NCBI RefSeq assembly: GCF_017353515.1
Contig: NZ_JAFMPY010000004.1
Coordinates: forward strand, 248,001 to 312,000
Reading direction: 5' to 3'
Length of the DNA stretch: 64,000 nucleotides
From: Jiella sonneratiae
Lineage (GTDB): Bacteria; Pseudomonadota; Alphaproteobacteria; Rhizobiales; Rhizobiaceae
The position numbers were made by a program, and so were the translations under genes. Position 1 is the first letter of the stretch, and every line of letters starts with the position of its first letter. Under the pieces are notes generated by a model that was given only the letters and a program-made list of their open reading frames with translations, did not search any database and was not told the origin of the DNA. Below, piece after piece: positions 1 to 64,000 of the stretch.

Positions 1-678
1 GCGCAGGATCCTCGGTCCGAGCGAGATCGCGGTGACGTCAGGCTCGGCGAGGAGCCGCTCGCGCTCTTCGCCCGAAAATCCGCCCTCCGGGCCGATCAGC
101 AGCGACAGCGGACCCTTTGGCAGGCCGGCAAGGGTCGCGACCGGGCTTTCGGCATCCTCCCGCTCGTCGCAGAAGACCATCGGCCCGCGCCCGCGATATT
201 CGGCGAGGGCGGCGTCGAACTTCAGCGGTTCGCGGCAGTCGGGGATCGTCAGGATGCCGCACTGCTCGGCCGCCTCGACGGCGTTGGCGCGCATCCGCTC
301 GACATTCACCCGGCTCGCCTGGACGTGCTGGGTCATCACCGGCTGCAGGATGCCGGCGCCCATCTCCACCGCCTTCTGCACCATGTAGTCGAGCCGCGCG
401 TGCTTCAGCGGCGCGAAGAGATAGGCGAGCGTCGGCGCCTTCGTCTGTTCGCGCAGCCGCGCCGTCGCGACGAGGCCGGCCTTCTTCTTGCCCGTCCGCT
501 CGATGCGGCAGCGCCATTCGCCGTCGCGGCCGTTGAAGGCGAGGACGGTGGCGCCGTCGTCGAGGCGCAGGACCGACAGGAGATAGTTGACCTGCGCAGG
601 CTCCAGCGGCACGGCGCCGTCCTCTGACAGCTCGGCCTCAAGGTACAGTCTCGGACTGCGGAAATCATAGTCGGGCAT
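1..678 (-). CDS. rsmE: 16S rRNA (uracil1498-N3)-methyltransferase RsmE (3' end outside window)
   Basis: SPOUT-class methyltransferase that methylates N3 of U1498 in 16S rRNA of the 30S subunit, using S-adenosylmethionine. The minus strand from 678 is open to the window edge for 226 codons. It starts MPDYDFRSPRLYLEAEL and carries the N-terminal PUA-like part, then the family segments LKHARLDYMVQKAVEMG and, near the visible end, IGPEGGFSGEE and LGPRILR, which form the SAM-binding knot. About 20-25 C-terminal residues should lie outside the window. GAGG sits about 10 nt before the ATG. It is divergent from the SDR gene at 871. The call rests on motif recognition and is firm. Confidence 0.93.
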   Translation of the reverse strand, partial: MPDYDFRSPRLYLEAELSEDGAVPLEPAQVNYLLSVLRLDDGATVLAFNGRDGEWRCRIERTGKKKAGLVATARLREQTKAPTLAYLFAPLKHARLDYMVQKAVEMGAGILQPVMTQHVQASRVNVERMRANAVEAAEQCGILTIPDCREPLKFDAALAEYRGRGPMVFCDEREDAESPVATLAGLPKGPLSLLIGPEGGFSGEERERLLAEPDVTAISLGPRILR

Positions 679-756
679 GCTCGTCTTGCCTCGTTGATCG
701 AGAGAGGGAGGCGATGATCTTCACCCATCCTCCCGCTCTCGCTTCTCGGGTGCGCA

Positions 757-804
757 TGGTCTCTTCCGGAAACCGCATCCCGCTTTTCGGGATCGTGCTC
801 CGGC
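757..804. repeat. Palindromic intergenic element between rsmE and the SDR gene
   Basis: A perfect hairpin ATCCCG-CTTTT-CGGGAT at 777-793 is flanked by TTCCGGAA at 764-771 and CTCCGG near 799. The CCGGAAACCG core matches the right end of the ~100-bp repeat found at 3736, 28574 and 54180, so it may be a relative or remnant of that family. It lies between two divergent start codons, so it is unlikely to be a terminator. Confidence 0.4.
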
Positions 805-870
805 CTCGCAACCTAAGCGGCGACGCACCGTTGTCAGCGCAAATCATCCAGTCTTGCGAAGGGACGTTTC

Positions 871-1668
871 ATGGATTTGCAGATCCGCGGCAAGGTCGCG
901 CTGATCACCGGCGCAACCGACGGCATGGGTTTTGCCACGGCGAAGATCCTCGCCGAGGAGGGATGCCGGCTGGTGCTCTCCGACCTCAAGATCGACGAGC
1001 TCGAACGCGACGCGGCCGCGCTGCCGACCGAGGTCCTGTGCGTCGCCGCCGACGTCACCCGCCAGGCCGACGTCGACACCATGGCCCGCAAGGGCCGGGA
1101 AAAGTTCGGCACGATCGACATCGTCGTCCATACGTCGGGCATCACCGGGGCGAAGGGCGATCCGCTCGACATGACCGACGAGGACTATCTGGAGGCATGG
1201 CAGATCGACTTCATGTCGGCGGTGCGCGTCGCCCGGGCGACCTTTCCGGCGATGCGCGAGAAGGGCTGGGGCCGCTTCGTCTGCATCACCTCCGAAAACG
1301 CCGTCCAGCCCTATTGGGAGGAGGCGACCTACAACACCGCCAAGGCGGCGCTCGCCGCCTTCGTCAAGAATCTCTCCTACGAGGAAGCCAAGCACGGCAT
1401 CCTCTGCAACACCGTCTCGCCGGCCTTCATCGAGACGGCGATGACCGACGGCATGATGGAAAAGCGCGCCAAGGAACTCGGCGTCTCCTTCGACGAGGCC
1501 GTCGAGAGCTTCCTCGACGAGGAGCGGCCGGGCATCGCGCTGAAGCGCCGGGGCCGGGTCGACGAGGTGGCAGCGGCGATCGCGCTGATCGTCTCGGAAC
1601 GCGGCTCCTTCATCAACGGCTCGAACATGCGGGTCGACGGCGGCTCGGTGCAGGCCGTGCAGAACTAG
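871..1668 (+). CDS. SDR family NAD(P)-dependent oxidoreductase
   Basis: Classical short-chain dehydrogenase of 265 residues with a Rossmann fold in one domain. The cofactor motif TGATDGMG is at residues 13-20, and the catalytic set Ser141, Tyr154 and Lys158 (YNTAK) has the normal spacing. Asp at the end of beta-2 (SDLK) suggests NAD rather than NADP. The C-terminus ends in the usual NGSNMRVDGG substrate-loop region. AGGGAC precedes the ATG. No pathway genes flank it, so the substrate cannot be named. The long overlapping frames on both strands are composition shadows. Confidence 0.9.
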   Translation: MDLQIRGKVALITGATDGMGFATAKILAEEGCRLVLSDLKIDELERDAAALPTEVLCVAADVTRQADVDTMARKGREKFGTIDIVVHTSGITGAKGDPLDMTDEDYLEAWQIDFMSAVRVARATFPAMREKGWGRFVCITSENAVQPYWEEATYNTAKAALAAFVKNLSYEEAKHGILCNTVSPAFIETAMTDGMMEKRAKELGVSFDEAVESFLDEERPGIALKRRGRVDEVAAAIALIVSERGSFINGSNMRVDGGSVQAVQN

Positions 1669-1960
1669 CGGATCGAATTCGACACGTGTGTCCCGATCGG
1701 GTGAGGCGTCGGATCGAATGTCGAAGTCGCAAAATCCACCAGGATCATAACGGTGGCTCGCGGTCTTTCGATTCCGACGTTTGCCGGGCGGTCTCCGCAA
1801 GACGGTACCCGATGTCGGAATCGGAACATGGTCGATGTCATCCCATCCGGGCCTCGGTGCCGCCGCGCCGCCGGCCCGGGATCGCATCCGGCAGGACCAG
1901 CGAGGCTCTTCGTCGGCCCCGCTGGCCAGGGCTTCGGCCGGCCGGCCGGAGCGATCGCAA
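1669..1960. other. Intergenic region between convergent genes
   Basis: No convincing gene was found in these 292 bases. They separate the 3' ends of the SDR gene and the first Crp/Fnr gene. There is AT-richer sequence at 1670-1760 and GC-rich sequence after 1850. No strong terminator hairpin with a T-run was recognised. Confidence 0.4.
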
Positions 1961-2689
1961 TCAGGCGGCGCCCGAACGCGGCGAACCGATCAGCCGCTCG
2001 TATTCGGCTTCGGCATTGCCGTAGGCGCCGTCGGCGATCGCGATCAGTGCTTCGCGGTTGCGGATGGTGATCCGCCCCCGGCGTGCGCGGATGATCCCGG
2101 CGCCTTCGAGGATGTGGGTGGACAGCGTCACGGTCGAGCGGCGGACCGACAGCATCGTGCCGAGGAAATCGTGGGTGAGTTCGATCACGTCGCCGTCGAT
2201 GCGATCGTGACACATCAAAAGCCAGCGGGCCAGACGCTCTTCGACGTTGTAGTTGACGTTGACCATCGCGGTCTGCGCCACCTGCACCGCCATGATGTGG
2301 GTCCAGCGCTGGACGAGGCGATACAGGCCCGGCCGCTCCAGACAGAGAGCCTGGAACCTTTCGGCGGGCATCTTCAGGCAGATGCCGGGCACCTGGATGA
2401 AGCTCTCGTGCGGGACGCGATCGATGCCCGCGAGGAGCGAACCGTCGTTGATCCCCTCATTGCCGAAAACGCCGATCTCGCCCTGTCTGCCGTCCTTGCT
2501 CGTCAGGACGAGGGAACAGATGCAGCTTTCGGGAAAATAGATCGCGTCGATCGGATGCATCGCCATGACGAGATTTTCGCCACGCGCGAGTTCGATGCGG
2601 ACGAGGCCCGGTGCGATGGCGGCGAGATCCTCGTCCGTGCACGCCAGGAGCAAACGGTTTCTGATCGATTGCGGAGAAACGCCGGTCAC
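1961..2689 (-). CDS. Crp/Fnr family transcriptional regulator (copy 1)
   Basis: 242-residue regulator with an N-terminal cyclic-nucleotide-binding-like beta barrel (about residues 15-130, including YFPESCICSLVL and GEIGVFGNEG) and a C-terminal winged HTH of the Crp type (about 150-225, with LGTMLSVRRSTVTLSTHILEG). It lacks the N-terminal cysteine cluster of FNR, so an oxygen-sensing Fe-S cluster is not expected. The chosen start is GTG at 2689, preceded by GGAGG at good spacing; a TTG at 2749 would add 20 residues with no clear ribosome site. It is divergent from the second Crp/Fnr gene at 3000. Ligand and regulon are unknown. Confidence 0.85.
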   Translation of the reverse strand: MTGVSPQSIRNRLLLACTDEDLAAIAPGLVRIELARGENLVMAMHPIDAIYFPESCICSLVLTSKDGRQGEIGVFGNEGINDGSLLAGIDRVPHESFIQVPGICLKMPAERFQALCLERPGLYRLVQRWTHIMAVQVAQTAMVNVNYNVEERLARWLLMCHDRIDGDVIELTHDFLGTMLSVRRSTVTLSTHILEGAGIIRARRGRITIRNREALIAIADGAYGNAEAEYERLIGSPRSGAA

Positions 2690-2999
2690 GCCCGCCTCCA
2701 GTGATTGGGGCGGGAGCGTGACAACTCGCAGCCGCGTGCGCCCGGTCAAATCAGCACGCGATGTAGTTCACGTAGGGCCAGAACCTCGGGCGTCCAGAGG
2801 CGAGGCAACTGTTCGCTGGCCAACGTTCCGGCCGCAATCGCCACGATTGCAGGGGTTTCGGCATCTGCGCACTGCCCCGGCGGCTGTGTTCGTTAGCCGA
2901 CGATCCGAGGTGCGAAGCTGGAACTTGCGGCAGTCCTCCCATAGGTCGCACGAAGATCATGGCCACCATGGCGACCATGGCTGTCCAGGGAGCAGGGAC

Positions 3000-3737
3000 A
3001 TGATGAAGCTGGGAGACTCTTCTCTTTTCGCCGTCCACGCGCCCCTGCGGGCGGCCTTCGGCAAAACCATCGAATATCGCCGCAAGGCGAGCTTCGTGCG
3101 GCAAGGCGAGCCGGCACGCCACATCCTGTTCATGGTCGCCGGGATCGGCGTCCGATCCAAGACCACCTTCGACGGATCGCGCCAGATCGTCGGCATCGTC
3201 ACGGCGGGACAGTTCTGCAATCTCTCCTCGCTCGTCCATGCGCTCCCCGACCATTCGATCGAAGCCGTCACGGACTGCGAGGTCGCCCTTACCTCGAAGG
3301 CCGAATTGGCGACGCTGATGCGGGAGGACCCGGGGCTCGGGAACTTCGTGCTCGCCACCGCGATCGCCGCGACTGCCGCCGCCAGCGAATGGGTCCTGAA
3401 TGTCGGGCGCAGGCCCGCCAGCCAGCGTATCGCCCACCTCCTGTGCGAGATTTTCGTCTGCAACCGCGATCTGAACCGGACGGATTCCTGCTCCTTTCCC
3501 CTGACGCAGGAACAGCTCGCCGACGCCACCGGCCTTTCCGTGGTGCAGGTGAACCGCTCGCTGCAGGACCTCAGGTCGCGCGGACGGATCGCGCTGCGCC
3601 AGCGTGTGCTGACGATCAGGGATTTCGACATGCTCGCCGAGGAGGCCGACTTCGATCCATCCTATCTGCACGGCCATTGCGAGCACCCCGTCGTCTCTCG
3701 CAGACTGCCGGACCGGCCCCTGGCGATGAGCCTCTGA
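3000..3737 (+). CDS. Crp/Fnr family transcriptional regulator (copy 2)
   Basis: 245-residue Crp/Fnr-type protein. The N-terminal effector domain spans about residues 10-125, followed by the dimer helix and an HTH_Crp domain (about 150-220, with LTQEQLADATGLSVVQVNRSLQDL as recognition region). Two ATGs stand in tandem at 3000 and 3003 after GGGAGCAGGGAC. An upstream extension of the open frame to 2565 overlaps copy 1 antisense and is not credible. It is transcribed divergently from copy 1. No FNR-type cysteine cluster was seen. The stop codon TGA is also the left edge of the ~100-bp palindromic repeat that follows. Confidence 0.85.
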   Translation: MMKLGDSSLFAVHAPLRAAFGKTIEYRRKASFVRQGEPARHILFMVAGIGVRSKTTFDGSRQIVGIVTAGQFCNLSSLVHALPDHSIEAVTDCEVALTSKAELATLMREDPGLGNFVLATAIAATAAASEWVLNVGRRPASQRIAHLLCEIFVCNRDLNRTDSCSFPLTQEQLADATGLSVVQVNRSLQDLRSRGRIALRQRVLTIRDFDMLAEEADFDPSYLHGHCEHPVVSRRLPDRPLAMSL

Positions 3738-3837
3738 TACGAGATCGGCTCGATCGGAGCGGGGCTCGGATCAAGCCCGCGCGGCGAAGGAGCGTCGTTG
3801 TTTCCGGCATCACGCAGTGATCTGCCGGAAACCGTAT
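3736..3837 (+). repeat. Dispersed palindromic repeat, copy A (~102 bp)
   Basis: It begins GATACGAGATCGGCTC, overlapping the TGA of the upstream gene, and ends GGAAACCGTAT. The ends are short inverted repeats (ATACG / CGTAT). The right half folds into GTTTCCGGCA...TGCCGGAAAC with a small ATCAC/GTGAT inner stem. Near-identical copies lie at 28574-28659 and 54180-54279 in the same orientation. It has no coding capacity. It may act as a transcript-end structure or as a non-autonomous mobile repeat. Confidence 0.8.
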
Positions 3838-3968
3838 GGGAGCCGCCGGCGGGAGGCCTGCCGGCCGAGGCTCCGATGCGCGGCGGTGGCGGAACCCGTC
3901 GCCGCGGCGACCGAATCGGGATATGGGACGAGGCCACCAGAGGCCACCATCGGGGAGCCCGTTCCCAC

Positions 3969-4427
3969 TTGCGTCATCTCGACATCCGCAGGGCGACGCC
4001 CGCCGATCTGCCCGTCATCGTCGCGATGCTCGCCGACGACATCCGCGGCAAGGCCCGCGACGACCCTTCGCTGCCCCTCGACCCCGCCTATGAAGCCGCC
4101 TTCGCGGCCGTCGACGCCGATCCGCGCCAGTATCTCGCCGTCGCCGAACTGTCCGGCGCGGTGGTCGGCACGCTGCAGCTGAGCTTCCTGCCGGGAATCG
4201 GCCACAAAGGCGCCTGGCGGGGCCAGATCGAGGCGGTCCGCATCGCCTCGCATCTCAGGGGCCAGGGCCTCGGCGCCGAGATGATCGCCTGGGCGGTCGA
4301 GACCTGCCGCGCGCGCGGCTGCCGCATGGTGCAGCTCACCTCCGACGCCGGCCGGCTCGACACCCACCGCTTCTATCTGAAGCTCGGCTTCAAGCAGTCA
4401 CATCTCGGCTTCAAGCTGACGCTGTGA
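3969..4427 (+). CDS. GNAT family N-acetyltransferase
   Basis: Single-domain Gcn5-type acetyltransferase using acetyl-CoA; the acceptor is unknown. With the TTG start at 3969 it is 152 residues, which fits the family. The fold starts at LDIRRATPADLPVI, and the acetyl-CoA pyrophosphate loop is RGQGLGAEM in motif A. RFYLKLGF near the C-terminus is the usual motif B. The open frame runs back to 3798, but that stretch starts inside the palindromic repeat and its translation is low-complexity. ATG at 3873 is the other plausible start. Confidence 0.82.
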   Translation: MRHLDIRRATPADLPVIVAMLADDIRGKARDDPSLPLDPAYEAAFAAVDADPRQYLAVAELSGAVVGTLQLSFLPGIGHKGAWRGQIEAVRIASHLRGQGLGAEMIAWAVETCRARGCRMVQLTSDAGRLDTHRFYLKLGFKQSHLGFKLTL

Positions 4428-4565
4428 CCGGCGTTGCGGCGGGCTCGGCTTTTCTCGCCGCCTTGCCGCCTCGCAGCAGGTCAGCCCGCCCGGCCGCCGT
4501 CCAGCCGGGCGAGGTTTTGCCGGGCGCGTCGGCATCGCCGGCGGCGCAGCCCGAGCGCCGGGGGA

Positions 4566-5411
4566 TCAGTCCGCGACTTTCATCGCCTCGATGAAGTTCG
4601 GCGTGTGCTTGGCCTCGAAATCCGCCTCGCGCACCAGCCCGTCGAAATGCCGGGTGAGCTCGAGCACCTGCCGGCGCTCGGAAAACACCAGATAGAAGCG
4701 GCCGATATAGACGCTCGCCTGCAGCGGGCCGAAGATCGTCACCGGCGCCGAATAGACCTTCTTGCGGTCGAACAGATAGAGCCGCAGCGACGGGTAGAGT
4801 TCGTCGGTCAGCGTGGCGAGGCGCTGCAGCTGGCCGCGCCGTTCGGCGGCCGGCAGGCCGCGCCAGTAGCCCTCGCCCGCGGCGAAACCCTCCAGCGTGT
4901 CGAGCGGCATGGCGATCTCGTAGTCGGTGTCGGGCGCCCGCAGATAGGCCAGCCGGTCGCGCATGTCGCCGATCGCCTGGTCGGAGGTGCGGCCGACGAA
5001 GTCGCCATATTCGAAACGCAGCACCGCTTCCGATTTCAGCATGTCGGGCAGCGTCGCCGGGACGTGGCGGATCTTGTAGCCGCGCGCCTCCTCGTGCCAG
5101 CGGAAGATCGATTCGTCGGACGGCGCCCTGGCCGCCGCCTCCATGCGCATCGCAGCCTGCAGCACCTCGGCGCCGCGCTCGCGCCGGTCGGTCAGCCCGA
5201 GCAGCCAGTCCGAGGAGACCGCGAGGGCGCCGGCGCATTCGGCCGCGAACTGGGCGTTGGGCAGGCGGCCGTCATCGGCCGACAAGGCGAGCGAGACGGT
5301 CGAGCGGTCGGCCCCGGTCGCGCGGGCGAGCGCGCTCTTGGTCATACCGGCGGCCTGCATCGCGCCGGCGAGACGGTCGCGGAAGAGACGGGAGCGTTCG
5401 CGCTTGTCCAT
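4566..5411 (-). CDS. Helix-turn-helix (XRE-type) transcriptional regulator
   Basis: 281-residue protein. An N-terminal HTH (about residues 8-70: LAGAMQAAGMTKSALARATG, ADRSTVSLAL, then SSDWLLGLTDRR) resembles the Cro/CI-type DNA-binding domain. It is followed by a ~200-residue C-terminal domain with no motif I recognise, probably for effector binding or dimerisation. A long perfect palindrome at 5421-5451 lies about 10 bp in front of the start codon, which suggests it represses its own promoter. It is convergent with the GNAT gene. The target genes are unknown; the divergent DUF2061 gene is a candidate. Confidence 0.83.
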   Translation of the reverse strand: MDKRERSRLFRDRLAGAMQAAGMTKSALARATGADRSTVSLALSADDGRLPNAQFAAECAGALAVSSDWLLGLTDRRERGAEVLQAAMRMEAAARAPSDESIFRWHEEARGYKIRHVPATLPDMLKSEAVLRFEYGDFVGRTSDQAIGDMRDRLAYLRAPDTDYEIAMPLDTLEGFAAGEGYWRGLPAAERRGQLQRLATLTDELYPSLRLYLFDRKKVYSAPVTIFGPLQASVYIGRFYLVFSERRQVLELTRHFDGLVREADFEAKHTPNFIEAMKVAD

Positions 5412-5420
5412 CGAGGGTGG

Positions 5421-5451
5421 TGATAAAAGTCACGTTTCCTGACTTCTATCA
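5421..5451. promoter_or_regulatory. Palindromic operator in front of the HTH regulator
   Basis: The site reads TGATAaAAGTCA, seven spacer bases CGTTTCC, then TGACTTcTATCA. Eleven of the 12 positions in each arm are perfectly complementary. It sits 10 bp upstream of the start of the HTH gene (minus strand, 5411) and in the gap shared with the DUF2061 gene. Auto-repression by the adjacent regulator is inferred. Confidence 0.6.
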
Positions 5452-5623
5452 AAAGAGATGAACCGATCCAAGAGAATTTCCGGAATCGCCGCCGCTGCGG
5501 CCGGTGGTTATGGTCCGGCGCGTTTCGCCTCCCGCCGCACCGCCCGTCCAGGCCGGGTCGGCCGGGGCCGGCACGGCGGCGGCGCCAACGAGACGATGGT
5601 GGAAACGAGGAGAGGTCCGAGCC

Positions 5624-5986
5624 ATGGAAACCCGCAAGAGAAGTCTCGCGAAGGCCGTGTCATGGCAGATCCTCGGCTTTGCCGTCATGACCTTCCTCGG
5701 CTTCCTGTTCACCGGCTCGTTCGAAACGGGCGGCGCCCTCGCTCTGGTCTCGACCCTCCTCGGCTTTGCCAGCTATCTCGCGCATGAGCGGATCTGGGCG
5801 GCGGTCGGCTGGGGGCGGATCACTGGTGCGGCTCCCGTGAGAGCGGAGCGCCGGACGGGATGTTCGAGGCCGAAAGGCCCGGAAAAGACTCCGTCCGGAA
5901 CGCCGGAGGCGGGCCGTTGCGCATCTGCTTTTGCAGGCTGGCCTCCGGCGTTCCTCCGTCCGCTCGGTTCTCGGGCCGGGCGGTGA
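5624..5986 (+). CDS. DUF2061 small membrane protein with an unusual C-terminal tail
   Basis: 120 residues from ATG 5624, preceded by AGGAGAGG. Residues 1-62 (METRKRSLAKAVSWQILGF, then two hydrophobic helices and LAHERIWAAVGWGR) are a typical DUF2061 domain, an inner-membrane protein family of unknown function that normally ends about here. The remaining ~55 residues are Arg/Pro/Gly-rich and are read through a 14-bp inverted repeat at 5897-5954, so the tail may be translated intergenic sequence after loss of the original stop. It is convergent with ggt. Confidence 0.75.
   Translation: METRKRSLAKAVSWQILGFAVMTFLGFLFTGSFETGGALALVSTLLGFASYLAHERIWAAVGWGRITGAAPVRAERRTGCSRPKGPEKTPSGTPEAGRCASAFAGWPPAFLRPLGSRAGR
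5897..5954. repeat. 14-bp inverted repeat (possible terminator) inside the DUF2061 tail
   Basis: GGAACGCCGGAGGC (5897-5910) and GCCTCCGGCGTTCC (5941-5954) are perfect complements around a 30-base loop, which itself holds CTGC-TTTT-GCAG. It lies between convergent genes, where a bidirectional terminator would be expected, but within the open frame of the upstream gene. Confidence 0.5.
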
Positions 5987-6066
5987 GAAAGGCCCGGGCC
6001 GGCGGCGGGGCGGGCGCTGTTTCCTGCGGTCGGTTGGGTGCCTGCCGCGCCCCGGGACGCCCGGCC

Positions 6067-7653
6067 CTAAAAGGCCAGCGCGGCGCCGTCGGCGCGGGGG
6101 TCGCTGGCGGCTTCGAGGCTGCCGTCGGCATGGCGCACCACCGCGCCGGCATGGCCCGCCATGTCGGAAAAGGCCGGGATGATCTCGGTGTCGTGGCCGG
6201 CGGCTCGAAGCGCCGCGACGAGCGCAGGGTCGAAACGGTCCTCGAGCTTCAGCGTCGTCGTCGCGTCGCCCCAGGTCTTGCCGAGCAGCCAGCGCGGCGC
6301 CGTCACCGCCTGCTGCAGTCCCTGGCCGTAGAGCGCGTAGCGCGAGAAGATCGCGGCCTGGGTCTGCGGCTGGCCCTCGCCACCCATCGTGCCGTAGGCC
6401 ATGACGCGGCCGTCCTTCAGTTCGGCCAGCGCCGGGTTCAGCGTGTGGAACGGCCGGCGGCGCGGACCGAGCTGGTTCGGCCCCGGCTGCAGCGAGAAGC
6501 CGGCCCCGCGGTTCTGGAAGAAGACGCCGGTCTCGGGACAGGTGAGCCCCGAGCCGAACTCCCAGAAGACGCTCTGGATGAACGAGACCACCGTGCCCTT
6601 TCGGTCGGCGGCGCCCATCCAGATCGTGTCGCCGGGCTTGGCGGCATGCGGCCAGGCGAGCGCCCTGCGGCGGTCGATCCGCGCGGCGAGCCGGTCCAGG
6701 GTTTCGTCCGAGAGCCATTGCTGCGCCGGGCGCGCCATGAAGTCCGGGTCGCCGAGTTCGGCGTTGCGCAGGATGAAGGCCTGCTTGGTCGCCTCGATCA
6801 GCCCGTGCAGGTGCTCGAAGCTCTCGCCGGCGGCGACGCCGAGCCGGTCGAACAGGGCAAGGATCATCAGCGAGGAGACACCTTGCGTCGGCGGGATCAT
6901 GTTGTGCAGCCGGCCGGCCGAGATCTCGACCGAGAGCGGCTCGACCGTCTCGGCCGCAAAGCCGTGAAAGTCCTCCAGCCGCAGCGGCGAGCCGGCCGCT
7001 TCGAGAAAGGCCGCATGGGTCTCGGCGAGTTGCCCGCGGTAATAGCCGTCGAGGCCGTCTTCGGCGAGGCCGGCGAGGGTGCGGGCCAGTGCCGGCTGCC
7101 GCAGCACCTCGCCGGCCCGCGGCGGCCGGCCGTCGATCAGGAAGGTCGCGGCGAAGCCTTCGACGTCCTTCAGCCCGTCGAGCTTCTGCCGCGTGCAGTC
7201 GGCCTGGTTGCCTGTCACCACCATGCCGTCGCGGGCAAGGCCGATCGCCGCCTCGAGGAGATCGGAAAGGGCGAGCCGCCGCTCAGCTGGGACGAGGTCG
7301 AGGGCGCGCTGCCAGGAAGCGATCGTGCCCGGCACGGTGAGCGCGGCATCGGGGCCGCGTGTCGGCATTTGCGAGCGGTGGCCGCGGGCCGCATACCATT
7401 CCGGCGTCGCGCGTTCCGCCGCCCGGCCGCAGCCGAAGATGCCGACCGGCCTTTCGCCCGGCCGGTGGACGATCCAGAAGCCGTCGCCGCCGATGCCGTT
7501 CATGTGCGGATAGACGACGGCGATGGTGCTCGCCGCCGCGACCATCGCCTCGATCGCTGTGCCGCCCCTGGCGAGGATCGCCTGTCCCGCGAGCGCCGCC
7601 GCCGTGTGCGGTGCGCTGACGCAGCCGTTCAGTCCCCGGGCGCTGTGCAGCAT
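6067..7653 (-). CDS. ggt: Gamma-glutamyltransferase family protein
   Basis: 528-residue Ntn-hydrolase precursor that is expected to cut itself into large and small subunits and to transfer or hydrolyse gamma-glutamyl groups of glutathione-type substrates. By alignment with the E. coli small-subunit start, the nucleophile is Thr343 (GDT-IWMGAAD-RKG). The Gly-rich oxyanion segment GTMGGEGQPQ is present further on, as is NGIGGDGF near residues 52-59. The start at 7653 has GGAGG 7 nt upstream; a longer frame to 7818 adds an Arg-rich stretch and is rejected. No signal peptide is evident, so this looks like a cytoplasmic YwrD-like subgroup. It is divergent from the L,D-transpeptidase gene. Confidence 0.9.
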   Translation of the reverse strand: MLHSARGLNGCVSAPHTAAALAGQAILARGGTAIEAMVAAASTIAVVYPHMNGIGGDGFWIVHRPGERPVGIFGCGRAAERATPEWYAARGHRSQMPTRGPDAALTVPGTIASWQRALDLVPAERRLALSDLLEAAIGLARDGMVVTGNQADCTRQKLDGLKDVEGFAATFLIDGRPPRAGEVLRQPALARTLAGLAEDGLDGYYRGQLAETHAAFLEAAGSPLRLEDFHGFAAETVEPLSVEISAGRLHNMIPPTQGVSSLMILALFDRLGVAAGESFEHLHGLIEATKQAFILRNAELGDPDFMARPAQQWLSDETLDRLAARIDRRRALAWPHAAKPGDTIWMGAADRKGTVVSFIQSVFWEFGSGLTCPETGVFFQNRGAGFSLQPGPNQLGPRRRPFHTLNPALAELKDGRVMAYGTMGGEGQPQTQAAIFSRYALYGQGLQQAVTAPRWLLGKTWGDATTTLKLEDRFDPALVAALRAAGHDTEIIPAFSDMAGHAGAVVRHADGSLEAASDPRADGAALAF

Positions 7654-8043
7654 GATCGGTCCTCCATTCCGCCGGTCGTCTTTCCACAGCCATAGCGCCG
7701 ATCGCCGCGGCAGGGATACCGGAAATGCCCGCCGGCGGGCTGCGGCGGATCGCGCGGAACCGGGGCGCGGCTCACGCCGGCGTGTTCGCAGGCGCGGCAC
7801 GATCGGCCGTCGCTTCACGCTTTGGCCATATTGGCGGGATTAACCGAAGGGGAGGGGTGGATTCCGGGCGGCAGCCGGCAGCGCCGGCGCGGCGCCTTTG
7901 CGGATCGGGCCGGTCCGGGCCGGCAGCAACGGGCCGACGGGCTTCCAGAGGCAAGGGCGGGAGCCCGACCACCATCGCCGCGACGTTTCGCAGGCCTCGC
8001 ACAGGCCAGGGCGGCGATGTTCATCGAAAAGCGGGGACGAAAG
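7654..8043. other. Divergent intergenic region ggt / L,D-transpeptidase
   Basis: No gene was found in these 390 bases. They must hold both promoters. A perfect 14-bp palindrome GCCCGCCGGCGGGC lies at 7727-7740, and GGCCT-CGCAC-AGGCC at 7993-8007; the latter recurs in shortened form at 33373-33386. Confidence 0.4.
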
Positions 8044-9387
8044 ATGACGAAATCGGGCGCCAACACCGGTCTTCAGGCCAGCCGCAGGCGGTTTCTGCTC
8101 GGCGCGGCGGCGGCGGGCCTCGGCATGGCGCCGGGGGCGGCCTTCGCCCAGAACGCGCTGAGCGACATCCTCAACGCGCCGTCGCGCGGCAACTGGGACG
8201 ACCAGTTCGACACCCGCGGCTCGAACGTCCGGCAGGTCGCCTCGAACACCCCGGTGTTTTCGAACGATACGCTCGTCTCGACCCAAAACGCCGTCAACGC
8301 CTATCAGGGCATCGTCGCCTCGGGCGGCTGGCCGGAAGTGCCGGCGAACCAGAAGCTGCGGATCGGCTCGGAGTCGGCGGCCGTGCCGGTCCTGCGCCGG
8401 CGCCTCGCCGTCGCCGGCGACCTTTCCGCATCGGCGGGGGATTCGCAGGTGTTCGATTCCTACGTCGACGCGGCGGTCAAGCGCTTCCAGGCGCGGCACG
8501 GCCTGCCCGCCGACGGCGTCGTCGCCGAATACACCTTCAAGGCGATGAACGTGCCGGCGCAGCTGCGTCTCAACCAGCTCGCCACCAATATCGGCCGGAT
8601 CCAGGAGATGGTGGCCAAGGATCTCGGCCAGCGCTTCGTGATGGTGAACATTCCGGCCGCCTCGGTGGAGGCGGTGGAGAACGGCCAGGTCGTGCAGCGG
8701 CACACCGCCATCGTCGGCAAGATCGACCGCCAGACGCCGCTGCTGGAATCGAAGATCACCAAGCTCGACCTCAATCCCTACTGGCACGCGCCGGCCTCGA
8801 TCGTCCGCAAGGACATCATTCCGCTGATGCGCAAGGACCCGACCTATCTCGAGAAGTCGAACATCCACATCTATGACGGCCAGGGCAACGAGATCCCGCC
8901 GCAGTCGATCGACTGGAACACCGACGACGCCGTCAAATATCTCTTCCGCCAGGATCCGGGCAAGAACAACGCGATGGCCTCGGTGAAGATCAACTTCCCG
9001 AACCCTTATGCGGTCTACATGCACGACACGCCGCAGCAGGGGCTGTTCTCCAACCTGATGCGCTTCGATTCCTCCGGCTGCGTGCGCGTCCAGAACGTCC
9101 GCGACCTGATCGTCTGGCTCGCCCGCGACACGCCGGGCTGGGACCGCCAGCACATCGAACAGGTGATCGCCGCGCGCGAGCGCCAGGACATCGACCTGAC
9201 CAGCCCGGTGCCGGTCTACTTCACCTATGTCAGCGCCTGGGCGACGGATCCGAACGTCGTGCAGTTCCGCGACGACATCTACCACCGCGACGGCTCCGAG
9301 CAGCTGGCGATGAGCGAGTTGCAGGCGCAGCCCTATCAGGGTGGCCAGCAGAACCCCTACGCGCAGGGCGACGACGTCTATCGCTGA
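8044..9387 (+). CDS. L,D-transpeptidase family protein (YkuD) with peptidoglycan-binding domain
   Basis: 447-residue exported enzyme that cross-links peptidoglycan stems at L,D bonds or attaches proteins to them. The N-terminus has a twin-arginine signal (SRRRFLLGAAAAGLGMAPG...AFA). A PG_binding_1 domain lies at about residues 120-175 (FQARHGLPADGVVAEYT), and the YkuD domain covers about 195-380 with the catalytic HDT...RFDSSGCVRV motif. ATG 8044 is chosen because GGGGACGAAAG precedes it and it puts RRR at the right distance; ATG 8017 is possible. It resembles the larger L,D-transpeptidases (YcbB-like arrangement). The 3' end faces the Anbu gene, with a hairpin in between. Confidence 0.93.
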   Translation: MTKSGANTGLQASRRRFLLGAAAAGLGMAPGAAFAQNALSDILNAPSRGNWDDQFDTRGSNVRQVASNTPVFSNDTLVSTQNAVNAYQGIVASGGWPEVPANQKLRIGSESAAVPVLRRRLAVAGDLSASAGDSQVFDSYVDAAVKRFQARHGLPADGVVAEYTFKAMNVPAQLRLNQLATNIGRIQEMVAKDLGQRFVMVNIPAASVEAVENGQVVQRHTAIVGKIDRQTPLLESKITKLDLNPYWHAPASIVRKDIIPLMRKDPTYLEKSNIHIYDGQGNEIPPQSIDWNTDDAVKYLFRQDPGKNNAMASVKINFPNPYAVYMHDTPQQGLFSNLMRFDSSGCVRVQNVRDLIVWLARDTPGWDRQHIEQVIAARERQDIDLTSPVPVYFTYVSAWATDPNVVQFRDDIYHRDGSEQLAMSELQAQPYQGGQQNPYAQGDDVYR

Positions 9388-9481
9388 GTCTTGGGACATC
9401 GCCGAAGCTGCGGGGTGGGGGCCGCCGGCGGCTCGCCGTCGCCCGGCCTGAGGCTTCCCGCGGCTCTGCCGTGCTTCGGCC

Positions 9482-9504
9482 GCGAGGCGCTCGCGGCGCC
9501 TCGC
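9482..9504. terminator. Bidirectional hairpin between L,D-transpeptidase and Anbu genes
   Basis: GCGAGGCGC-TCGCG-GCGCCTCGC forms a perfect 9-bp stem, one base before the reverse stop codon of the Anbu gene at 9506. There is no T-run on either side, so efficiency is uncertain, but the position between convergent genes fits. Confidence 0.5.
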
Positions 9505-9505
9505 C

Positions 9506-10237
9506 TCAGCGCTCGAAGGCGGGCAGGGCGTCGAACGCCTGCTTCAGCGCGTCCGACCAGCCTTCCGAGACCGTCTGGTAATATTCGTCGCGCTGGTCGA
9601 AGCGGCGGCGATAGCCTTTGACGTAGCTGTCCGCCTCGTAGAACTGCATGTCGATCGGCAGGCCCACCGAGAGGTTGGAGCGGATGGTCGAATCGAAGGA
9701 GACGAGCAGCAGCTTGGCGCATTCCTCGAGCGACATCGCCGGGTCGTAGGTCCGGATGATGATCGGACGGCCGTATTTGTGCTCGCCGATCTGGAAGAAC
9801 GGGTTGTCGGCGCCGGCCTCGATGAAGTTGCCCTCCGGATAGATCATGAAGAGCCGCGGGCGGCCGCCCTTGATCTGGCCGCCGAAGATGAAGGTCGCCG
9901 AGAACACCGCGTCGGCGGTCTGGCCGCCCTGCGCGTTGCCGGCGATGACTTCCTTCACCGTGTCGCCGATCAGCTTCGCCGTCTGGAACATCGAGGGCTG
10001 CGAGAGAATGCTCGGCTGGCGCTCGGCCGGTGCGAGCCGGCGCTCGTCGAGCAGCGACACCGTCGCCTGGGTGGTGGCGAGATTGCCGGCCGACAACAGG
10101 CAGAGGAAGCGCTCGCCCGGCACCTCCCAGGTCTTCATCTTGGAGACGACGGAAATGTTGTCGACGCCGGCATTCGTCCGCGTGTCGGACATGAATACCA
10201 GGCCCCGCTCCACCAATAGCCCGACACAGTAGGTCAT
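9506..10237 (-). CDS. Anbu-type (proteasome-like) peptidase
   Basis: 243-residue Ntn-hydrolase of the Anbu family, an ancestral relative of proteasome beta subunits that forms ring or helical assemblies. The chain begins M-T-YCVGLLVERGLVFMSDTRTN, which leaves Thr2 as the expected nucleophile after Met removal, followed by the proteasome-like GDTVKEVI region and RSNLSVGLPIDMQFY. GGGGGC precedes ATG 10237; the open frame to 10381 is unlikely because it would bury Thr2. It is the last gene of a minus-strand group with alpha-E and ATP-grasp genes. This group normally also holds a transglutaminase-like gene, which is absent here. Confidence 0.9.
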   Translation of the reverse strand: MTYCVGLLVERGLVFMSDTRTNAGVDNISVVSKMKTWEVPGERFLCLLSAGNLATTQATVSLLDERRLAPAERQPSILSQPSMFQTAKLIGDTVKEVIAGNAQGGQTADAVFSATFIFGGQIKGGRPRLFMIYPEGNFIEAGADNPFFQIGEHKYGRPIIIRTYDPAMSLEECAKLLLVSFDSTIRSNLSVGLPIDMQFYEADSYVKGYRRRFDQRDEYYQTVSEGWSDALKQAFDALPAFER

Positions 10238-10517
10238 CCGGCCGCCCCCAACCATCCCCTGCGCCGACGCCCCAGCGCGATCGGTTCCGATCATTCTCCC
10301 AGTGGCTTGCGCCGGGCAATCCGGATTGCACCGCACCCACAACAAATCCGGCGCTGTTGCAGCGGCGCTGCGGCGCTGCACGCAATCGCTCGCGACGTGG
10401 AGGTGCGAGGCGCGCTGGGTGTGGCGGCCCGGCGGCGTGCCGCCGGACGGCCGGCATGCCCGGCCGCACCCGGTTCCGCCGGCGTCCGTCAGAATGTCCG
10501 AGTGCGGGGCAGCCGGG
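10238..10517. other. 280-bp gap in the Anbu operon, in place of the expected transglutaminase gene
   Basis: No transglutaminase-like frame is visible. The minus-strand sequence holds GC-rich inverted repeats (around 10440-10470, GGCGGC/GCCGCC type). If one transcript covers the cluster, it crosses this gap; otherwise Anbu has its own promoter here. Confidence 0.45.
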
Positions 10518-11471
10518 TCAGGCGCCCGGATAGAAGCGGAAGTTCTGGCCGATTTCCTGGGCGAGGCGGTTGTTGTCGCGGATGAATGTCTCCAGGAATT
10601 CGTGCAGACCGCCGTCGATGATCTGCCGGACCGACGAGTCGGACAGCCGTTCGTTGATCGCCGCCGCCGTCTCGAAGCAGGGGTGTCGGACCTCGTAGTT
10701 GCGGTGGAGATACTTCAGGCTCTCCTCGATCACCGTGTAGCAATAGGCGAGCGAGCGCGGCATGCGGCGGTTCAGCATCAGAAAGTCGATGATGTTCACC
10801 GCCCGGTATTCGCCGTCGTACTCCCAGGCATAGGAGCGGTGGGCCGAGACCGACCTCAGGATCGAGCGCCACTGGAAATTGTCGAGCGCCGAGCCGACCT
10901 GGCTGTGTTCGGGCAGAAGCAGCCAGTATTTCACGTCGAGGATGCGGGCGGTGTTGTCCGCCCGCTCGATGAAGGCGCCGAGATTGGAGAAGTCGAAGAT
11001 CTCGTTCCTCAGCATCGTCGTCTGGAAGGTGCCGCGAATCAGCGCGCCCTGCCGCTTGACGAGGTCGATGACGGCGGGGAGTTCCGGCTCCGCCACCGGG
11101 CGGGCGAGCCGGCGCTGGATCACCAGCCAGCTCTCGTTGACCGCCTCCCACAGTTCGCGCGTCAGCGCCGTGCGCACCATCCGCCCGTTGGTGCGCGCCG
11201 TCTCCAGCGACGAGCGCACGCTCGACGGATTGTCGCGGTCGCAGAGCATGAAGTCGATCACCGTCGCCGGGTCGAAGCCGTCGTATTTGGCGCTGTAGGC
11301 CGCCTCGACGCCCGCCGAGACGAGGACCGACTGCCATTCGTCGGGCTCGGCCGAGAGGTTGGTCAGCGAGATGCGCTGGCCCGCGTCGAGCAGACGGGCG
11401 GTGTTTTCGGCGCGTTCGATGTAGCGGAACATCCAGAACAGGCCGTTTGCGGTGCGTCCGAGAAGTGCCAT
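10518..11471 (-). CDS. Alpha-E domain-containing protein (COG2307)
   Basis: 317-residue alpha-helical protein of the alpha-E family. It starts MALLGRTANGLFWMFRYIERAENTARLLDAG, the family signature, and a second copy of the same idea appears as FIERADNTARILD around residues 165-180, consistent with an internal duplication. Family members are nearly always encoded next to a circularly permuted ATP-grasp protein and are thought to work with it in a peptide-ligation or tagging system; no activity is proven. It starts 4 bp after the ATP-grasp stop, so the two are co-transcribed and probably translationally coupled. Confidence 0.92.
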   Translation of the reverse strand: MALLGRTANGLFWMFRYIERAENTARLLDAGQRISLTNLSAEPDEWQSVLVSAGVEAAYSAKYDGFDPATVIDFMLCDRDNPSSVRSSLETARTNGRMVRTALTRELWEAVNESWLVIQRRLARPVAEPELPAVIDLVKRQGALIRGTFQTTMLRNEIFDFSNLGAFIERADNTARILDVKYWLLLPEHSQVGSALDNFQWRSILRSVSAHRSYAWEYDGEYRAVNIIDFLMLNRRMPRSLAYCYTVIEESLKYLHRNYEVRHPCFETAAAINERLSDSSVRQIIDGGLHEFLETFIRDNNRLAQEIGQNFRFYPGA

Positions 11472-11474
11472 CGC

Positions 11475-12893
11475 TCAGTCCCTCAAAACCCAGGTGTCCT
11501 TGGTGCCGCCGCCCTGGCTGGAATTGACCACCAGCGAGCCCTCCTTGAGGGCGACGCGGGTCAGGCCGCCGGGAATGATGCGCACCTTGTCGGAGACGAG
11601 GACGAAGGGTCTGAGATCGACGTGGCGCGGGGCAAGCCCGCCGTCGACGAGGATCGGCACGGTCGAGAGCGCCAGCGTCGGCTGGGCGATGTAGTTGGTC
11701 GGCTTCTTCTTCAGCTTTTCGGCGAAGATCTCGCGCTCCTCGCGCGTCGAGGTGGGGCCGACCAGCATGCCGTAGCCGCCGGAGCCGTGCACCTCCTTCA
11801 CCACCAGTTCCTCCAAATGCTCGAGCACGTATTTCAGGCTGTCGTCCTCGGCGCAGCGCCAAGTCGGGACGTTCTGCAGCTTGGCCGGCGCCCCGGTGTA
11901 GAACTCGACGATCTCCGGCATGTAGGAATAGATCGCCTTGTCGTCGGAGATTCCCGTGCCCGGCGCGTTGGCGATGGTGATGCCGCCGTTCCTGTAGACG
12001 TCCATGATGCCGGGGATGCCCAGCATCGACGACGGGTTGAACACCTTCGGGTCGAGGAAGGCGTCGTCGACGCGGCGATAGATCACGTCGATCGGCTTGT
12101 AGCCCTCGGTGGTGCGCATCTGGATGCGCCCGTCGATCTCCGCGACGTCGGAGCCCTCGACCAGTTCGACGCCCATCTGGTCGGCGAGGAAGGCGTGCTC
12201 GAAGAAGGCCGAGTTGTAGATGCCGGGGGTGAGGACGGCGATGGTCGGCGTTCCGTCGCAGGCCGGCGGCGCCACCGCGGCGAGCGAGCGGCGCAGGTGA
12301 TGCGGATAGGTCTCCACCGGCCGCACGCGGTTCTGCGCGAACAGCTCGGGAAACATCTGCATCATCGTCTCCCGGTTCTCGATCATGTAGGAGACGCCGG
12401 AAGGGGTGCGGGCATTGTCCTCGAGCACGTAGAACTCGTTCTCGCCGCAGCGCACGATGTCGGTGCCGATGATGTGGGTGTAGACGCCGCCGGGCGGCCG
12501 AAACCCGCGCATTTCCTCGAGAAACGCCTCGTTGCCGGCGATCAGCCGCTCGGGGATCTTGCCGGCCTTGATGATTTCCTGGTCGTGGTAGAGGTCGTCG
12601 AGGAAGGCGTTGAGGGCGATCACCCGCTGCTCGATGCCCTCTGCGAGGCGGTCCCACTCGGCCTTGGCCATGATCCGCGGCACGAGGTCGAAGGGAATCA
12701 GCCGTTCGGCCGCCTCTTCCTGGCCGTAGACGTTGAAGGTGATGCCGGTCCGGCGGAAGAACGCCTCGGCTTCGCCGGCCTTGTCGCCGAGGCTCGTGGT
12801 GTCCTGCTGCAGGAACCACTCGTGGAACCGCGCATAAGGCTCGCGGACCGCGTCGTCCGAAATCAGCATCTCGTCGAATGATTTCACTGGCAC
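11475..12893 (-). CDS. Circularly permuted type 2 ATP-grasp protein (COG2308)
   Basis: 472-residue protein of the CP-ATPgrasp type 2 family (DUF404/DUF407). Typical segments are GGVYTHIIGTDIVRCGENEFYVLEDNARTPSG near residues 135-170, TPGIYNSAFFEHAFLADQMG, and VDDAFLDPKVF / NAPGTGISDDKAIYSYMPEIV in the nucleotide-binding core. ATP-grasp enzymes join carboxylates to amines through acyl phosphates; this subgroup is proposed to ligate peptides but has no settled substrate. It is the first gene of the minus-strand group with alpha-E and Anbu. GGAGGGTGCCAGTGAA precedes ATG 12893. Confidence 0.93.
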   Translation of the reverse strand: MPVKSFDEMLISDDAVREPYARFHEWFLQQDTTSLGDKAGEAEAFFRRTGITFNVYGQEEAAERLIPFDLVPRIMAKAEWDRLAEGIEQRVIALNAFLDDLYHDQEIIKAGKIPERLIAGNEAFLEEMRGFRPPGGVYTHIIGTDIVRCGENEFYVLEDNARTPSGVSYMIENRETMMQMFPELFAQNRVRPVETYPHHLRRSLAAVAPPACDGTPTIAVLTPGIYNSAFFEHAFLADQMGVELVEGSDVAEIDGRIQMRTTEGYKPIDVIYRRVDDAFLDPKVFNPSSMLGIPGIMDVYRNGGITIANAPGTGISDDKAIYSYMPEIVEFYTGAPAKLQNVPTWRCAEDDSLKYVLEHLEELVVKEVHGSGGYGMLVGPTSTREEREIFAEKLKKKPTNYIAQPTLALSTVPILVDGGLAPRHVDLRPFVLVSDKVRIIPGGLTRVALKEGSLVVNSSQGGGTKDTWVLRD

Positions 12894-13151
12894 CCTCCGT
12901 CACGCTCGCAATTAAAGAGAAAGCCATCGGCGGGAAAATCAAGTCGCCTACGCGTTTTCCCGCAGTCTGCCCAGGAAGTGGGCAATCTGATGCGCCCGGT
13001 TGACGCTGCGGGCGGCAGATCCGGGCGCGGGCGGCAGCCGCCGCCGCCGATCCCGCGGCACGCCGTGCCGGGCCTGCATTTGCGGCGGCCCGGGTTTGCC
13101 AGCCGCCGGCATCTGACATTAAACAGGCCCGGTTTGGAGGACCGGCAGGCA

Positions 13152-14108
13152 ATGGGCAGAACGCGCGACGAGGAGACGACGAGGCTGGACGAGGCGGCGC
13201 GCGCCGGCTGGCTCTACTACGTCGCCGGCAACACCCAGGACCAGATCGCCGCGACGCTCGGCATCTCGCGCCAGACCGCCCAGCGGCTCGTCTCGCATTC
13301 CGTCTCGGCCGGCCTCGTCAGGGTGCGCATCGACCACCCGATCGCCGCCTGCCTCGAACGTGCCGAGGCGCTGCGGGCGCGTTTCGGCCTCAACTTCTGC
13401 GAGGTGGTGCCCTCCGATCCGGCCTCCGCATCGACGACCCTCGGCATCGCCGAGGCCTGCGCCGCGGAGATGGAGCGGGTGCTGAAGCGCGAGGCGCCGA
13501 CGATCCTCGCGGTCGGCACCGGGCGCACGCTGCGGGCCGCCGTCGAGCATCTGCCGCCGATGTCGGCGCCCCGGCACCGCATCGTCTCGCTCACCGGCAA
13601 TATCGCCCCGGACGGTTCCGCCTCGGTCTACAACGTCATCTATTCGATGGCCGACCAGGTGAAGGCGCCGCATTACCCGATGCCGCTGCCGGTGATCGTC
13701 TCGACGCCGGAGGAGCGGGAGCTCCTGCACCGCCAGAAGGTGGTGGAACGCACCCTGCAGCTCGCGGCCAAGGCCGAGGTCACCTTCGTCGGCGTCGGCG
13801 AGATGTCGGAAAACGCCCCGCTGGTGAAGGACGGCTTCATCACCGCCGCCGAGCGCGAGGAGCTCGGCCGTCTCGGCGCCGTCGGGGAGATCGTCGGCTG
13901 GGTGTTCGACGACACCGGCAAGGTGATCGACTGCCGCTTCAACGAGCGGGTGGCGAGCGCGCCGATCCCCTCGACGAAAAACGGCGAGGTGATCGCCGTC
14001 GCCATGGGACCGGTGAAGACGCCGGCGATTCGCGCCGCCGCCGCCGGCCGGCTGGTCAGCGGGCTGATCACCGACGAGGCGACGGCCGACCGGCTGCTCG
14101 AAAGCTGA
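13152..14108 (+). CDS. smoC: SorC/DeoR-type sugar-binding transcriptional regulator of the polyol locus
   Basis: 318 residues with an N-terminal HTH (about 10-60: GWLYYVAGNTQDQIAATLGISRQTAQRLVSHSV) and a C-terminal sugar-phosphate-binding domain of the SorC family (about 65-318, with VGTGRTLRAAVEHL, LTGNIAPDGSAS and FVGVGEM). GGAGG lies 9 nt before ATG 13152; the open frame back to 12978 is not supported. It stands in front of the polyol ABC operon in the same direction, as in smo operons, and a GCAAAT-GAAT-ATTTGC palindrome at 14413 is its likely binding site. The inducer is probably a polyol or its phosphorylated product. Confidence 0.85.
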   Translation: MGRTRDEETTRLDEAARAGWLYYVAGNTQDQIAATLGISRQTAQRLVSHSVSAGLVRVRIDHPIAACLERAEALRARFGLNFCEVVPSDPASASTTLGIAEACAAEMERVLKREAPTILAVGTGRTLRAAVEHLPPMSAPRHRIVSLTGNIAPDGSASVYNVIYSMADQVKAPHYPMPLPVIVSTPEERELLHRQKVVERTLQLAAKAEVTFVGVGEMSENAPLVKDGFITAAEREELGRLGAVGEIVGWVFDDTGKVIDCRFNERVASAPIPSTKNGEVIAVAMGPVKTPAIRAAAAGRLVSGLITDEATADRLLES

Positions 14109-14377
14109 GACGGCACGTGCCGCGCCGGCTCGTCCGTCCTTCGCGAAGTCGGCGGTCCGCGCTGCCCGTCAAATAGCCGCACCGTCCGGGTGAACCGTCC
14201 CTCCGGCTTTGGGGCGCGACGGCTTGCCGCGCCCAGCCTGCGGCGGGCGGCGCGAGTTGCAGCGGGGGCTGCATGCGGCCTCGCCGTGCGCTAGTATCGT
14301 CCTTGGCTCTGCCCGGCGAATGCTCGGGAGCGCGTTCGATCGGGAGGCAGGGTGCTGCACTGCGGGATTGAATTCAG

Positions 14378-14406
14378 TTGACATCGCGGCCGCGACGGTG
14401 AATTTT
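14378..14406 (+). promoter_or_regulatory. Sigma70-like promoter of smoE
   Basis: A perfect -35 hexamer TTGACA at 14378-14383 is followed by a 17-bp spacer and a poor -10, AATTTT, at 14401-14406. A weak -10 beside a palindrome suggests a regulated promoter. Transcription would begin near 14412, at the left edge of the palindrome. Confidence 0.5.
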
Positions 14407-14412
14407 TGCCCC

Positions 14413-14428
14413 GCAAATGAATATTTGC
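14413..14428. promoter_or_regulatory. Candidate SorC-type operator
   Basis: GCAAAT-GAAT-ATTTGC is a perfect inverted repeat just downstream of the -10 and 24 bp before the smoE start codon. This is a classic place for a repressor to block transcription. Binding by the adjacent regulator is inferred from position only. Confidence 0.5.
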
Positions 14429-14452
14429 TCATACCGAGCTGGGAGGCTTCAC

Positions 14453-15775
14453 ATGAGATTCTCGATGCTGACGGCGGGCGCCGCGGCGCTCCTCGCTGTC
14501 GGGGCGACGTCCGCTCACGCGCAGACGACGCTGACGATCGGCACCGTCAACAACTCCGACATGATCCGCATGCAGGGCCTGACGCCCGAGTTCGAGAAGG
14601 ACCATCCGGACATCAAGATCAACTGGGTGACGCTGGAGGAGAACATCCTGCGCCAGCGCGTCACCACCGACATCGCCACCGGCGGCGGCCAGTTCGACAT
14701 CATGACGATCGGCACCTACGAGGTTCCGATCTGGGCGAAGCAGGACTGGCTGAAGCCGCTCGACAATCTCGGCGACGACTACGCCATCGACGACCTCATC
14801 CCGGCGATCCGCTCGGCGCTGTCCAACGACGACAAGCTCTACGCGGCGCCGTTCTACGCCGAGAGCGTTTTGACGCTCTACCGCAAGGACCTGTTCGAGA
14901 AGGCCGGGCTGACGATGCCCGAGAAGCCGACCTGGGACTTCATCGCCGAGGCGGCTGAAAAGATCACCGACAAGGACGCCGGGGTCTACGGCATCTGCCT
15001 GCGCGGCAAGCCGGGCTGGGGCGAGAACATGGCCTTCCTCGGCAACATGGCCCGCGAGTTCGGCGCCAACTACTTCGACGCCGACTGGAAGCCGCAGTTC
15101 GAGAGCGAGGGCTGGAAGAAGGCCGTCTCCCTCTATGTCGACCTGATGCAGAAATACGGCCCTCCGGGCGCCGCCTCCAACGGCTTCAACGAGAATCTCT
15201 CGCTGTTCGGCCAGGGCAAGTGCGGCATGTGGATGGACGCTTCCGTCGCCGCATCCTTCGTGACCGACCCGAAGCAGAGCCAGGTGCCGGACAAGGTCGG
15301 CTTCGCGCCGGCGCCCTGCGGCATCGAGAACTGCCCGAACGACGGCTTCAACTGGCTGTGGGCGTGGTCGCTGGCGATCCCGTCTTCCTCGCAGAAGGCG
15401 GAAGCTGCCCAGACCTTCATCTCCTGGGCGACGTCGAAGAAGTATCTCGAACTCGTGGCCGACAAGGAAGGCTGGGCGAACGTGCCTCCCGGCACCCGCA
15501 CCTCGCTCTACGAGAACTCGAAATACACCGAGGCGGCGCCCTTTGCCGACGCGACGCTGAACGCCATCAAGCATGCCGATCCGTCGCCGACGGACGACAA
15601 GCCCTATTACGGCCTGCAGTTCGCGGCGATCCCCGAGTTCCAGGGCATCGGCACGGCGGTCGGCCAGCAGATGGCGGCGGCGCTCTCCGGTTCGGCGACG
15701 GTCGACCAGGCGCTGAAGCAGAGCCAGGCGATCGCCGAGCGCGAGATGAGCCGCGCCGGCTACCCGAATAAGTGA
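14453..15775 (+). CDS. smoE: Polyol (sorbitol/mannitol) ABC transporter substrate-binding protein
   Basis: 440-residue periplasmic binding protein (SBP_bac_1 family). The Sec signal peptide MRFSMLTAGAAALLAVGATSAHA is cleaved before Q24. The mature domain matches polyol/mannitol binding proteins: TLTIGTVNNSDMIRMQGLTPEFE at its start, FDIMTIGTYEVPIWAKQDWLKPL, and FNWLWAWSLAIPSSS. ATG 14453 has GGGAGG at 10 nt; the ATG at 14417 lies inside the operator and is rejected. It delivers the substrate to SmoF/SmoG. Specificity for sorbitol, mannitol or arabitol cannot be settled by reading. Confidence 0.9.
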   Translation: MRFSMLTAGAAALLAVGATSAHAQTTLTIGTVNNSDMIRMQGLTPEFEKDHPDIKINWVTLEENILRQRVTTDIATGGGQFDIMTIGTYEVPIWAKQDWLKPLDNLGDDYAIDDLIPAIRSALSNDDKLYAAPFYAESVLTLYRKDLFEKAGLTMPEKPTWDFIAEAAEKITDKDAGVYGICLRGKPGWGENMAFLGNMAREFGANYFDADWKPQFESEGWKKAVSLYVDLMQKYGPPGAASNGFNENLSLFGQGKCGMWMDASVAASFVTDPKQSQVPDKVGFAPAPCGIENCPNDGFNWLWAWSLAIPSSSQKAEAAQTFISWATSKKYLELVADKEGWANVPPGTRTSLYENSKYTEAAPFADATLNAIKHADPSPTDDKPYYGLQFAAIPEFQGIGTAVGQQMAAALSGSATVDQALKQSQAIAEREMSRAGYPNK

Positions 15776-16100
15776 GGGTGACGCGCCCGGCGCGCGCTTA
15801 AGATCCGGTACGGGCGGCCGATCAACGAGCCGCCCGGCCGAGAAGGGCCGAGGGAGGAAGGCCGAATTTTCGAGATGCCCGCCGGCCGGCGGCCCCCGAA
15901 TTCGTTCCCGACATCGCCATCCTCCCAGACCCGCCGCGACGACCGGCATCCGGTTCCGGTCGCGACTGCCGGCCGGTACCGGCCGGGATCGAGGCAAGGG
16001 TCCTCGAAGCGAAGACCATCGAGACAGGGCCGTTCCTTGCGATCGGCCGCTCTTTCGCGACCTCTTGATGCCGCCGGGCGGCGGCAGAACGGGCAGTGTC
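15776..16100. other. Long intergenic spacer within the transport operon
   Basis: 325 bases separate smoE and smoF. No gene was found. It carries the stem-loop at 15811-15836 and GC-rich repeats near 15880-15895. Such a spacer after a binding-protein gene commonly lets the binding protein be made in excess over the permeases. Confidence 0.5.
15811..15836 (+). terminator. smoE-smoF intergenic stem-loop (attenuator or mRNA-stabilising)
   Basis: CGGGCGGC (15811-15818), loop CGATCAACGA, GCCGCCCG (15829-15836): a perfect 8-bp GC-rich stem with no U-run after it. It lies 36 bp past the smoE stop. The structure suits partial termination or 3'-end protection of the smoE message, as known for malE-malF. 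Confidence 0.5.
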
Positions 16101-16973
16101 ATGGCGACCTTGCATACCAAGAGCGCGGCGCGCGCGATGATGGCGCCGGCGGTGATCGTCCTCCTCGTCTGGATGGCGGTGCCTCTTGCGATGACGCTGT
16201 ATTTCTCGACGCTGAACTACACGCTCTACAATCCGATCTCGACGCCCTTCATCGGCTTCGGAAACTACACCTACTTCCTCAACGATCCGACCTTTCTCGC
16301 CGCCCTCGCCAACACGCTGATCCTGGTGATCGGCGTCCTTGCGATCACCGTCATCGGCGGCATCCTGGTGGCGCTGCTGCTCGACCAGGACTTCTACGGC
16401 GTCAACATCGTCCGGCTTCTCGTCATCGCGCCGTTCTTCGTCATGCCGACGGTCGCGGCGCTGGTCTGGAAGAACATGATGATGAACCCGGTCTACGGCG
16501 TCATCGGCCAGCTCCTGTCCTCGGTCGGCATCCCGCCGGTCGACTGGATGACCAACGTCCCGCTTTTGTCGATCATCATCATCGTCGCCTGGCAGTGGCT
16601 GCCCTTCGCCACGCTCATCCTGCTGACCGCGCTGCAGTCGCTGTCGGAGGACCAGAAGGAGGCGGCGGAGATGGACGGGGCAGGGGCGCTGTCGATCTTC
16701 TGGTACATCACCCTGCCGCATATGAGCCGGGCGATCACCGTGGTGATCCTGATCCAGACGATCTTCCTTCTGTCGATCTACGCCGAGATCCTGGTGACCA
16801 CCCAGGGCGGGCCGGGCTCCCAGTCGACCAACATCACCTATCTCGTCGCCCAGCAGGCGACCTCCTACGGCGACATCGGCGCGGCCTCGGCCGGCGGCAT
16901 CGTCGCGGTCATCCTCGCCAACATCGTCGCGATCTTCCTCGTTCGCCTGATCGGCAAGAACCTGGACGCCTGA
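16101..16973 (+). CDS. smoF: Polyol ABC transporter permease, first subunit
   Basis: 290-residue inner-membrane permease of the binding-protein-dependent transport family (MalF-like, six predicted helices). The cytoplasmic EAA loop is [26 protein letters not shown], around residues 190-215, which docks onto the ATPase. ATG 16101 gives [17 protein letters not shown]; the 12 upstream in-frame residues look non-coding. The ribosome site is weak. It pairs with SmoG to form the channel. Confidence 0.92.
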
Positions 16974-16985
16974 GGAGGCTTTCAC

Positions 16986-17816
<831 letters not shown>

Positions 17817-17827
17817 GAGCCTCATCC

Positions 17828-18832
17828 ATGGGTCAGATCCACCTCGAAAAGGTCCGCAAGGCCTTCGGCGACGTCGTCATCATCCCCGAACTGGACCTGC
17901 AGATCGAGGACGGCGAGTTCGTCGTCTTCGTCGGCCCGTCGGGCTGCGGCAAGTCCACGCTGCTTCGGCTGATCGCCGGGCTGGAGGACGTCACCTCCGG
18001 CAAGATCACCATCGACGGCACCGATGCGACCGAGCTGCCGCCGGCCAAGCGCGGCCTCGCCATGGTGTTCCAGTCCTACGCGCTCTATCCGCATATGAGC
18101 GTCAGGAAGAACATCGCCTTCCCGCTGAAGATGGCGAACATGGACAAGGCCGAGATCGACCGGCGCGTCGACTATGCGGCGAAGACGCTCAATCTCGACG
18201 CCTATATCGACCGGCGGCCGGGGCAGCTCTCCGGCGGCCAGCGCCAGCGCGTCGCCATCGGCCGGGCGATCGTCCGCGAACCGAAGGCCTTCCTCTTCGA
18301 CGAGCCCTTGTCGAACCTCGACGCCGCCTTGCGCGTCGGCATGCGGCTCGAGATCTCCGAGCTGCACCAGCGGCTGAAGACAACGATGATCTACGTCACC
18401 CACGACCAGGTCGAGGCGATGACCATGGCCGACAAGATCGTCGTCCTCAGGGCCGGCAACATCGAGCAGGTCGGCTCGCCGCTGGAGCTCTATTCCAGCC
18501 CGCGCAACCTCTTCGTCGCCGGCTTCATCGGCTCGCCGCGGATGAACCTGATCAACGGGGCCGAGGCGGGCAAGTACAAGGCCGACACGATCGGCATCCG
18601 GCCCGAGCATCTGCGGCTCTCGACTTCGGAAGGGCGCTGGACGGGGACGGTGAAGGTGTCCGAACATCTCGGCTCCGACACCTTCCTCCACGTCGAATCG
18701 CCGGTCCACGAGGAGCCGGTGACGGTGCGCGCCGACGGCGAGTTCCCGGTGCATTCCGGCGACACGGTCTATCTGACGCCGCAGGAAGACAAGATCCACC
18801 GCTTCGACGGCAAGGGGCTCGCCTTGCGGTGA
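17828..18832 (+). CDS. smoK: Polyol ABC transporter ATP-binding protein (UgpC/MalK type)
   Basis: 334-residue ATPase of the CUT1 class. Walker [10 protein letters not shown] is near residues 37-45, the signature [15 protein letters not shown] near 134-148, Walker [13 protein letters not shown] near 155-166, and the switch histidine is in YVTHDQ. The C-terminal ~95 residues form the OB/TOBE regulatory part ([10 protein letters not shown]). It starts 11 bp after smoG. A frame open far upstream to 15875 is only the shadow of smoF and smoG. It powers the importer and could in principle serve other CUT1 systems. Confidence 0.94.
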
Positions 18833-18982
18833 GCCGCGACGGTCCGGCGACGCGGCGGCTCGCGGCGCGTGCGGTCTGCGTCCCGCCGCGCCGGCGGCGC
18901 CGGAGCGACGTCCGCGGCCGGGAGAGACACGCGACGGCCCGGGCCGGCGCGCGATGATTTGATGAGCTTCAGGAGACCTGCC

Positions 18983-20455
18983 ATGAGCGTGAGGCTTTCC
19001 GAACGGACCCTTTCCGAGATCGCGGCGACGGCGGCGGTGCCTCGCTACGACCGGTCGCGGCTTGCCGCGGGCATCCTGCATTTCGGCGTCGGCAACTTCC
19101 ACCGCGCCCACCAGGCGGTCTATCTCGACGACCTGTTCGAGACCGGCGAGGGACACGACTTCGCCATCGTCGGGGCCGGCGTCATGCCCTCCGACCAGGC
19201 GATGCGTGACAAGCTCGCCTCCCAGGACTACCTGACCACCGTCGTCGAGCAGGACAACGCCCGCACCTCGGCCCGCGTCACCGGGCCGATGGTCGACATG
19301 CTGGCCGTCGGCGACGCCGAGGCGATCATCGAGAGGCTCGCCGATCCGGCGATCAGGATCGTCTCGCTGACGGTGACCGAGGGCGGCTATTTCGTCGATT
19401 CCGACGGCGTCTTCGATCCCTCGCATCCGGCGATCGCCGCCGACGGCGCCAGCCCCGACCAGCCGAAGACCGTCTTCGGTCTGATCGGTGCCGGGCTGAG
19501 GCGCCGGTCCGAGCGGGGCCTCGCGCCCTTCACCGTCATGTCCTGCGACAACATCCCGCACAACGGCAAGGTCTGCCGGTCGGCGGTCGTCGGCACGATG
19601 CGGCTCTCCGACCCGGCCTTCGCCGACTGGATCGACGCGAACGTCGCCTTTCCGAACGGCATGGTCGACCGCATCACCCCGGCGACCAGCCAGCGGGAGA
19701 TCGACCACTGCCGCGAGACCTTCGGCATCGAGGACGCCTGGCCGGTCTATTGCGAGGAATTCAAGCAGTGGGTGCTCGAGGACGACTTCCCGGCCGGCCG
19801 CCCGGCGCTGGAGAAGGTGGGCGTCCAGTTCGTTCCCGATGTTTCCCCCTACGAGGCGATGAAGATCCGCATCCTCAACGGCGGCCATGCGATCATCGCC
19901 TATCCGGCCGGGCTGATGGACGTCCACTTCGTCCACGAGGCGATGGAGACCGACCTCGTCGCGCGATTCCTCGACAAGGTCGAGCGCGACGAGATCATCC
20001 CCGTCGTGCCGCCCGTCCCGGATACCGACCTCGGCGACTATTTCTCCCTGATCAAGCGCCGCTTCGCCAATCCGAAGATCGGCGACACGGTGCGCCGGCT
20101 CTGCCTCGACGGCTCGAACCGCCAGCCGAAGTTCATCGTCCCCTCGATCCTCGACAATCTGAAAGCCGGCCGCGCGCCGGAGGGTCTCGCGCTGGAATCG
20201 GCGCTCTGGTGCCGCTACTGCCGCGGCACGAGCGACGGCGGCACTGCGATCGAGCCGAACGATCCGAACTGGGACAAGCTCGTCGAGCGGGCGAAGGCCG
20301 CCGAGACCGACCCCTCCGCCTGGCTGGCGATGACCGACGTCTACGGCTCGCTGAAGGACGAGCCGCGCTTCGCTGAGCCTTTCGCCAGATGGCTGGCGAT
20401 GCTGGCCGAGAAGGGCACGGCGGAGACGTTGCGGGTCTATCTCGGCAAGTCTTGA
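18983..20455 (+). CDS. mtlK: Mannitol dehydrogenase family protein (polyol 2-dehydrogenase)
   Basis: 490-residue long-chain polyol dehydrogenase, NAD-dependent and metal-free, oxidising mannitol or arabitol to fructose or xylulose. N-terminal Rossmann part: GILHFGVGNFHRAHQAVYLDDL. The catalytic lysine region is KIRILNGGHAIIAY, matching the K-x(4)-N-x(2)-H set of Pseudomonas mannitol 2-dehydrogenase. DRITPAT and KFIVPSILDNL are further family segments. AGGAGA precedes ATG 18983. It follows smoK by 150 bp in the same direction and supplies the first catabolic step after uptake. Confidence 0.93.
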   Translation: MSVRLSERTLSEIAATAAVPRYDRSRLAAGILHFGVGNFHRAHQAVYLDDLFETGEGHDFAIVGAGVMPSDQAMRDKLASQDYLTTVVEQDNARTSARVTGPMVDMLAVGDAEAIIERLADPAIRIVSLTVTEGGYFVDSDGVFDPSHPAIAADGASPDQPKTVFGLIGAGLRRRSERGLAPFTVMSCDNIPHNGKVCRSAVVGTMRLSDPAFADWIDANVAFPNGMVDRITPATSQREIDHCRETFGIEDAWPVYCEEFKQWVLEDDFPAGRPALEKVGVQFVPDVSPYEAMKIRILNGGHAIIAYPAGLMDVHFVHEAMETDLVARFLDKVERDEIIPVVPPVPDTDLGDYFSLIKRRFANPKIGDTVRRLCLDGSNRQPKFIVPSILDNLKAGRAPEGLALESALWCRYCRGTSDGGTAIEPNDPNWDKLVERAKAAETDPSAWLAMTDVYGSLKDEPRFAEPFARWLAMLAEKGTAETLRVYLGKS

Positions 20456-20676
20456 GGGCGCGCCGCGATGCGTGTCGTTAGGCGGCTCGCCGAAGCCCGC
20501 GGACCTTGGCGGCCGCGTTACACGCAGTGACGAATCCCGACGTTTGGAGACCGCGTAGCCAAATCCCGACGACAGAGGCCGGTTAAACCTGTGGCCGTGC
20601 GGAGGTCGAGGCCAACGGCGCCCGCCGGTGCCCGTGCTTGGCGATCCGGGCCTTCGACCAGTTCGGGAGAGTTTTC

Positions 20677-21321
20677 ATGCGGAAAATGTTGCGCGCTGCG
20701 GTTCTGCTTTTCGCGGCCGTTCTGGCGCCGGGCGGCGCCCTTGCTGCCAGCTCGGCCGTTGCCACGGCCGACGTCAACATGCGCGCCGGCCCTGGCACAG
20801 GCTATCCGGCGGTCCGGGTCGTGCCGGCTGGCGGACGCGTCGTCACCTATGGCTGCCTTGCCGACTATTCCTGGTGCGATACGGGTTATCTGGGCGCCCG
20901 CGGCTGGGTTTCTGCGCACTATCTGACCACCATCGTCGCCGGCACGACGGTGGTCGTCGGGCCGCGGGTGGGGTTGCCGGTCGTGTCCTTCAATACGGCC
21001 TACTGGAACCGGTACTATACGAGCTATCCCTGGTATTACCGCGGCCCCGCATATTACGCTCCGCCGCCAGGAGCCAGCGTGAACCGGAACTGTGGTCTCC
21101 ATGGCTGTAGCGGCACGGTCAGCGGCGCCTATGGCGGCAGCGCCGCGGGAACCAGGGGCTGCGGTCCGCGCGCATGTGGCGGCGCCGGCACCGTGACGGG
21201 ACCCAACGGCGGCACGGTTCGCGGCGCCCGCGCGTGCGGCCCCCGCGGCTGTGTCGGTGGCTATCGGGTCGTCGGCCCGAATGGTGGCACGCGAGGCGGC
21301 GTCGGGGGCTTCCCGCGATAA
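20677..21321 (+). CDS. Secreted SH3b-domain protein with Cys/Gly-rich repeats
   Basis: 214 residues. The signal peptide MRKMLRAAVLLFAAVLAPGGALA precedes a bacterial SH3 domain at about residues 25-85 (VATADVNMRAGPGTGYPAVRVVPAGGRV, then GWVSAHYL), a module that binds cell-wall peptides in many exported proteins. Then comes a Tyr-rich linker (YYTSYPWYYRGPAYYAPPP) and a C-terminal third built from loose repeats with CGPRAC/CGPRGC and GPNGGT. The start at 20677 has GGGAGAG; ATG 20638 is less good because it precedes the signal peptide. Periplasmic or envelope location is inferred. Confidence 0.85.
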   Translation: MRKMLRAAVLLFAAVLAPGGALAASSAVATADVNMRAGPGTGYPAVRVVPAGGRVVTYGCLADYSWCDTGYLGARGWVSAHYLTTIVAGTTVVVGPRVGLPVVSFNTAYWNRYYTSYPWYYRGPAYYAPPPGASVNRNCGLHGCSGTVSGAYGGSAAGTRGCGPRACGGAGTVTGPNGGTVRGARACGPRGCVGGYRVVGPNGGTRGGVGGFPR

Positions 21322-21480
21322 AGCCGGTCGGCTCGATTTTTCGGCTCGTCCAAGACATGGCGTCGAAACGGAAGTTACAGAACCAATACTCACTGCGAGC
21401 GTCACAAATCTTCTGCAATGCAAGCCCGGCTCAAGAGTTTCCGGTTACCTGTGGGCAACCACCAACTGGGGCCGAGCGCC

Positions 21481-22377
21481 ATGCGATTTTCGACAGCTTC
21501 CGCCTTTGGCCTGTTCTTGGCGCTGCTTTCCCTCCAGCCCGCCAATGCCGAATGGCGCGAAACGGAAGAGGGCGACTGGCGCGCCGCCTATGCCTGCGCC
21601 GCGGGCGGGGAAACCTGCGTCGCGGTGTCCTGCCAGCGCGGCGAGGGGCCGCGCTTCGGCATCTGGACGCCGCAGTTCTCGCCCCTCGATGCGGACGAGA
21701 TGCGCAAGCAGCGGCGCTTCGACATCGCCATCGACGGGGCGGCGACGTCGCTTTCGGTCGACGACGGCGAGTATCTGCGGGAAAAGCGCGTCGTCTTCTG
21801 GCCGATGGACGGCGGTCTTCTCGGCGACATCGGTGACGGATCGACGCTCGCGCTGCGCGGCTGGGGCGAGCCGAAGATCGACATTCGCGACGAGGACGGG
21901 GCGATCGACAGGACCATCAGGGAGTGCGTCGTCACGCGCGCCCCGAGCGAGGCGGCGCATCGCCGCGGCGATTTTCCCTGGGAGGGTGCGGACGGCGCGG
22001 CAGGCGCCGCGGAGCGGCTGGCCTATCTGAAGGACGTGATGCCCGGCGAAGCGGCGTGTCGGCTCGACGGCGGGGACGCCTCCTGCCGCATCGCCGAGAC
22101 CCCCGGCTCGGACCGCAATTCGATCCGCGCCCGCTTCGACCCGATGAACCGGGAACTCGCGATCCGGGCCGAGATCGCCGATCGCGACGACAGCGGCCCG
22201 GCCTATCGCAGCCGGCTCTACGACGTCCTGACCGCCTTCGGCATCCCGCGGTCCTTCGCCGACCACTGTTTCGGCCAGGGCGCCGTGACGCTCGACGTCG
22301 CCGGAAACCGCGTCGCCTGCGACAGCTACACCCCGTCCGACGCGACGGTCGCGACGTTCTACATCACGCGCCTTTGA
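21481..22377 (+). CDS. Secreted protein of unknown function (298 aa)
   Basis: A signal peptide (MRFSTASAFGLFLALLSLQPANA, cleaved before E24) is followed by about 275 residues that I cannot assign to a family. There are several Cys pairs (YACAAGGETCVAVSC, ECVV, ACRLDGGDASC, HCFGQGA...ACDSY), which suggests disulfides in the periplasm. ATG 21481 is chosen over 21418 because it starts the signal peptide. It lies between the SH3 protein and the FGGY kinase, with no evident operon partner. Confidence 0.75.
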   Translation: MRFSTASAFGLFLALLSLQPANAEWRETEEGDWRAAYACAAGGETCVAVSCQRGEGPRFGIWTPQFSPLDADEMRKQRRFDIAIDGAATSLSVDDGEYLREKRVVFWPMDGGLLGDIGDGSTLALRGWGEPKIDIRDEDGAIDRTIRECVVTRAPSEAAHRRGDFPWEGADGAAGAAERLAYLKDVMPGEAACRLDGGDASCRIAETPGSDRNSIRARFDPMNRELAIRAEIADRDDSGPAYRSRLYDVLTAFGIPRSFADHCFGQGAVTLDVAGNRVACDSYTPSDATVATFYITRL

Positions 22378-22535
22378 GAATTCGGCGGCAGCCTCTCGTG
22401 GCGCCCCGTCGGCCTGAAAAGCGGCGGACGCCCCGGCGCCGTCTGCCGTGCTTTGCCGTCTCGCCGCAGCCGGGGCTCTTTCCATCAGGCGAAGAATCCG
22501 GCTAGGTCGCACCCGGAGACGAGACGGGAGGCGGC

Positions 22536-24179
22536 ATGGCGGAGGCATATCTCGGCATCGACGTCGGGACGGGCAGCGCGCGCGCCGGGCTGTTCGACCG
22601 CTCCGGACGGCTGCTTTCCGCCGCCAAGCGCCCGATCCGCCTGTGGCGCGAGGATCCGAACGTCTTCGAACAGTCCTCCGACGACATCTGGCGGGCGATC
22701 TGCGACAGCGTGCGCGAAGCCGTCGCCGCGGCGGGCCTTGCCGGGAGCGACGTCAAGGGGCTCGGCTTCGACGCCACCTGCTCGATGGTGGTGGTCGATC
22801 GCGACGCCCGGCCGCTGACCGTCAGCCGCAGCGGCGACGACGCCCGCAACGTCATCGTCTGGATGGACCACCGGGCCCTCGACCAGACCGCGCGGATCAA
22901 CGCCACCGGCCACAAGGTGCTGCGCTATGTCGGCGGGCGGATCTCGCCCGAGATGGAGACGCCGAAGCTGATGTGGCTGAAGGAGCGGCTGCCGGACACC
23001 TTCCGGCGCGCCGGGCACTTCTTCGACCTCGCCGACTTCCTGTCCTTCCGCGCCACCGGAAGTCTCGCCCGGTCGGTCTGCACGCTGACCTGCAAATGGA
23101 CCTATCTCGCCCATGAGCGCCGCTTCGACGCCGATTATTTCCGTCAGATCGGCCTTGAGGAGCTCGCGGACGAGGGCTTCGCGCGGATCGGCACCGATGT
23201 GGTCGACATCGGCGTGCCGCTCGGGGCGGGGCTCACCGAGGCCGCGGCCGAGGAACTCGGCCTGTCGCCGGGAACGCCGGTCGGGGCCTCGCTGATCGAC
23301 GCCCATGCCGGCGGCGTCGGCACCGTCGGCGGCGATCTTCCCGGCGGCGGCGCCGGCGATCCGACCCGCGAACTCGCCTTCATCATGGGCACCTCCTCCT
23401 GCACCATGACGCTGACGCCGGAGCCCTCATTCGTCGACGGCGTCTGGGGCCCCTATTACGGGGCGATGATCCCCGGCCTCTGGCTGCTGGAAGGCGGCCA
23501 GTCGGCCTATGGCGCGGCCCTCGACTATCTGATCGCCCTCCATCCGGCCTATCCGGCCGCCGCGCGCGCCGCCGAAGCGGCCGGCCTGTCGGTTCCCGAC
23601 CATCTCGAGGCTCGAGCCCTGGCGATGGCCGGATCGCCGGAGGCGGCCGCCTTCCTCGGGGCGGAACTCACCGTCGTGCCGGAATTCCTCGGCAACCGCT
23701 CGCCGGAGGCCGACCCGCACGCCCGCGGCGCCGTCGCCGGCCTGACGCTCGCCTCCAGCGAGGAGAACCTCGTCAGGCTCTTCGTCGCGACGCTCTGCGG
23801 CCTTTGCTACGGCACCCGCCAGATCGTCGAGGCCAACCGGGCGAAGGGGCTGAGCCTCGGCGCGATCGTCGCTTCCGGCGGCGCCGCCCGCTCGCCGCTG
23901 CTGCGGCGCCTCCTCGCCGACGCGACCGGGCTGTCGGTGGCACGGCCCGAGACCCGCGAACCGGTGCTCCTCGGCAGCGCGATGGTCGGGGCGGTGGCGG
24001 CGAAGGCGCATCCGGACCTTCGCGCCGCAGCCGCCGCCATGTGCCGGTCGGGCGAGGTCGTGGCGCCGGCGGGCGGGGCGCTCGCCGCCTATCACGCGGC
24101 GAAGTTCGAAGCCTACGAACTGCTTCAGCGCGCCGAGAGGCAGACGCGGGCGATCCTCGGCCCATATCTCGAACGCTGA
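22536..24179 (+). CDS. FGGY-family carbohydrate kinase (ribulokinase type)
   Basis: 547-residue sugar kinase with two actin-like domains. LGIDVGTGSARAGLFD is the N-terminal phosphate-1 motif, GFDATCSMVVVD and VIVWMDHRA mark the sugar-binding face, and ASGGAARSPLLRRLLADATG in the C-terminal half is the adenosine motif. Length and the MDHRA segment place it with pentulose (D-ribulose or similar) kinases rather than glycerol or xylulose kinases. It could phosphorylate the ketose produced from a polyol by the upstream mannitol-type dehydrogenase. The link is by proximity only, since two unrelated genes lie between. Confidence 0.9.
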   Translation: MAEAYLGIDVGTGSARAGLFDRSGRLLSAAKRPIRLWREDPNVFEQSSDDIWRAICDSVREAVAAAGLAGSDVKGLGFDATCSMVVVDRDARPLTVSRSGDDARNVIVWMDHRALDQTARINATGHKVLRYVGGRISPEMETPKLMWLKERLPDTFRRAGHFFDLADFLSFRATGSLARSVCTLTCKWTYLAHERRFDADYFRQIGLEELADEGFARIGTDVVDIGVPLGAGLTEAAAEELGLSPGTPVGASLIDAHAGGVGTVGGDLPGGGAGDPTRELAFIMGTSSCTMTLTPEPSFVDGVWGPYYGAMIPGLWLLEGGQSAYGAALDYLIALHPAYPAAARAAEAAGLSVPDHLEARALAMAGSPEAAAFLGAELTVVPEFLGNRSPEADPHARGAVAGLTLASSEENLVRLFVATLCGLCYGTRQIVEANRAKGLSLGAIVASGGAARSPLLRRLLADATGLSVARPETREPVLLGSAMVGAVAAKAHPDLRAAAAAMCRSGEVVAPAGGALAAYHAAKFEAYELLQRAERQTRAILGPYLER

Positions 24180-24313
24180 GGCAGGCGGCGGCCGACGGCC
24201 CGTCGGTGGCCGCTTGCGGCCTTCCAAGGTGAAACGCGGGCGCCCGCGGGTGCGAAACAGGCTTCGAAGCGGCGGGCTGCCGTCCGACCGGCGCAGGAGG
24301 GAAGGGACGAGGC

Positions 24314-24820
24314 ATGGCCAGTGACACAGACGGGCGGACGATCACCGCCACCGAGGCGGCCGCGCCGCCGCCGATCGGGGCGCTCTTCGCCTTCGCCGCG
24401 ATGCTGCCGATCGCGGCCGGTGCCGTCTATCTGTGGATCGGCAGCGAGGCGCAGGCCTTCCTGACCGTCAATCTCACGCTGCTCTGGGCCGCGGCGATCC
24501 TCACCTTCCTCGCCGGGGTGCGGCGGGGCGTCAGCTTCCGCCAGCCGGGCGGGCCGACGCCCGGCCAGCTCGCCACCATGCTGTGGATCTTCTTCCTCGG
24601 CTTTGCCGCGGTCGTCGAGACGGTCTGGGCCTATACGCTGACGGCGGCGGCTCTGGAATTGACCGGCTATGTCAGCCTCGCGATCCTCGACCCGCTGGCC
24701 GCGAAGAACGGCGAGGCGCCGCTGTTCTTCGCCTCGCTCCGGCCGCTGCAGATGGCGATCCCGATCGTCGCGCTGCCGGTTCTCGCCGTCTATGTCTGGC
24801 AGAGCCCGCTGTTCGGCTGA
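24314..24820 (+). CDS. DUF3429 family membrane protein
   Basis: 168 residues with four to five hydrophobic segments (IGALFAFAAMLPIAAGAVYLW; LTLLWAAAILTFLAGVRRGVSF; LATMLWIFFLGFAAVVE; LQMAIPIVALPVLAVYVW). The LTLLWAAAILTFLAGVRRG stretch is characteristic of DUF3429, an inner-membrane family of unknown role. It stands alone, 135 bp after the kinase. Confidence 0.83.
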   Translation: MASDTDGRTITATEAAAPPPIGALFAFAAMLPIAAGAVYLWIGSEAQAFLTVNLTLLWAAAILTFLAGVRRGVSFRQPGGPTPGQLATMLWIFFLGFAAVVETVWAYTLTAAALELTGYVSLAILDPLAAKNGEAPLFFASLRPLQMAIPIVALPVLAVYVWQSPLFG

Positions 24821-25161
24821 GCTGCGGCCGCTTCTCGCCCGGCCCGGACCGGCCGGCTCAGTTGCCCTCGTCCTCGCCCTCTCCCCCGGCGTCGTCCCGC
24901 GGCGCGATCACGCGCTCGGCGGTCGGCCGGTTCCGGCAGACGGCGAATACCAAAGCGCATGGTGCCGTCGATGGTACGGCCGTCGATGGTGCGGGTTGCA
25001 GAGCCGGTCGCATTCGGCGTCGCGAAAGGCGATCCAGGCGCGCTGCGCCGTCTCTTTGGCGGAAGGCGCGCCATGACAGAACCGGTTGCTGATCTAGCTG
25101 TGGTGTCGGCGCGGAACGCCGGGGCGGCGTGCCGCGGCGATCCTTGCAACGGGCGGCGCGA
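24821..25161. other. Intergenic region before the MDR/pterin-like operon
   Basis: 341 bases with no convincing gene. Imperfect tandem copies of GGCCGTCGATGGT occur near 24963-24998. A minus-strand frame ending at 24858 gives Arg-rich sequence without a good start and is not called. Confidence 0.35.
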
Positions 25162-26193
25162 ATGGCAGCGAGAGACGTCTTGACGGATGATGAGCCGGAT
25201 AAGGCCGGGCGGGCGCTCTGGCTCGTCGGGGAGGGGCGCGCGGCGCTTCGCGAGGAACGCCTGCCGGAGCCGGGTGCCGGCGAGGTCCTCGTACGGGCGC
25301 GCCACGGTGCGATCAGTCGCGGCACGGAATCGCTCGTCGCGTCGGGCTCGGTGCCGGAGAGCGAGTGGCAGAGAATGCGGGCGCCCTTCCAGGAAGGGGC
25401 GTTCCCGTTTCCGGTGAAGTACGGCTACGGCACGGTCGGCGAGATCGTGGAAGGGGGCAGGGGCGGCGGCGCGGAGTCCGGCGCCGACGACAGTCGGGGC
25501 CGGTGGGTGTTCTGCCTGCATCCCCACCAGGACCTTTTCGTCGTGCCGGCCGACGCGGCGGTGCCGATCCCGGAGGGGGTCGCGAAACATCGCGCGGTGC
25601 TCGCCGCCAACATGGAGACGGCGCTCAACGTCGTCTGGGACGCCGGCATCCTGCCCGGCGACCGCGTCGCCGTCGTCGGCGGCGGGGTGGTGGGGCTGCT
25701 CGTCGCCTATATCGCCGCCGCGATCCCGGGGACGGAGACCTTCGTCGTCGACGTCAATCCCTCCCGCGGCGGGATCGTCGCGGCGCTGGGCGCGCAGTTC
25801 GCGGCGCCGACGGACCTCCCCGCCGACTGCGACGTCGTCGTCCATACCTCGGCGAGCGAGGAGGGGCTGGCGAGCGCCATCGCCGCGGCCGGCTTCGAGG
25901 CGCGGATCGTCGAGGCGAGCTGGTACGGGGCGGCGCTGCCGACGATCCCGCTCGGCGGCGCCTTCCACAGCCAGCGCCTGTCGATCGTCGGCTCGCAGGT
26001 CGGCAGCGTTCCGCCCGGCCGGGCGACGCGCTGGAGCAACCGCCGCCGGCTGGAGGCGGCGCTGCGGCTTCTCGCCGATCCGCGGCTCGACGTCTTGTTT
26101 TCCGGCGAGACGGCCTTTGCGGACCTTTCGGCGCGCTATGTCGACATTCTGGCGGATCCGGCGACGCTGTGCCACCGCATCCGCTACGACTGA
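25162..26193 (+). CDS. Zinc-type alcohol dehydrogenase-like (MDR) oxidoreductase
   Basis: 343-residue medium-chain dehydrogenase, closest in style to the BchC-like branch. The N-terminal part (ALWLVGEGRAALREERLP, then GAISRGTESLVASG) lacks the usual GHE zinc-ligand motif and has Ser in place of the catalytic-zinc Cys, so zinc catalysis is doubtful. The Rossmann motif is VAVVGGGVVGLLVAYIAA, near residues 172-190. YGYGTVGEIVEGG precedes it. ATG 25162 is preferred; an upstream ATG at 25129 adds 11 residues. It is the first gene of a four-gene unit with the pterin-synthase-like, GT4 and methyltransferase genes. Confidence 0.82.
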   Translation: MAARDVLTDDEPDKAGRALWLVGEGRAALREERLPEPGAGEVLVRARHGAISRGTESLVASGSVPESEWQRMRAPFQEGAFPFPVKYGYGTVGEIVEGGRGGGAESGADDSRGRWVFCLHPHQDLFVVPADAAVPIPEGVAKHRAVLAANMETALNVVWDAGILPGDRVAVVGGGVVGLLVAYIAAAIPGTETFVVDVNPSRGGIVAALGAQFAAPTDLPADCDVVVHTSASEEGLASAIAAAGFEARIVEASWYGAALPTIPLGGAFHSQRLSIVGSQVGSVPPGRATRWSNRRRLEAALRLLADPRLDVLFSGETAFADLSARYVDILADPATLCHRIRYD

Positions 26194-26245
26194 CGGCCGG
26201 ACGAGAAAGCCGGCCGCGAGACGCGATGAAGAAGGAGCGGCGCCG

Positions 26246-26644
26246 ATGTATGCCGTCGAGGTCCGGGACCACATGATGATCGCCCACAGCCTGCCGAGAC
26301 CGGTCTTCGGCCCGGCCCAGGGCATGCACGGCGCGACCTTCGTCGTCGATGCGGCGTTCTTCGTCGAGGCGCTCGACGCCGACGGGCTCGCCGTCGACAT
26401 CGGCCGCGCGGCCACGCTCCTGAAGGAGGTGCTCGAGCCGCTGAACTACGGCAATCTCGACGCGATGGAGGCGTTCTCCGGCAAAATCACGACCACCGAG
26501 TTCCTGGCGCGCCACCTGTTCGACCGGCTGGCGGACCGCATCGCCGAAGGGGCGCTCGGCGAGGGCGGCCAACGGGTCCGGCGCATGCGGGTGACGCTGG
26601 AGGAATCGCACGTCGCGCGCGCCTGGTACGAGGGCGATCTGTGA
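26246..26644 (+). CDS. Degenerate 6-pyruvoyl-tetrahydropterin synthase / QueD-like protein
   Basis: 132 residues on the T-fold of PTPS/QueD. Family landmarks align: MMIAHSLPRPVFGPAQGMHGATF corresponds to the zinc site, TTTEFLARHLF to the NPTSE helix, and RVTLEESHVARAWYEGD to the pterin-anchoring Glu region. Key residues differ: the third zinc ligand of HxHGH is Ala30 (HGA), the catalytic Cys position four before His28 is Ala24, and the DH..LN motif reads NYGNLD. It therefore probably binds a pterin-like ligand but should not run the normal reaction. AAGGAG precedes ATG 26246. Its stop overlaps the next start. Confidence 0.82.
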   Translation: MYAVEVRDHMMIAHSLPRPVFGPAQGMHGATFVVDAAFFVEALDADGLAVDIGRAATLLKEVLEPLNYGNLDAMEAFSGKITTTEFLARHLFDRLADRIAEGALGEGGQRVRRMRVTLEESHVARAWYEGDL

Positions 26645-27711
26645 GCCGAGGCCGGCTCGTCTTCGCCATCCCCGGCGACATCGAGACGCCGAGCGGCGGC
26701 TATGGCTACGACAGGCGGCTGATGGGCGAGCTGAGGCGGCTCGGCCTGACGGTCGACCATCTGAGGCTGCCCGCCGGCTTTCCGCGGCCGAGCCCGGCGG
26801 AGCGGGCCGAGACGGCGGCGGCCTTTGCCGCATTGGCAGACGGCAGCCACGTGCTCGTCGATGGGCTCGCCTTCGGCGCGATACCCGAAATCGCCGAAGA
26901 AGAGCACGGCCGCCTGCGCCTTGCGGCGCTCGTCCATCATCCGCTCTGCCTCGAGACCGGCCTGTCCGCGACGCTCGCCGCCGCGCTCGAAGCCTCCGAG
27001 CGCGCCGCGCTCCGATGCGCCGCCTCGGTCGTCGTCACCAGTGCCGCCACGGGCGAAACGCTGCGGCAACGCTTCGGCGTTCCGGCCGACCGCCTGACGG
27101 TCGCGCCGCCCGGCACCGACAAGCCGGCGATGCCGAAAGAATGGCCTGCCGGTCCCAAGGGGTCTGCCGGCGTGCCGCTGCTCCTTTCGATCGGAACCCT
27201 CATCCCCCGCAAGGACCACGCGACGCTCGTCGCGGCGCTCGCGACGATCGCCGATCTCGACTGGCGCTGCCGCATCGTCGGCTCGAAGACCGCCGATCCG
27301 CAGACCGCTGCGGCGCTCGAGCGCCAGGTTGCGGCATGCGGCCTTTCCGGCCGCGTCGAACTCGTCGGAGCGCTTGCGGACGTCGCCGGCGAATATCCGG
27401 CGGCTGACGTCTTCGTGCTCGCCAGCCGCTACGAAGGCTACGGCATGGTCTTCGCCGAGGCGCTGGCCCACGGCCTGCCGGTGGTCTTCTGTGCCGATGG
27501 CGCGCCGCGCGACCTCGTGCCGGAAGCGGCCGGCCGACGCTTTTCGCCGGGTGACGCCGCAGCGCTCGCCGATGGTCTTCGGACGCTGCTCGTCGACGAA
27601 GATGCCCGCCGACGCGCCGGCGAGGCGGCATTCGCCGCGGGGCAGGCCCTGCCGGGCTGGGACGAGACCGGCCGCCGCGTCGCCGCGGCGCTCGGGGGGC
27701 TCGGCCGATGA
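26641..27711 (+). CDS. Glycosyltransferase family 4 protein
   Basis: 356-residue GT-B enzyme, a retaining nucleotide-sugar glycosyltransferase. The acceptor half begins GRLVFAIPGDIETPSGGYGYDRRL. The donor half (about 175-340) has LLSIGTLIPRKDH, the phosphate-contact region, and the E-x7-E motif EGYGMVFAE. It starts at GTG 26641, overlapping the TGA of the pterin-like gene (GTGA), so the two are translationally coupled. Known GT4 enzymes include pteridine glucosyltransferases of cyanobacteria, so a glycosylated pterin-like product is a possible role. That is inference. Confidence 0.87.
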   Translation: MSRGRLVFAIPGDIETPSGGYGYDRRLMGELRRLGLTVDHLRLPAGFPRPSPAERAETAAAFAALADGSHVLVDGLAFGAIPEIAEEEHGRLRLAALVHHPLCLETGLSATLAAALEASERAALRCAASVVVTSAATGETLRQRFGVPADRLTVAPPGTDKPAMPKEWPAGPKGSAGVPLLLSIGTLIPRKDHATLVAALATIADLDWRCRIVGSKTADPQTAAALERQVAACGLSGRVELVGALADVAGEYPAADVFVLASRYEGYGMVFAEALAHGLPVVFCADGAPRDLVPEAAGRRFSPGDAAALADGLRTLLVDEDARRRAGEAAFAAGQALPGWDETGRRVAAALGGLGR

Positions 27712-28544
27712 GCGGATTTGCCGCCTCCTGGCTCGACCTGCGGGCGCCGGCCGACAAGCGGGCGCGCGACGCCGGCCTGCTGCGGCGGGCGGCCGGCTTC
27801 CTGGCCGAACCTGCCGGGGAGGGGAAGGTCGTCGCCGTCGATCTCGGCTGCGGAACGGGGGCGACGCTCGCGGCCTTTGCGGCGGCACTGCCGGACGTGG
27901 CGAAGGCCTGTCGCTGGCGTCTCGTCGACGCCGATCCGGCGCTGCTCGCTGTTGCGGCGGCGCGGGCGGAGGATCTCGGCCTTCTGGCGGAAACGGTGCG
28001 GGCCGATCTGTCCGATCTCGCCGCGGTGCCGCTCGACGGCTCCCGGCTCGTCACCGCCTCGGCGCTGTTCGACCTCGCCTCGGCCGACTTCGTCGAGGCC
28101 CTGGCGGAGAGGGTGGCGGCCTTTGGGGCGGGGCTCTATGCCGCGCTGAGCTATGACGGGTCGACCTCCTTTTCGCCGAGCCATCCGCTCGACGGGATCG
28201 TCGTCGCCGGCTTCAACCGGCACCAGTTGCGGCCGAAGGGGCTCGGGCGCGGCGCCTCGCTCGGGCCCGCCGCGGCACGCCGGCTCGGCGCGGCGATGAC
28301 AGCGAGGGGCCATGCGGTCGAACTCGCCGACAGCCCCTGGCGGCTCGGCCCCGGCGACGCGCAGCTTTCGGCCGCCCATGTCGCGGGCATGGCTTCGGCG
28401 GTCGATGAACTCGGGGTCCTCGACCCGGCCGGGATCGAGGCCTGGCGACGGTTCCGGCTCGAAGCCGCGGGCGCGGCCGAGACCGTCGTCGGCCATCTCG
28501 ACCTTCTGGCATTGCCGGCTGGAAGCGGCGCCGGCGCATCCTGA
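27708..28544 (+). CDS. Class I SAM-dependent methyltransferase
   Basis: 278 residues. Motif I is VAVDLGCGTGATLAAFA (about residues 42-58), followed by RLVDADPALLAVA (motif post-I) and SALFDLASADFVEALA near residues 117-132. The C-terminal half is less typical. The ATG overlaps the glycosyltransferase stop (ATGA), so it is the last gene of the four-gene unit. The substrate is unknown; a small molecule made by the preceding enzymes is likely. The unit ends in the palindromic repeat at 28574. Confidence 0.83.
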   Translation: MSGFAASWLDLRAPADKRARDAGLLRRAAGFLAEPAGEGKVVAVDLGCGTGATLAAFAAALPDVAKACRWRLVDADPALLAVAAARAEDLGLLAETVRADLSDLAAVPLDGSRLVTASALFDLASADFVEALAERVAAFGAGLYAALSYDGSTSFSPSHPLDGIVVAGFNRHQLRPKGLGRGASLGPAAARRLGAAMTARGHAVELADSPWRLGPGDAQLSAAHVAGMASAVDELGVLDPAGIEAWRRFRLEAAGAAETVVGHLDLLALPAGSGAGAS

Positions 28545-28573
28545 GGACCGGGCGGCGCCCGGCGCGACCCGGC

Positions 28574-28659
28574 GGCTCCGATCGGGCTCGTATCGAGCCC
28601 GCGCGGCGAATGAGCGTCTTTGTTTCCGGCATCACGAAGTGATCTGCCGGAAACCGTAT
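28574..28659 (+). repeat. Dispersed palindromic repeat, copy B (left end shortened)
   Basis: It matches copies A and C from GGCTC onward but lacks the first ~15 bases. It retains GTTTCCGGCATCACGAAG and TGCCGGAAACCGTAT, the stem-loop arms. Its right end, read on the minus strand (TGATACGG), supplies the TGA of the cytochrome b561 gene that ends at 28659. It lies between convergent genes. Confidence 0.8.
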
Positions 28660-29201
28660 CAGAGCATCCGGTAGAGCGTGTCGTCGCGCCGCAGCAGATG
28701 GTGGTGGAGGACGCCGGCGAGATGCAGGCAGAACAGGACGACGATCGACCAGCCGAGGAAGACGTGGACGCGCATCAGGACCGGCGCGACGTCGGACTTG
28801 CCGAGCGGGCTCCAGACGGTGACGAGGCCGAACCAGTCGAGCGGAAAGCCGAAGGCGTTGGTCGCGAGGAAGCCGAAGACCGGCTGCAGGATCAGCGCGG
28901 CATAGAGCAGCCAGTGCACCGATGCCGCCAGCCGCTTCTGCCAGAGCGGCATCGCCGGCTCCGCCGGCGGCGGGAAGACCAGCCGCAGCGCGAGGCGCGC
29001 CAGCATCACCCAGAGGATGAGAAAGCCGAAGGATTCATGGACGAAGTAGAAGCCGGTCTTCGCCTCGTCCTTGACGAAGCCGATGACGAAGCCGACGGGC
29101 CAGACGAGAAGAACGAGCAGCGCGACCAGCCAGTGCAGCGCCCGCAGCGCCGGGCGATGGCGGACGACCTGCGGCAAGGGGCGGGCGTCGAGGGCCGTCA
29201 T
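28659..29201 (-). CDS. Cytochrome b561 family protein
   Basis: 180-residue di-haem membrane protein with four helices. Haem-ligand histidines appear in RALHWLVALLVLLVW (helix 1), FVHESFGFLILWVML (helix 2), ASVHWLLYAALILQP (helix 3) and VHVFLGWSIVVLFCLHLAGVLHHH (helix 4). Such proteins move electrons between quinol and periplasmic partners, sometimes for superoxide oxidation. AAAGG precedes ATG 29201. Its stop codon lies on the edge of the palindromic repeat. Confidence 0.9.
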   Translation of the reverse strand: MTALDARPLPQVVRHRPALRALHWLVALLVLLVWPVGFVIGFVKDEAKTGFYFVHESFGFLILWVMLARLALRLVFPPPAEPAMPLWQKRLAASVHWLLYAALILQPVFGFLATNAFGFPLDWFGLVTVWSPLGKSDVAPVLMRVHVFLGWSIVVLFCLHLAGVLHHHLLRRDDTLYRML

Positions 29202-29276
29202 GGCAGACCTTTCGGCGTGGCGTCTGGTGCCCTCCCGGATATCCGGCTTTGCGGCTTCAATGAAGCCTCGATGTCC

Positions 29277-30413
29277 TCATCGTGATCGCGGCATCGGCGA
29301 GGTTGCGAGCGACACCGACTTGATCTGGGCGAACAGCCGATCGCCGACGGCAAGCTCCAGCCGCCCGGCCGAGCGGCGGGTGACCTTGGCGACGAAGGTG
29401 AAGTCCGCCGCGCCTTCGAGGGCGAGCAGGATGGCGAGATCGGCGGCGCCGGTGCCCGGCTCGATGGCGACGATCTCGACCCGCAGCGCATTGAGGATCG
29501 TCGACGGGCCGAGCGGCGCGCGGGCGAGGCTGACGTCGCTCGCGGCGATGCGGACCCGCCGCTCGATGCCGATCTCGGCGGCGCCGATGCCCTCGACGAA
29601 CAGGCTCTGGCCGCAGAGGTCGAGCTCCGACAGGCCGTCCTCCGCGGCATAGGCCGTAACCCGCGCGGGCAGGACGGCGGCGGCGCGCGGATCGCGCACG
29701 AAGCCGAGCCCGACGTCGGTGAGCGCCGCGTTGAGCCCGCCCGCGGCCCGGATGCGGCCGTCCTCGACGACGACGATGCGGTCGGCGAGGCGCTCGATCT
29801 CGGCGAGATCGTGGCTGACATAGAGGATTGGCAGGTCGAGGGAGGAGCCGAGCCGCTCGAGAAACGGCAGGATCTCGTTTTTCGCCAGATGGTCGAGGCC
29901 GGACAGCGGCTCGTCCATCAGCATCAGCCGCGGGCGCGACAGGATCGCCCGGCCGATCGCGACACGCTGTCTTTCGCCGCCGGAGAGATCTGCGGTCGAG
30001 CGCGAGAGCAGCGGCGCCAGCGACAGGAGCGCGACCACCTCCCGCCGCAGCCCGGCGTCGACGCCGCCTTCGGTCCGCCGCGCGCCGTAGACCAGATTGG
30101 CCTCGACGGTAAGATGCGCAAACAGGCTGGCTTCCTGGAAGACGTAGCCGACCGCCCGCCGATGCGGCGGGACGAAGCGCTCGCCCTCCTGCCAAACCTC
30201 GCCGCCCGCGACGACGCGGCCGGCGAGCCGCACCAGCCCGGCGATCGATCGAAGCAGCGAAGTCTTGCCCGAACCGGAGGGGCCGAACAGCGCGGTGACG
30301 CCGCGGGCCGGTGCGGTGAACGCGGCGTCGAGGGCAAAGCCGCCGCGCCGTCCCGCCAGCCGGACGTCGAGCCCCGGCGCCTCCGCGCCGGGTGGCGCTT
30401 CCCGCCGGCTCAC
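29277..30413 (-). CDS. modC: Molybdate ABC transporter ATP-binding protein ModC
   Basis: 378-residue ATPase. Walker A is GPSGSGKTS near residues 39-47, the signature [15 protein letters not shown] near 131-145, and Walker [13 protein letters not shown]. The C-terminal ~130 residues form a MOP/TOBE molybdate-binding domain ([21 protein letters not shown]). The start is GTG 30413, overlapping the modB stop (GTGA). Longer frames upstream run through modB and are shadows. It drives the ModAB importer. Confidence 0.93.
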
Positions 30414-31081
30414 GGGGCGATCTCGCCGAGCCGCCGGCCGATCCGCGACATCGCCAGAATGACCAGAAACGAGAAGACCAGCATGCCGCCGGCGACGATG
30501 TGGGCGTCGGCGAAGCGCAGCTGTTCGACATAGTCGAAGATCGCGATGGACAGGACCCGGGTCTTGCCCGGAACGTTGCCGCCGATCATCAGCACGACGC
30601 CGAACTCTCCGACGGTGTGGGCGAAGCCGAGCACGGCGCCGGTGAGGAAGCCGGAGCGCGCGAGCGGTACGGCGACGGTGAAGAACCGGTCGAGCGGGCC
30701 GGCCCGCAGCGTCGCCGCCACCTCCAGCGGGCGGTCGCCCACCGCCTCGAAGGCGCTGCGCACCGGCTGGACCACGAAAGGCATGGAGTAGATGACGGAG
30801 CCGATCACCAGGCCCGGGAAGGAAAAGGCGAGGGAGCGCAGCCCGAACAGGCCGCCGAGCCCGGAGGGGCCGAGGGCGATCAGAAGATAGAAGCCGAGGA
30901 CCGTCGGCGGCATCACCAGCGGCAGGGCGACGAGCGTTCCGACGACGTCGGAACGCCACGAGCGCGAGCGCGCCAGCCACCAGGCGAGCGGCGTGCCGAG
31001 CAGGAGCAGAAGGAGGGTCGTGACGCTCGCCAGTTCCAGCGTCAGCGCCAGGGCGCCGAAGATGTCGCGCGTGTCGATCAA
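30410..31081 (-). CDS. modB: Molybdate ABC transporter permease ModB
   Basis: 223-residue permease with five to six helices. The ATPase-docking loop reads [27 protein letters not shown] near residues 123-150, then [23 protein letters not shown], a ModB hallmark. The start is TTG 31081, 16 nt after the modA stop, with GAGG upstream. It forms the molybdate channel as a dimer. Confidence 0.94.
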
Positions 31082-31097
31082 GTCCGGCGCCTCGCGG

Positions 31098-31847
31098 TCA
31101 CTGGCCGATGCCGTAGCCGTATTTCTCGATGATCTTCTTTGCCTGCGGCCCCTTCAGGAAGTCGAGAAATTCCTTCGCCGCTTCGTTCGACGCGCCGGTC
31201 TTCAGGAGCACCGCGTCCTGGCGGATCGCCGTGTGGTCGGCGGCCGGGACGACCCAGCGCGAACCCGCCTCGTCGCCCACCACCTGGGAAAGCGCCACGA
31301 AGCCGAGCTCGGCATTGCCGGTCGAGACGAACTGGAATGTCTGGGCGATGCTGTTGCCCTGGACGATCTTGTCGGCGAGATCGTCGTAGACGCCGAGCTT
31401 CTTCATCGTCTCGACGGCCGCCGTGCCGTAGGGCGCGGTCTTCGGATTGGCGATGGCGATCTTGTCGAAGTCGCCGGTCTTCAGCGCGTCGGGCCCGCCG
31501 ACGAGCTTCGGATCGGTGCTGTAGAGGACGAGCGTCCCGACGGCGTAGGTGAAGCCGCTGCCCTTCACCGCGAGACCCTCGTCGACCGCCCGGCGCGGCC
31601 GCTCGTCGTCGGCCGCCAGGAACACTTCGAACGGCGCGCCCTGGCCGATCTGGGTGTAGAGCGCCCCGGTCGAGCCGAAGCTGAGCTTGGCCGTGTCGCC
31701 GGTCGCCTCGTGGAACGCCGTGGCGATCTCCTTGGCGGGTTCGGTGAAGTTCGCCGCGACGGCGACGACGGTCGTCTCGGCGGCGGCCGCCTGCGAGGCG
31801 GCGAGGACGGTGGTGGCGAAAAGCGCGGCGGATAGAAGGCGTGTCAT
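31098..31847 (-). CDS. modA: Molybdate-binding periplasmic protein ModA
   Basis: 249 residues with signal peptide [23 protein letters not shown]. The mature part has [23 protein letters not shown] and [28 protein letters not shown], the oxyanion-binding hinge, and [22 protein letters not shown] precedes ATG 31847. A longer start at 31877 would lie inside the ModE palindrome and is rejected. It is the first gene of modABC. Confidence 0.95.
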
Positions 31848-31857
31848 TGATGATCTC

Positions 31858-31881
31858 CGATATGTTTCGCAGAACATATCG
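31858..31881. promoter_or_regulatory. ModE-type operator upstream of modA
   Basis: CGATATGTT-TCGCAG-AACATATCG is a perfect 9+9 inverted repeat. It resembles ModE/Mop boxes, whose arms read like CGTTATAT and ATATAACG. It sits 11 bp upstream of the modA start and 29 bp after the end of the modE-like gene, so bound regulator would block modABC transcription when molybdate is plentiful. Confidence 0.7.
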
Positions 31882-31909
31882 CCATGGCGCGAGAGTCAAG
31901 GCGCCGCCG

Positions 31910-32344
31910 TCAGACTTCGTCGCTCCCGCGGCCTTCGCCATCGCTTTCGCCTTCATCGGCGACGGACTGGCCGGCCGGCCCCCCGTTCTTCGGCGCGAGC
32001 AGCGCCCGCAGCGCCGCGACCTCCGCGGCGACGGCGGCCTCGGCCTGCGCCTCGATCCGCCGGTAACCGTCGAGCACGCTGCGGCCGGCAGGCGTCAGGC
32101 CGGCGCCGCCGCCGGTGCTGCCGCCCCGCGTCGAGGTGACCAGCGGTTCGCGAAAGCCGGCATTCAGCTCCTCGACGAGGTTCCAGGCGCGCTTGTAGCT
32201 CATCTTCAGGCGGCGCCCGGCGGCGGCGATGGAGCCGGTCGCCTCGATCGCCTCGAGCAGCCGGGCCTTGCCGGGGCCGATGCTCCAGTCCGGGCTGAGC
32301 GCGAGGCGGAGATGGGCGATCGCCCGCGGCGGACCGTCCGTCAC
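31910..32344 (-). CDS. modE: Short ModE-type winged-helix transcriptional regulator
   Basis: 144 residues carrying only the N-terminal DNA-binding domain of ModE: SIGPGKARLLEAIEATGSIAAAGRRLKMSYKRAWNLVEELN, then the wing TRGGSTGGGAGLTPAGRSVLDGY. The C-terminal MOP/TOBE molybdate-binding domains of E. coli ModE are missing; in their place is an acidic tail (DEGESDGEGRGSDEV). How it would sense molybdate is unclear. The start is GTG 32344, overlapping the ribokinase stop (GTGA). A frame open to 33370 is the shadow of ribokinase. Confidence 0.85.
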   Translation of the reverse strand: MTDGPPRAIAHLRLALSPDWSIGPGKARLLEAIEATGSIAAAGRRLKMSYKRAWNLVEELNAGFREPLVTSTRGGSTGGGAGLTPAGRSVLDGYRRIEAQAEAAVAAEVAALRALLAPKNGGPAGQSVADEGESDGEGRGSDEV

Positions 32345-33291
32345 GGCGCGGAGAGCGCCGCGTCGATCTCGGCGGCGAAGGGCATGGCGGTCTGCGCGCC
32401 GACCTTGCGGCAGGCGAGGGACGCCGCGGCCACCGCCCGCCGCGCCGCCTGCGGCAGCGCGAGCCCGGCGGCGAGACCGCTGGCGAAGACGCCGACGAAG
32501 GTGTCGCCGGCCCCCGTCGTGTCCACCACGTCGACGGCGAGCGCCGGCAACGTCTCGATCGTGCCCGGCGCGTCGGCGAGAAGGACGCCGTCGCCGCCGA
32601 GCGTCGCGATCACCGCCAGCGCGTATCCCGCGCCGAGCGCACCGGCGAGGGCCGCCGGCGTCTCGCCGGAGAGCCCGGCCAGCGCCGCTGCGGCGGCAAG
32701 TTCGGTCTCGTTGACGACGAGCACGCTGCAGGCGGCGAGAAGCCGCCGCAGATCCTCGCGGCGCAGCCCGGCGGGCACGGGGGCGAGGTTGACCACGACC
32801 CGGCCGCCCGCCGCCCGCATCCTTTCGGCGGCCGCGAGGCTCTCGGCGAGCGGAACCTCCATCTGCAGGACGAGGACGGCGTCTTCGCGAAACAGTGCCG
32901 GATCGGCGGCATCGGCGCGCGCTTCGAGATTGGCGCCGCTCGCCACGGTGATGGCGTTCTCGCCGTCGGCGTCGATGGTGATGAAGGCGCAGCCTGTGCG
33001 CTCGCCGGTGGTGGCGAGGCTGCCGACGTCGATGCCCTCGCCGGAAAGGGCGGCCCGCGACCGTTCGCCGAGTTCGTCGTCGCCGACCGCGCCGGCAAGG
33101 CACACCGCCGCGCCGCCGGCCCGCGCCGCCGCGACGGCCTGGTTGGCGCCCTTGCCGCCGAAGAGCTGTTCGTAGCGGGCGGAGAGCACGGTCTCTCCCG
33201 GCCGCGGGATGGTCGCGACGCGGCAGACGAGATCGACGTTGACCGAGCCGAAGACGAAGACCACCGGCCGTTTTGCTGCCGTCTGTGACAT
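32341..33291 (-). CDS. rbsK: Ribokinase (PfkB family)
   Basis: 316-residue sugar kinase that makes ribose 5-phosphate. GSVNVDLVCRVATIPRPGETV and FGGKGANQAVAAARAG are the substrate-binding motifs at about residues 15-60. The catalytic base lies in DTTGAGDTFVGVFASGLA near residue 255. GAGG precedes ATG 33291. It is unexpectedly coupled to the ModE-type regulator through a GTGA overlap, so the pair probably share a promoter in the gap before cheS. Confidence 0.92.
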   Translation of the reverse strand: MSQTAAKRPVVFVFGSVNVDLVCRVATIPRPGETVLSARYEQLFGGKGANQAVAAARAGGAAVCLAGAVGDDELGERSRAALSGEGIDVGSLATTGERTGCAFITIDADGENAITVASGANLEARADAADPALFREDAVLVLQMEVPLAESLAAAERMRAAGGRVVVNLAPVPAGLRREDLRRLLAACSVLVVNETELAAAAALAGLSGETPAALAGALGAGYALAVIATLGGDGVLLADAPGTIETLPALAVDVVDTTGAGDTFVGVFASGLAAGLALPQAARRAVAAASLACRKVGAQTAMPFAAEIDAALSAP

Positions 33292-33834
33292 CGCTGCCTC
33301 GCGCCTCCCGTCGCCACCCGCATCGGACCCTTCTCCACCATTCGCGGGCCTGCCTCAAGAGGCGCGGCACAAGCCTCGCACAGGCCGGCGGGCATTGTGT
33401 GGAAAGGGTGCGTCGGGAAGGGACGGCCGCGCCGGACGGTGATCTTTGCCGGTGCGGCGGGCTTTAGAAAACAACATGGCTACACTTGGGGAATGTTTCG
33501 TAAGTACAGGTGATGTCGTCGCAGATCGGGCACGCGGCGGCGGTTCCGGTCGGACAGCTGCAGGTCCGATAAAGAATTGCTTAGGAGGTTGCGGCTAGTT
33601 TCCGACGAAAGTTTCCCTTCCTGGGCGCGCAATGCTCGAGTCGCAGTCGATGGCCGTGAAGAATACGAAATCATGCACCGCGAAGGCCTCCTCGTCCGCG
33701 GCGTCCCGCGGGGCTCCCGAGGCGCTGGCGAGGCGCGCGGCGCGTGCCGCCTTCCGCCGCGCGCCGAGAGACGCGTCGCGCCCCGCCCCGCGCCGCCGCG
33801 GTGCCGTTTCCGTCGCAATCCCGGAGAAGCTCTG
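33292..33834. other. Divergent promoter region rbsK / chemotaxis operon
   Basis: 543 bases. No gene is called. AT-richer sequence lies at 33465-33510 and 33568-33600. TCGGAC-AGCTGCAG-GTCCGA (33550-33569) is a 6-bp inverted repeat in front of the chemotaxis operon, and GCCT-CGCAC-AGGC lies at 33373. A 67-codon frame at 33632-33835 is mentioned among the rejected items. The position where rhizobial chemotaxis operons usually carry a receptor gene (icpA) is empty here. Confidence 0.45.
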
Positions 33835-34149
33835 ATGCCCCGCAAGTCACCCAAGACGACCGCCGTCGAAGGCGCGGTCTACACGCTGCCCGAGATCCTC
33901 GATCTCAAGGCCGCGACGCCGTTGACCGAGAAGCTGATGTCGCTGCGCGGCCAGAACATCGTCCTCGATGCCTCGAAGGTCGAGCGCCTCGGCACCCAGT
34001 GCGTCCAGATCCTGATCGCCGCCGCCGCCACCTGGAAGGACGACATGGCGGCCTTCAGCATCGCGGAGCCGTCCGATTCTTTCACCTCCGGCCTTCAGGT
34101 CCTCGGTCTCACGCCTCAGGCCATTCTCGAAAAGGAAGTCGCACAATGA
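33835..34149 (+). CDS. cheS: STAS-domain chemotaxis protein (CheS-like)
   Basis: 104 residues with one STAS fold: VYTLPEILDLKAATPLTEKLMSLRGQNIVLDASKVERLGTQCVQILIAAAATW in short pieces, the beta-alpha pattern of anti-sigma-antagonist-like domains. In Sinorhizobium meliloti the small CheS protein is encoded at the same operon position, binds CheA and speeds loss of phosphate from CheY1. Here it precedes cheY by an ATGA overlap. GGAGAAG lies before ATG 33835; an upstream extension to 33577 is Arg-rich noise. The symbol rests on gene order and fold, not on a sequence search. Confidence 0.75.
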   Translation: MPRKSPKTTAVEGAVYTLPEILDLKAATPLTEKLMSLRGQNIVLDASKVERLGTQCVQILIAAAATWKDDMAAFSIAEPSDSFTSGLQVLGLTPQAILEKEVAQ

Positions 34150-34517
34150 AACGCACCATTCTCACCATCGACGACTCGCGCACCATGCGCGAGATGCTCA
34201 AGGTCACGCTGGCCTCTTCGGGCTTCACGGTCGTCCAGGCGGAGGATGGCCAGCACGGCATCGAGGTCCTCGAGAGCATGGACATCGAGCCCGACGTGAT
34301 CATCACCGACATCAACATGCCGAGGAAGGATGGCTTCCAGTTCATCGAGGCGGTCCGGGCCAATTCCGCGCGCCGCGCCATCCCGATCCTCGTCCTGACG
34401 ACCGAGAGCGACGCGGAGAAGAAGCAGCGCGCCCGGCTCGCCGGCGCCACGGGCTGGATCGTCAAGCCCTTCGACCCGACCAAGCTGGTCGACGCGATCA
34501 ACAGGGTCGCCGCCTGA
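34146..34517 (+). CDS. cheY: CheY-like response regulator (first copy)
   Basis: 123-residue receiver domain. The acid pocket is Asp9/Asp10 with phospho-acceptor Asp55 (ITDINMP), Thr/Ser at LTTES and Lys in IVKPFDP. The ATG overlaps the CheS stop. In rhizobia the equivalent CheY1 acts mainly as a phosphate sink while the second CheY binds the motor; by position this is the CheY1 equivalent. Confidence 0.93.
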   Translation: MKRTILTIDDSRTMREMLKVTLASSGFTVVQAEDGQHGIEVLESMDIEPDVIITDINMPRKDGFQFIEAVRANSARRAIPILVLTTESDAEKKQRARLAGATGWIVKPFDPTKLVDAINRVAA

Positions 34518-34597
34518 GGCGGCGCCGCATTCGGCCGCAACTGCAAGGCATTTCACCGGCGCGCTGAGGCCGGACCGAGGGTGGAAAGAGACAGACC

Positions 34598-36874
34598 ATG
34601 GACGCAATGGCCGAAATCCGGGCAACCTTCTTCGAGGAATGCGCCGAGCAGTTGGCGGACCTCGAGGCGGGACTTCTGGCGATCGAGAACGGGGAAGCGG
34701 ATTCCGACACCGTCAACGCCGTCTTCCGCGCCGTTCACTCGATCAAGGGCGGTGCCGGCGCGTTCAGCCTGGACGATCTCGTCCACTTCGCCCACGTCTT
34801 CGAGACGACCCTCGACGAAATGCGCTCGGGCCGTCTCGATTCCTCGGAAAAAGTCCTCAAGATCATGCTGCGCTCGGCCGACGCGCTGGCCGACCTCGTC
34901 ACGGTCGCCCGTGACGGCGGCTCGGCCGACGCCGAGCGCAATGCCGGCCTGATCGACGAGCTGAAGGGCCTCGTCGCCCTCGCCAAGGGCGAGGAGCCGC
35001 CGGCGCCGAAGGCGGCCGGCGCCAGCGCGCCCTCCGACGGCCCGGTCTACGACGACGGCATGGGCGATCTCGACTTCACCCCGGTCGCGGTCGATCTCGG
35101 CGACCTGATGGGCATCGGCGGCGACAACAGATTCCGCATCGTCTTCAAGCCGTCGCCGCGCATGTACGCCAAGGCCAACGAGGCCAACCGGGTGCTGCGC
35201 GACGTCTACACGCTGGGCGAGGCGAAGGTCGCCTGCAACATTTCGGAAGTGCCGCTGCTGCCGGCGATCGATCCGGAAGGCGCCTATCTCACCTTCACCA
35301 TCGAGCTTTCCACCGCCGAGTCCGAGGAAAAGGTCCGCGAGGTCTTCGAATTCGTCGAGTTCGACTGCGACCTGACGATCGAGGCCGTCCACGACGCACC
35401 GGACGGCGAGATCGACGCGGACGATCCCGACATCGCCGACATCCTCGCCCGCATCCGGGCGACGCCGGACGACGAGCCGCTGGAGACGCCGGCGAAGGAC
35501 GAGGAGGAGCCGAAGGACGCGCCCGAGATGCGCGAGCCCGAGGAGCCGAAGGCGACGGCCGCGGCGCCCGCCGCCAGGACCCCGGCACCCGCCCCGGCGG
35601 CTCCGGCAGCCGCCGCCAAGGCCGATGCCGGCGGCGACGGCAAGGGCGGCGCCGGCGGCGGCGCGGCCCAGACCATCCGCGTCGATCTCGAGCGCGTCGA
35701 CCGCCTCATCGATCTCGTCGGCGAACTGGTGATCCATCAGGTGATGCTGTCGCAGCGCGCCTATCAGGCCGGCCTTGCCCGGGCCTCGGACGTCGCCGTC
35801 GGCTTCGACGAGCTCGAACAGCTGACCCGCGAGATCCAGGACTCGGTCATGGCGATCCGCGCCCAGCCGGTGAAGTCGGTGTTCCAGCGCCTGCCGCGGC
35901 TGGTGCGCGAGGTCGCCGACATTTCCGGCAAGCAGGTCCGGCTGATCACCGAGGGCGAGTGGACCGAGGTCGACAAGACCGTGATCGAGCGGCTCGCCGA
36001 TCCGCTCACCCACATGATCCGCAACGCCATCGACCACGGCCTCGAAAAGCCCGCCGACCGCCTCGCCGCCGGCAAGGCCGAGGAAGGCGTCGTGCGCGTC
36101 GCGGCGATGCACCGCTCGGGCCGCATCGTCATCGAGATCTCCGACGACGGCGCCGGCATCAACCGCAAGCGCGTCAAGGAGATCGCCATCAAGAAGGGGC
36201 TGATCCCGGCCGAGGCGAACCTTTCGGACGAGGAGATCGACAACCTGATCTTCCTGCCCGGCTTCTCGACCGCCGAGAAGATCTCCTCGCTCTCCGGGCG
36301 CGGCGTCGGCATGGACGTCGTCAAGCGTTCGATCCAGGCCCTCGGCGGCCGCGTCTCGATCGCCTCCAAGCCCGGCCGCGGCTCGACTTTCACGATGAGC
36401 CTGCCGCTGACGCTCGCGGTGCTCGACGGCATGATCGTCTCGGTCGGCGACCAGACCGTGGTCGTGCCCCTGACCGCGATCATCGAGACGCTGCAGCCGA
36501 AGGCGAGCGAGGTGAAGAGCTTCGGCGGCGACGCCCGGCTCGTACAGGTCCGCGACACCTTCATGCCGCTCGTCGACGTCGCTCGCGAGCTCGGCTACTC
36601 CTACGAGCTGGCGAATGCCACCGGCGGCGTCGCGATCCTCGTCGAGGCCGAGAACGGCGCCCGTTCGGCGCTGCTCGTCGACGCCATCCAGGGCCAGCGG
36701 CAGGTGGTGATCAAGAGCCTCGAAGCCAATTACGGCCGCGTCCCGGGCATCGCCGCCGCGACGATCCTCGGCGACGGGCGGGTCGCGCTCATTCTCGACG
36801 TCGACGCGGTCGTCGCGACGTCGCGGGTCGAGGGCAATTTCTTCAACAGCGGCATGCAGCACGCAGCGGAGTGA
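34598..36874 (+). CDS. cheA: Chemotaxis histidine kinase CheA
   Basis: 758 residues with the full domain series. P1 Hpt has phospho-acceptor His47 ([12 protein letters not shown]). A P2-like CheY-binding domain covers about residues 155-265. An Ala/Pro/Glu-rich linker spans about 290-350. P3 dimerisation ([16 protein letters not shown]) begins near 370, the P4 ATPase has [16 protein letters not shown] and GRGVGMDVV, and the CheW-like P5 is the last ~140 residues. It passes phosphate to both CheYs and CheB. It follows cheY by 80 bp. Confidence 0.96.
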
Positions 36875-36879
36875 GCAGG

Positions 36880-37362
36880 ATGACGACGGTTTCGCCACCC
36901 CAGAACGACAATCGCAACGATCCGCGGTCGGCCCGCGAGCTCATCGCCTTCTGCATCGGCGAGCAGGAGTTCTGCGTCGACATCATGTCGGTGCGCGAGA
37001 TCCGCGGCTGGACGACGGCGACGCCGCTGCCGCATGCGCCCTCCTACGTGAACGGCGTGATCAACCTGCGCGGCGCGGTGCTGCCGATCGTCGATCTCGC
37101 CGCCCGGCTCGGCTTTCCCCGCACCGTGCCGACGGCCCGCAGCGTGATCATCGTCGTCAGGGTCGAGCAGCAGCTCTTCGGCCTCCTCGTCGATGCCGTG
37201 TCGGACATCCTGACGATCACCGACGACCTCCTGCAGCCGACGCCGGATCTCGCCTCGGACCTCGCCAAGACCTTCGTGCGCGGCGTCATGGCGATCGAGG
37301 GCCGGATGATCTCGCTGATCGCGACGGACAACGTGCTGCCGCCGTTCCAGGCTGCAGCCTGA
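36880..37362 (+). CDS. cheW: Chemotaxis coupling protein CheW
   Basis: 160-residue SH3-like adaptor linking receptors to CheA. Family segments: [44 protein letters not shown] and [15 protein letters not shown] 36880 lies 5 bp after the cheA stop. The frame is open far upstream through cheA, but that is shadow. Confidence 0.95.
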
Positions 37363-37450
37363 CTTGAACTGAAGAGGCGGTCCCGGCCGGGACCGCTCCA
37401 GCCAATGCGTGGCGGCATGTAAGCGGCCCGCGGTCGAGGAGAGTAGGTCG

Positions 37451-38377
37451 GTGACGGCTACGCGTGAGTCCATGACGCACGTTTCGAGGCGGGCGGGCGC
37501 TGGCACCGCGTCGCTCGGCAACGGCGAGTTCCCGATGACCGAGGGAGACTTCGCGACCATCGCGAAGCTGCTCTACGAGGATGCGGGCATCTATCTCGCC
37601 GACACCAAGGCGACGTTCGTCTATTCGCGCCTGTCGAAGCGGCTGCGCGCCCTCGGCCTGCAGAGCTTCAAGGACTACTGCGCCCTCGTCCAGGACAAGG
37701 CCGGCGCCGGCGAGCGCACCTCGATGCTGGCATCGCTGACCACCAACGTCACGCACTTCTTCCGCGAGAAGCACCACTTCGACTTCCTGCGCGACAGCCT
37801 GCTGCCGCCGCTGCTCGACGCGGCGAAGCGCGGCGCGCGGGTGCGCATCTGGTCGGCGGGCTGCTCGATCGGCCACGAACCCTATTCGATCGCCATGACG
37901 ATCCTGTCGCTGATGCCGAGTGCGGCCGATCACGACGTCCGGATTCTCGCCAGCGACATCGACCCCAACGTCGTCGCCACCGGCAGGGCCGGCGTCTACG
38001 GCGCCAGCGCCCTCGAGAGCGTGCCGGTGGACCTGCGCCGCAAGTGGTTCCGCCCGAGCGTCACCGAGGGCGGCAGCCGCGGCCAGGCCGCGACGGAGAT
38101 GCAGTTCGAGGTGAGCGATGCGATGCGCGACCTCGTCGCCTTCCGCGAGCTCAACCTCAACGGCGAATGGCCGATGCGGGGCCAGTTCGACGCGATCTTC
38201 TGCCGCAACGTGACGATCTATTTCGACCAGCCGACGCGCGAGCGCGTCTGGAAGCGGTTCTGCGAAAGGATCCTGCCGAACGGCGTGTTGTTCATCGGCC
38301 ATTCCGAGCGGGTGACGGGGCCGGCCCTCGAGACCGTCGAGTTTCAGGGCAACACCTCCTACCGCAAGGTCCGGTGA
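37451..38377 (+). CDS. cheR: Chemotaxis protein methyltransferase CheR
   Basis: 308 residues. The N-terminal all-alpha CheR_N domain (MTEGDFATIAKLLYEDAGIYL) is followed by the SAM-binding domain with LTTNVTHFFRE, IWSAGCSIGHEPYSIAM and FCRNVTIYF. It methylates glutamates of receptors using SAM for adaptation. GTG 37451 is preferred because GAGGAGAG lies 8 nt upstream; ATG 37472 and 37535 are alternatives. Confidence 0.94.
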   Translation: MTATRESMTHVSRRAGAGTASLGNGEFPMTEGDFATIAKLLYEDAGIYLADTKATFVYSRLSKRLRALGLQSFKDYCALVQDKAGAGERTSMLASLTTNVTHFFREKHHFDFLRDSLLPPLLDAAKRGARVRIWSAGCSIGHEPYSIAMTILSLMPSAADHDVRILASDIDPNVVATGRAGVYGASALESVPVDLRRKWFRPSVTEGGSRGQAATEMQFEVSDAMRDLVAFRELNLNGEWPMRGQFDAIFCRNVTIYFDQPTRERVWKRFCERILPNGVLFIGHSERVTGPALETVEFQGNTSYRKVR

Positions 38378-38534
38378 CGGCGATGGCGGCCGGTCGCTGC
38401 GATCTGACGGCCGGACCGACATCGCATCGCCATGCGGGCGGCACCGCCCCGGCGGAAAGACCAGGAACATTGGGTAACGTGCAGCCGTCCGGAGATCCTC
38501 GCGAGGACCGCCGGTTCGCAGGGAAGGCGTGAAG

Positions 38535-39566
38535 ATGTGCGCAGCGAGCGTTCTTGTCGTCGATGATTCCGTCACCATGCGGGCGCTGATCAAGCATGCG
38601 CTGCGCAACGATCCGGACATCATCGTCGTCGGCGAGGCTTCGAACCCGTTCGAGGCCCGCGACAAGATGAAGGAACTCGACCCCGACGTGGTGACGCTCG
38701 ACGTCGAGATGCCGAACATGAACGGCATCGAGTTCCTGGAAAAGATCATGCGGCTGCGGCCGACGCCGGTGATCATGGTCTCGAACCTCACGGCGCCGGG
38801 CGCGGCGACGACGCTCGCGGCGCTGGAGATCGGCGCCTTCGACTGCATCGCCAAGCCGAGCGCCCGCGAGACGATGTTCAACGAGCTGCCCTCGCTCATC
38901 AAGGAGGCGGCCCGCGCCAAGGCCGGCATGGCACGGCGCCGCGGCGGCCCGGCGCTGCCTCGCCAGGCGGAAAGCGAGCCGGTGCGCGGCCGCCGCGGCC
39001 ACCTGCCGGATCTCATCGCCATCGGTTCCTCCACCGGGGGCGTCGAGGCGCTGATGCAGGTGCTGGCGGAATTTCCGGCCGACTGCCCTCCGACGGTGAT
39101 CGTCCAGCATCTGCCGGCCGCCTTCACCGGCTCCTTCGCGGCGCGGCTCGACCGGGTGTCGCGCGCCCGCGTCAGCGAGGCGAAGGGCGGCGAGCCGCTG
39201 CTGCCGGGTCACATCTACCTCGCGCCCGGCGGCGGACGCCACATGGTGGTCAAGCCCGGCGCGCGGCCGTCGGTGGCCCTGATCGAAGGCGAGACCGTCT
39301 CCGGGCACCGGCCCTCGGTCGACGTCCTGTTCGGGTCGGTCGCCAAGAACTTCAGCGGTTCGACCTGCGGCGTCATCCTCACCGGCATGGGGCGCGACGG
39401 CGCCCAGGGACTGCTCGAAATGCGCCGGCAAGGCGCCGCGACGCTCGGCCAGGACGAGGAGAGCTCGCTCGTCTACGGCATGCCGCGCGTTGCCAACGAG
39501 ATCGGCGCCGTGGCGCGTCAGTTGCCCCTGGCACGGATCGCGAAGCAGATCTTCAATGGGAGTTAA
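38535..39566 (+). CDS. cheB: Chemotaxis response regulator protein-glutamate methylesterase CheB
   Basis: 343 residues. The N-terminal receiver has Asp11 and phospho-acceptor Asp56 (TLDVEMPNMNG). The C-terminal esterase (about 155-343) has the catalytic serine in IGSSTGGVEAL, histidine in QHLP and aspartate in LTGMGRDGAQG. It removes receptor methyl groups when phosphorylated by CheA. GGGAAGG fits ATG 38535 better than GTG 38529, which is also possible. Confidence 0.95.
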   Translation: MCAASVLVVDDSVTMRALIKHALRNDPDIIVVGEASNPFEARDKMKELDPDVVTLDVEMPNMNGIEFLEKIMRLRPTPVIMVSNLTAPGAATTLAALEIGAFDCIAKPSARETMFNELPSLIKEAARAKAGMARRRGGPALPRQAESEPVRGRRGHLPDLIAIGSSTGGVEALMQVLAEFPADCPPTVIVQHLPAAFTGSFAARLDRVSRARVSEAKGGEPLLPGHIYLAPGGGRHMVVKPGARPSVALIEGETVSGHRPSVDVLFGSVAKNFSGSTCGVILTGMGRDGAQGLLEMRRQGAATLGQDEESSLVYGMPRVANEIGAVARQLPLARIAKQIFNGS

Positions 39567-39653
39567 CACTCGGAGAAACCAACGAATTCGCGACCGAATG
39601 AGAGACTTCGTTCATCAAATTCGTGTCTACTCGGCCTCGGAAGGAATAACGCC

Positions 39654-40043
39654 ATGAGCATCGCAGATCATCTCAAAGTCCTCATCGTCGACGACCATCG
39701 AACCAGTCGCATGCTGATTCGCGACGCGTTGGAGCAGCTCGGCATCAAGCAGATCGTCTTTGCCTGCGATGGCGAGGAAGCGCTGAAGGCGATGATGCAG
39801 ACCCCGTGCCACATCATCATCTCGGACTTCAACATGCCGAAGCTGGACGGGATCCAGCTTCTCAAGGCGATCCGGTCCTACGGTGCCACCAAGAAGACCC
39901 CGTTCATCATCCTGACGTCGAAGGGCGATCGCGAGCTGGTCATGAAGGCGGCGCAGCTCGGCGTGAACAACTTCCTTGCCAAGCCGATCACCGTGCCGGT
40001 CCTGAAGAAGACCATCGAAGCCGTCGTGGGGCGTCTGCAATGA
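39654..40043 (+). CDS. CheY-like response regulator (second copy)
   Basis: 129-residue receiver with Asp13/Asp14, phospho-acceptor Asp58 ([11 protein letters not shown]), Thr in ILTSK and Lys in [12 protein letters not shown]. By position (after cheB, before cheD) it is the equivalent of S. meliloti CheY2, the form that acts on the flagellar motor. Its 3' end overlaps cheD. Confidence 0.93.
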
Positions 40044-40579
40044 TCACCGGCGGGCGACCCAACCGCATCCACATCATGCAGGGCGAAGCGCGCGTCGAGC
40101 GCGGCGAGGACACCGTCCTCACCACGCTGCTCGGCTCCTGCGTCGCCGCCTGCATCCGCGATCCGGGTGCCGGCGTCGGCGGCATGAACCACTTCCTCCT
40201 GCCGGGCAGCGGCGGAAGCGAGGCGGGCCGCGCCGAGAGCTTCGGCCTCTATCTGATGGAAGTGCTGATCAACGGCCTCCTCAATCGCGGCGCCCGCCGC
40301 GGCCATCTCGAAGCCAAGCTCTTCGGCGGCGCGCGCACGGTCGACGGCCTCTCCGACGTCGGCGCCAAGAACGGCGCCTTCGCCGAGCGCTTCCTGCAGA
40401 TGGAGAACATCCGCTATCTCGGCGGCTCCCTTGGCGGCACGCGCGGCCGCAGGATCGAATACTGGCCGCATTCCGGCCGGGCGCGGCAGATCTTCTTCGA
40501 GGACACCGCGATGCCGAAGATTCCGGTCGCGGCTCCCGTGCGGGCGCCTCAGTCGATCGGCGACGTCGATCTCTTCTGA
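40040..40579 (+). CDS. cheD: Chemoreceptor glutamine deamidase CheD
   Basis: 179 residues. The catalytic triad is visible as Thr28/29 and Cys34 in [14 protein letters not shown] and His51 in [19 protein letters not shown] and [15 protein letters not shown] are further family segments. It converts receptor Gln to Glu. ATG 40040 overlaps the preceding stop (ATGA). Confidence 0.95.
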
Positions 40580-40657
40580 TCGCTCAGGGGCGCGGCGCCG
40601 ACGAGATCGTGCCGCGACCGCAGTGCTTATCTTCTACCGGACAGATCGAGAGCTCCG

Positions 40658-41017
40658 ATGACGACCCTTCCCCTCTCCAGCCTGCTGCAGATCCTGGCCG
40701 AGGAATTGCGGGCTCTCGCCGTCACGACCGAGGAAATGCACCACCTGGTCTGCCACGAGCATCTGTCGCACGATCCGGACTACATCCGGGCCGTCCAGCG
40801 GATCGACCACACGACCCAGGTGCTCGACAACCTGTCTGCCTTCGTCTCCGCCGTCGGCGACGAGACCGTCGACGGCTGGTCGATCACCATCGGGCCGGCG
40901 CTGAACACGATCCGGCTGGCCGAGCTGAAGCGGCGCCTCCACAAGGCCGACATCGACGATGTGGCGGCCGCCAACGACGATGTCGACGACGACGGCGAAC
41001 TGGAACTGTTCGGCTGA
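40658..41017 (+). CDS. cheT: CheT-like small chemotaxis-operon protein
   Basis: 119 residues, mostly alpha-helical. The N-terminal half is LLQILAEELRALAVTTEEMHHLVC and the C-terminus is very acidic (DDVAAANDDVDDDGELELFG). In S. meliloti the last gene of the che operon, after cheD, encodes CheT, reported to contribute to signal termination and adaptation. This gene holds that place and size. The identity is by position, so only moderately sure. A strong terminator hairpin follows at 41119. Confidence 0.7.
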   Translation: MTTLPLSSLLQILAEELRALAVTTEEMHHLVCHEHLSHDPDYIRAVQRIDHTTQVLDNLSAFVSAVGDETVDGWSITIGPALNTIRLAELKRRLHKADIDDVAAANDDVDDDGELELFG

Positions 41018-41118
41018 CGTGACGCAGGAGGGCGGCTTTCCGAGGGCTGCCCTTTCAATCGCATGGCCGGCGGGCGCCTTGCCGAGGGGCGCGTTCCGGC
41101 CCGGCACCGAACAGACCA

Positions 41119-41150
41119 AAGGCCAGCGGCGAGACCTCGCCGCTGGCCTT
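41119..41150. terminator. Bidirectional terminator between the che operon and cfa
   Basis: AAGGCCAGCGGCGAG, loop AC, CTCGCCGCTGGCCTT: a perfect 15-bp stem in the gap between two convergent genes. Paired A and T runs at the two ends serve both directions. Confidence 0.85.
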
Positions 41151-41197
41151 CCTCGTTTCGGCGTCCGGCCTTGCGGACGCGCCGGCAGCCTCGCGGC

Positions 41198-42499
41198 CTA
41201 TTCCGCCGCCTCGCGCCCGGCGAGTTCCGCCGCCGCGGGCTCCTTCCGGCCGGCGACGGCGCGGCAGGCGCGCTGGTCGAGGGTGCGCAGCCGCTCTTCT
41301 TCGGCGCCCATATAGCCGCGGACGATCGGCAGGGCGTCGAGCCGCTTGACGAACTGCAGCTGGAACACGACGAGGTTCTGCCAGCGGAAGGCGGTCTCGG
41401 AGGCGGCGAGATAGAACTCCCACATCCGGCAGAAGCGCTCGTCGTAGAGCGCCTTCGCCTCGTCGCGCCGGGACAGGAAGCGCTCCCGCCAGTGCTTCAG
41501 CGTCTCGGCATAATGCGTCCTGAGGATCTCGACGTCGCTGATGATCAGGCCGCTGCGCTCGGCGGCGGCCATGACCTCGGACAGCGAAGGGATGTAGCCG
41601 CCGGGAAAGATGTATTTCTGGATGAAGGAGTTGGTGTTGCCGGGCGGATCGTAGCGGCCGATCGTGTGGAGCAGCATCACGCCGTCCTCCTTCAGGATCT
41701 CGGCGCAATGGGCGAAGAAGGCGTCGTAGAAGCCGACGCCGACATGCTCGAACATGCCGACCGAGACGATCCTGTCGAACGGCCCCTCCGTCCTGCGGTA
41801 GTCCTGCAGGCGGAAGTCGGTCCGTTCGGCGAGGCCGGCCTCGGCGGCCCGCTGCCGGGCGATCGCCAGCTGCTCGTCGGACAGCGTCACGCCGACGACG
41901 TCGGCGCCGAGATTGCGGGCGAGATAGAGCCCCATGCCGCCCCAGCCGCAGCCGATGTCGAGGACGCGCATATCCTCGCGGTCGACATGCAGCTTGGCGG
42001 CGATGTGGCGCTTCTTGGCGAGCTGCGCCTCCTCGAGCGTCGCGTCGGGGCGCTCGAAATAGGCGCAGGAATACTGCCGGTCCTCGTCGAGGAACAGGTC
42101 GTAGAGCGCGCCGGACAGGTCGTAGTGATGCTTGACGTTGGAGCGCGCGCGGGTCGGCGTGTTGTACTGCACGATCCGGCGGGCGACGTGGCGCATCTTT
42201 TCGATGGCACGCATCCAGCGCCGGCTGGTCGCGTAGTTGCCGGCGTTGCGGAATATCACCGCGAGGACGTCGTAGACGCTCCCTTCGAGGACGTCCGCTT
42301 CGCCGTTCATGAAGATTTCGCCGAACTTCAGACTGGGATTGAGCGCGACCGCTCTTTCGGCCTTTCGGGAATTGAAGCGGATCGCGACGGGCGTTCCCGT
42401 GTGGTCGCCCCAGTTGTGGCGCACGCCGTCGGCATCGATGATGGTGAAGTCGCCGGTCTGGATGAGGGTGTCGACATAGTATTTCAGAATGCGGTTCAT
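41198..42499 (-). CDS. cfa: Cyclopropane-fatty-acyl-phospholipid synthase
   Basis: 433-residue SAM-dependent enzyme that adds a methylene bridge to unsaturated acyl chains of membrane phospholipids. An N-terminal lipid-binding part (about 1-120) precedes the methyltransferase: VKHHYDLSGALYDLFLDEDRQYSCAYF in pieces, VLDIGCGWGGMGLYLA (motif I), SVGMFEHVG and FPGGYIPSL. Such enzymes typically act at stationary phase or under acid stress. It is alone between terminators. Confidence 0.95.
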   Translation of the reverse strand: MNRILKYYVDTLIQTGDFTIIDADGVRHNWGDHTGTPVAIRFNSRKAERAVALNPSLKFGEIFMNGEADVLEGSVYDVLAVIFRNAGNYATSRRWMRAIEKMRHVARRIVQYNTPTRARSNVKHHYDLSGALYDLFLDEDRQYSCAYFERPDATLEEAQLAKKRHIAAKLHVDREDMRVLDIGCGWGGMGLYLARNLGADVVGVTLSDEQLAIARQRAAEAGLAERTDFRLQDYRRTEGPFDRIVSVGMFEHVGVGFYDAFFAHCAEILKEDGVMLLHTIGRYDPPGNTNSFIQKYIFPGGYIPSLSEVMAAAERSGLIISDVEILRTHYAETLKHWRERFLSRRDEAKALYDERFCRMWEFYLAASETAFRWQNLVVFQLQFVKRLDALPIVRGYMGAEEERLRTLDQRACRAVAGRKEPAAAELAGREAAE

Positions 42500-42780
42500 G
42501 GCGCCGATCTCCTGGCAACAGCCGTCGGAGCGCCGGGCGAGCAGCGGAAAGCCTTGAGAACCTTGATCGGTCCGGGTGCCCGTTGCGAGAAACCCGCACC
42601 GTCGAGCCGAGAAGGACGGCCCGGCCCCTCCCGGCTCGGCCGTGCCATCCCCCGTGTCCCCGCGGAGTGCATTCAGATGGTCGCCCGAGGCTCCAGAGAC
42701 CGCGGCGGCTGGACAATGCCGTCGGGTACTGGTTGCTCGTTCAAACTTTGCATCGAGAATCTTAAGGACACAAACGCATA
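42500..42780. other. Upstream region of cfa
   Basis: About 280 bases between the cfa start and the rplI terminator (the whole gap to rplI is 346 bases). No gene was seen. It should hold the cfa promoter. GGCTCGGCCGTGCC-type GC-rich repeats are present near 42600-42650. Confidence 0.4.
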
Positions 42781-42782
42781 TG

Positions 42783-42806
42783 AAAAGAGCCCCGCCGCGA
42801 CGGGGC
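42783..42806 (-). terminator. Rho-independent terminator of the rpsF-rplI operon
   Basis: Read on the minus strand: GCCCCG-TCGCGG-CGGGGC, then TCTTTT. A 6-bp stem plus a U-run, 40 bp after the rplI stop. Confidence 0.75.
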
Positions 42807-42845
42807 CCCCATTTTCGACATCAAAACGACATCGATGCGCTGTTT

Positions 42846-43436
42846 TCACGAAGCCGGCTGTTCATCTTCGCCTTCCGCCTCGGCTTCCTCGTCGAGGATC
42901 TCCTCCTCCTGGGCGTAGTCGGGCTCGTCGGCACCGTAGATTGCGTCGGCCGAGGTGAGGTCCTCGCCGCGCGCCTGGCGCTCGGCCTCGTCCGGCGAAC
43001 GGGCGACGTTCAGCTTCACCTCCACCGACACTTCCGGATGCAGGCTGATCTCGACGGCGTGGATGCCGATCGACTTGATCGGCTGATTGAGCTCGACCTG
43101 GTTGCGCCCGATCTTGAAGTCCTCGGCGGCGAGGATCTCGGCGATGTCGCGGGTCGAGACGGAGCCGTAGAGCTGGCCGGTCTCGCCGGCCGAGCGGACG
43201 ACGACGAAGATCCGGCCGTCGAGCGTCTCGGCAACGCCGCGGGCCTCGGTCTTGCGCTCCTCGTTGCGCTGGACGAGCTGGGCCTTCTGGGCCTCGAAGC
43301 GGGCGCGGTTGGCCTCGTTGGCGCGCAGCGCGCGCCCGGTCGGCAGCAGGTAGTTGCGCGCATAGCCGTCGCGGACGCGGACGGTTTCGCCCATCTGGCC
43401 GAGCCTGGCGATGCGTTCGAGCAGGATCACTTGCAT
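42846..43436 (-). CDS. rplI: 50S ribosomal protein L9
   Basis: 196 residues. The N-terminal domain is [32 protein letters not shown], the L9 signature, followed by the long connecting helix and a C-terminal domain (about 75-150). An acidic tail of ~45 residues ([16 protein letters not shown]) is longer than in E. coli L9 (149 aa) but usual for this group. AAGGA precedes ATG 43436. It is the last gene of the operon. Confidence 0.97.
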
Positions 43437-43494
43437 GGTCTGATTCCTTGTTTCTGGTTGCTGGATCGAGGGGGCGCCGCGGGCCGGGCCGGGA

Positions 43495-44463
43495 TCATCG
43501 CCGGGGCGGCGAGCGCATCCGCTTCACCGTGTCGTAGACGCCGAAAATGGTGAAGAGGAACATCGGAAAGGAAAGGATGGCGATCGCGGCATAGGTGGCG
43601 AAGAGCAGCAGACCGCGATTGGAGCGCCCGCGCGTGCGGGCGTGAAACTGCGCCAGCCCGACGAAGGTGAAGGCCATGCCGAAGGCACCGCAGACCGCGA
43701 GGGCGAGGTGCTCGACGGTTCCGGGGAAAAAGCTCGCGGCGAGCGCCGCGCCGAACACGACGAGGGCGAGCGGCGGCAGATGCAGGGCCGTCGGCAGGTC
43801 GTCCTTCGGGCGCGGCAGGCGGTCGGAAATGCGGGTGATCCAGGCGGCGAGATAGAGGCCGACCGAGAGCACCAGCGTCAGCACGGCCGGCTGGACCAGC
43901 GGCACCAGCGACAGAAGCAGCGTCGCCACGGCGTCGAGATCGCCGTCGCTCATCTGGCCGGCATTGCCGCTCTGGCGCAGGGCGTCGACGATCTCCGGCT
44001 TCAGCGCCTCGACGTCGTAGCCGAGATACCAGCCGAGGCCGATGCAGGCGAGGGCGGCCATCAGCGCGATGGCGAAGAGGATGCGCTCGACCGGGAACCA
44101 CAAGAGCGCGGGCCGGCCGCCATCCGCGACTTTGACGCCGGGTCGCGGCGGCAAAATCTCACCCTCCGCCGCGGGCCGCGCGAGGCCGGCCATGTGGCCG
44201 GCGATCGCGGCCGGCAGGGTCATCGCGACGAAGACCAGCAGGCCGCCGGAAACGATGCCGGACAGGGTCGAGACGAGGACGGCCGAGACGATCGCCGCGA
44301 TGAAGCCGGCGAGACTGCCCCAGCCGAGGCTGACGATGAACACCGGGATCGGCGCTGCGAGCGCCAGCGAGACGGCCGAGCCCGACTGCAGGACGAGCCC
44401 GAGAAACAGAAGCGCGCTGGCTGCGCCCGCCGCGGCGGCTATGAGAAGCTTCGAAGGGGTCAT
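43495..44463 (-). CDS. DUF2232 family membrane protein
   Basis: 322 residues with about eight hydrophobic segments. The gene sits between rpsR and rplI, as it does across the Hyphomicrobiales. Function is unknown; similar proteins resemble S-component-like or MreD-like membrane proteins. It starts 220 bp after rpsR, so it may have its own promoter as well. Confidence 0.88.
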
Positions 44464-44683
44464 CGCCTGGTCGCTGTCCTGCGCATCTCGCAGTTAGAGG
44501 CCGGAAGCGGCCCCAACTCGATCGCCGGCGGGCCCTGCCGCCGCGATCGTGGTCTTTCATCGGTCTTGTCTTTTATATGCCACGCGCGGTCGCCCGCGCG
44601 CAGCCTGCTCCGATCGGTCCGCCCGCGGGCCGCGCCGATGCGCGCCGCCGCGGGTGAGGCGCCGGAAAGCCCGGCGCGGCGCC

Positions 44684-44932
44684 TTACTTGATCACGTAGG
44701 GCAGCAGACCGAGGAAGCGGGCGCGCTTGATCGCCCGGGCGAGGGCGCGCTGGTTCTTCTGCGACACGGCGGTGATGCGCGACGGCACGATCTTGCCGCG
44801 CTCGGAGATGTAGCGCTGCAGCAGCCGGATGTCCTTGTAGTCGATCTTCGGCGACTCGGCGCCGGAGAACGGATCGGACTTGCGGCGGCGGTGGAACGGC
44901 CGGCGGGTGGGAAGCTGGGCGATGTCGACCAT
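44684..44932 (-). CDS. rpsR: 30S ribosomal protein S18
   Basis: 82 residues. [42 protein letters not shown] (in pieces) and [17 protein letters not shown] are diagnostic. It binds S6 in the platform of the small subunit. Only 6 bp separate it from the rpsF stop. Confidence 0.97.
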
Positions 44933-44938
44933 GTGCGC

Positions 44939-45394
44939 TTACTCCGAATCGTGGTCACGGTTGCGGCGGGGGCGATCGTCGTCGCGGTCCCGGTCGCGGC
45001 GCGGGCCGCGGTCGCCGCGATCCCCCCGCTCACCGCGATCGCCACGGTCACCACCCCGGCGCGGACGGTCGTCGCGCTTCTGCATCATCGCCGACGGCCC
45101 GTCCTCGTGCTGCTCGACGCGGATCGTCATGTAGCGCAGGACGTCCTCGTTGAAGCGCATGAGCCGCTCCAGCTCGTCGACCGCCGTCGAGGGCGCGTCG
45201 ATGTTGAGCAGCGTGTAATACGCCTTGCGGTTCTTCTTGATGCGGTAGGCGAGGGTCTTCAGCCCCCAGTTCTCGACCTTGAGAACCTTGCCGCCGTTGT
45301 TTTCCAGAATGCCCCGGAACGTTTCCACCAGCTGGTCGACCTGCTGGTTCGAAATGTCCTGGCGCGAGAGGAACACGTGCTCGTAGAGAGCCAT
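44939..45394 (-). CDS. rpsF: 30S ribosomal protein S6
   Basis: 151 residues. [26 protein letters not shown] and [21 protein letters not shown] are S6 hallmarks. A C-terminal tail of ~45 residues is an Arg/Asp repeat ([18 protein letters not shown]), as in other rhizobia. ATG 45394 is chosen; the frame to 45544 is not conserved-looking. It opens the operon. Its leader (45395 to about 45603) may carry an S6:S18 autoregulatory structure. Confidence 0.97.
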
Positions 45395-45423
45395 TCGCGA
45401 TACGCCTTTCTTCCAATTGGGCC

Positions 45424-45480
45424 CGATCCAGCGGCTAAGCCTCTGCGACTTCCCGGCAAGGCCGCCGCGGCGGCCGATCG
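45424..45480 (-). promoter_or_regulatory. Possible S6:S18-binding leader structure of rpsF
   Basis: Nested hairpin in the rpsF 5' leader, 30 nt before the start codon, with outer CGATC/GATCG and inner GCGGC/GCCGC stems around a 25-base loop. Many bacterial rpsF operons are autoregulated through an RNA that S6:S18 binds. I cannot confirm the conserved core of that motif by eye. Confidence 0.3.
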
Positions 45481-45609
45481 GAAAGGCGGTATCGAGAGCG
45501 GTCGAGAGCGGAGACACGGGAAGCAGGCGACGTTCATGCGCCATGACACCGGCAAACCGGCAGCCTTCCGTTCAGCCCCCAGCTGAAAAACCGGGCCTTG
45601 ACGATGCGG

Positions 45610-45638
45610 CGCATACAACGGGACGGCGGCGATGGCAA
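45610..45638 (-). promoter_or_regulatory. Candidate rpsF operon promoter
   Basis: On the minus strand TTGCCA (45638-45633), a 17-bp spacer, then TATGCG (45615-45610). Both boxes match sigma70 at four of six or better. No stronger pair was seen in the leader. Confidence 0.35.
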
Positions 45639-45795
45639 GCCCGTGCCCGCGGTCGGGAGCGGATTTGCCGGCGGCGGCGGAGCGATCGGCGGCATTGGGC
45701 GATACGCCCGGCTTGCGGTTTCCACTGGCATGCCGCCGCCGGAAGCGGCAAGGTGTCTCGGCGGGACGCGGGCGAGGACGATCGGGAGGAAGTCG

Positions 45796-46341
45796 ATGCG
45801 ACGCAGGGACGGTTTCGCCGCGCGGCCGCGGCGCTCACGCGCCGCCGTTTCGGCGCTTTCCGCCCTGTCTCTCGCTCTTTCTCTGTCGCTCGTCGGTGCC
45901 CGCGCGCCGGTCTTTGCCACGGAAGCGACAGGCGAAACCGGTTCCGCCTCCGCCGCGGTTCTCGCCGACCCGGCCCTGACGGCGGCGTTTTCCGGGCGCG
46001 ACCTCGAAGGCGTCTATGCCGATGCGACGCCCTGGTCGGAAGCCTATGCCAGCGACGGAACGCTCTCCTATCGCGACCGGATCGGCCTGTGGGCGGGGGA
46101 CTGGAGCGTGATGAACGGCCGCTTCTGCACCTTCTACCGCGACCAGGGCATCACCGGCGGCTGCTTCCTCGTCGCGCGGCGCGGCGAGAACTGCTTCGAC
46201 TTCTACGCCGTCGACGAGACCTCGGGGCCGGGCGTTCCGACCGCCGACATTCTCGCCGGGCGCAACTGGACGGCCCGCGGCTGGTATGTCGAGAGCGAGC
46301 CGAGCTGTCCGCAGGAAGAGCGCCACCTCGTCGGGCTCTGA
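45796..46341 (+). CDS. Secreted protein of unknown function (181 aa)
   Basis: A signal peptide with an Arg-rich n-region (MRRRDGFAARPRRSRAAVSALSA...VFA) is followed by a compact domain with four cysteines (RFCTFY, GGCFLVA, ENCFDFY, PSCPQE) and several Trp/Tyr, which suggests a small disulfide-bonded periplasmic protein. GGGAGGA precedes ATG 45796; the frame is open back to 45598 without support. I do not recognise the family. Confidence 0.75.
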   Translation: MRRRDGFAARPRRSRAAVSALSALSLALSLSLVGARAPVFATEATGETGSASAAVLADPALTAAFSGRDLEGVYADATPWSEAYASDGTLSYRDRIGLWAGDWSVMNGRFCTFYRDQGITGGCFLVARRGENCFDFYAVDETSGPGVPTADILAGRNWTARGWYVESEPSCPQEERHLVGL

Positions 46342-46458
46342 CGATCCGACGTCTGGCAGGCGAAGGCCGGACCCGTCCCCGACCCGATCCGATGGTCCGG
46401 GTCGATCGCTTCGCGCCGGCGGACGATGCAGCGCGACTTGATCGGAAACGGACAAGAA

Positions 46459-46492
46459 AAAGGGCGGCGAGCCTTTCGGCCGGCCACCCTTT
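46459..46492 (-). terminator. Terminator of the 36-residue gene
   Basis: On the minus strand AAAGGGTGGC...GCCGCCCTTT then TT. The only imperfect pair is a U-G wobble when read on the minus strand, but a mismatch on the plus strand, so it serves the minus-strand gene ending at 46513. Confidence 0.7.
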
Positions 46493-46512
46493 TGTCGTCT
46501 GTCCGCTGCCGT

Positions 46513-46623
46513 TCAGGCGCGGCGCGGCTGCTGCGGCGTGGGCCGGCTGGGCTCCTGTTCCCGTTCGAGGAACTTCTTGGCCACCCAGCCGACGAACAAT
46601 GCCTTCAGGATGCTCCTGATCAT
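46513..46623 (-). CDS. Small protein of 36 residues, probably membrane-associated
   Basis: It reads MIRSILKALFVGWVAKKFLE, then REQEPSRPTPQQPRRA, and ends TGA at 46513. A textbook ribosome site GGAGG lies 6 nt before the ATG (46623), and a rho-independent terminator follows, so it is a complete transcription unit. The N-terminal half forms an amphipathic or membrane-inserting helix; the tail is Pro/Gln/Arg-rich. Function is unknown. It is divergent from the BCCT transporter. Confidence 0.72.
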   Translation of the reverse strand: MIRSILKALFVGWVAKKFLEREQEPSRPTPQQPRRA

Positions 46624-46879
46624 CGCGACCTCCGTTGCGTCTCATCGATGGCACGACAACGCCGATCCACCGTTCCGGGTTGCCATGGCGCGGCAGCTTT
46701 GGCGCGGCCGCCCGATTTCAGATCGCGAGGCATCGAAAACGGCTCCCCCGTTTCGAATCCGGATTGTCGCCAAGCCGATGGCATCTCGACGAAAATCCGG
46801 CCGGGTTCAGCGTGGCGGCGCGCCGACCTCCCTGCCCGCCGAGATTATTTCCTTGACGCATACGATAGCTGGCTCAGTT

Positions 46880-46894
46880 AACTTTTGGAAAGTT
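46880..46894. promoter_or_regulatory. Inverted repeat in the BCCT promoter region
   Basis: AACTTT-TGG-AAAGTT, a perfect 6+6 repeat 25 bp before the start codon. TTGACG at 46853 is a possible -35 with a poor -10 overlapping the repeat. It could be an operator for osmotic or substrate control. Confidence 0.4.
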
Positions 46895-46919
46895 CATCAG
46901 CCAGAGGGATGTCGAAGAT

Positions 46920-48569
46920 TTGGCCAATGTCAGCGACGATGGAACTCGAGTCGAAACCGGCCCGCTCGGCCCGTTTCCTCACGTATGCCGCCCGGTCTTC
47001 CTGATCTCGGCCATTCTCATCATCGGATTTCTGGTCTTCGGGGCCGGTTTTCCAGAGACGGCGGACACGGTGTTCCAGGGCGCGCAGAAGGGGATCGCCG
47101 ACTATTTCGGCTGGTTCCTGATCCTCGTGACCAATCTCTCGCTGATCCTGACCGTCTATCTCGCCTTCTCCCGCTACGGCGACATCCGGCTCGGCGCCCA
47201 GACGGAGACGCCGCAATATGGCCTGATGTCGTGGATCGCCATGCTGTTTTCGGCCGGCATCGGCATCGGCCTGCTCTACTGGGCGGTGGCCGAGCCGCTC
47301 TATCATTTCTTCTCCCCGCCGGTCGGCGAGCCGGAAAGCGTCGAGGCGGCCAAGCAGGCGATGGTGCTCGCCTTCTTCGACTGGGGGCTGCACGGCTGGG
47401 GCATCTACTGCATCGTCGCGCTGTCGCTGGCCTATTTCCACTATCGCCAGGGCCTGCCACTCTCGATCCGGTCGGTGCTCTATCCGATCATCGGCGAGCG
47501 GATCTACGGGCCGTGGGGGCACGCGGTCGACATCCTCGCCGTGTTCGGGACGATGTTCGGCGTCGTCACCTCGCTCGGGCTCGGCGTCATGCAGATCAAT
47601 TCCGGCCTCGAGACGTTTCTCGGCATTCCCGACAACATCTTCGTCCAGCTGGTGCTGATCGCGATCATCACCGCCTTCGCGACCACCTCGGTGATGCTCG
47701 GCCTCGACGGCGGCATCAAGCGCATCTCCAACTTCAACATCTATCTGAGCTTTGCGCTTCTGACCTTCTTCGTCATCGTCGGGCCGACGCTGTTCATCTT
47801 CGACAGCTTCATCGAGAACGTCGGCAACTATCTCGAAGGGCTCGTCCACTGGAGCTTCTGGGTGGAATCCTATTCCGGCACGGACTGGCAGGTGGACTGG
47901 ACGCTGTTCTATTGGGCCTGGTGGATCTCCTGGTCGCCCTTCGTCGGCATCTTCATCGCCAGAATCTCGCGCGGCCGGACGATCCGCGAGTTCCTGCTCG
48001 GCGTCCTGCTGATCCCGACGACGATCCTGTTCTTCTGGTTCACCGCCTTCGGCGGCACGGCGATCAAGCTCGAACTGGACGGCAATCCCGGGCTGATCGA
48101 GGCCACCAAGGAGAGCTACGGCCAGGCGATCTTCAAGCTGATCGAGTTCTTCCCGGCGACGCCGGTGATCGGCGGCATCATCATCGTGATGATCGTCGTC
48201 TGGTTCGTCACCTCCTCGGACAGTGCCAGCTTCGTCATCGACATGCTGACGGCCGGCGGCCACTCCGATCCGCCGAAGATCCAGCGCCTGTTCTGGGCCG
48301 TCACCGAAGGCGCGATCGCGGCGATGCTGCTCGTCGCCGGCGGGCTGAAGGCGCTGCAGGCGGCGGCCGTCGTCGCCGGCTTCCCCTTCGCCTTCGTGCT
48401 TCTGACGATGATGTATTCGCTGCTGAGGGGCCTCGGACGCGACAAGCTCGTCCTCTACCGCGCCGACCAGTGGTACGAGACGGAGCGGGAGACCGACATC
48501 AACACGCCGGATCCCTACCGCGACGAACATGCGTTGAGGGGGCCGCCGGAGGTCGCGAGCGGAGCGTGA
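46920..48569 (+). CDS. BCCT family transporter (betaine/carnitine/choline type)
   Basis: 549-residue inner-membrane symporter with about 12 helices, importing a quaternary-ammonium osmolyte with Na+ or H+. Family signatures are GIGIGLLYWAVAEPLYHF (helix 3), WAWWISWSPFVGIFIARISRGRTIREF (helix 8 region) and WFVTSSDSASFVIDM. The start is TTG 46920 with AGAGGG 8 nt upstream; no ATG or GTG lies in frame before the first helices. The short C-terminal tail suggests limited osmosensing compared with BetP. Substrate is not resolved. Confidence 0.93.
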   Translation: MANVSDDGTRVETGPLGPFPHVCRPVFLISAILIIGFLVFGAGFPETADTVFQGAQKGIADYFGWFLILVTNLSLILTVYLAFSRYGDIRLGAQTETPQYGLMSWIAMLFSAGIGIGLLYWAVAEPLYHFFSPPVGEPESVEAAKQAMVLAFFDWGLHGWGIYCIVALSLAYFHYRQGLPLSIRSVLYPIIGERIYGPWGHAVDILAVFGTMFGVVTSLGLGVMQINSGLETFLGIPDNIFVQLVLIAIITAFATTSVMLGLDGGIKRISNFNIYLSFALLTFFVIVGPTLFIFDSFIENVGNYLEGLVHWSFWVESYSGTDWQVDWTLFYWAWWISWSPFVGIFIARISRGRTIREFLLGVLLIPTTILFFWFTAFGGTAIKLELDGNPGLIEATKESYGQAIFKLIEFFPATPVIGGIIIVMIVVWFVTSSDSASFVIDMLTAGGHSDPPKIQRLFWAVTEGAIAAMLLVAGGLKALQAAAVVAGFPFAFVLLTMMYSLLRGLGRDKLVLYRADQWYETERETDINTPDPYRDEHALRGPPEVASGA

Positions 48570-48633
48570 GGCAGGGGCGCGACGAGCGCCCGGCCGCCGG
48601 AACCGCAACAGGTCATGTGCGCGTCGCGCATGC

Positions 48634-48655
48634 TTCGGTGCCGACATGCACCGAA
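48634..48655. terminator. Hairpin between convergent BCCT and GT2 genes
   Basis: TTCGGTGC-CGACAT-GCACCGAA, a perfect 8-bp stem 65 bp after the BCCT stop. No T-run, so it is only a candidate terminator. Confidence 0.4.
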
Positions 48656-48716
48656 AGGCGCCGCCGCAGGCAAAGGAGCGAAGCGACGCCTCGTTGCAGA
48701 CGGGCAGGCGGTGCCG

Positions 48717-49601
48717 TCAGGAAAGGAAGCTGCGGGCTGCCGGAGACAGCGAGCCGAAGAACAGCGGCGCCCCGGCCGGTGCGGGCCGAAACTCCTCGCC
48801 GGTGATCGCGCGGTACTCCGCCTTGAACGAGCGGATGGGGTGGCGTTCCAGCGGGACGTTCGTCGCGACCCCGCCATGGACCTGATGGAAGACGCCTTCG
48901 CCGATGATCTCGATCGGCGTCACCCCGGCCCGCGAGACGGCGCGATTGCGGAAATCCTGGTTGACCAGCCCGCCGCCCGGGGCCTGAAAGCGCTCGTCGA
49001 AGCCGCCGAGATCGTCGAACAACCGGTGCGGCAATGCCACCCAGCTGAATTCGGGCGGTATCGGGCCCAGGAACCCGCCGGCCGAGGACTGGGCGAGGGT
49101 CGATATCGAGAACAGGGCGTAACCGTCCTCCTCCCATCCCGCCGCCGCCAGCAGCCGGTCTTCCTCCGCCTGGTCGTAGCCAGCCTGGCAGCTCTTGTTC
49201 TGGACGTCGGGCCCGAGATGCCAGCTGCGTGCATAGACGAGGGCGAGGTCGGCCAATGCCAGCGCCTGCAGGCTTCTGAAGACGAGGCCGGGGCTCGCCA
49301 TGCGCGCCCCGTCGACGATGATCGCGACGGCACTGCTTTCGGCCGACCCCACGCCGAGATTGACCGCCGCCACCGGCGAAGCGGAGGTCGTCTCGTGGCG
49401 GATCAGCCGGAAATTCGGACCGAAGCCGGCGACGAACCGCGCATCGAGAGGCTGCGCCGACGCGTTGTCGACCGCGATCACCCCGTAGTCGCCAACGCCC
49501 GCCCCGTTCTGATGGGCGGCGCTGAGCGAATAGAGCGTGCGCGCCGCTTCGCGCTGCATGTCGTGGAAGACGACGACGATCGACAGCGGGGGGGCGATCA
49601 C
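48717..49601 (-). CDS. Glycosyltransferase family 2-like protein
   Basis: 294 residues. The N-terminus LSIVVVFHDMQREAARTLYSL with VDNASAQPLD is the GT-A nucleotide-sugar fold start. IIVDGARMASPGL stands where the DxD motif is expected but reads VDG, so metal binding may be altered. The C-terminal half has GGFDERFQAPGGGLVNQDF, typical of GT2 acceptor loops. Its ATG overlaps the CmcI-like gene's stop (ATGA). It is the last gene of the glycan-type group. Confidence 0.75.
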   Translation of the reverse strand: MIAPPLSIVVVFHDMQREAARTLYSLSAAHQNGAGVGDYGVIAVDNASAQPLDARFVAGFGPNFRLIRHETTSASPVAAVNLGVGSAESSAVAIIVDGARMASPGLVFRSLQALALADLALVYARSWHLGPDVQNKSCQAGYDQAEEDRLLAAAGWEEDGYALFSISTLAQSSAGGFLGPIPPEFSWVALPHRLFDDLGGFDERFQAPGGGLVNQDFRNRAVSRAGVTPIEIIGEGVFHQVHGGVATNVPLERHPIRSFKAEYRAITGEEFRPAPAGAPLFFGSLSPAARSFLS

Positions 49602-50236
49602 AGCCTCCTCAGATATCCGTTGGGATTGTAGGTTGCGTTCGGGCCGAACATATCACACAAATCCTCGGCGAGTTCGAAGACGTCCGGGCGGGCGACGAAA
49701 AATTCCGCGATCGCGCGGTTCGGGCCGCCGTCGTATTTTTCCGACAGGCCGAGATCGGCGAGGACGCCGTCCTCCATGGCGAGGACGTCGCCCTTTTCCA
49801 TCAGCCTCGCAAAGACGTCGAGCGCCGCCATGCAGCCCTGGTAGCTGTGGGCCGAATCCTCGGTCACGAACCACGGGTGGGGCAGGCCGTCGGCCGCCGC
49901 CGCCTCTTCCAGCACCGGATCGAGGGCCATGACGTCGCCTTCGAGGAATTTGATGCGCGGATCGTCGACGCCGTCCGGCCTCTTCAGGTCGATCGACACC
50001 ACGGCCGCGTCGAGGCCCAGCATCCGGCCGAGGTCGGCGAGCAGCAGCGCCCCGCCGCCCGAATGGCTGCCGATCTCGATGATCGTCCGCGGCCGGAGAT
50101 CCCAGAGGAGCCGCATGTAGATCGCGATGTCGACCGGGCTCTTCAGGCAGCGGACGCCCTTGTAGCGGTAGCCCATCACCCCGGCCTGATAGGCCTTCAG
50201 CATCGGCTGCGTGAACGCTGTGGTGAAGGAACGCAT
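49598..50236 (-). CDS. CmcI-like SAM-dependent methyltransferase (cephalosporin hydroxylase family)
   Basis: 212 residues of the CmcI / rhamnosyl O-methyltransferase family. IIEIGSHSGGGALLLADLG is motif I, VVSIDLKRPD follows, and TEDSAHSYQG and VLAMEDGVL are family segments. Despite the hydroxylase name, these act as O-methyltransferases on sugars or antibiotics. It lies between the fused methyltransferase (13 bp upstream) and the GT2-like gene. Confidence 0.85.
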   Translation of the reverse strand: MRSFTTAFTQPMLKAYQAGVMGYRYKGVRCLKSPVDIAIYMRLLWDLRPRTIIEIGSHSGGGALLLADLGRMLGLDAAVVSIDLKRPDGVDDPRIKFLEGDVMALDPVLEEAAAADGLPHPWFVTEDSAHSYQGCMAALDVFARLMEKGDVLAMEDGVLADLGLSEKYDGGPNRAIAEFFVARPDVFELAEDLCDMFGPNATYNPNGYLRRL

Positions 50237-50248
50237 CGGCGAAGGCCC

Positions 50249-51775
50249 TCAGAACGGCTTGGTGAAATAGGCGCCGGTCCAGTCGATCCTGGTCATCGCC
50301 GGCACGCTCTCCTTGCGTGCCTCGAAGAAGTCGTCGATTGCCTGCCGGCACATCGCCAGCGCACCGTAGTCGTCGACGATGACGACACCTCCGGGGGAAA
50401 CGCGATCGTAGAGGGCGACGAGCGTGTCCATGGTCGATTCGTAGAGGTCGCCGTCCATCCGCAGAACCGCGATCCGATCCGACGGAGCATCCTTAAGCGT
50501 ATCGCGGAACCAGCCCTTCAGGAAGTGTTGCCGGTCGTCGTCGAGAAGGCCGTAGGCGGCGAAGTTGGCGCGCACCGTTTCGAGCGAGACGGCGAGCTGG
50601 GGAAACTTCTCCTTGCTGAGATCGAGGCCGCGGTCCTTCTCGTGCACCGGCGGCGGCAGGCCCTCGAAGCTGTCCGCGACAACCAGCCCGCGATCCGAGA
50701 TGCCGCGTGCCTTCAGCCAGCCGGCCATCAGAATGCAGCCGCCGCCGCGCCAGACGCCGCATTCGACGAGATCGCCGGGAATGCGGCGGCCGTTGAGGTC
50801 GTCGAGGCACTCATGCAGGCTGTCCAGCCTGAGGCGACCCATCATCGTGTGGCTGAAGCCGGACTTGCCGATCTTGCGGTCGGGAAAACGCCCGACCCGC
50901 CGGCTGGCGGCCAGCGCGGCGAAGCCGTCGCTCCGCCTGTCGCGGATGTCGTGCAGGACGGCATAGTCGAAGCGGTCGGCGCCGTCGATGCAGTCGCGCA
51001 GGTAAAGAAGCCGCATCTCGTCGTCGAGATAGATCTCGTTGAGCAGGCTGCGTTTCAAAAGGTCGAGATAGAGGTCGGCGTCGGCGCGGGGACGGGCCGG
51101 TGCCGGATCGCCGCGCTGCCGGCGCAGGTCCCGGACGAAACCGGCGAATTGCGCCGTCGGCTCGGGCGCGATCGTCCGGCGCAGCGTGTCGATGTCGGAA
51201 AACGCGAAGTCGCTTCCGGCAAGTGCGGCCTCGTGCTCGGCGAGGTTCTTCTGCAGGGTGCGGTTGCCCGGGTCGAAGCCGGTGATGACCGCCATGCCCT
51301 TCATGGCGACGTCGAAGACCCGGACGGTCAGGTCCGGCCGATGTTTCCGCAGAAACGGCACGACCTTGTAGACGTCGCCCGTCCAGGCCTTGGTCAGCCT
51401 CTCGCGGGTGGTCCACTCCATCTCCTGCGGCAGGACGTCGTCGACCACGACGACGCTCGCCTGGCGGGCGTGTTCTTCGAGATTGAGGATGTCCCGCAGC
51501 GCGAATTCGGCCTTGTGCATCCCGTCGACGAAGGCGAGGTCGACCTTGCCGCCGAGCAGCGCCTCGAGATCCTGCTTGGCGAAGAAGTCGTCGCTGGTCT
51601 TGCGGAAGATGCGGGTCGGGGCGCGAAGTTCAGCGATGATCTCGAAGTCCGGGTCGATCGCCACCGACGGACACCGGGCGAGGGCGAGGCTGCGGCCCTG
51701 CCTGCAGCCGATCTCGACGTAGGACGCCGGACGCAGCACCGCGTGCAGCGTTTCCAGGGCCGAAAGATAGTCCAT
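50249..51775 (-). CDS. Fused double methyltransferase (Methyltransf_24-like + TylF/MycF-like)
   Basis: 508 residues, about twice the normal length. The N-terminal ~200 residues form a class I methyltransferase (SYVEIGCRQGRSLAL, LAFVDGMHKAEFALRDI, VVVDDVLPQEMEW). A helical linker (about 205-280) follows. The C-terminal ~225 residues are TylF/MycF-type sugar O-methyltransferase (DLVECGVWRGGGCILMAGWL, VVADSFEGLP, VLRMDGDLYESTMDTL with metal-site Asp, VIVDDYG). It starts 36 bp after leuB in the same direction. Two consecutive methylations on one glycan is a reasonable guess. Confidence 0.85.
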   Translation of the reverse strand: MDYLSALETLHAVLRPASYVEIGCRQGRSLALARCPSVAIDPDFEIIAELRAPTRIFRKTSDDFFAKQDLEALLGGKVDLAFVDGMHKAEFALRDILNLEEHARQASVVVVDDVLPQEMEWTTRERLTKAWTGDVYKVVPFLRKHRPDLTVRVFDVAMKGMAVITGFDPGNRTLQKNLAEHEAALAGSDFAFSDIDTLRRTIAPEPTAQFAGFVRDLRRQRGDPAPARPRADADLYLDLLKRSLLNEIYLDDEMRLLYLRDCIDGADRFDYAVLHDIRDRRSDGFAALAASRRVGRFPDRKIGKSGFSHTMMGRLRLDSLHECLDDLNGRRIPGDLVECGVWRGGGCILMAGWLKARGISDRGLVVADSFEGLPPPVHEKDRGLDLSKEKFPQLAVSLETVRANFAAYGLLDDDRQHFLKGWFRDTLKDAPSDRIAVLRMDGDLYESTMDTLVALYDRVSPGGVVIVDDYGALAMCRQAIDDFFEARKESVPAMTRIDWTGAYFTKPF

Positions 51776-51811
51776 CGCCGTCCTCCCGATTCAGTTGCCG
51801 CCGGCCACCCG

Positions 51812-52927
51812 TCAGCCTTCGAGTTTCGCCCGGAACCGTTCCGCCACCTGATCGCCCATCTCGCCCGTGCCGACTTCGGTGCAGCCCGGCGCCATGACGT
51901 CGCCGGTGCGGATGCCGGCCTCCAGCGTCTCGGCGACGGCGGCTTCCAGCGCGTCGGCTTCGCGGATCATCTCGAAGGAATAGCGCAGGCCCATGGCGAG
52001 CGAGGCGATCATCGCGAGGGGATTGGCCTTGCCCGTGCCGGCGATGTCCGGCGCCGAGCCGTGCACCGGCTCGTAGAGCGCCTTGCGTTTTCCGGTTTTC
52101 GCATCCGCGGCGCCGAGCGAGGCCGAGGGCAGCATGCCGAGCGAGCCGGTCAGCATCGCCGCGATGTCGGACAGCATGTCGCCGAAGAGGTTGTCCGTCA
52201 CGATCACGTCGAACTGCTTCGGCGCCTTGACCAGCTTCATGCCGCCGGCATCGGCGAGTTCGTGCTCGAGGGTCAGGTCGGGATATTCGTCCCGGTGGAT
52301 GCGGGTGACGACCTCGTTCCAGTAGAGGCCCGACTTCATCACGTTGCGCTTTTCCATCGACGTCACCTTGCCGCGCCGGGTGCGGGCGAGATCGAAGGCG
52401 GTCCGGGCGATGCGCTCGATCTCGTAGGTGTCGTAGACCTGCGTGTCGATCGCCCGCTTCTGGCCGTTTCCGAGGTCGACGATCTCCTTCGGCTCGCCGA
52501 AATAGACGCCGCCGGTGAGCTCGCGCACGATCAGGATGTCGAGCCCCTCGACGATCTCGCGCTTCAGCGAGGAGGCGTCGGCGAGCGCCGGATAGCAGAT
52601 CGCCGGCCTGAGATTGGCGAAGAGCTGCATCTCCTTGCGCAGCCGCAGCAGCCCCGCCTCGGGCCGCATCTCGTAGGCGACGCCGGCCCATTTCGGGCCG
52701 CCGACGGCGCCGAGCAGCACCGCGTCGGCCGCCTGCGCCAGCGCCATGGTCGCATCTGAGACCGGCGCACCCTCGGCGTCGTAGGCGCAGCCGCCGACCA
52801 GCGCCGTCTCGGTCTCGAAACCGGCGGCGGCGTGCCGGTTGAGGATCGCGATCTGCTTTTCCACCTCGACCATGATCTCGGCGCCGATGCCGTCGCCCGG
52901 CAGCAGGAGGAGCTTCTTCGATGCCAT
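51812..52927 (-). CDS. leuB: 3-isopropylmalate dehydrogenase
   Basis: 371-residue NAD-dependent enzyme of leucine biosynthesis. [19 protein letters not shown] at the start, [15 protein letters not shown] (substrate Arg), [15 protein letters not shown], and [16 protein letters not shown] with the catalytic Asp; NAD-binding [27 protein letters not shown] 52927 is chosen over a frame to 53134. It may be co-transcribed with the three glycan-type genes that follow closely. Confidence 0.97.
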
Positions 52928-53257
52928 TTTGTCGCGTCCCGATCCGTCGTGAGTGATGCTCTGACGCCGACGGATTAGAGTCTGGCGGGAGGCTTTGCAA
53001 CAAAGGCCGGGGCGGGGCCGCGGACCGTGGCCCGCGGGGACCGCCGTCGATGTCCGGCCGCCCGGCGGTCGCGGGGCGGCCCTGCCGGCGCACCCTGCCG
53101 AGGAAGCCCGCAAATCACCTCGAAATGACCACAATCGGTAAAGCTCCGCTTAACCGTATCGGCCCGATAAGCGAGAGAACCTGACCGACCTTTGCGTAGC
53201 CGGCCGCCCCGTGGAAACGCTCCGTTTCCCGGCGTGCGGCGGCGGGAGCCGTGGCCG
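52928..53257. other. Divergent region leuB / mscS
   Basis: 330 bases, no gene found. AT-richer sequence at 53110-53180 carries TATCGG-C-CCGATA (53157-53169), a small perfect inverted repeat. Both promoters should be here. No leader peptide with a leucine-codon run was recognised. Confidence 0.4.
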
Positions 53258-54181
53258 ATGCATTTCTTCATTCCCTCGCGGATCGCCGACAACCTGACCG
53301 TCACGCTCGTCATGATCGTCGCGCTGTTCGCCTGCCGGATGATCGGCGACGCCCTGATCGGGCGCCGGTCGGACCCGGTGCTGGTGCGGCGGCACCGGTT
53401 CAAGCTCCGGGCGCTCTGCAACGTCCTCCTGGCGATCGGACTCTTGGCGATCTGGCTGTCCGAGATCCAGGACATGATGCTGTCGCTGACGGCGGTGCTC
53501 GTCGCCTTCGTCGTCGCGACCAAGGAGCTGATCATGTGCGCGGCGGGCTCGATGCTGAGGTTCGGCGGCCATCTCTTCAAGGTCGGCGACCGCATCGAGA
53601 TCGGCGGCATTCATGGCGAGGTGATCGACCACGGCCTGTTCTCGACGACGATCACCGAGCTGCCGTCGCGCAATCTCGGGGCGTCGGGAACCGGGCGGAC
53701 GGTGATGCTGCCGAATTCGGTGCTGCTCACCGGCGCCGTCAAGGTCGAGGCGCAGCCGCGCCACTACGCGCCGCACCGCTTCACCCTGACCCTCGAACAG
53801 GCGCATCTGCCGGGACGCGTCATCGCGGCGATCGAGGCGGCGGCGCAGAAGGCCCTGGCGCCCGATCGCGAGCTGGCCTCCCGCTTCCATCAGTTCGCCG
53901 CGCGCAAGGCCGGTTTCGAGACGGCCGGGCCGGAGACCGAGGTCAGCGTCGCCACCAGCGACATCGGCAAGCTGCAGTTCCACGTGATGATCTACTGCCT
54001 CGCCAAGGATGCGCGCCTGCTCGAACAGGCGATCACCCTGTCGGTGCTCGCCGAACTCGGCATCGGGGCCCAGGGCGCCCAGGCGAGGACCGGGGGTGCC
54101 GAGGCCGCCCTTTCCGAACTCGCCCGACAGCTGCGTGAAACCGGACCGAAGGAGCGCCGCGACGCCGCCAAGGCCGCCTGA
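53258..54181 (+). CDS. Mechanosensitive ion channel family protein (MscS type)
   Basis: 307 residues. Three N-terminal hydrophobic helices (about 8-95, ending in FVVATKELIMCAAGSMLRFGG) form the pore region, followed by the MscS beta domain: FKVGDRIEIGGIHGEVIDHGLFSTTI and RTVMLPNSVLLTGAVK, and a C-terminal alpha/beta domain. It releases solutes on hypo-osmotic shock. GGGAGCC precedes ATG 53258. The TGA stop is also the left edge of repeat copy C. Confidence 0.9.
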   Translation: MHFFIPSRIADNLTVTLVMIVALFACRMIGDALIGRRSDPVLVRRHRFKLRALCNVLLAIGLLAIWLSEIQDMMLSLTAVLVAFVVATKELIMCAAGSMLRFGGHLFKVGDRIEIGGIHGEVIDHGLFSTTITELPSRNLGASGTGRTVMLPNSVLLTGAVKVEAQPRHYAPHRFTLTLEQAHLPGRVIAAIEAAAQKALAPDRELASRFHQFAARKAGFETAGPETEVSVATSDIGKLQFHVMIYCLAKDARLLEQAITLSVLAELGIGAQGAQARTGGAEAALSELARQLRETGPKERRDAAKAA

Positions 54182-54279
54182 TACGAGATCGGCTCGATCG
54201 GAGCGGGGCTCGTATCAAGCCCGCGCGGAATGAGCGTCTTTGTTTCCGGCATCACGAAGCGATCTGCCGGAAACCGTAT
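54180..54279 (+). repeat. Dispersed palindromic repeat, copy C (~100 bp)
   Basis: Full-length copy, nearly identical to copy A: GATACGAGATCGGCTC at the left and GGAAACCGTAT at the right, with the same central stem-loop. It overlaps the last two bases of the MscS stop codon. It lies between convergent genes. Confidence 0.85.
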
Positions 54280-54327
54280 GACGCCGGCGAGCGCCGCCGA
54301 CGGGAATGCATCCGCGCCGCGACGGGC

Positions 54328-54816
54328 TCAGCCGAGCGGCCGGATCGCCCGGTGAAGATCGGCGGGGCGCGGCAGGCCTTCATGCGCCGCGAAGCCGGCC
54401 CTGACTGTTTCGACCGTCTTTGCCGGAAACGGCGCGACCTTCGGCGCGTCGCCGCGCTGGTCGACCGAGAGGCTGAGGCTTTCGAGCGTCGCGGCGAGCC
54501 AGCCGTCGAGGTGGCGCATTTCTTGGAAGACGTGCAGGCGCTTTTCGTCGAGGCCGACGATCAGGCTCGACACGACGACGAAGGAGCCCCGCGGCACCTC
54601 CTTCAGGTAGCGCGCGTGGGTCTCGGCCGTGTAGGTGGTGAAGCCGGTGCGGGCGCGGTAGCTCTCGCCGAGGCCGATCGCGTCGAACAGCTCGTCGACG
54701 CCACGGTCGAAGAGGACGTGGTAATAGGCGAGGTTGAGGTGGCCGTTATAGTCGATCCATTGCGGCTCGACGGCAAGCGCGCGGGACCGGAAAGGGGCGG
54801 GCAGGGCTTCGGTCAT
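54328..54816 (-). CDS. Hotdog-fold thioesterase family protein
   Basis: 162 residues. EPQWIDYNGHLNLAYYHVLFDRGVDELF is the acyl-CoA thioesterase signature (YbgC/4HBT type, with Asp before the NGH turn). FVVVSSLIVGLDEKRLHVFQEM forms the central strands. ATG 54816 is preferred to 54882. It is likely to cleave a short or carnitine-type acyl-CoA, as the similar domain of carnitine dehydrogenases does. The link to the BCCT transporter is not supported by distance. Confidence 0.87.
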   Translation of the reverse strand: MTEALPAPFRSRALAVEPQWIDYNGHLNLAYYHVLFDRGVDELFDAIGLGESYRARTGFTTYTAETHARYLKEVPRGSFVVVSSLIVGLDEKRLHVFQEMRHLDGWLAATLESLSLSVDQRGDAPKVAPFPAKTVETVRAGFAAHEGLPRPADLHRAIRPLG

Positions 54817-55115
54817 CGGGGTCGCTTCGTCCTCGCGGCTTGTGCACGGCGCCGAAGGGCACGTTTCGCGCCGGATTGACAAGTGTCAACCGCGTCGACG
54901 CGGCAGGACGACCCGCCGCCCTGGCCTGCCGTCCTGGCCCACAGCCTTGGGGAGAGCCGGGGGGCGTCCCGCCGACGCGCCGGCAAGGCATTGATCTTTC
55001 TGTCCGGCCGGAGTCATGGTCGGCGCGAGATCGAGGCCGGCCGGCCGGCTTCCGTCCGTCGGACCGGAGAAGCGTCCCGGCCGGCGGGACGATGAATGGC
55101 GAGGGAGAGGGCGCG

Positions 55116-56528
55116 ATGGCGCTGAAGGACATTCTGGCCGAGAAGGCGCCGAAGCGGCCGGGCGTCGCGGCGGCCGTCGTCAGCCTGCGGGAGGCGTTCG
55201 GCGAGCGTCTCGTCACCGGCGAGGACGTCCGCCGCGCCCACGCCCACACCACCACCTACATTCCGAACCAGGCGCCCGACGCAGTCGTCTTCGCCGAGAG
55301 CGAGGCGGAGGTGCAGAAGACCGTGCGGATCTGCGCCGAGACCGAGACGCCGATCGTCGCCTTCGGAACCGGCTCCTCGCTCGAAGGCCATCTCAACGCC
55401 CCGCAGGGCGGCATCTCGCTCGACCTGTCGCGGATGGACAAGGTGCTCGCCGTGCATCCGGAGGATCTCGACTGCACCGTCGAAGCCGGGGTGACGCGCG
55501 AGTCGCTCAACGCGCATCTGCGCGACACCGGCCTGTTCTTTCCGATCGATCCCGGCGCCAATGCCAGCCTCGGCGGCATGGCCGCGACCAGGGCCTCGGG
55601 CACCAACGCCGTGCGCTACGGCACGATGCGCGACAACGTCATCGCGCTCACCGCGGTGATGGCCGACGGGCGGATCATCCGCACGGCGCGCCGCGCCAAG
55701 AAGACCTCCGCCGGCTACGACCTGACGCGGCTTCTCGTCGGCTCGGAAGGCACGCTCGGCATCATCACCCGCCTCGACCTCAGGCTCTACGGCATTCCCG
55801 AACGCATTCTTTCCGGCGTCTGTCCGTTCCCGAGCGTGCGCGATGCGGTCGACACGGTCATCCAGACCGTGCAGACCGGCATTCCCGTGGCGCGGATCGA
55901 GCTTCTCGACGCGCAGTCCATGCAGGCGGCGAACGCCTATGCGAAGCTCGACCTGAAGCCGCAGCCCTCGCTGTTCGTCGAGTTCCACGGCTCGCCCGCC
56001 TCCGTCGCCGAGCAGGCCGAGACCTTCGGCATGATCGCCGCCGAGCACGGCGGCGGCGCCCTCGAGGCCTCCAGCCGGCCCGAGGAGCGCTCGCGCCTGT
56101 GGAAGGCGCGCCACGACATGTACTGGGCCTCGATCGCTCTCAGGCCCGGCTGCCGGGGGATCGCCACCGACGTCTGCGTGCCGGTGTCGCGGCTCGCCGA
56201 CTGCATCGACGAGACCCAGGCCGACCTTCGCGACAACCGCCTCGTCGGCCCGATCATCGGCCATGTCGGCGACGGCAACTTCCACGTCACGCTGCTGCTC
56301 GACATGGAGGACAGCCGCGAGATCGACGCCGCCGAGGCGTTCATGGCGCGGCTCGCGGCCAGAGCCGTGGCGATGGACGGCACCTGCACCGGCGAACACG
56401 GAGTCGGCCAGGGCAAGCGCGGCTATCTCGAAGCCGAGCTCGGCGACACCGTCGACTTCATGCGGATGATCAAGCGCGCCCTCGACCCCAAGGGAATCAT
56501 GAACCCTGGCAAAATCTTCATGTTGTAA
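55116..56528 (+). CDS. FAD-linked 2-hydroxy-acid dehydrogenase (GlcD / D-lactate dehydrogenase type)
   Basis: 470 residues. The N-terminal FAD_binding_4 domain has FGTGSSLEGHLNAPQGGISLDL and GANASLGGMAATRASGTNAVRYG; LVGSEGTLGIIT follows. The C-terminal FAD-oxidase domain has IGHVGDGNFHVTLL and TCTGEHGVGQGKRGYL with the catalytic His region. It oxidises D-lactate or glycolate, feeding electrons to quinone or cytochrome c. GGGAGAGG precedes ATG 55116; the ATG at 55092 adds eight residues. No GlcE/F partners are nearby, which favours D-lactate. Confidence 0.92.
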   Translation: MALKDILAEKAPKRPGVAAAVVSLREAFGERLVTGEDVRRAHAHTTTYIPNQAPDAVVFAESEAEVQKTVRICAETETPIVAFGTGSSLEGHLNAPQGGISLDLSRMDKVLAVHPEDLDCTVEAGVTRESLNAHLRDTGLFFPIDPGANASLGGMAATRASGTNAVRYGTMRDNVIALTAVMADGRIIRTARRAKKTSAGYDLTRLLVGSEGTLGIITRLDLRLYGIPERILSGVCPFPSVRDAVDTVIQTVQTGIPVARIELLDAQSMQAANAYAKLDLKPQPSLFVEFHGSPASVAEQAETFGMIAAEHGGGALEASSRPEERSRLWKARHDMYWASIALRPGCRGIATDVCVPVSRLADCIDETQADLRDNRLVGPIIGHVGDGNFHVTLLLDMEDSREIDAAEAFMARLAARAVAMDGTCTGEHGVGQGKRGYLEAELGDTVDFMRMIKRALDPKGIMNPGKIFML

Positions 56529-56746
56529 CGCAACATTTGCCTATCGACATTCCGGGTCTGTTCTGGCCTATCCTGCCCGGGGTCGTTGCGGAGCCCTCGG
56601 CCGGGAAGTGGGCGCGGGGCCGGCTCTGCGGGCCGTCGCGAAGCCGGACGGGCGGTAGGCGGGGCCGCCGGCGCGCGAGCGGGGCGTTTCCGCCGCGGAT
56701 CCGGCCGCGCGGGCGGCGAGGCGTAGGTCGATAGGGAGAAACGAAG

Positions 56747-59700
56747 CTGGTCAGAGCATTCGTCGTCCTCGGTGGACTGCTCGTGCTGGTGCTCCTGGCG
56801 GCGCTGGTCGCGCCCTATTTCATCGACTGGACGGCCTACCGGGCGGATTTCGAGCGCGAGGCCTCGAACATCCTCGGCCGAAAGGTGAGCGTCAAGGGCG
56901 CGGCGTCCGCCCGCCTGCTGCCGTTTCCCTCGGTCACCTTCGATGACGTCGAGGTCGAGGACGACGACGGCTCGTCGCTGATGAAGATCGGCCGGTTCCG
57001 CATGGACGCCGAGCTCGCCCCCTATCTCTCCGGCGAGATCCTGATCTACTCGATGACCCTCGACCAGCCGACGATCCGGCTGCCGCTGCGCAGCAACGGC
57101 ACCGTGCAATGGGTGGCGGGCGATCCGAAGATTCCCTCCGGCGCCAGGGTCGTCCTGCAGAACGTCGCCGTCAACGACGGCACGGTGATCGTCGAGGACG
57201 AGGGGCACGGCCGCACCGAGACGCTGAAAAGCCTGAATGCCAGCCTCTCCGCCGGTTCGCTGGCCGGGCCGGTCGACGGCTCCGGCTCCTTCGTCGTCGA
57301 CGGCAAGGCGGTGAATTTCAACCTGTCGACCGGCATCCCCCTCGACGACGGCGCGATGCCGCTCCGGGTCACCGCCAGCAATGCCGACATCGACGGCGAG
57401 ATCGTGCTCGACGGCAAGGCGACGGCGACCGGCGCGGTGCCGGGGTTCACCGGCAGCCTCAGCCTGGTGCGGCCGATGCCGCGGCAGGCGGACGCCTCGG
57501 GCGCGCTTCCCGCGCCGTTCGAAGCGCCCCCGGCGGCCGGGGGCGGCGGCCCGGATGCGGAGGAGCCCGCGGTGCCGCCGATCCGCGCCACCGGCGCGAT
57601 CACGCTCTCGGCCGACGAGGCGAAAGTCAGCGACCTGCGGGTCGCGGCCGGCGGCGGCCCGCAGCCCTACATCCTGACCGGCACCGGCACGCTCGACTAT
57701 GGCGACGCCCCGCGCTTTTCCCTGAAGCTCGAGGGCGAACAGGTGAATGTCGACGCGATCGGCGTGCCGGCGCCCGAGGCAGGCGGCACTTCCGCCGGAG
57801 AGGCCGGGCAGGGGGCTGCCGAGACGACGGCGGGACCCGGCACGCAGCAGGGTGAGGCGCCGTCGCAGAGCCTTTCCCGCCGCGTCGAGGCGATGCGGGC
57901 CGTCCTCGCCAAGGTGCCGCGGCCGGCCATCGACGGCTCGGTCGAGGTGTCGCTGCCGGTGGTGACTGCGGGCGACACGACGATCCGCGACGTCGCCTTC
58001 GTCGCCGAACCGCGTGCGGAAGGCTGGAAGCTCGACAGTTTCGCCGCCGAAGTGCCGGGGCGCACGCGCATCGAGGCGACCGGCGACGTCGGCGTCGACG
58101 AGGGCTTCAGCTTCGTCGGCGACCTTCTCGTCGCCTCGAAGCAGCCCTCCGGCTTTTCCGACTGGCTCACCGGCAACGTCGATCCGGCGGTGCGGAGCCT
58201 GTCGCGCGCCGGCTTCGCGGCCCGCGCCACCCTGACGCCGACGCGCCAGGTGTTCGAAGGGCTCGAAATCGACGTCGGCGGCGACACGATCACCGGCCGC
58301 GTCGCCCGGCAGGAAGACGACGGCAAGACCAGGCTGACCGCGCGGCTTTCCGGCGGCAACGTCGATCTCGACGCGGTCCTGTCGCTGTCGCGGCTGTTCA
58401 CCGGCCGCGACCGCTCGCTCGCCGATGCCGACCGATTCGATCTTTCGCTGAAGGCCGGGCCGGTTACCTTCGCCGACGCGAAGGCCGATAGCGTCGACGC
58501 CGATCTCAGCCTCGACGGCGATTCGCTCAAGGTGGACCATCTCGTCGTCGACGGGCTCGCCGGGGCGAAGCTCACCTCGTCCGGCAGCCTCACCGACCTT
58601 GCCGGCGGCGACGCCAAGGGCAAGCTCGACGTCGCGCTCGAATCTTCCGAACCGCAGCGCTTCTTCGGCTTCCTCGAACGCGTCAAGCCCGGCATTCCGC
58701 TGATCGAGGTGCTGGCGCGCCGCGCCGCGACGCTGGCGCCGCTGAAGCTCTCCGGCGAGGTCGAGGCGATCGAGGGCGCCCCCGGCAAGAAGCCGACGCT
58801 GCTGCTGCGGCTCGACGGCACCGCCGACGGCACCCGCATCGACCTCGAATCGGCGGTCGAGAACGGCATCTACGCCGCTGTCGACAGCGGCCGCTTCGGC
58901 CTCGACCTCAGGCTCGAGAACGACAGGCCGACGATCCTCCTCGGCCAGCTCGGCGTCGCCGCGGTCGACGCGGCGCCGCCCGCGCCGCTGGAACTGGAGC
59001 TGTCGGTCTCGGCCGGCGAGACGGGGCCCGCCGTCACCAGCGCGACGCTGCGCGCGCCGGGCACGGAGGTCAGCCTCGACGGCAATCTCGACGTCACCCC
59101 CGGCGGGATCGACGGCGCCGACCTCTCCTTCTATCTCAACAGCGAAGATCTTTCGCCCTGGCTGCGCACCTTCGCCGTCGATCTCGGCCAGTCCTTCGAC
59201 GACGTGCCCGTCGAGGCGAATGCCGGCATCGTCTACGACGAGGGCGCCCTGCGCATCGCCAAGCTCAACGGGCAGATCGTGGGCGTCACCGTCTCCGGCG
59301 ATCTCGATCGCCCGCAGGACAAGCCGGTCGCCGGCAAGCTCGCTTTCTCGGAGCTGTCGCTGCCCTGGCTCGCCAATCTCGTCTACGGCCGGTCCCCGAT
59401 CGCGCCGGCCGGAGGCGTCGCGTGGTCGTCGCAGGCCTTCGGCGCGAGCCTGCTGCCGCCGCTCGACGCTGCGGTGGCGATTTCGGCCGATCGCCTCGAC
59501 CTCGGCGGCGGCCTGGCGCTCTCCAAGGCGGCCGGCGACCTCGAACTGTCGCCGACCTCGGCCGCGCTGAAGACCATCACGGCGAAGCTCGGCGATGCCG
59601 ATGCGACCGGCAGCCTCGTCCTGCGCAATGCCGGCGGCCTCGCCGGCTTCTCGCTGGCGGCCGAGGCCGATGCCGTCGACCTCACGCGCTTCTTTCCGGC

Positions 59701-60649
59701 CCTTGCCGGCGGCGACGGGCCGGCCCGTCTCGACGGCGCGATCCGGCTCGATTCGAGCGGCCAGTCCTATCAGGCGCTCATCTCGGCCCTGTCGGGCGCC
59801 GGCGACGTGACGGTTGTGGGGGCGAAGCTTCCGGGCATTCCGGAGACGGTCCTGAAGCCGCTGCTCGCGGCCGCCGACGCGCAGGACTTCAAGCCGCAGG
59901 CCGAGACCGCCCAGGCGTTCCGCAGGCTGAGCGAGGGCCAGGCCTTCGCCGTCCCCAAGGCGTCGGCAGAATTTTCCGTCACCGGCGGGACGCTGCGTTT
60001 CGCGCCGCTCGAGATCCCCGGCGACGGCAGCCGGCTCACTCTCGACGCCAGCCTCGATCTTGCGGATCTCGCCCTCGAGGGCGGCCTGACGCTGGCGATC
60101 GCGCCGGGGATCGACCGGGTCGAGGGCGCCGAGCCGACCGTCGGCTACGCGCTCTCCGGCTCGCTCGCCGATCCGAAACTCGCCCTCGATGCGGCGCCGC
60201 TCGCCAACTACCTCTCCGTCAGGGCGCTGGAGCGCGAGCAGGCACGCGTCGAAGCGATGCAGGAAAGCCTCGAGGAGAAGCTGCGGCTGCGCCGCGAGGG
60301 GCGCTTCTACCGCTGGCGCCAGACGGTGGCCGAGAATGCCGTCAAGGAGGAGGAGGCGCGCCGCAAGGCCGCCGAGGAAGAGGCGCGGGCCCGCGAGGAG
60401 GAGGCGGCGCGGCGCAAGGCGGCGGAGGAACAGGCGGCCCGCGACGCGGCCGCCAAGCCCGCGGCCAATGCGGCGGACGCGTCGCCGCGGCGCGAGGCGC
60501 CGGCAAAGCCGGACCAGGCCGCCGGCGCCGACAGAAGCAGCCGCAACGTGCCGCCGGCGCTGATCTTCGACCGGCCTCTGCCCGAGACCAGCAACAAGAA
60601 GTCGACCTTCGAATCCCTGCCGGGCGTCACCAATCCGCTGGACTTTTGA
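56747..60649 (+). CDS. Very large AsmA-family protein, probable CTG start
   Basis: About 1300 residues. A single N-terminal membrane anchor (VRAFVVLGGLLVLVLLAALVAPYFIDW) is followed by the AsmA N-terminal domain (about 30-260, VSVKGAASARLLPFPSVTFDDVEV), a long beta-rich middle, the AsmA C-terminal region (about 900-1110, with GDVTVVGAKLPGIP), and a charged coiled coil (about 1150-1245) before the tail. AsmA proteins bridge the periplasm and affect outer-membrane lipid supply. The first usual codon is GTG 56783, inside the anchor helix; CTG 56747 has AGGGAGA 7 nt upstream and gives the whole anchor. An in-frame stop lies at 56732. Confidence 0.85.
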   Translation: MVRAFVVLGGLLVLVLLAALVAPYFIDWTAYRADFEREASNILGRKVSVKGAASARLLPFPSVTFDDVEVEDDDGSSLMKIGRFRMDAELAPYLSGEILIYSMTLDQPTIRLPLRSNGTVQWVAGDPKIPSGARVVLQNVAVNDGTVIVEDEGHGRTETLKSLNASLSAGSLAGPVDGSGSFVVDGKAVNFNLSTGIPLDDGAMPLRVTASNADIDGEIVLDGKATATGAVPGFTGSLSLVRPMPRQADASGALPAPFEAPPAAGGGGPDAEEPAVPPIRATGAITLSADEAKVSDLRVAAGGGPQPYILTGTGTLDYGDAPRFSLKLEGEQVNVDAIGVPAPEAGGTSAGEAGQGAAETTAGPGTQQGEAPSQSLSRRVEAMRAVLAKVPRPAIDGSVEVSLPVVTAGDTTIRDVAFVAEPRAEGWKLDSFAAEVPGRTRIEATGDVGVDEGFSFVGDLLVASKQPSGFSDWLTGNVDPAVRSLSRAGFAARATLTPTRQVFEGLEIDVGGDTITGRVARQEDDGKTRLTARLSGGNVDLDAVLSLSRLFTGRDRSLADADRFDLSLKAGPVTFADAKADSVDADLSLDGDSLKVDHLVVDGLAGAKLTSSGSLTDLAGGDAKGKLDVALESSEPQRFFGFLERVKPGIPLIEVLARRAATLAPLKLSGEVEAIEGAPGKKPTLLLRLDGTADGTRIDLESAVENGIYAAVDSGRFGLDLRLENDRPTILLGQLGVAAVDAAPPAPLELELSVSAGETGPAVTSATLRAPGTEVSLDGNLDVTPGGIDGADLSFYLNSEDLSPWLRTFAVDLGQSFDDVPVEANAGIVYDEGALRIAKLNGQIVGVTVSGDLDRPQDKPVAGKLAFSELSLPWLANLVYGRSPIAPAGGVAWSSQAFGASLLPPLDAAVAISADRLDLGGGLALSKAAGDLELSPTSAALKTITAKLGDADATGSLVLRNAGGLAGFSLAAEADAVDLTRFFPALAGGDGPARLDGAIRLDSSGQSYQALISALSGAGDVTVVGAKLPGIPETVLKPLLAAADAQDFKPQAETAQAFRRLSEGQAFAVPKASAEFSVTGGTLRFAPLEIPGDGSRLTLDASLDLADLALEGGLTLAIAPGIDRVEGAEPTVGYALSGSLADPKLALDAAPLANYLSVRALEREQARVEAMQESLEEKLRLRREGRFYRWRQTVAENAVKEEEARRKAAEEEARAREEEAARRKAAEEQAARDAAAKPAANAADASPRREAPAKPDQAAGADRSSRNVPPALIFDRPLPETSNKKSTFESLPGVTNPLDF

Positions 60650-60732
60650 GCCGAAGGCGTTGCTCCACGATCGTCCGGTCGCCTGCATGCGGGGCCGGGC
60701 AAGGCGATCGGCCCGCGATCCGGGAGTTCGGC

Positions 60733-61014
60733 TCAGGCGAGGGGGCCGGCGGGGCCTGACGGCGGCTCATCCGGATCCGGCGAAGAAGCGGGATCGTCGC
60801 CGGCGCGCGCCAGCGCGTCTTCGAGGACGTGCAGCCGGACGGCGGAGGAGAGATTGTCCGCCGGGTCGCGGGCGGCGTCGATGCGGGCGATCAGCCGGGC
60901 GAGGGGAAGGCGCTCGCGCGCCGCGATCCGGCGCAGGCACTGCCAGAAGCGTTCCTCGACGCTAATCGACGTCTGATGGCCGCTGATCGAGACCGAGCGC
61001 TTGACGACCGCCAT
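60733..61014 (-). CDS. Ribbon-helix-helix domain protein
   Basis: 93 residues. VVKRSVSISGHQTSISVEERFWQCLRRIAARERLPLARLIARID (in pieces) is an RHH_4-type fold. The C-terminus is Pro/Asp-rich. It is the third gene of the sspB group, 10 bp after DUF4169. A DNA-binding or small regulatory role is likely but untested. Confidence 0.87.
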   Translation of the reverse strand: MAVVKRSVSISGHQTSISVEERFWQCLRRIAARERLPLARLIARIDAARDPADNLSSAVRLHVLEDALARAGDDPASSPDPDEPPSGPAGPLA

Positions 61015-61024
61015 GCCGAAGGGC

Positions 61025-61219
61025 TCAAGCCCCGTCGGGGCGGGACCGGTCGATGCGTGCGCCGTCGAGGACGGCGTCTTCGCGCGCCCGTTCGGTATCG
61101 GTGCGGGTGCGGTCCGCCTTGCTGCGGCCGTGCCGCTCGCGGTTTTCGGCGGCGATCCCGGCCTTCTCGCGGCGTGCGCGTTCCTTGCGGACGCGGCGGA
61201 GATTGACGAGGTCGCCCAT
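61025..61219 (-). CDS. DUF4169 family small basic protein
   Basis: 64 residues, very rich in Arg: VNLRRVRKERARREKAGIAAENR, the DUF4169 pattern. Function is unknown. It stands between sspB and the RHH gene, as in many Hyphomicrobiales. Confidence 0.85.
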   Translation of the reverse strand: MGDLVNLRRVRKERARREKAGIAAENRERHGRSKADRTRTDTERAREDAVLDGARIDRSRPDGA

Positions 61220-61231
61220 CGGGGATCTGCC

Positions 61232-61807
61232 TCAGGTCTTCTTGCGGAACGCGTCGAGGGAGACGACCTCGGCGTCCTTGCGCTCGCCCTCGCTGGCCTC
61301 GGCGCCGCTCTCGGCCTTGTCGGCCTTGGTCTTCTCCGGCTTCTGCGCGTCCTTGCCCTTGCGGGCGGCGGGTGCGGGCGTTCCCGGCTTGGCGAGCGGC
61401 ACCGGCGCGGGGGCAGGCTCCTCGCTGTCCGGGCGGGCGGTGCCGGCGGCGCTCTGGACGTCGAATTCGAGCTCGAAGTTCACCGCCGGGTCGTAGAAGC
61501 CGCGGATGGCGCTGTACGGCACGAGCAGCCGCTCGGGAATGTCGGAGAAGGAAAGCCCGACCTCAAAGGAGGTCTCGGTCACCTGCAGATCCCAGAACTG
61601 GTGCTGGATGACGATCGTCATCAGCTCGGGATACTTCTCGCGCAGCCGCGAGGAGATCCTGACGCCCGGGGCCGAGGTGAGGAAGGTGATGAAGAAGTGA
61701 TGCTCGCCCGGCAGGCCGGTCTTGGCGACCTCGCCGAGCACCTTGCGGATGACGCCCCTCAGCGCCTCCTGCGCGAGAACGTCGTATCGTATCAGATCCT
61801 GGCCCAT
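61232..61807 (-). CDS. sspB: SspB-type ClpXP adaptor protein
   Basis: 191 residues. The N-terminal ~115 residues are the alpha-proteobacterial SspB fold (IRYDVLAQEALRGVIRKVL, HHFFITFLTSAPGV, LSFSDIPERLLVPYSAIRGFYDPAVNFELEF), which binds the ssrA tag. An Ala/Pro/Lys-rich linker leads to the C-terminal VVSLDAFRKK, the ClpX-docking tail. It lies just downstream of ssrA, in the same direction. Confidence 0.93.
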   Translation of the reverse strand: MGQDLIRYDVLAQEALRGVIRKVLGEVAKTGLPGEHHFFITFLTSAPGVRISSRLREKYPELMTIVIQHQFWDLQVTETSFEVGLSFSDIPERLLVPYSAIRGFYDPAVNFELEFDVQSAAGTARPDSEEPAPAPVPLAKPGTPAPAARKGKDAQKPEKTKADKAESGAEASEGERKDAEVVSLDAFRKKT

Positions 61808-61887
61808 TCCGGCGTTCCGACCCCTCAGTCCCCTTGCAAGCCCTCAAACGAGCGCCGTGCGCCGGAGCGAAGCCGGAACACGAAAGT

Positions 61888-61913
61888 GGAGGCTTCTGTT
61901 GCCAGGCGCCTCC
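61888..61913 (-). terminator. Hairpin at the end of ssrA
   Basis: On the minus strand GGAGGC-(14 bases)-GCCTCC, followed by ACTTTC. A 6-bp stem with a weak U stretch; some read-through into sspB is possible. Confidence 0.4.
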
Positions 61914-62205
61914 GAGCCCCGCCTAGAAGTGCGAACCCCCAGGACTTGAATTGAAGCGTTCGCGCTGCTTACGCAGCGAGACGAGCTTCCGCATAGTTGT
62001 CGTTGGCAACTATTTGTACGGCCCGATAACGGCGGAACCATTCCGAGCGAAAATTCGATCTTTACACCCTCGTCGATCCTATTTCGCCCCCGCCGGATGC
62101 CAGGGCGCGTGCCGTGGCATCGGGTGGAGGCGCCGGGTACCGCCCCCGGGTCCGAAAGGCTTATTCCATCGAACGTTTATCGCCATAGCCGGACGAATGC
62201 CCGGC
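61914..62205 (-). ncRNA. ssrA: tmRNA, circularly permuted two-piece form (ssrA)
   Basis: The minus strand encodes the tag frame GCC AAC GAC AAC TAT GCG GAA GCT CGT CTC GCT GCG TAA (ANDNYAEARLAA) at about 62008-61970. The coding piece begins GGGGGCGAAATAGGATCGAC near 62091. The acceptor piece lies upstream of it in the gene and ends CGCCTCCACC near 62122. The two ends pair as a 7-bp acceptor stem with the conserved G3-U wobble that marks alanine acceptance. The order acceptor-then-coding is the permuted arrangement of alphaproteobacteria, cut into two RNAs after transcription. It rescues stalled ribosomes with SmpB. End points are approximate. Confidence 0.92.
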
Positions 62206-62211
62206 ACGCGG

Positions 62212-62240
62212 AATATAAGGGTGTTGCCGCCCGGTGAAAA
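62212..62240 (-). promoter_or_regulatory. ssrA promoter
   Basis: On the minus strand TTTTCA (62240-62235), a 17-bp spacer, then TATATT (62217-62212), a strong -10. Transcription would start near 62205, at the beginning of the acceptor piece. Confidence 0.6.
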
Positions 62241-62564
62241 GAGGAGCGGGCGATCGTCGCGGTCCGATCTCGCATCAGGGTTGACGCGAAGCGCCGATCC
62301 GCCGCCCGCGATCGCGCCGGATCCGCCGCCTGACCCGCCGCGTGACCTGCCGCGTAGCCGGGCGCCGCAGGGACTCTCGACCGTCGGCTGCGATGGTGAA
62401 TCGGAAAAAATCGTGGATCGCCGGTCTCGCTTCTCGACTCCCGCGAGGCACTTCGCCATCTCGTTTGGAGGAGCACCGGCGATCTCTTGCCGGATCGACA
62501 GTCCCTGATCGCATCGTCGGCGAGGCTTGCCCGCCGGCTTGCGAGCACCCGCGGAAGCGACGCC
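62241..62564. other. Intergenic region ssrA / thyA
   Basis: About 320 bases between divergent genes. No gene was found. It includes GC-rich repeats (GATCCGCCGCC-type) at 62290-62345. A thyA promoter should lie here but no good boxes were recognised. Confidence 0.4.
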
Positions 62565-63359
62565 ATGCGGCAGTATCTCGATCTCCTCGACCGCGTCCTC
62601 AGCGAGGGCGTCGACAAGAGCGACCGCACCGGCACCGGCACCCGCTCGGTCTTCGGCCACCAGATGCGCTTCGATCTCAGCGCCGGCTTTCCGCTCGTCA
62701 CCACCAAGAAGCTGCATATCCGCTCGATTGTCCACGAGCTGCTGTGGTTCCTGAAGGGCGACACCAACATCGCCTATCTGAAAGAGAACGGCGTCAGGAT
62801 CTGGGACGAGTGGGCCGACGAGAAGGGCGATCTCGGTCCGGTCTACGGCGCGCAGTGGCGCTCCTGGCCGGACTATCACGGCGGCCACATCGACCAGATC
62901 GCCGGTGTCGTCTCGGCGATTCGCCGCAACCCCGATTCGCGCCGGCTGATCGTCTCGGCCTGGAATCCGGCGCTGGTCGACGAGATGGCGCTGCCGCCCT
63001 GCCACTGCCTGTTCCAGTTCTACGTCGCGGAGGGCCGGCTGTCCTGCCAGCTCTACCAGCGCTCGGCCGACGTCTTCCTCGGCGTGCCGTTCAACATCGC
63101 CTCCTACGCGCTGCTGACCGCGATGGTGGCGCAGGTGACGGGGCTTCGGCCCGGCGACTTCGTCCACACCCTCGGCGACGCGCATCTCTACAACGACCAT
63201 CTCGACCAGGCCCGGCTGCAGCTGACGCGCGAGGCGCTGCCCCTGCCGCGGCTGCGGCTGAACCCGGCGATCGACGACCTCTTCGCCTTCCGCTTCGAGG
63301 ACATCGCCGTCGAGGGCTACGAGGCGCATCCGCACATCGCCGCGAAGGTCTCGGCATGA
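62565..63359 (+). CDS. thyA: Thymidylate synthase
   Basis: 264 residues, the same length as the E. coli enzyme. It makes dTMP from dUMP with methylene-tetrahydrofolate. The catalytic Cys146 is in [24 protein letters not shown] and [14 protein letters not shown] are further signatures. ATG 62565 is chosen over 62487. Its stop overlaps folA. Confidence 0.97.
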
Positions 63360-63934
63360 CGGGCCGCGTCGCTGCGCTGCCGCTCGTCGCGGTGGTCGCC
63401 ATGGGGCAGAACCGGGTGATCGGCAGGGAAGGGGCGATGCCCTGGCAGGTGCCGAGCGACCTGAAGCGCTATCGCCGGCTCACCATGGGCAAGCCGATGA
63501 TCATGGGCCGCAAGACCCTCGTTTCGATCGGCCGCGTGCTCGACGGACGCGACAGCATCGTCCTGACCCGCGGCGCGGGGCTTCCCTTCGAGGGGGCGCT
63601 TGCGGCGGCATCCAAGGAGGAGGCGCTGGCGCTCGCCGAAGCCTGCGCCCGATCACGCGGCTCGGACGAAATCGTGATTGCCGGCGGCGAGGAGATCTAC
63701 CGCCTGTTCTTCGAGGACCTCGACCGCCTCTACGTCACCGAGGTGATGGCGATGCCGGGCGGCGATGCGCGCTTTCCGGAAATCGATCCCGCGGTCTTCG
63801 AGCCGGTGCTGCGCGAGGAGCCGCAGCGTGGCGAGCGCGACAGCGCCGCGACGCGCTTCGTGATCTACCAGCGGGCCGGCGCCGACCGGGCGCGCAGATG
63901 GCCTGCCGGCGAGGGCGGGCAAACCGAATCGTAA
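63356..63934 (+). CDS. folA: Dihydrofolate reductase
   Basis: 192 residues. It reduces the dihydrofolate produced by Thy[29 protein letters not shown] (in pieces) holds active-site Asp35 and the NADPH contacts; [14 protein letters not shown] is the second nucleotide motif. The ATG overlaps the thyA stop (ATGA), so the pair is coupled. The C-terminal ~25 residues are a variable extension. Confidence 0.96.
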
Positions 63935-64000
63935 CGCTGCCGGCGCCGGGCGCTCCGAAATCGCCGCAGACGCGTTGAAAGCCAATTTTCCAGTTCTTAT

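Follow-up and report, generated by a model that had tools for sequence, protein, structure and literature searches.

The zinc and catalytic residues of QueD comprise a first histidine, an HGH motif, a cysteine and a DH pair. SCO6650 of Streptomyces coelicolor (PDB 3d7j), a PTPS homologue without assigned function, reportedly contained no zinc and displayed no PTPS activity, and to our knowledge no substrate or activity is on record for it. The archaeal and fungal branch of riboflavin synthesis employs a GTP cyclohydrolase, a creatininase-family deformylase and a diaminopyrimidine reductase. PTPS homologues with the signature FGPAQ were grouped in the AGeNNT survey as cluster-node 62, PTPS-IV, with 561 sequences and with PF00925 and PF01872 as neighbours; the section on this group calls PF00925 'FolE2', offers no pathway or product, and leaves MDR, GT4, methyltransferase and lipid-type genes unmentioned (PMC5445326). 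'PTPS-IV' was also assigned to archaeal F420 synthesis, as an unpublished statement in which the label may be used differently (PMC5041015). In S. coelicolor, SCO6655 was described as a GTP cyclohydrolase II (PMC2853524), and SCO6652 appears in an expression table with values of 0.8, 4.3 and 4.1 (PMC3610822). The position of SCO6650, five gene numbers ahead of SCO6655, would fit the PTPS-to-RibA spacing of Streptomyces fungicidicus, and SCO6652 would be the methyltransferase, given the gene order of that species. An account of the whole locus was not found in the open-licence literature, which is weak evidence of absence.

The four-gene unit and its PTPS-like protein

The DNA analysed, here called the window, is a stretch of 64,000 nucleotides from Jiella sonneratiae, in which the four open reading frames of the unit were found to be intact (Table 1). 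The preliminary description had the PTPS, GT4 and methyltransferase genes joined by start-stop overlaps and preceded by an MDR dehydrogenase lacking normal zinc ligands, and the gene calls bore this out: both overlaps are 4 bp long (GTGA between the PTPS stop and the GT4 start, ATGA between the GT4 stop and the methyltransferase start), 52 bp separate the MDR stop from the PTPS-like start, and SRGTE and KYGY, each kept in at least 95% of the MDR homologues (n = 90), stand at what we take to be the CGTD and GHE zinc-ligand positions of zinc MDRs. A 'tRNA-Thr' called by ARAGORN at 27891-27970 was rejected as spurious, since it falls within the methyltransferase gene and no Rfam family matches it; between 17000 and 36000, no RNA element reached the Rfam gathering score.

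Table 1. Positions of the unit and its convergent neighbour in the window
Feature	Position	Strand	Remarks
Zinc-less MDR-superfamily dehydrogenase	25162..26193	+	ATG start; alternative GTG start at 25129
PTPS-IV (FGPAQ) T-fold protein	26246..26644	+	Pfam, residues, structure model
GT4-fold glycosyltransferase	26641..27711	+	GTG start; Glycos_transf_1, E-x7-E motif
Class I SAM-dependent methyltransferase, locus-specific family	27708..28544	+	Methyltransf_25
Cytochrome b561, convergent neighbour	28659..29201	-	Profile match

The MDR scored only 22.2 bits against Pfam ADH_zinc_N, below the cut-off of 31.8, and its best NCBIfam match, BchC, an MDR of bacteriochlorophyll synthesis, gave 47.5 bits against a TIGR01202 cut-off of 291.25. 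Its relatives are annotated 'zinc-binding alcohol dehydrogenase'. The GT4 assignment is supported by Glycos_transf_1 (94.2 bits, cut-off 26.4) and by the E-x7-E motif kept across homologues, and that of the methyltransferase by Methyltransf_25 (35.4 bits, cut-off 27). Among solved structures, only distant matches were found for these three proteins.

The PTPS-like protein scored 72.5 bits against Pfam PTPS (PF01242, cut-off 22.4), which places it in the superfamily. Its structure model is a T-fold, with a TM-score of 0.95 to 3d7j and of at most 0.74 to E. coli QueD. SCO6650, although from another phylum, was the one PDB entry recovered by sequence at the E 0.01 threshold (E 5.7e-38); it is 55% identical to the window model and shares the FGPAQ..HGA and NY.NLD motifs. 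In the window protein the relevant residues are H14, A24, H28, A30, N67-Y68-G69-N70-L71-D72 and E120, with the FGPAQ signature at F21-G22-P23-A24-Q25. The T-fold, the first His and the HG pair, and probably the conserved C-terminal Glu, are common to this protein and QueD/PTPS, whereas the third zinc His and the Cys are missing and NY replaces DH. The alignment with E. coli QueD, in which a single-residue gap adjoins the Cys and which stops short of the C-terminal Glu, likewise placed an Ala at the third zinc His, no Cys opposite the catalytic one and NY opposite DH, with the first His and HG pair shared.

Conservation of these residues was evaluated in 121 distinct homologues out of 122 sequences, comprising the window, 29 loci from the order, the best 80 of 584 stretches and 12 sequences drawn from 24 plasmid records. 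The patterns behind the best 80 of 584 (FGPAQ..HG and EVRDH.M) partly selected for H9, A24, Q25 and H28 in that set; H14, A30, Y68, N70, D72 and E120 lie outside the patterns, and the order and plasmid sets were found pattern-free. The preliminary description had reported the loss of the third zinc His (Ala30), the Cys (Ala24) and the DH motif (NYGNLD) together with a retained pterin-anchoring Glu, and had proposed a conservation check on positions 14, 24, 28, 30 and the NYGNLD region. All of these losses are seen in the window protein, and H14, A24, H28, A30, Y68, N70, L71, D72 and E120 were invariant (121/121), as was E85, followed by H9 and Q25 (120/121 each) and N67 (95/121), so that NY stands where catalytic PTPS/QueD has DH. 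With A30 throughout, the set of three zinc histidines (first His and HGH) is incomplete in every homologue, and A24 and Q25 leave neither the catalytic Cys (CxxxHGH) nor its ExxHGH substitute. The match of E120 to the pterin-anchoring Glu of QueD was placed by motif, beyond the end of the alignment. The altered site of the 'stripped' PTPS is real, but the subfamily is not new, being already named PTPS-IV and represented by 3d7j. The window protein is assigned by motif to this known FGPAQ group; PF00925 and PF01872, common but not universal neighbours of the group, are absent near the window unit, so the assignment rests on the motif. Pattern scans of viral contigs confirmed no relative.

An altered site fixed across the family is most naturally taken to mean changed chemistry rather than local decay, as the preliminary description had supposed. 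A degenerate QueD carried along by a neighbouring operon for sugar and methyl transfer would explain why the classic catalytic residues are gone and the locus of the window genome is reduced, but identical replacements in all 121 homologues, including those of Streptomyces, Arthrobacter, Microbacterium and Thiodictyon, and the purifying selection acting on the core genes make it very unlikely, and it was rejected. The dN/dS values of the core genes were 0.10-0.37 against four Jiella loci and 0.29 to 0.55 against an Aurantimonas locus (L037), with the PTPS (0.47) and methyltransferase (0.55) genes higher.

An ordinary pterin product of the folate, queuosine or tetrahydrobiopterin branch, with neutral residue changes in PTPS-IV, is improbable. 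It would agree with the automatic annotation as 6-carboxytetrahydropterin synthase and with the one QueC-model match of the window genome (28.4 bits, cut-off 22, but covering 60 of 210 positions). PTPS-IV nevertheless falls far under the cut-off of the QueD equivalog TIGR03367 (31.4 vs 89.25 bits), and QueE and QueC were absent among the annotated neighbours in ten annotated plasmid loci. A QueD role for PTPS-IV was rejected on score and residues, and the queuosine pathway less firmly, in view of the QueC match. Somewhat more credible, yet still unlikely, is a non-enzymatic PTPS-IV that serves as scaffold or carrier for a pterin or intermediate while the MDR, GT4 and methyltransferase perform the chemistry; the zinc His, Cys and DH are all replaced, and SCO6650 is said to be free of zinc and of PTPS activity. 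Against this, the invariant polar residues H14, H28, Y68, N70, D72 and E85 (121/121), with H9 (120/121), seemingly exceed the needs of ring binding.

Conservation of the core and the wider locus

The order mdr-ptps-gt4-mt was found in 65 of 80 named-genome loci (the best 80 of 584), a set that includes two with gammaproteobacterial names (L086 and L098). The MDR and the methyltransferase were each present in 79 of these 80 loci and the GT4 in 72, two of the eight loci without GT4 being shortened; the counts were made by tblastn (E 1e-5), with short loci scored as misses (10/80 under 20 kb). Similarly, 29 relative loci with flanks of about 1.5 kb contained PTPS in 29, GT4 in 29, MDR in 28 and the methyltransferase in 27, both methyltransferase misses being shortened loci. 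Of 297 genomes sampled from the order, 89 contained PTPS-IV, as did 27 of 398 in a phylum sample; it occurred in Actinomycetota too, and homologues came from Streptomyces, Arthrobacter, Microbacterium and Thiodictyon; on two Streptomyces plasmids it was found without the other core genes. The expectation that the four genes stay together across genomes was thus upheld; their order holds well beyond the window genome, and the core is also present in loci of other classes and phyla. No homologue with HGH and Cys was found in the same neighbourhood, a limited test in that the loci were found via PTPS-IV itself. Cases independent of PTPS-IV are provided by the methyltransferase family, present in 84 of 297 order genomes, of which 82 carry PTPS-IV; neither of the other two has a PF01242 protein.

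The four-gene unit belongs to a more extensive locus that recurs in Proteobacteria and Actinomycetota, in which GTP cyclohydrolase II (RibA), a deaminase-less RibD-type reductase, a CDP-alcohol phosphatidyltransferase and a flippase-like protein often lie beside the core. Among the best 80 of 584 loci, supply genes were represented by RibD_C (56) and RibA (39), and lipid-type genes by the CDP-alcohol transferase (59), a sulfatase-like protein (55) and the flippase-like protein (46). Nine of these 80 had no supply or lipid-type gene or FkbM in reach, so such genes are not strictly required. Eight core-bearing loci from other classes and phyla (5 plasmid records and 3 of 11 same-phylum, other-class genomes) contained the CDP-alcohol transferase in 7, RibD_C in 6, the flippase-like protein in 6, RibA in 3 and a creatininase in 3; two further Streptomyces matches, H15 and H18, lie outside this set.

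Cluster-type RibD was detected in 67 of the 297 order genomes and PTPS-IV in 89, with both in 66 (Fisher p 6e-45, ignoring kinship among the genomes), and the sole genome with cluster-type RibD and no PTPS-IV is 56% complete; members of the cluster-type set were chosen by eye, with the boundary placed in the E-value gap from 8.3e-39 to 1.7e-25. The RibD of one representative locus consists of the RibD_C domain alone and, against a cut-off of 186.45, reached 115.3 bits with the archaeal diaminopyrimidine reductase model. Motif-matched GTP cyclohydrolase II was found in 48 loci, the motif itself requiring the zinc Cys; at what is presumably the active-site Tyr position, Tyr occurred in 46 and Met in two Streptomyces loci (read off aligned rows), both with a creatininase gene adjacent. 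The CDP-alcohol motif DxxDGxxARx8GxxxDxxxD was complete in four sequences inspected and conserved in 65. RibA, the creatininase family and a RibD_C without deaminase are shared with the archaeal and fungal-type riboflavin branch, whereas the annotated loci list no later riboflavin genes and add PTPS-IV, MDR, GT4, methyltransferase and lipid-type genes.

Cytochrome b561 lay beside the core in 45 of the best 80 of 584 loci, mostly from Alphaproteobacteria, and in one of the eight loci from other classes and phyla; its membership in the locus is uncertain.

The window genome keeps the four-gene core only, with cytochrome b561 alongside. It encodes a single PF00925 and two PF01872 proteins, none of cluster type and none near the unit, and five CDP-alcohol proteins, whose long matches to the cluster type do not exceed 28% identity; PF03706 is absent from this genome, and a search run without positive control found no cluster-type sulfatase in it. 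With no supply or lipid genes of the locus type found in it, this genome would draw its precursors from housekeeping genes.

Proposed pathway and product

The linked RibA, RibD_C, CDP-alcohol transferase and flippase-like genes are more informative on the substrate than is the fold. On gene content and residues, the core probably represents a conserved pathway (probability about 0.6) that starts from GTP, passes through a 2-amino-4-oxo-pyrimidine and ends in a pterin-like compound bearing methyl and sugar groups; with the full locus, this compound would probably be linked to a lipid. In full loci, GTP cyclohydrolase II, an activity that we take SCO6655 to possess, would open GTP to 2,5-diamino-6-ribosylamino-4(3H)-pyrimidinone phosphate, and in Streptomyces a variant enzyme has a creatininase-family hydrolase beside it, probably acting as a deformylase, a role known for that family. 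The RibD_C-only reductase would then reduce the ribosyl group and, having no deaminase domain, would leave the 2-amino-4-oxo ring edge intact, which the C-terminal Glu of PTPS-IV may bind. For the reactions of the two central enzymes we can offer guesses, namely ring closure, isomerisation or similar zinc-independent chemistry by PTPS-IV and a side-chain redox step by the zinc-less MDR. The GT4 would attach a sugar and the methyltransferase subsequently a methyl group, and in loci with the CDP-alcohol phosphatidyltransferase and flippase-like protein the product would probably be tied to a membrane lipid. Gene content, linkage, the fixed replacements, purifying selection and the T-fold are direct observations. 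Apart from these guesses, family knowledge underlies the steps proposed, from the GTP origin and the reductase to glycosylation, methylation and the lipid link. The preliminary description had suggested a small-molecule pathway on a pterin-like or pyrimidine-like compound, which agrees with the conserved linkage and altered site; that account was incomplete, the genes of the wider locus having been missed.

A soluble pterin or pyrimidine glycoside, acting as secreted metabolite or cofactor, with the lipid-type genes belonging to a neighbouring pathway, is a possibility of some weight, since the window genome and 9 of the best 80 of 584 loci keep the core without such lipid-type genes in reach; the CDP-alcohol transferase nevertheless accompanies the core in 59 of those 80 and in 7 of the 8 loci from other classes and phyla. 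The most specific form of the preferred pathway, put forward tentatively and somewhat doubtful, is that the full locus makes a pterin- or diaminopyrimidine-type glycophospholipid: RibA would open GTP, the deaminase-less reductase would preserve the 2-amino form, a T-fold enzyme and a dehydrogenase, both zinc-free, would process the product, and after glycosylation and methylation the CDP-alcohol transferase would couple it to a lipid for flipping across the membrane. If this were true, the recurrent alphaproteobacterial cytochrome b561 would suggest a membrane-held pterin redox carrier.

The assignment of PTPS-IV in public records to queuosine, as a 6-carboxytetrahydropterin synthase, is contradicted both by its residues and by its gene neighbourhood. 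Through the recurrent supply, tailoring and lipid-type genes, the function of this fold member, whose structure is solved, becomes open to experimental test, and the locus points to a GTP-derived metabolite in Actinomycetota as well as in 89 of 297 genomes of the order and 27 of 398 genomes in the phylum sample.

The four-gene unit and its PTPS-like protein

The gene positions and start-stop overlaps of the preliminary description were borne out, with 4-bp overlaps at the PTPS/GT4 and GT4/methyltransferase junctions. The tRNA-Thr (cgt) predicted by ARAGORN within the methyltransferase gene was rejected as a probable false call; Rfam matched nothing there at a threshold as loose as E 1. Genes for a probable molybdate-type ABC transporter adjoin cytochrome b561.

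Coordinates of the four-gene unit, its surroundings and selected relatives
Sequence	Feature	Position	Remark
Window	MDR dehydrogenase	25162-26193	alternative GTG start 25129; same strand as other three; intact ORF
Window	PTPS-like protein	26246-26644	same strand as other three; intact ORF
Window	GT4 glycosyltransferase	26641-27711	same strand as other three; intact ORF
Window	Class I methyltransferase	27708-28544	same strand as other three; intact ORF
Window	tRNA-Thr (cgt) call	27891-27970 (+)	rejected
Window	ABC transporter genes	29277-31877 (-)	TOBE-domain ATPase, permease and binding protein
L127 (Streptomyces)	Cluster RibA, Met type	16479-17135	creatininase-family gene adjoins
L129 (Streptomyces)	Cluster RibA, Met type	15232-15897	creatininase-family gene adjoins
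L114 (Streptomyces plasmid)	PTPS-IV without core	9001-9399	
L126 (Streptomyces plasmid)	PTPS-IV without core	12001-12426	
L132 (G010)	Locus-type methyltransferase	5571-6353	sulfatase-like gene adjoins

The PTPS-like protein scored 72.5 bits against the PTPS Pfam model (cut-off 22.4) and 31.4 bits against the QueD model, short of the 89.25 needed; a QueD role is given little weight. Alignment with E. coli QueD agreed with the residue losses described earlier: Ala occupies the position of the third zinc-binding His, the Cys is missing, and DH is replaced by NY. When the positions proposed for tabulation (14, 24, 28, 30 and NYGNLD) were compared, H14, A24, H28, A30, Y68, N70, L71 and D72, as well as E85 and E120, were invariant in all 121 distinct sequences, the invariance of A24 and H28 being partly favoured by the search patterns behind the best 80 of at least 584 loci. 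The AlphaFold2 model, built from 36 sequences (mean pLDDT 93.2), was closest to PDB 3d7j (SCO6650, TM 0.95), followed by E. coli QueD (up to 0.74); as modelled, the PTPS-IV family is a T-fold with an altered pocket. SCO6650 reportedly lacks both the zinc site and PTPS activity.

Distribution and gene neighbourhood

PTPS-IV was found in 89 of 297 genomes of the order, the window genome included, with other copies 52-74% identical. PF01242 proteins occur in 172 of the 297, and PTPS-IV is the only one in the window genome. Relatives are encoded by at least 584 stretches of the GTDB collection, from which the best 80 loci were taken forward; 24 plasmid records also matched, four of which, at about 26% identity, were left out of the family. 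The dN/dS values against four Jiella loci were 0.10-0.37 across the core genes, and those against Aurantimonas L037 were 0.29, 0.47, 0.36 and 0.55 for MDR, PTPS, GT4 and methyltransferase, respectively. Local decay, which the lost residues might suggest, was rejected on the family-wide invariance, the wide spread and these ratios, and has little weight.

Linkage of the four genes, raised in the preliminary description, extends across genomes: the exact order mdr-ptps-gt4-mt was present in 65 of the best 80 of at least 584 loci, and in the remaining 15 GT4 lay apart in the same neighbourhood (seven) or was not found (eight). These 80 loci carried MDR (79), methyltransferase (79), GT4 (72), CDP-alcohol transferase (59), RibD (56), sulfatase-like (55), flippase-like (46), cytochrome b561 (45), RibA (39), FkbM (36) and creatininase (1) genes. 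Annotated relatives name varying sets of these as RibA (GTP cyclohydrolase II), RibD family protein, CDP-alcohol phosphatidyltransferase, LPG-synthase-type flippase-like protein, sulfatase-like protein, FkbM methyltransferase and cytochrome b. Eight of the core-bearing loci compared came from other classes and phyla (Thiodictyon, Microbacterium, Arthrobacter, two Streptomyces and three genomes from other classes of the phylum), with MDR in 8, GT4 in 8, methyltransferase and CDP-alcohol transferase in 7 each, RibD and flippase-like in 6 each, RibA and creatininase in 3 each, sulfatase-like in 2, and FkbM and cytochrome b561 in 1 each. On two further Streptomyces plasmids PTPS-IV stands without the core, beside MEKHLA-domain, cupin and MBL-fold hydrolase genes. 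Locus L086, in a record named Xanthomonas sp. AmX2, has the usual core order with RibD, RibA and CDP-alcohol transferase and a PTPS 70% identical to the window's, reflecting either recent transfer or a mislabelled genome.

Cluster-type RibD occurred in 67 of the 297 genomes, 66 of them with PTPS-IV; the exception, G123, is 56% complete. The locus-type methyltransferase occurred in 84, 82 alongside PTPS-IV, the others being G123 and G010; in G010, PTPS-IV was absent from the 11 kb around this gene and PF01242 proteins from the genome. Seven PTPS-IV genomes lacked the methyltransferase at E 1e-15.

Predicted substrate and product

A GTP cyclohydrolase II motif was detected in 48 loci (38 within the best 80 of at least 584), with Tyr at the active-site position in 46 and Met in two Streptomyces loci. 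Such a Tyr change leaves the formyl group on, and in archaeal riboflavin synthesis a creatininase-family deformylase removes it. Judged by sequence, the Met-type RibA beside creatininase may be a formyl-retaining variant, and the retained formyl group would be taken off by the neighbouring enzyme as in the archaeal route. Three loci speak against a neat pairing: L161 has a creatininase match together with RibA of the Tyr type, and L103 and L157 match creatininase with no RibA in reach. The representative cluster RibD is reductase-only, scoring 115.3 bits against the archaeal 2,5-diamino reductase model (cut-off 186.45), slightly nearer than to full bacterial RibD (110.0, cut-off 156.35). Together, RibA, creatininase and RibD predict an intermediate keeping its 2-amino-4-oxo edge, which the Glu of the PTPS-type protein would grip; we infer that MDR oxidation at C2' would allow closure of a pterin ring by the 5-amino group.

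The chief weakness of this GTP route is the window genome itself (98.2% complete), in which neither the single GTP cyclohydrolase II nor either of the two RibD_C proteins is cluster-type, and the five CDP-alcohol proteins match the cluster type only weakly. No PF03706 protein was present there, nor was a cluster-type sulfatase found in a search run without a positive control. It is among the 23 of 89 PTPS-IV genomes without cluster-type RibD, and nine of the best 80 of at least 584 loci, including all four Jiella loci, are similarly reduced. Despite this, the core is intact in the Jiella loci and under purifying selection (dN/dS). This leaves two readings for the window genome: supply of the precursor by housekeeping genes, or a core that works on another pterin.

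PMC5445326 already names the FGPAQ group PTPS-IV and places PF00925, labelled FolE2 there, and PF01872 near its genes, and PMC5041015 ascribes PTPS-IV to archaeal F420 as an unpublished statement. The product is probably a GTP-derived, glycosylated and methylated pterin-like compound (probability about 0.6); a lipid-linked version, in which a pterin- or diaminopyrimidine-type glycophospholipid would be coupled by the CDP-alcohol transferase and flipped across the membrane, is rather unlikely. The gene set is real, conserved and uncharacterised, and centres on a PTPS subfamily that is already known but is a functional orphan.
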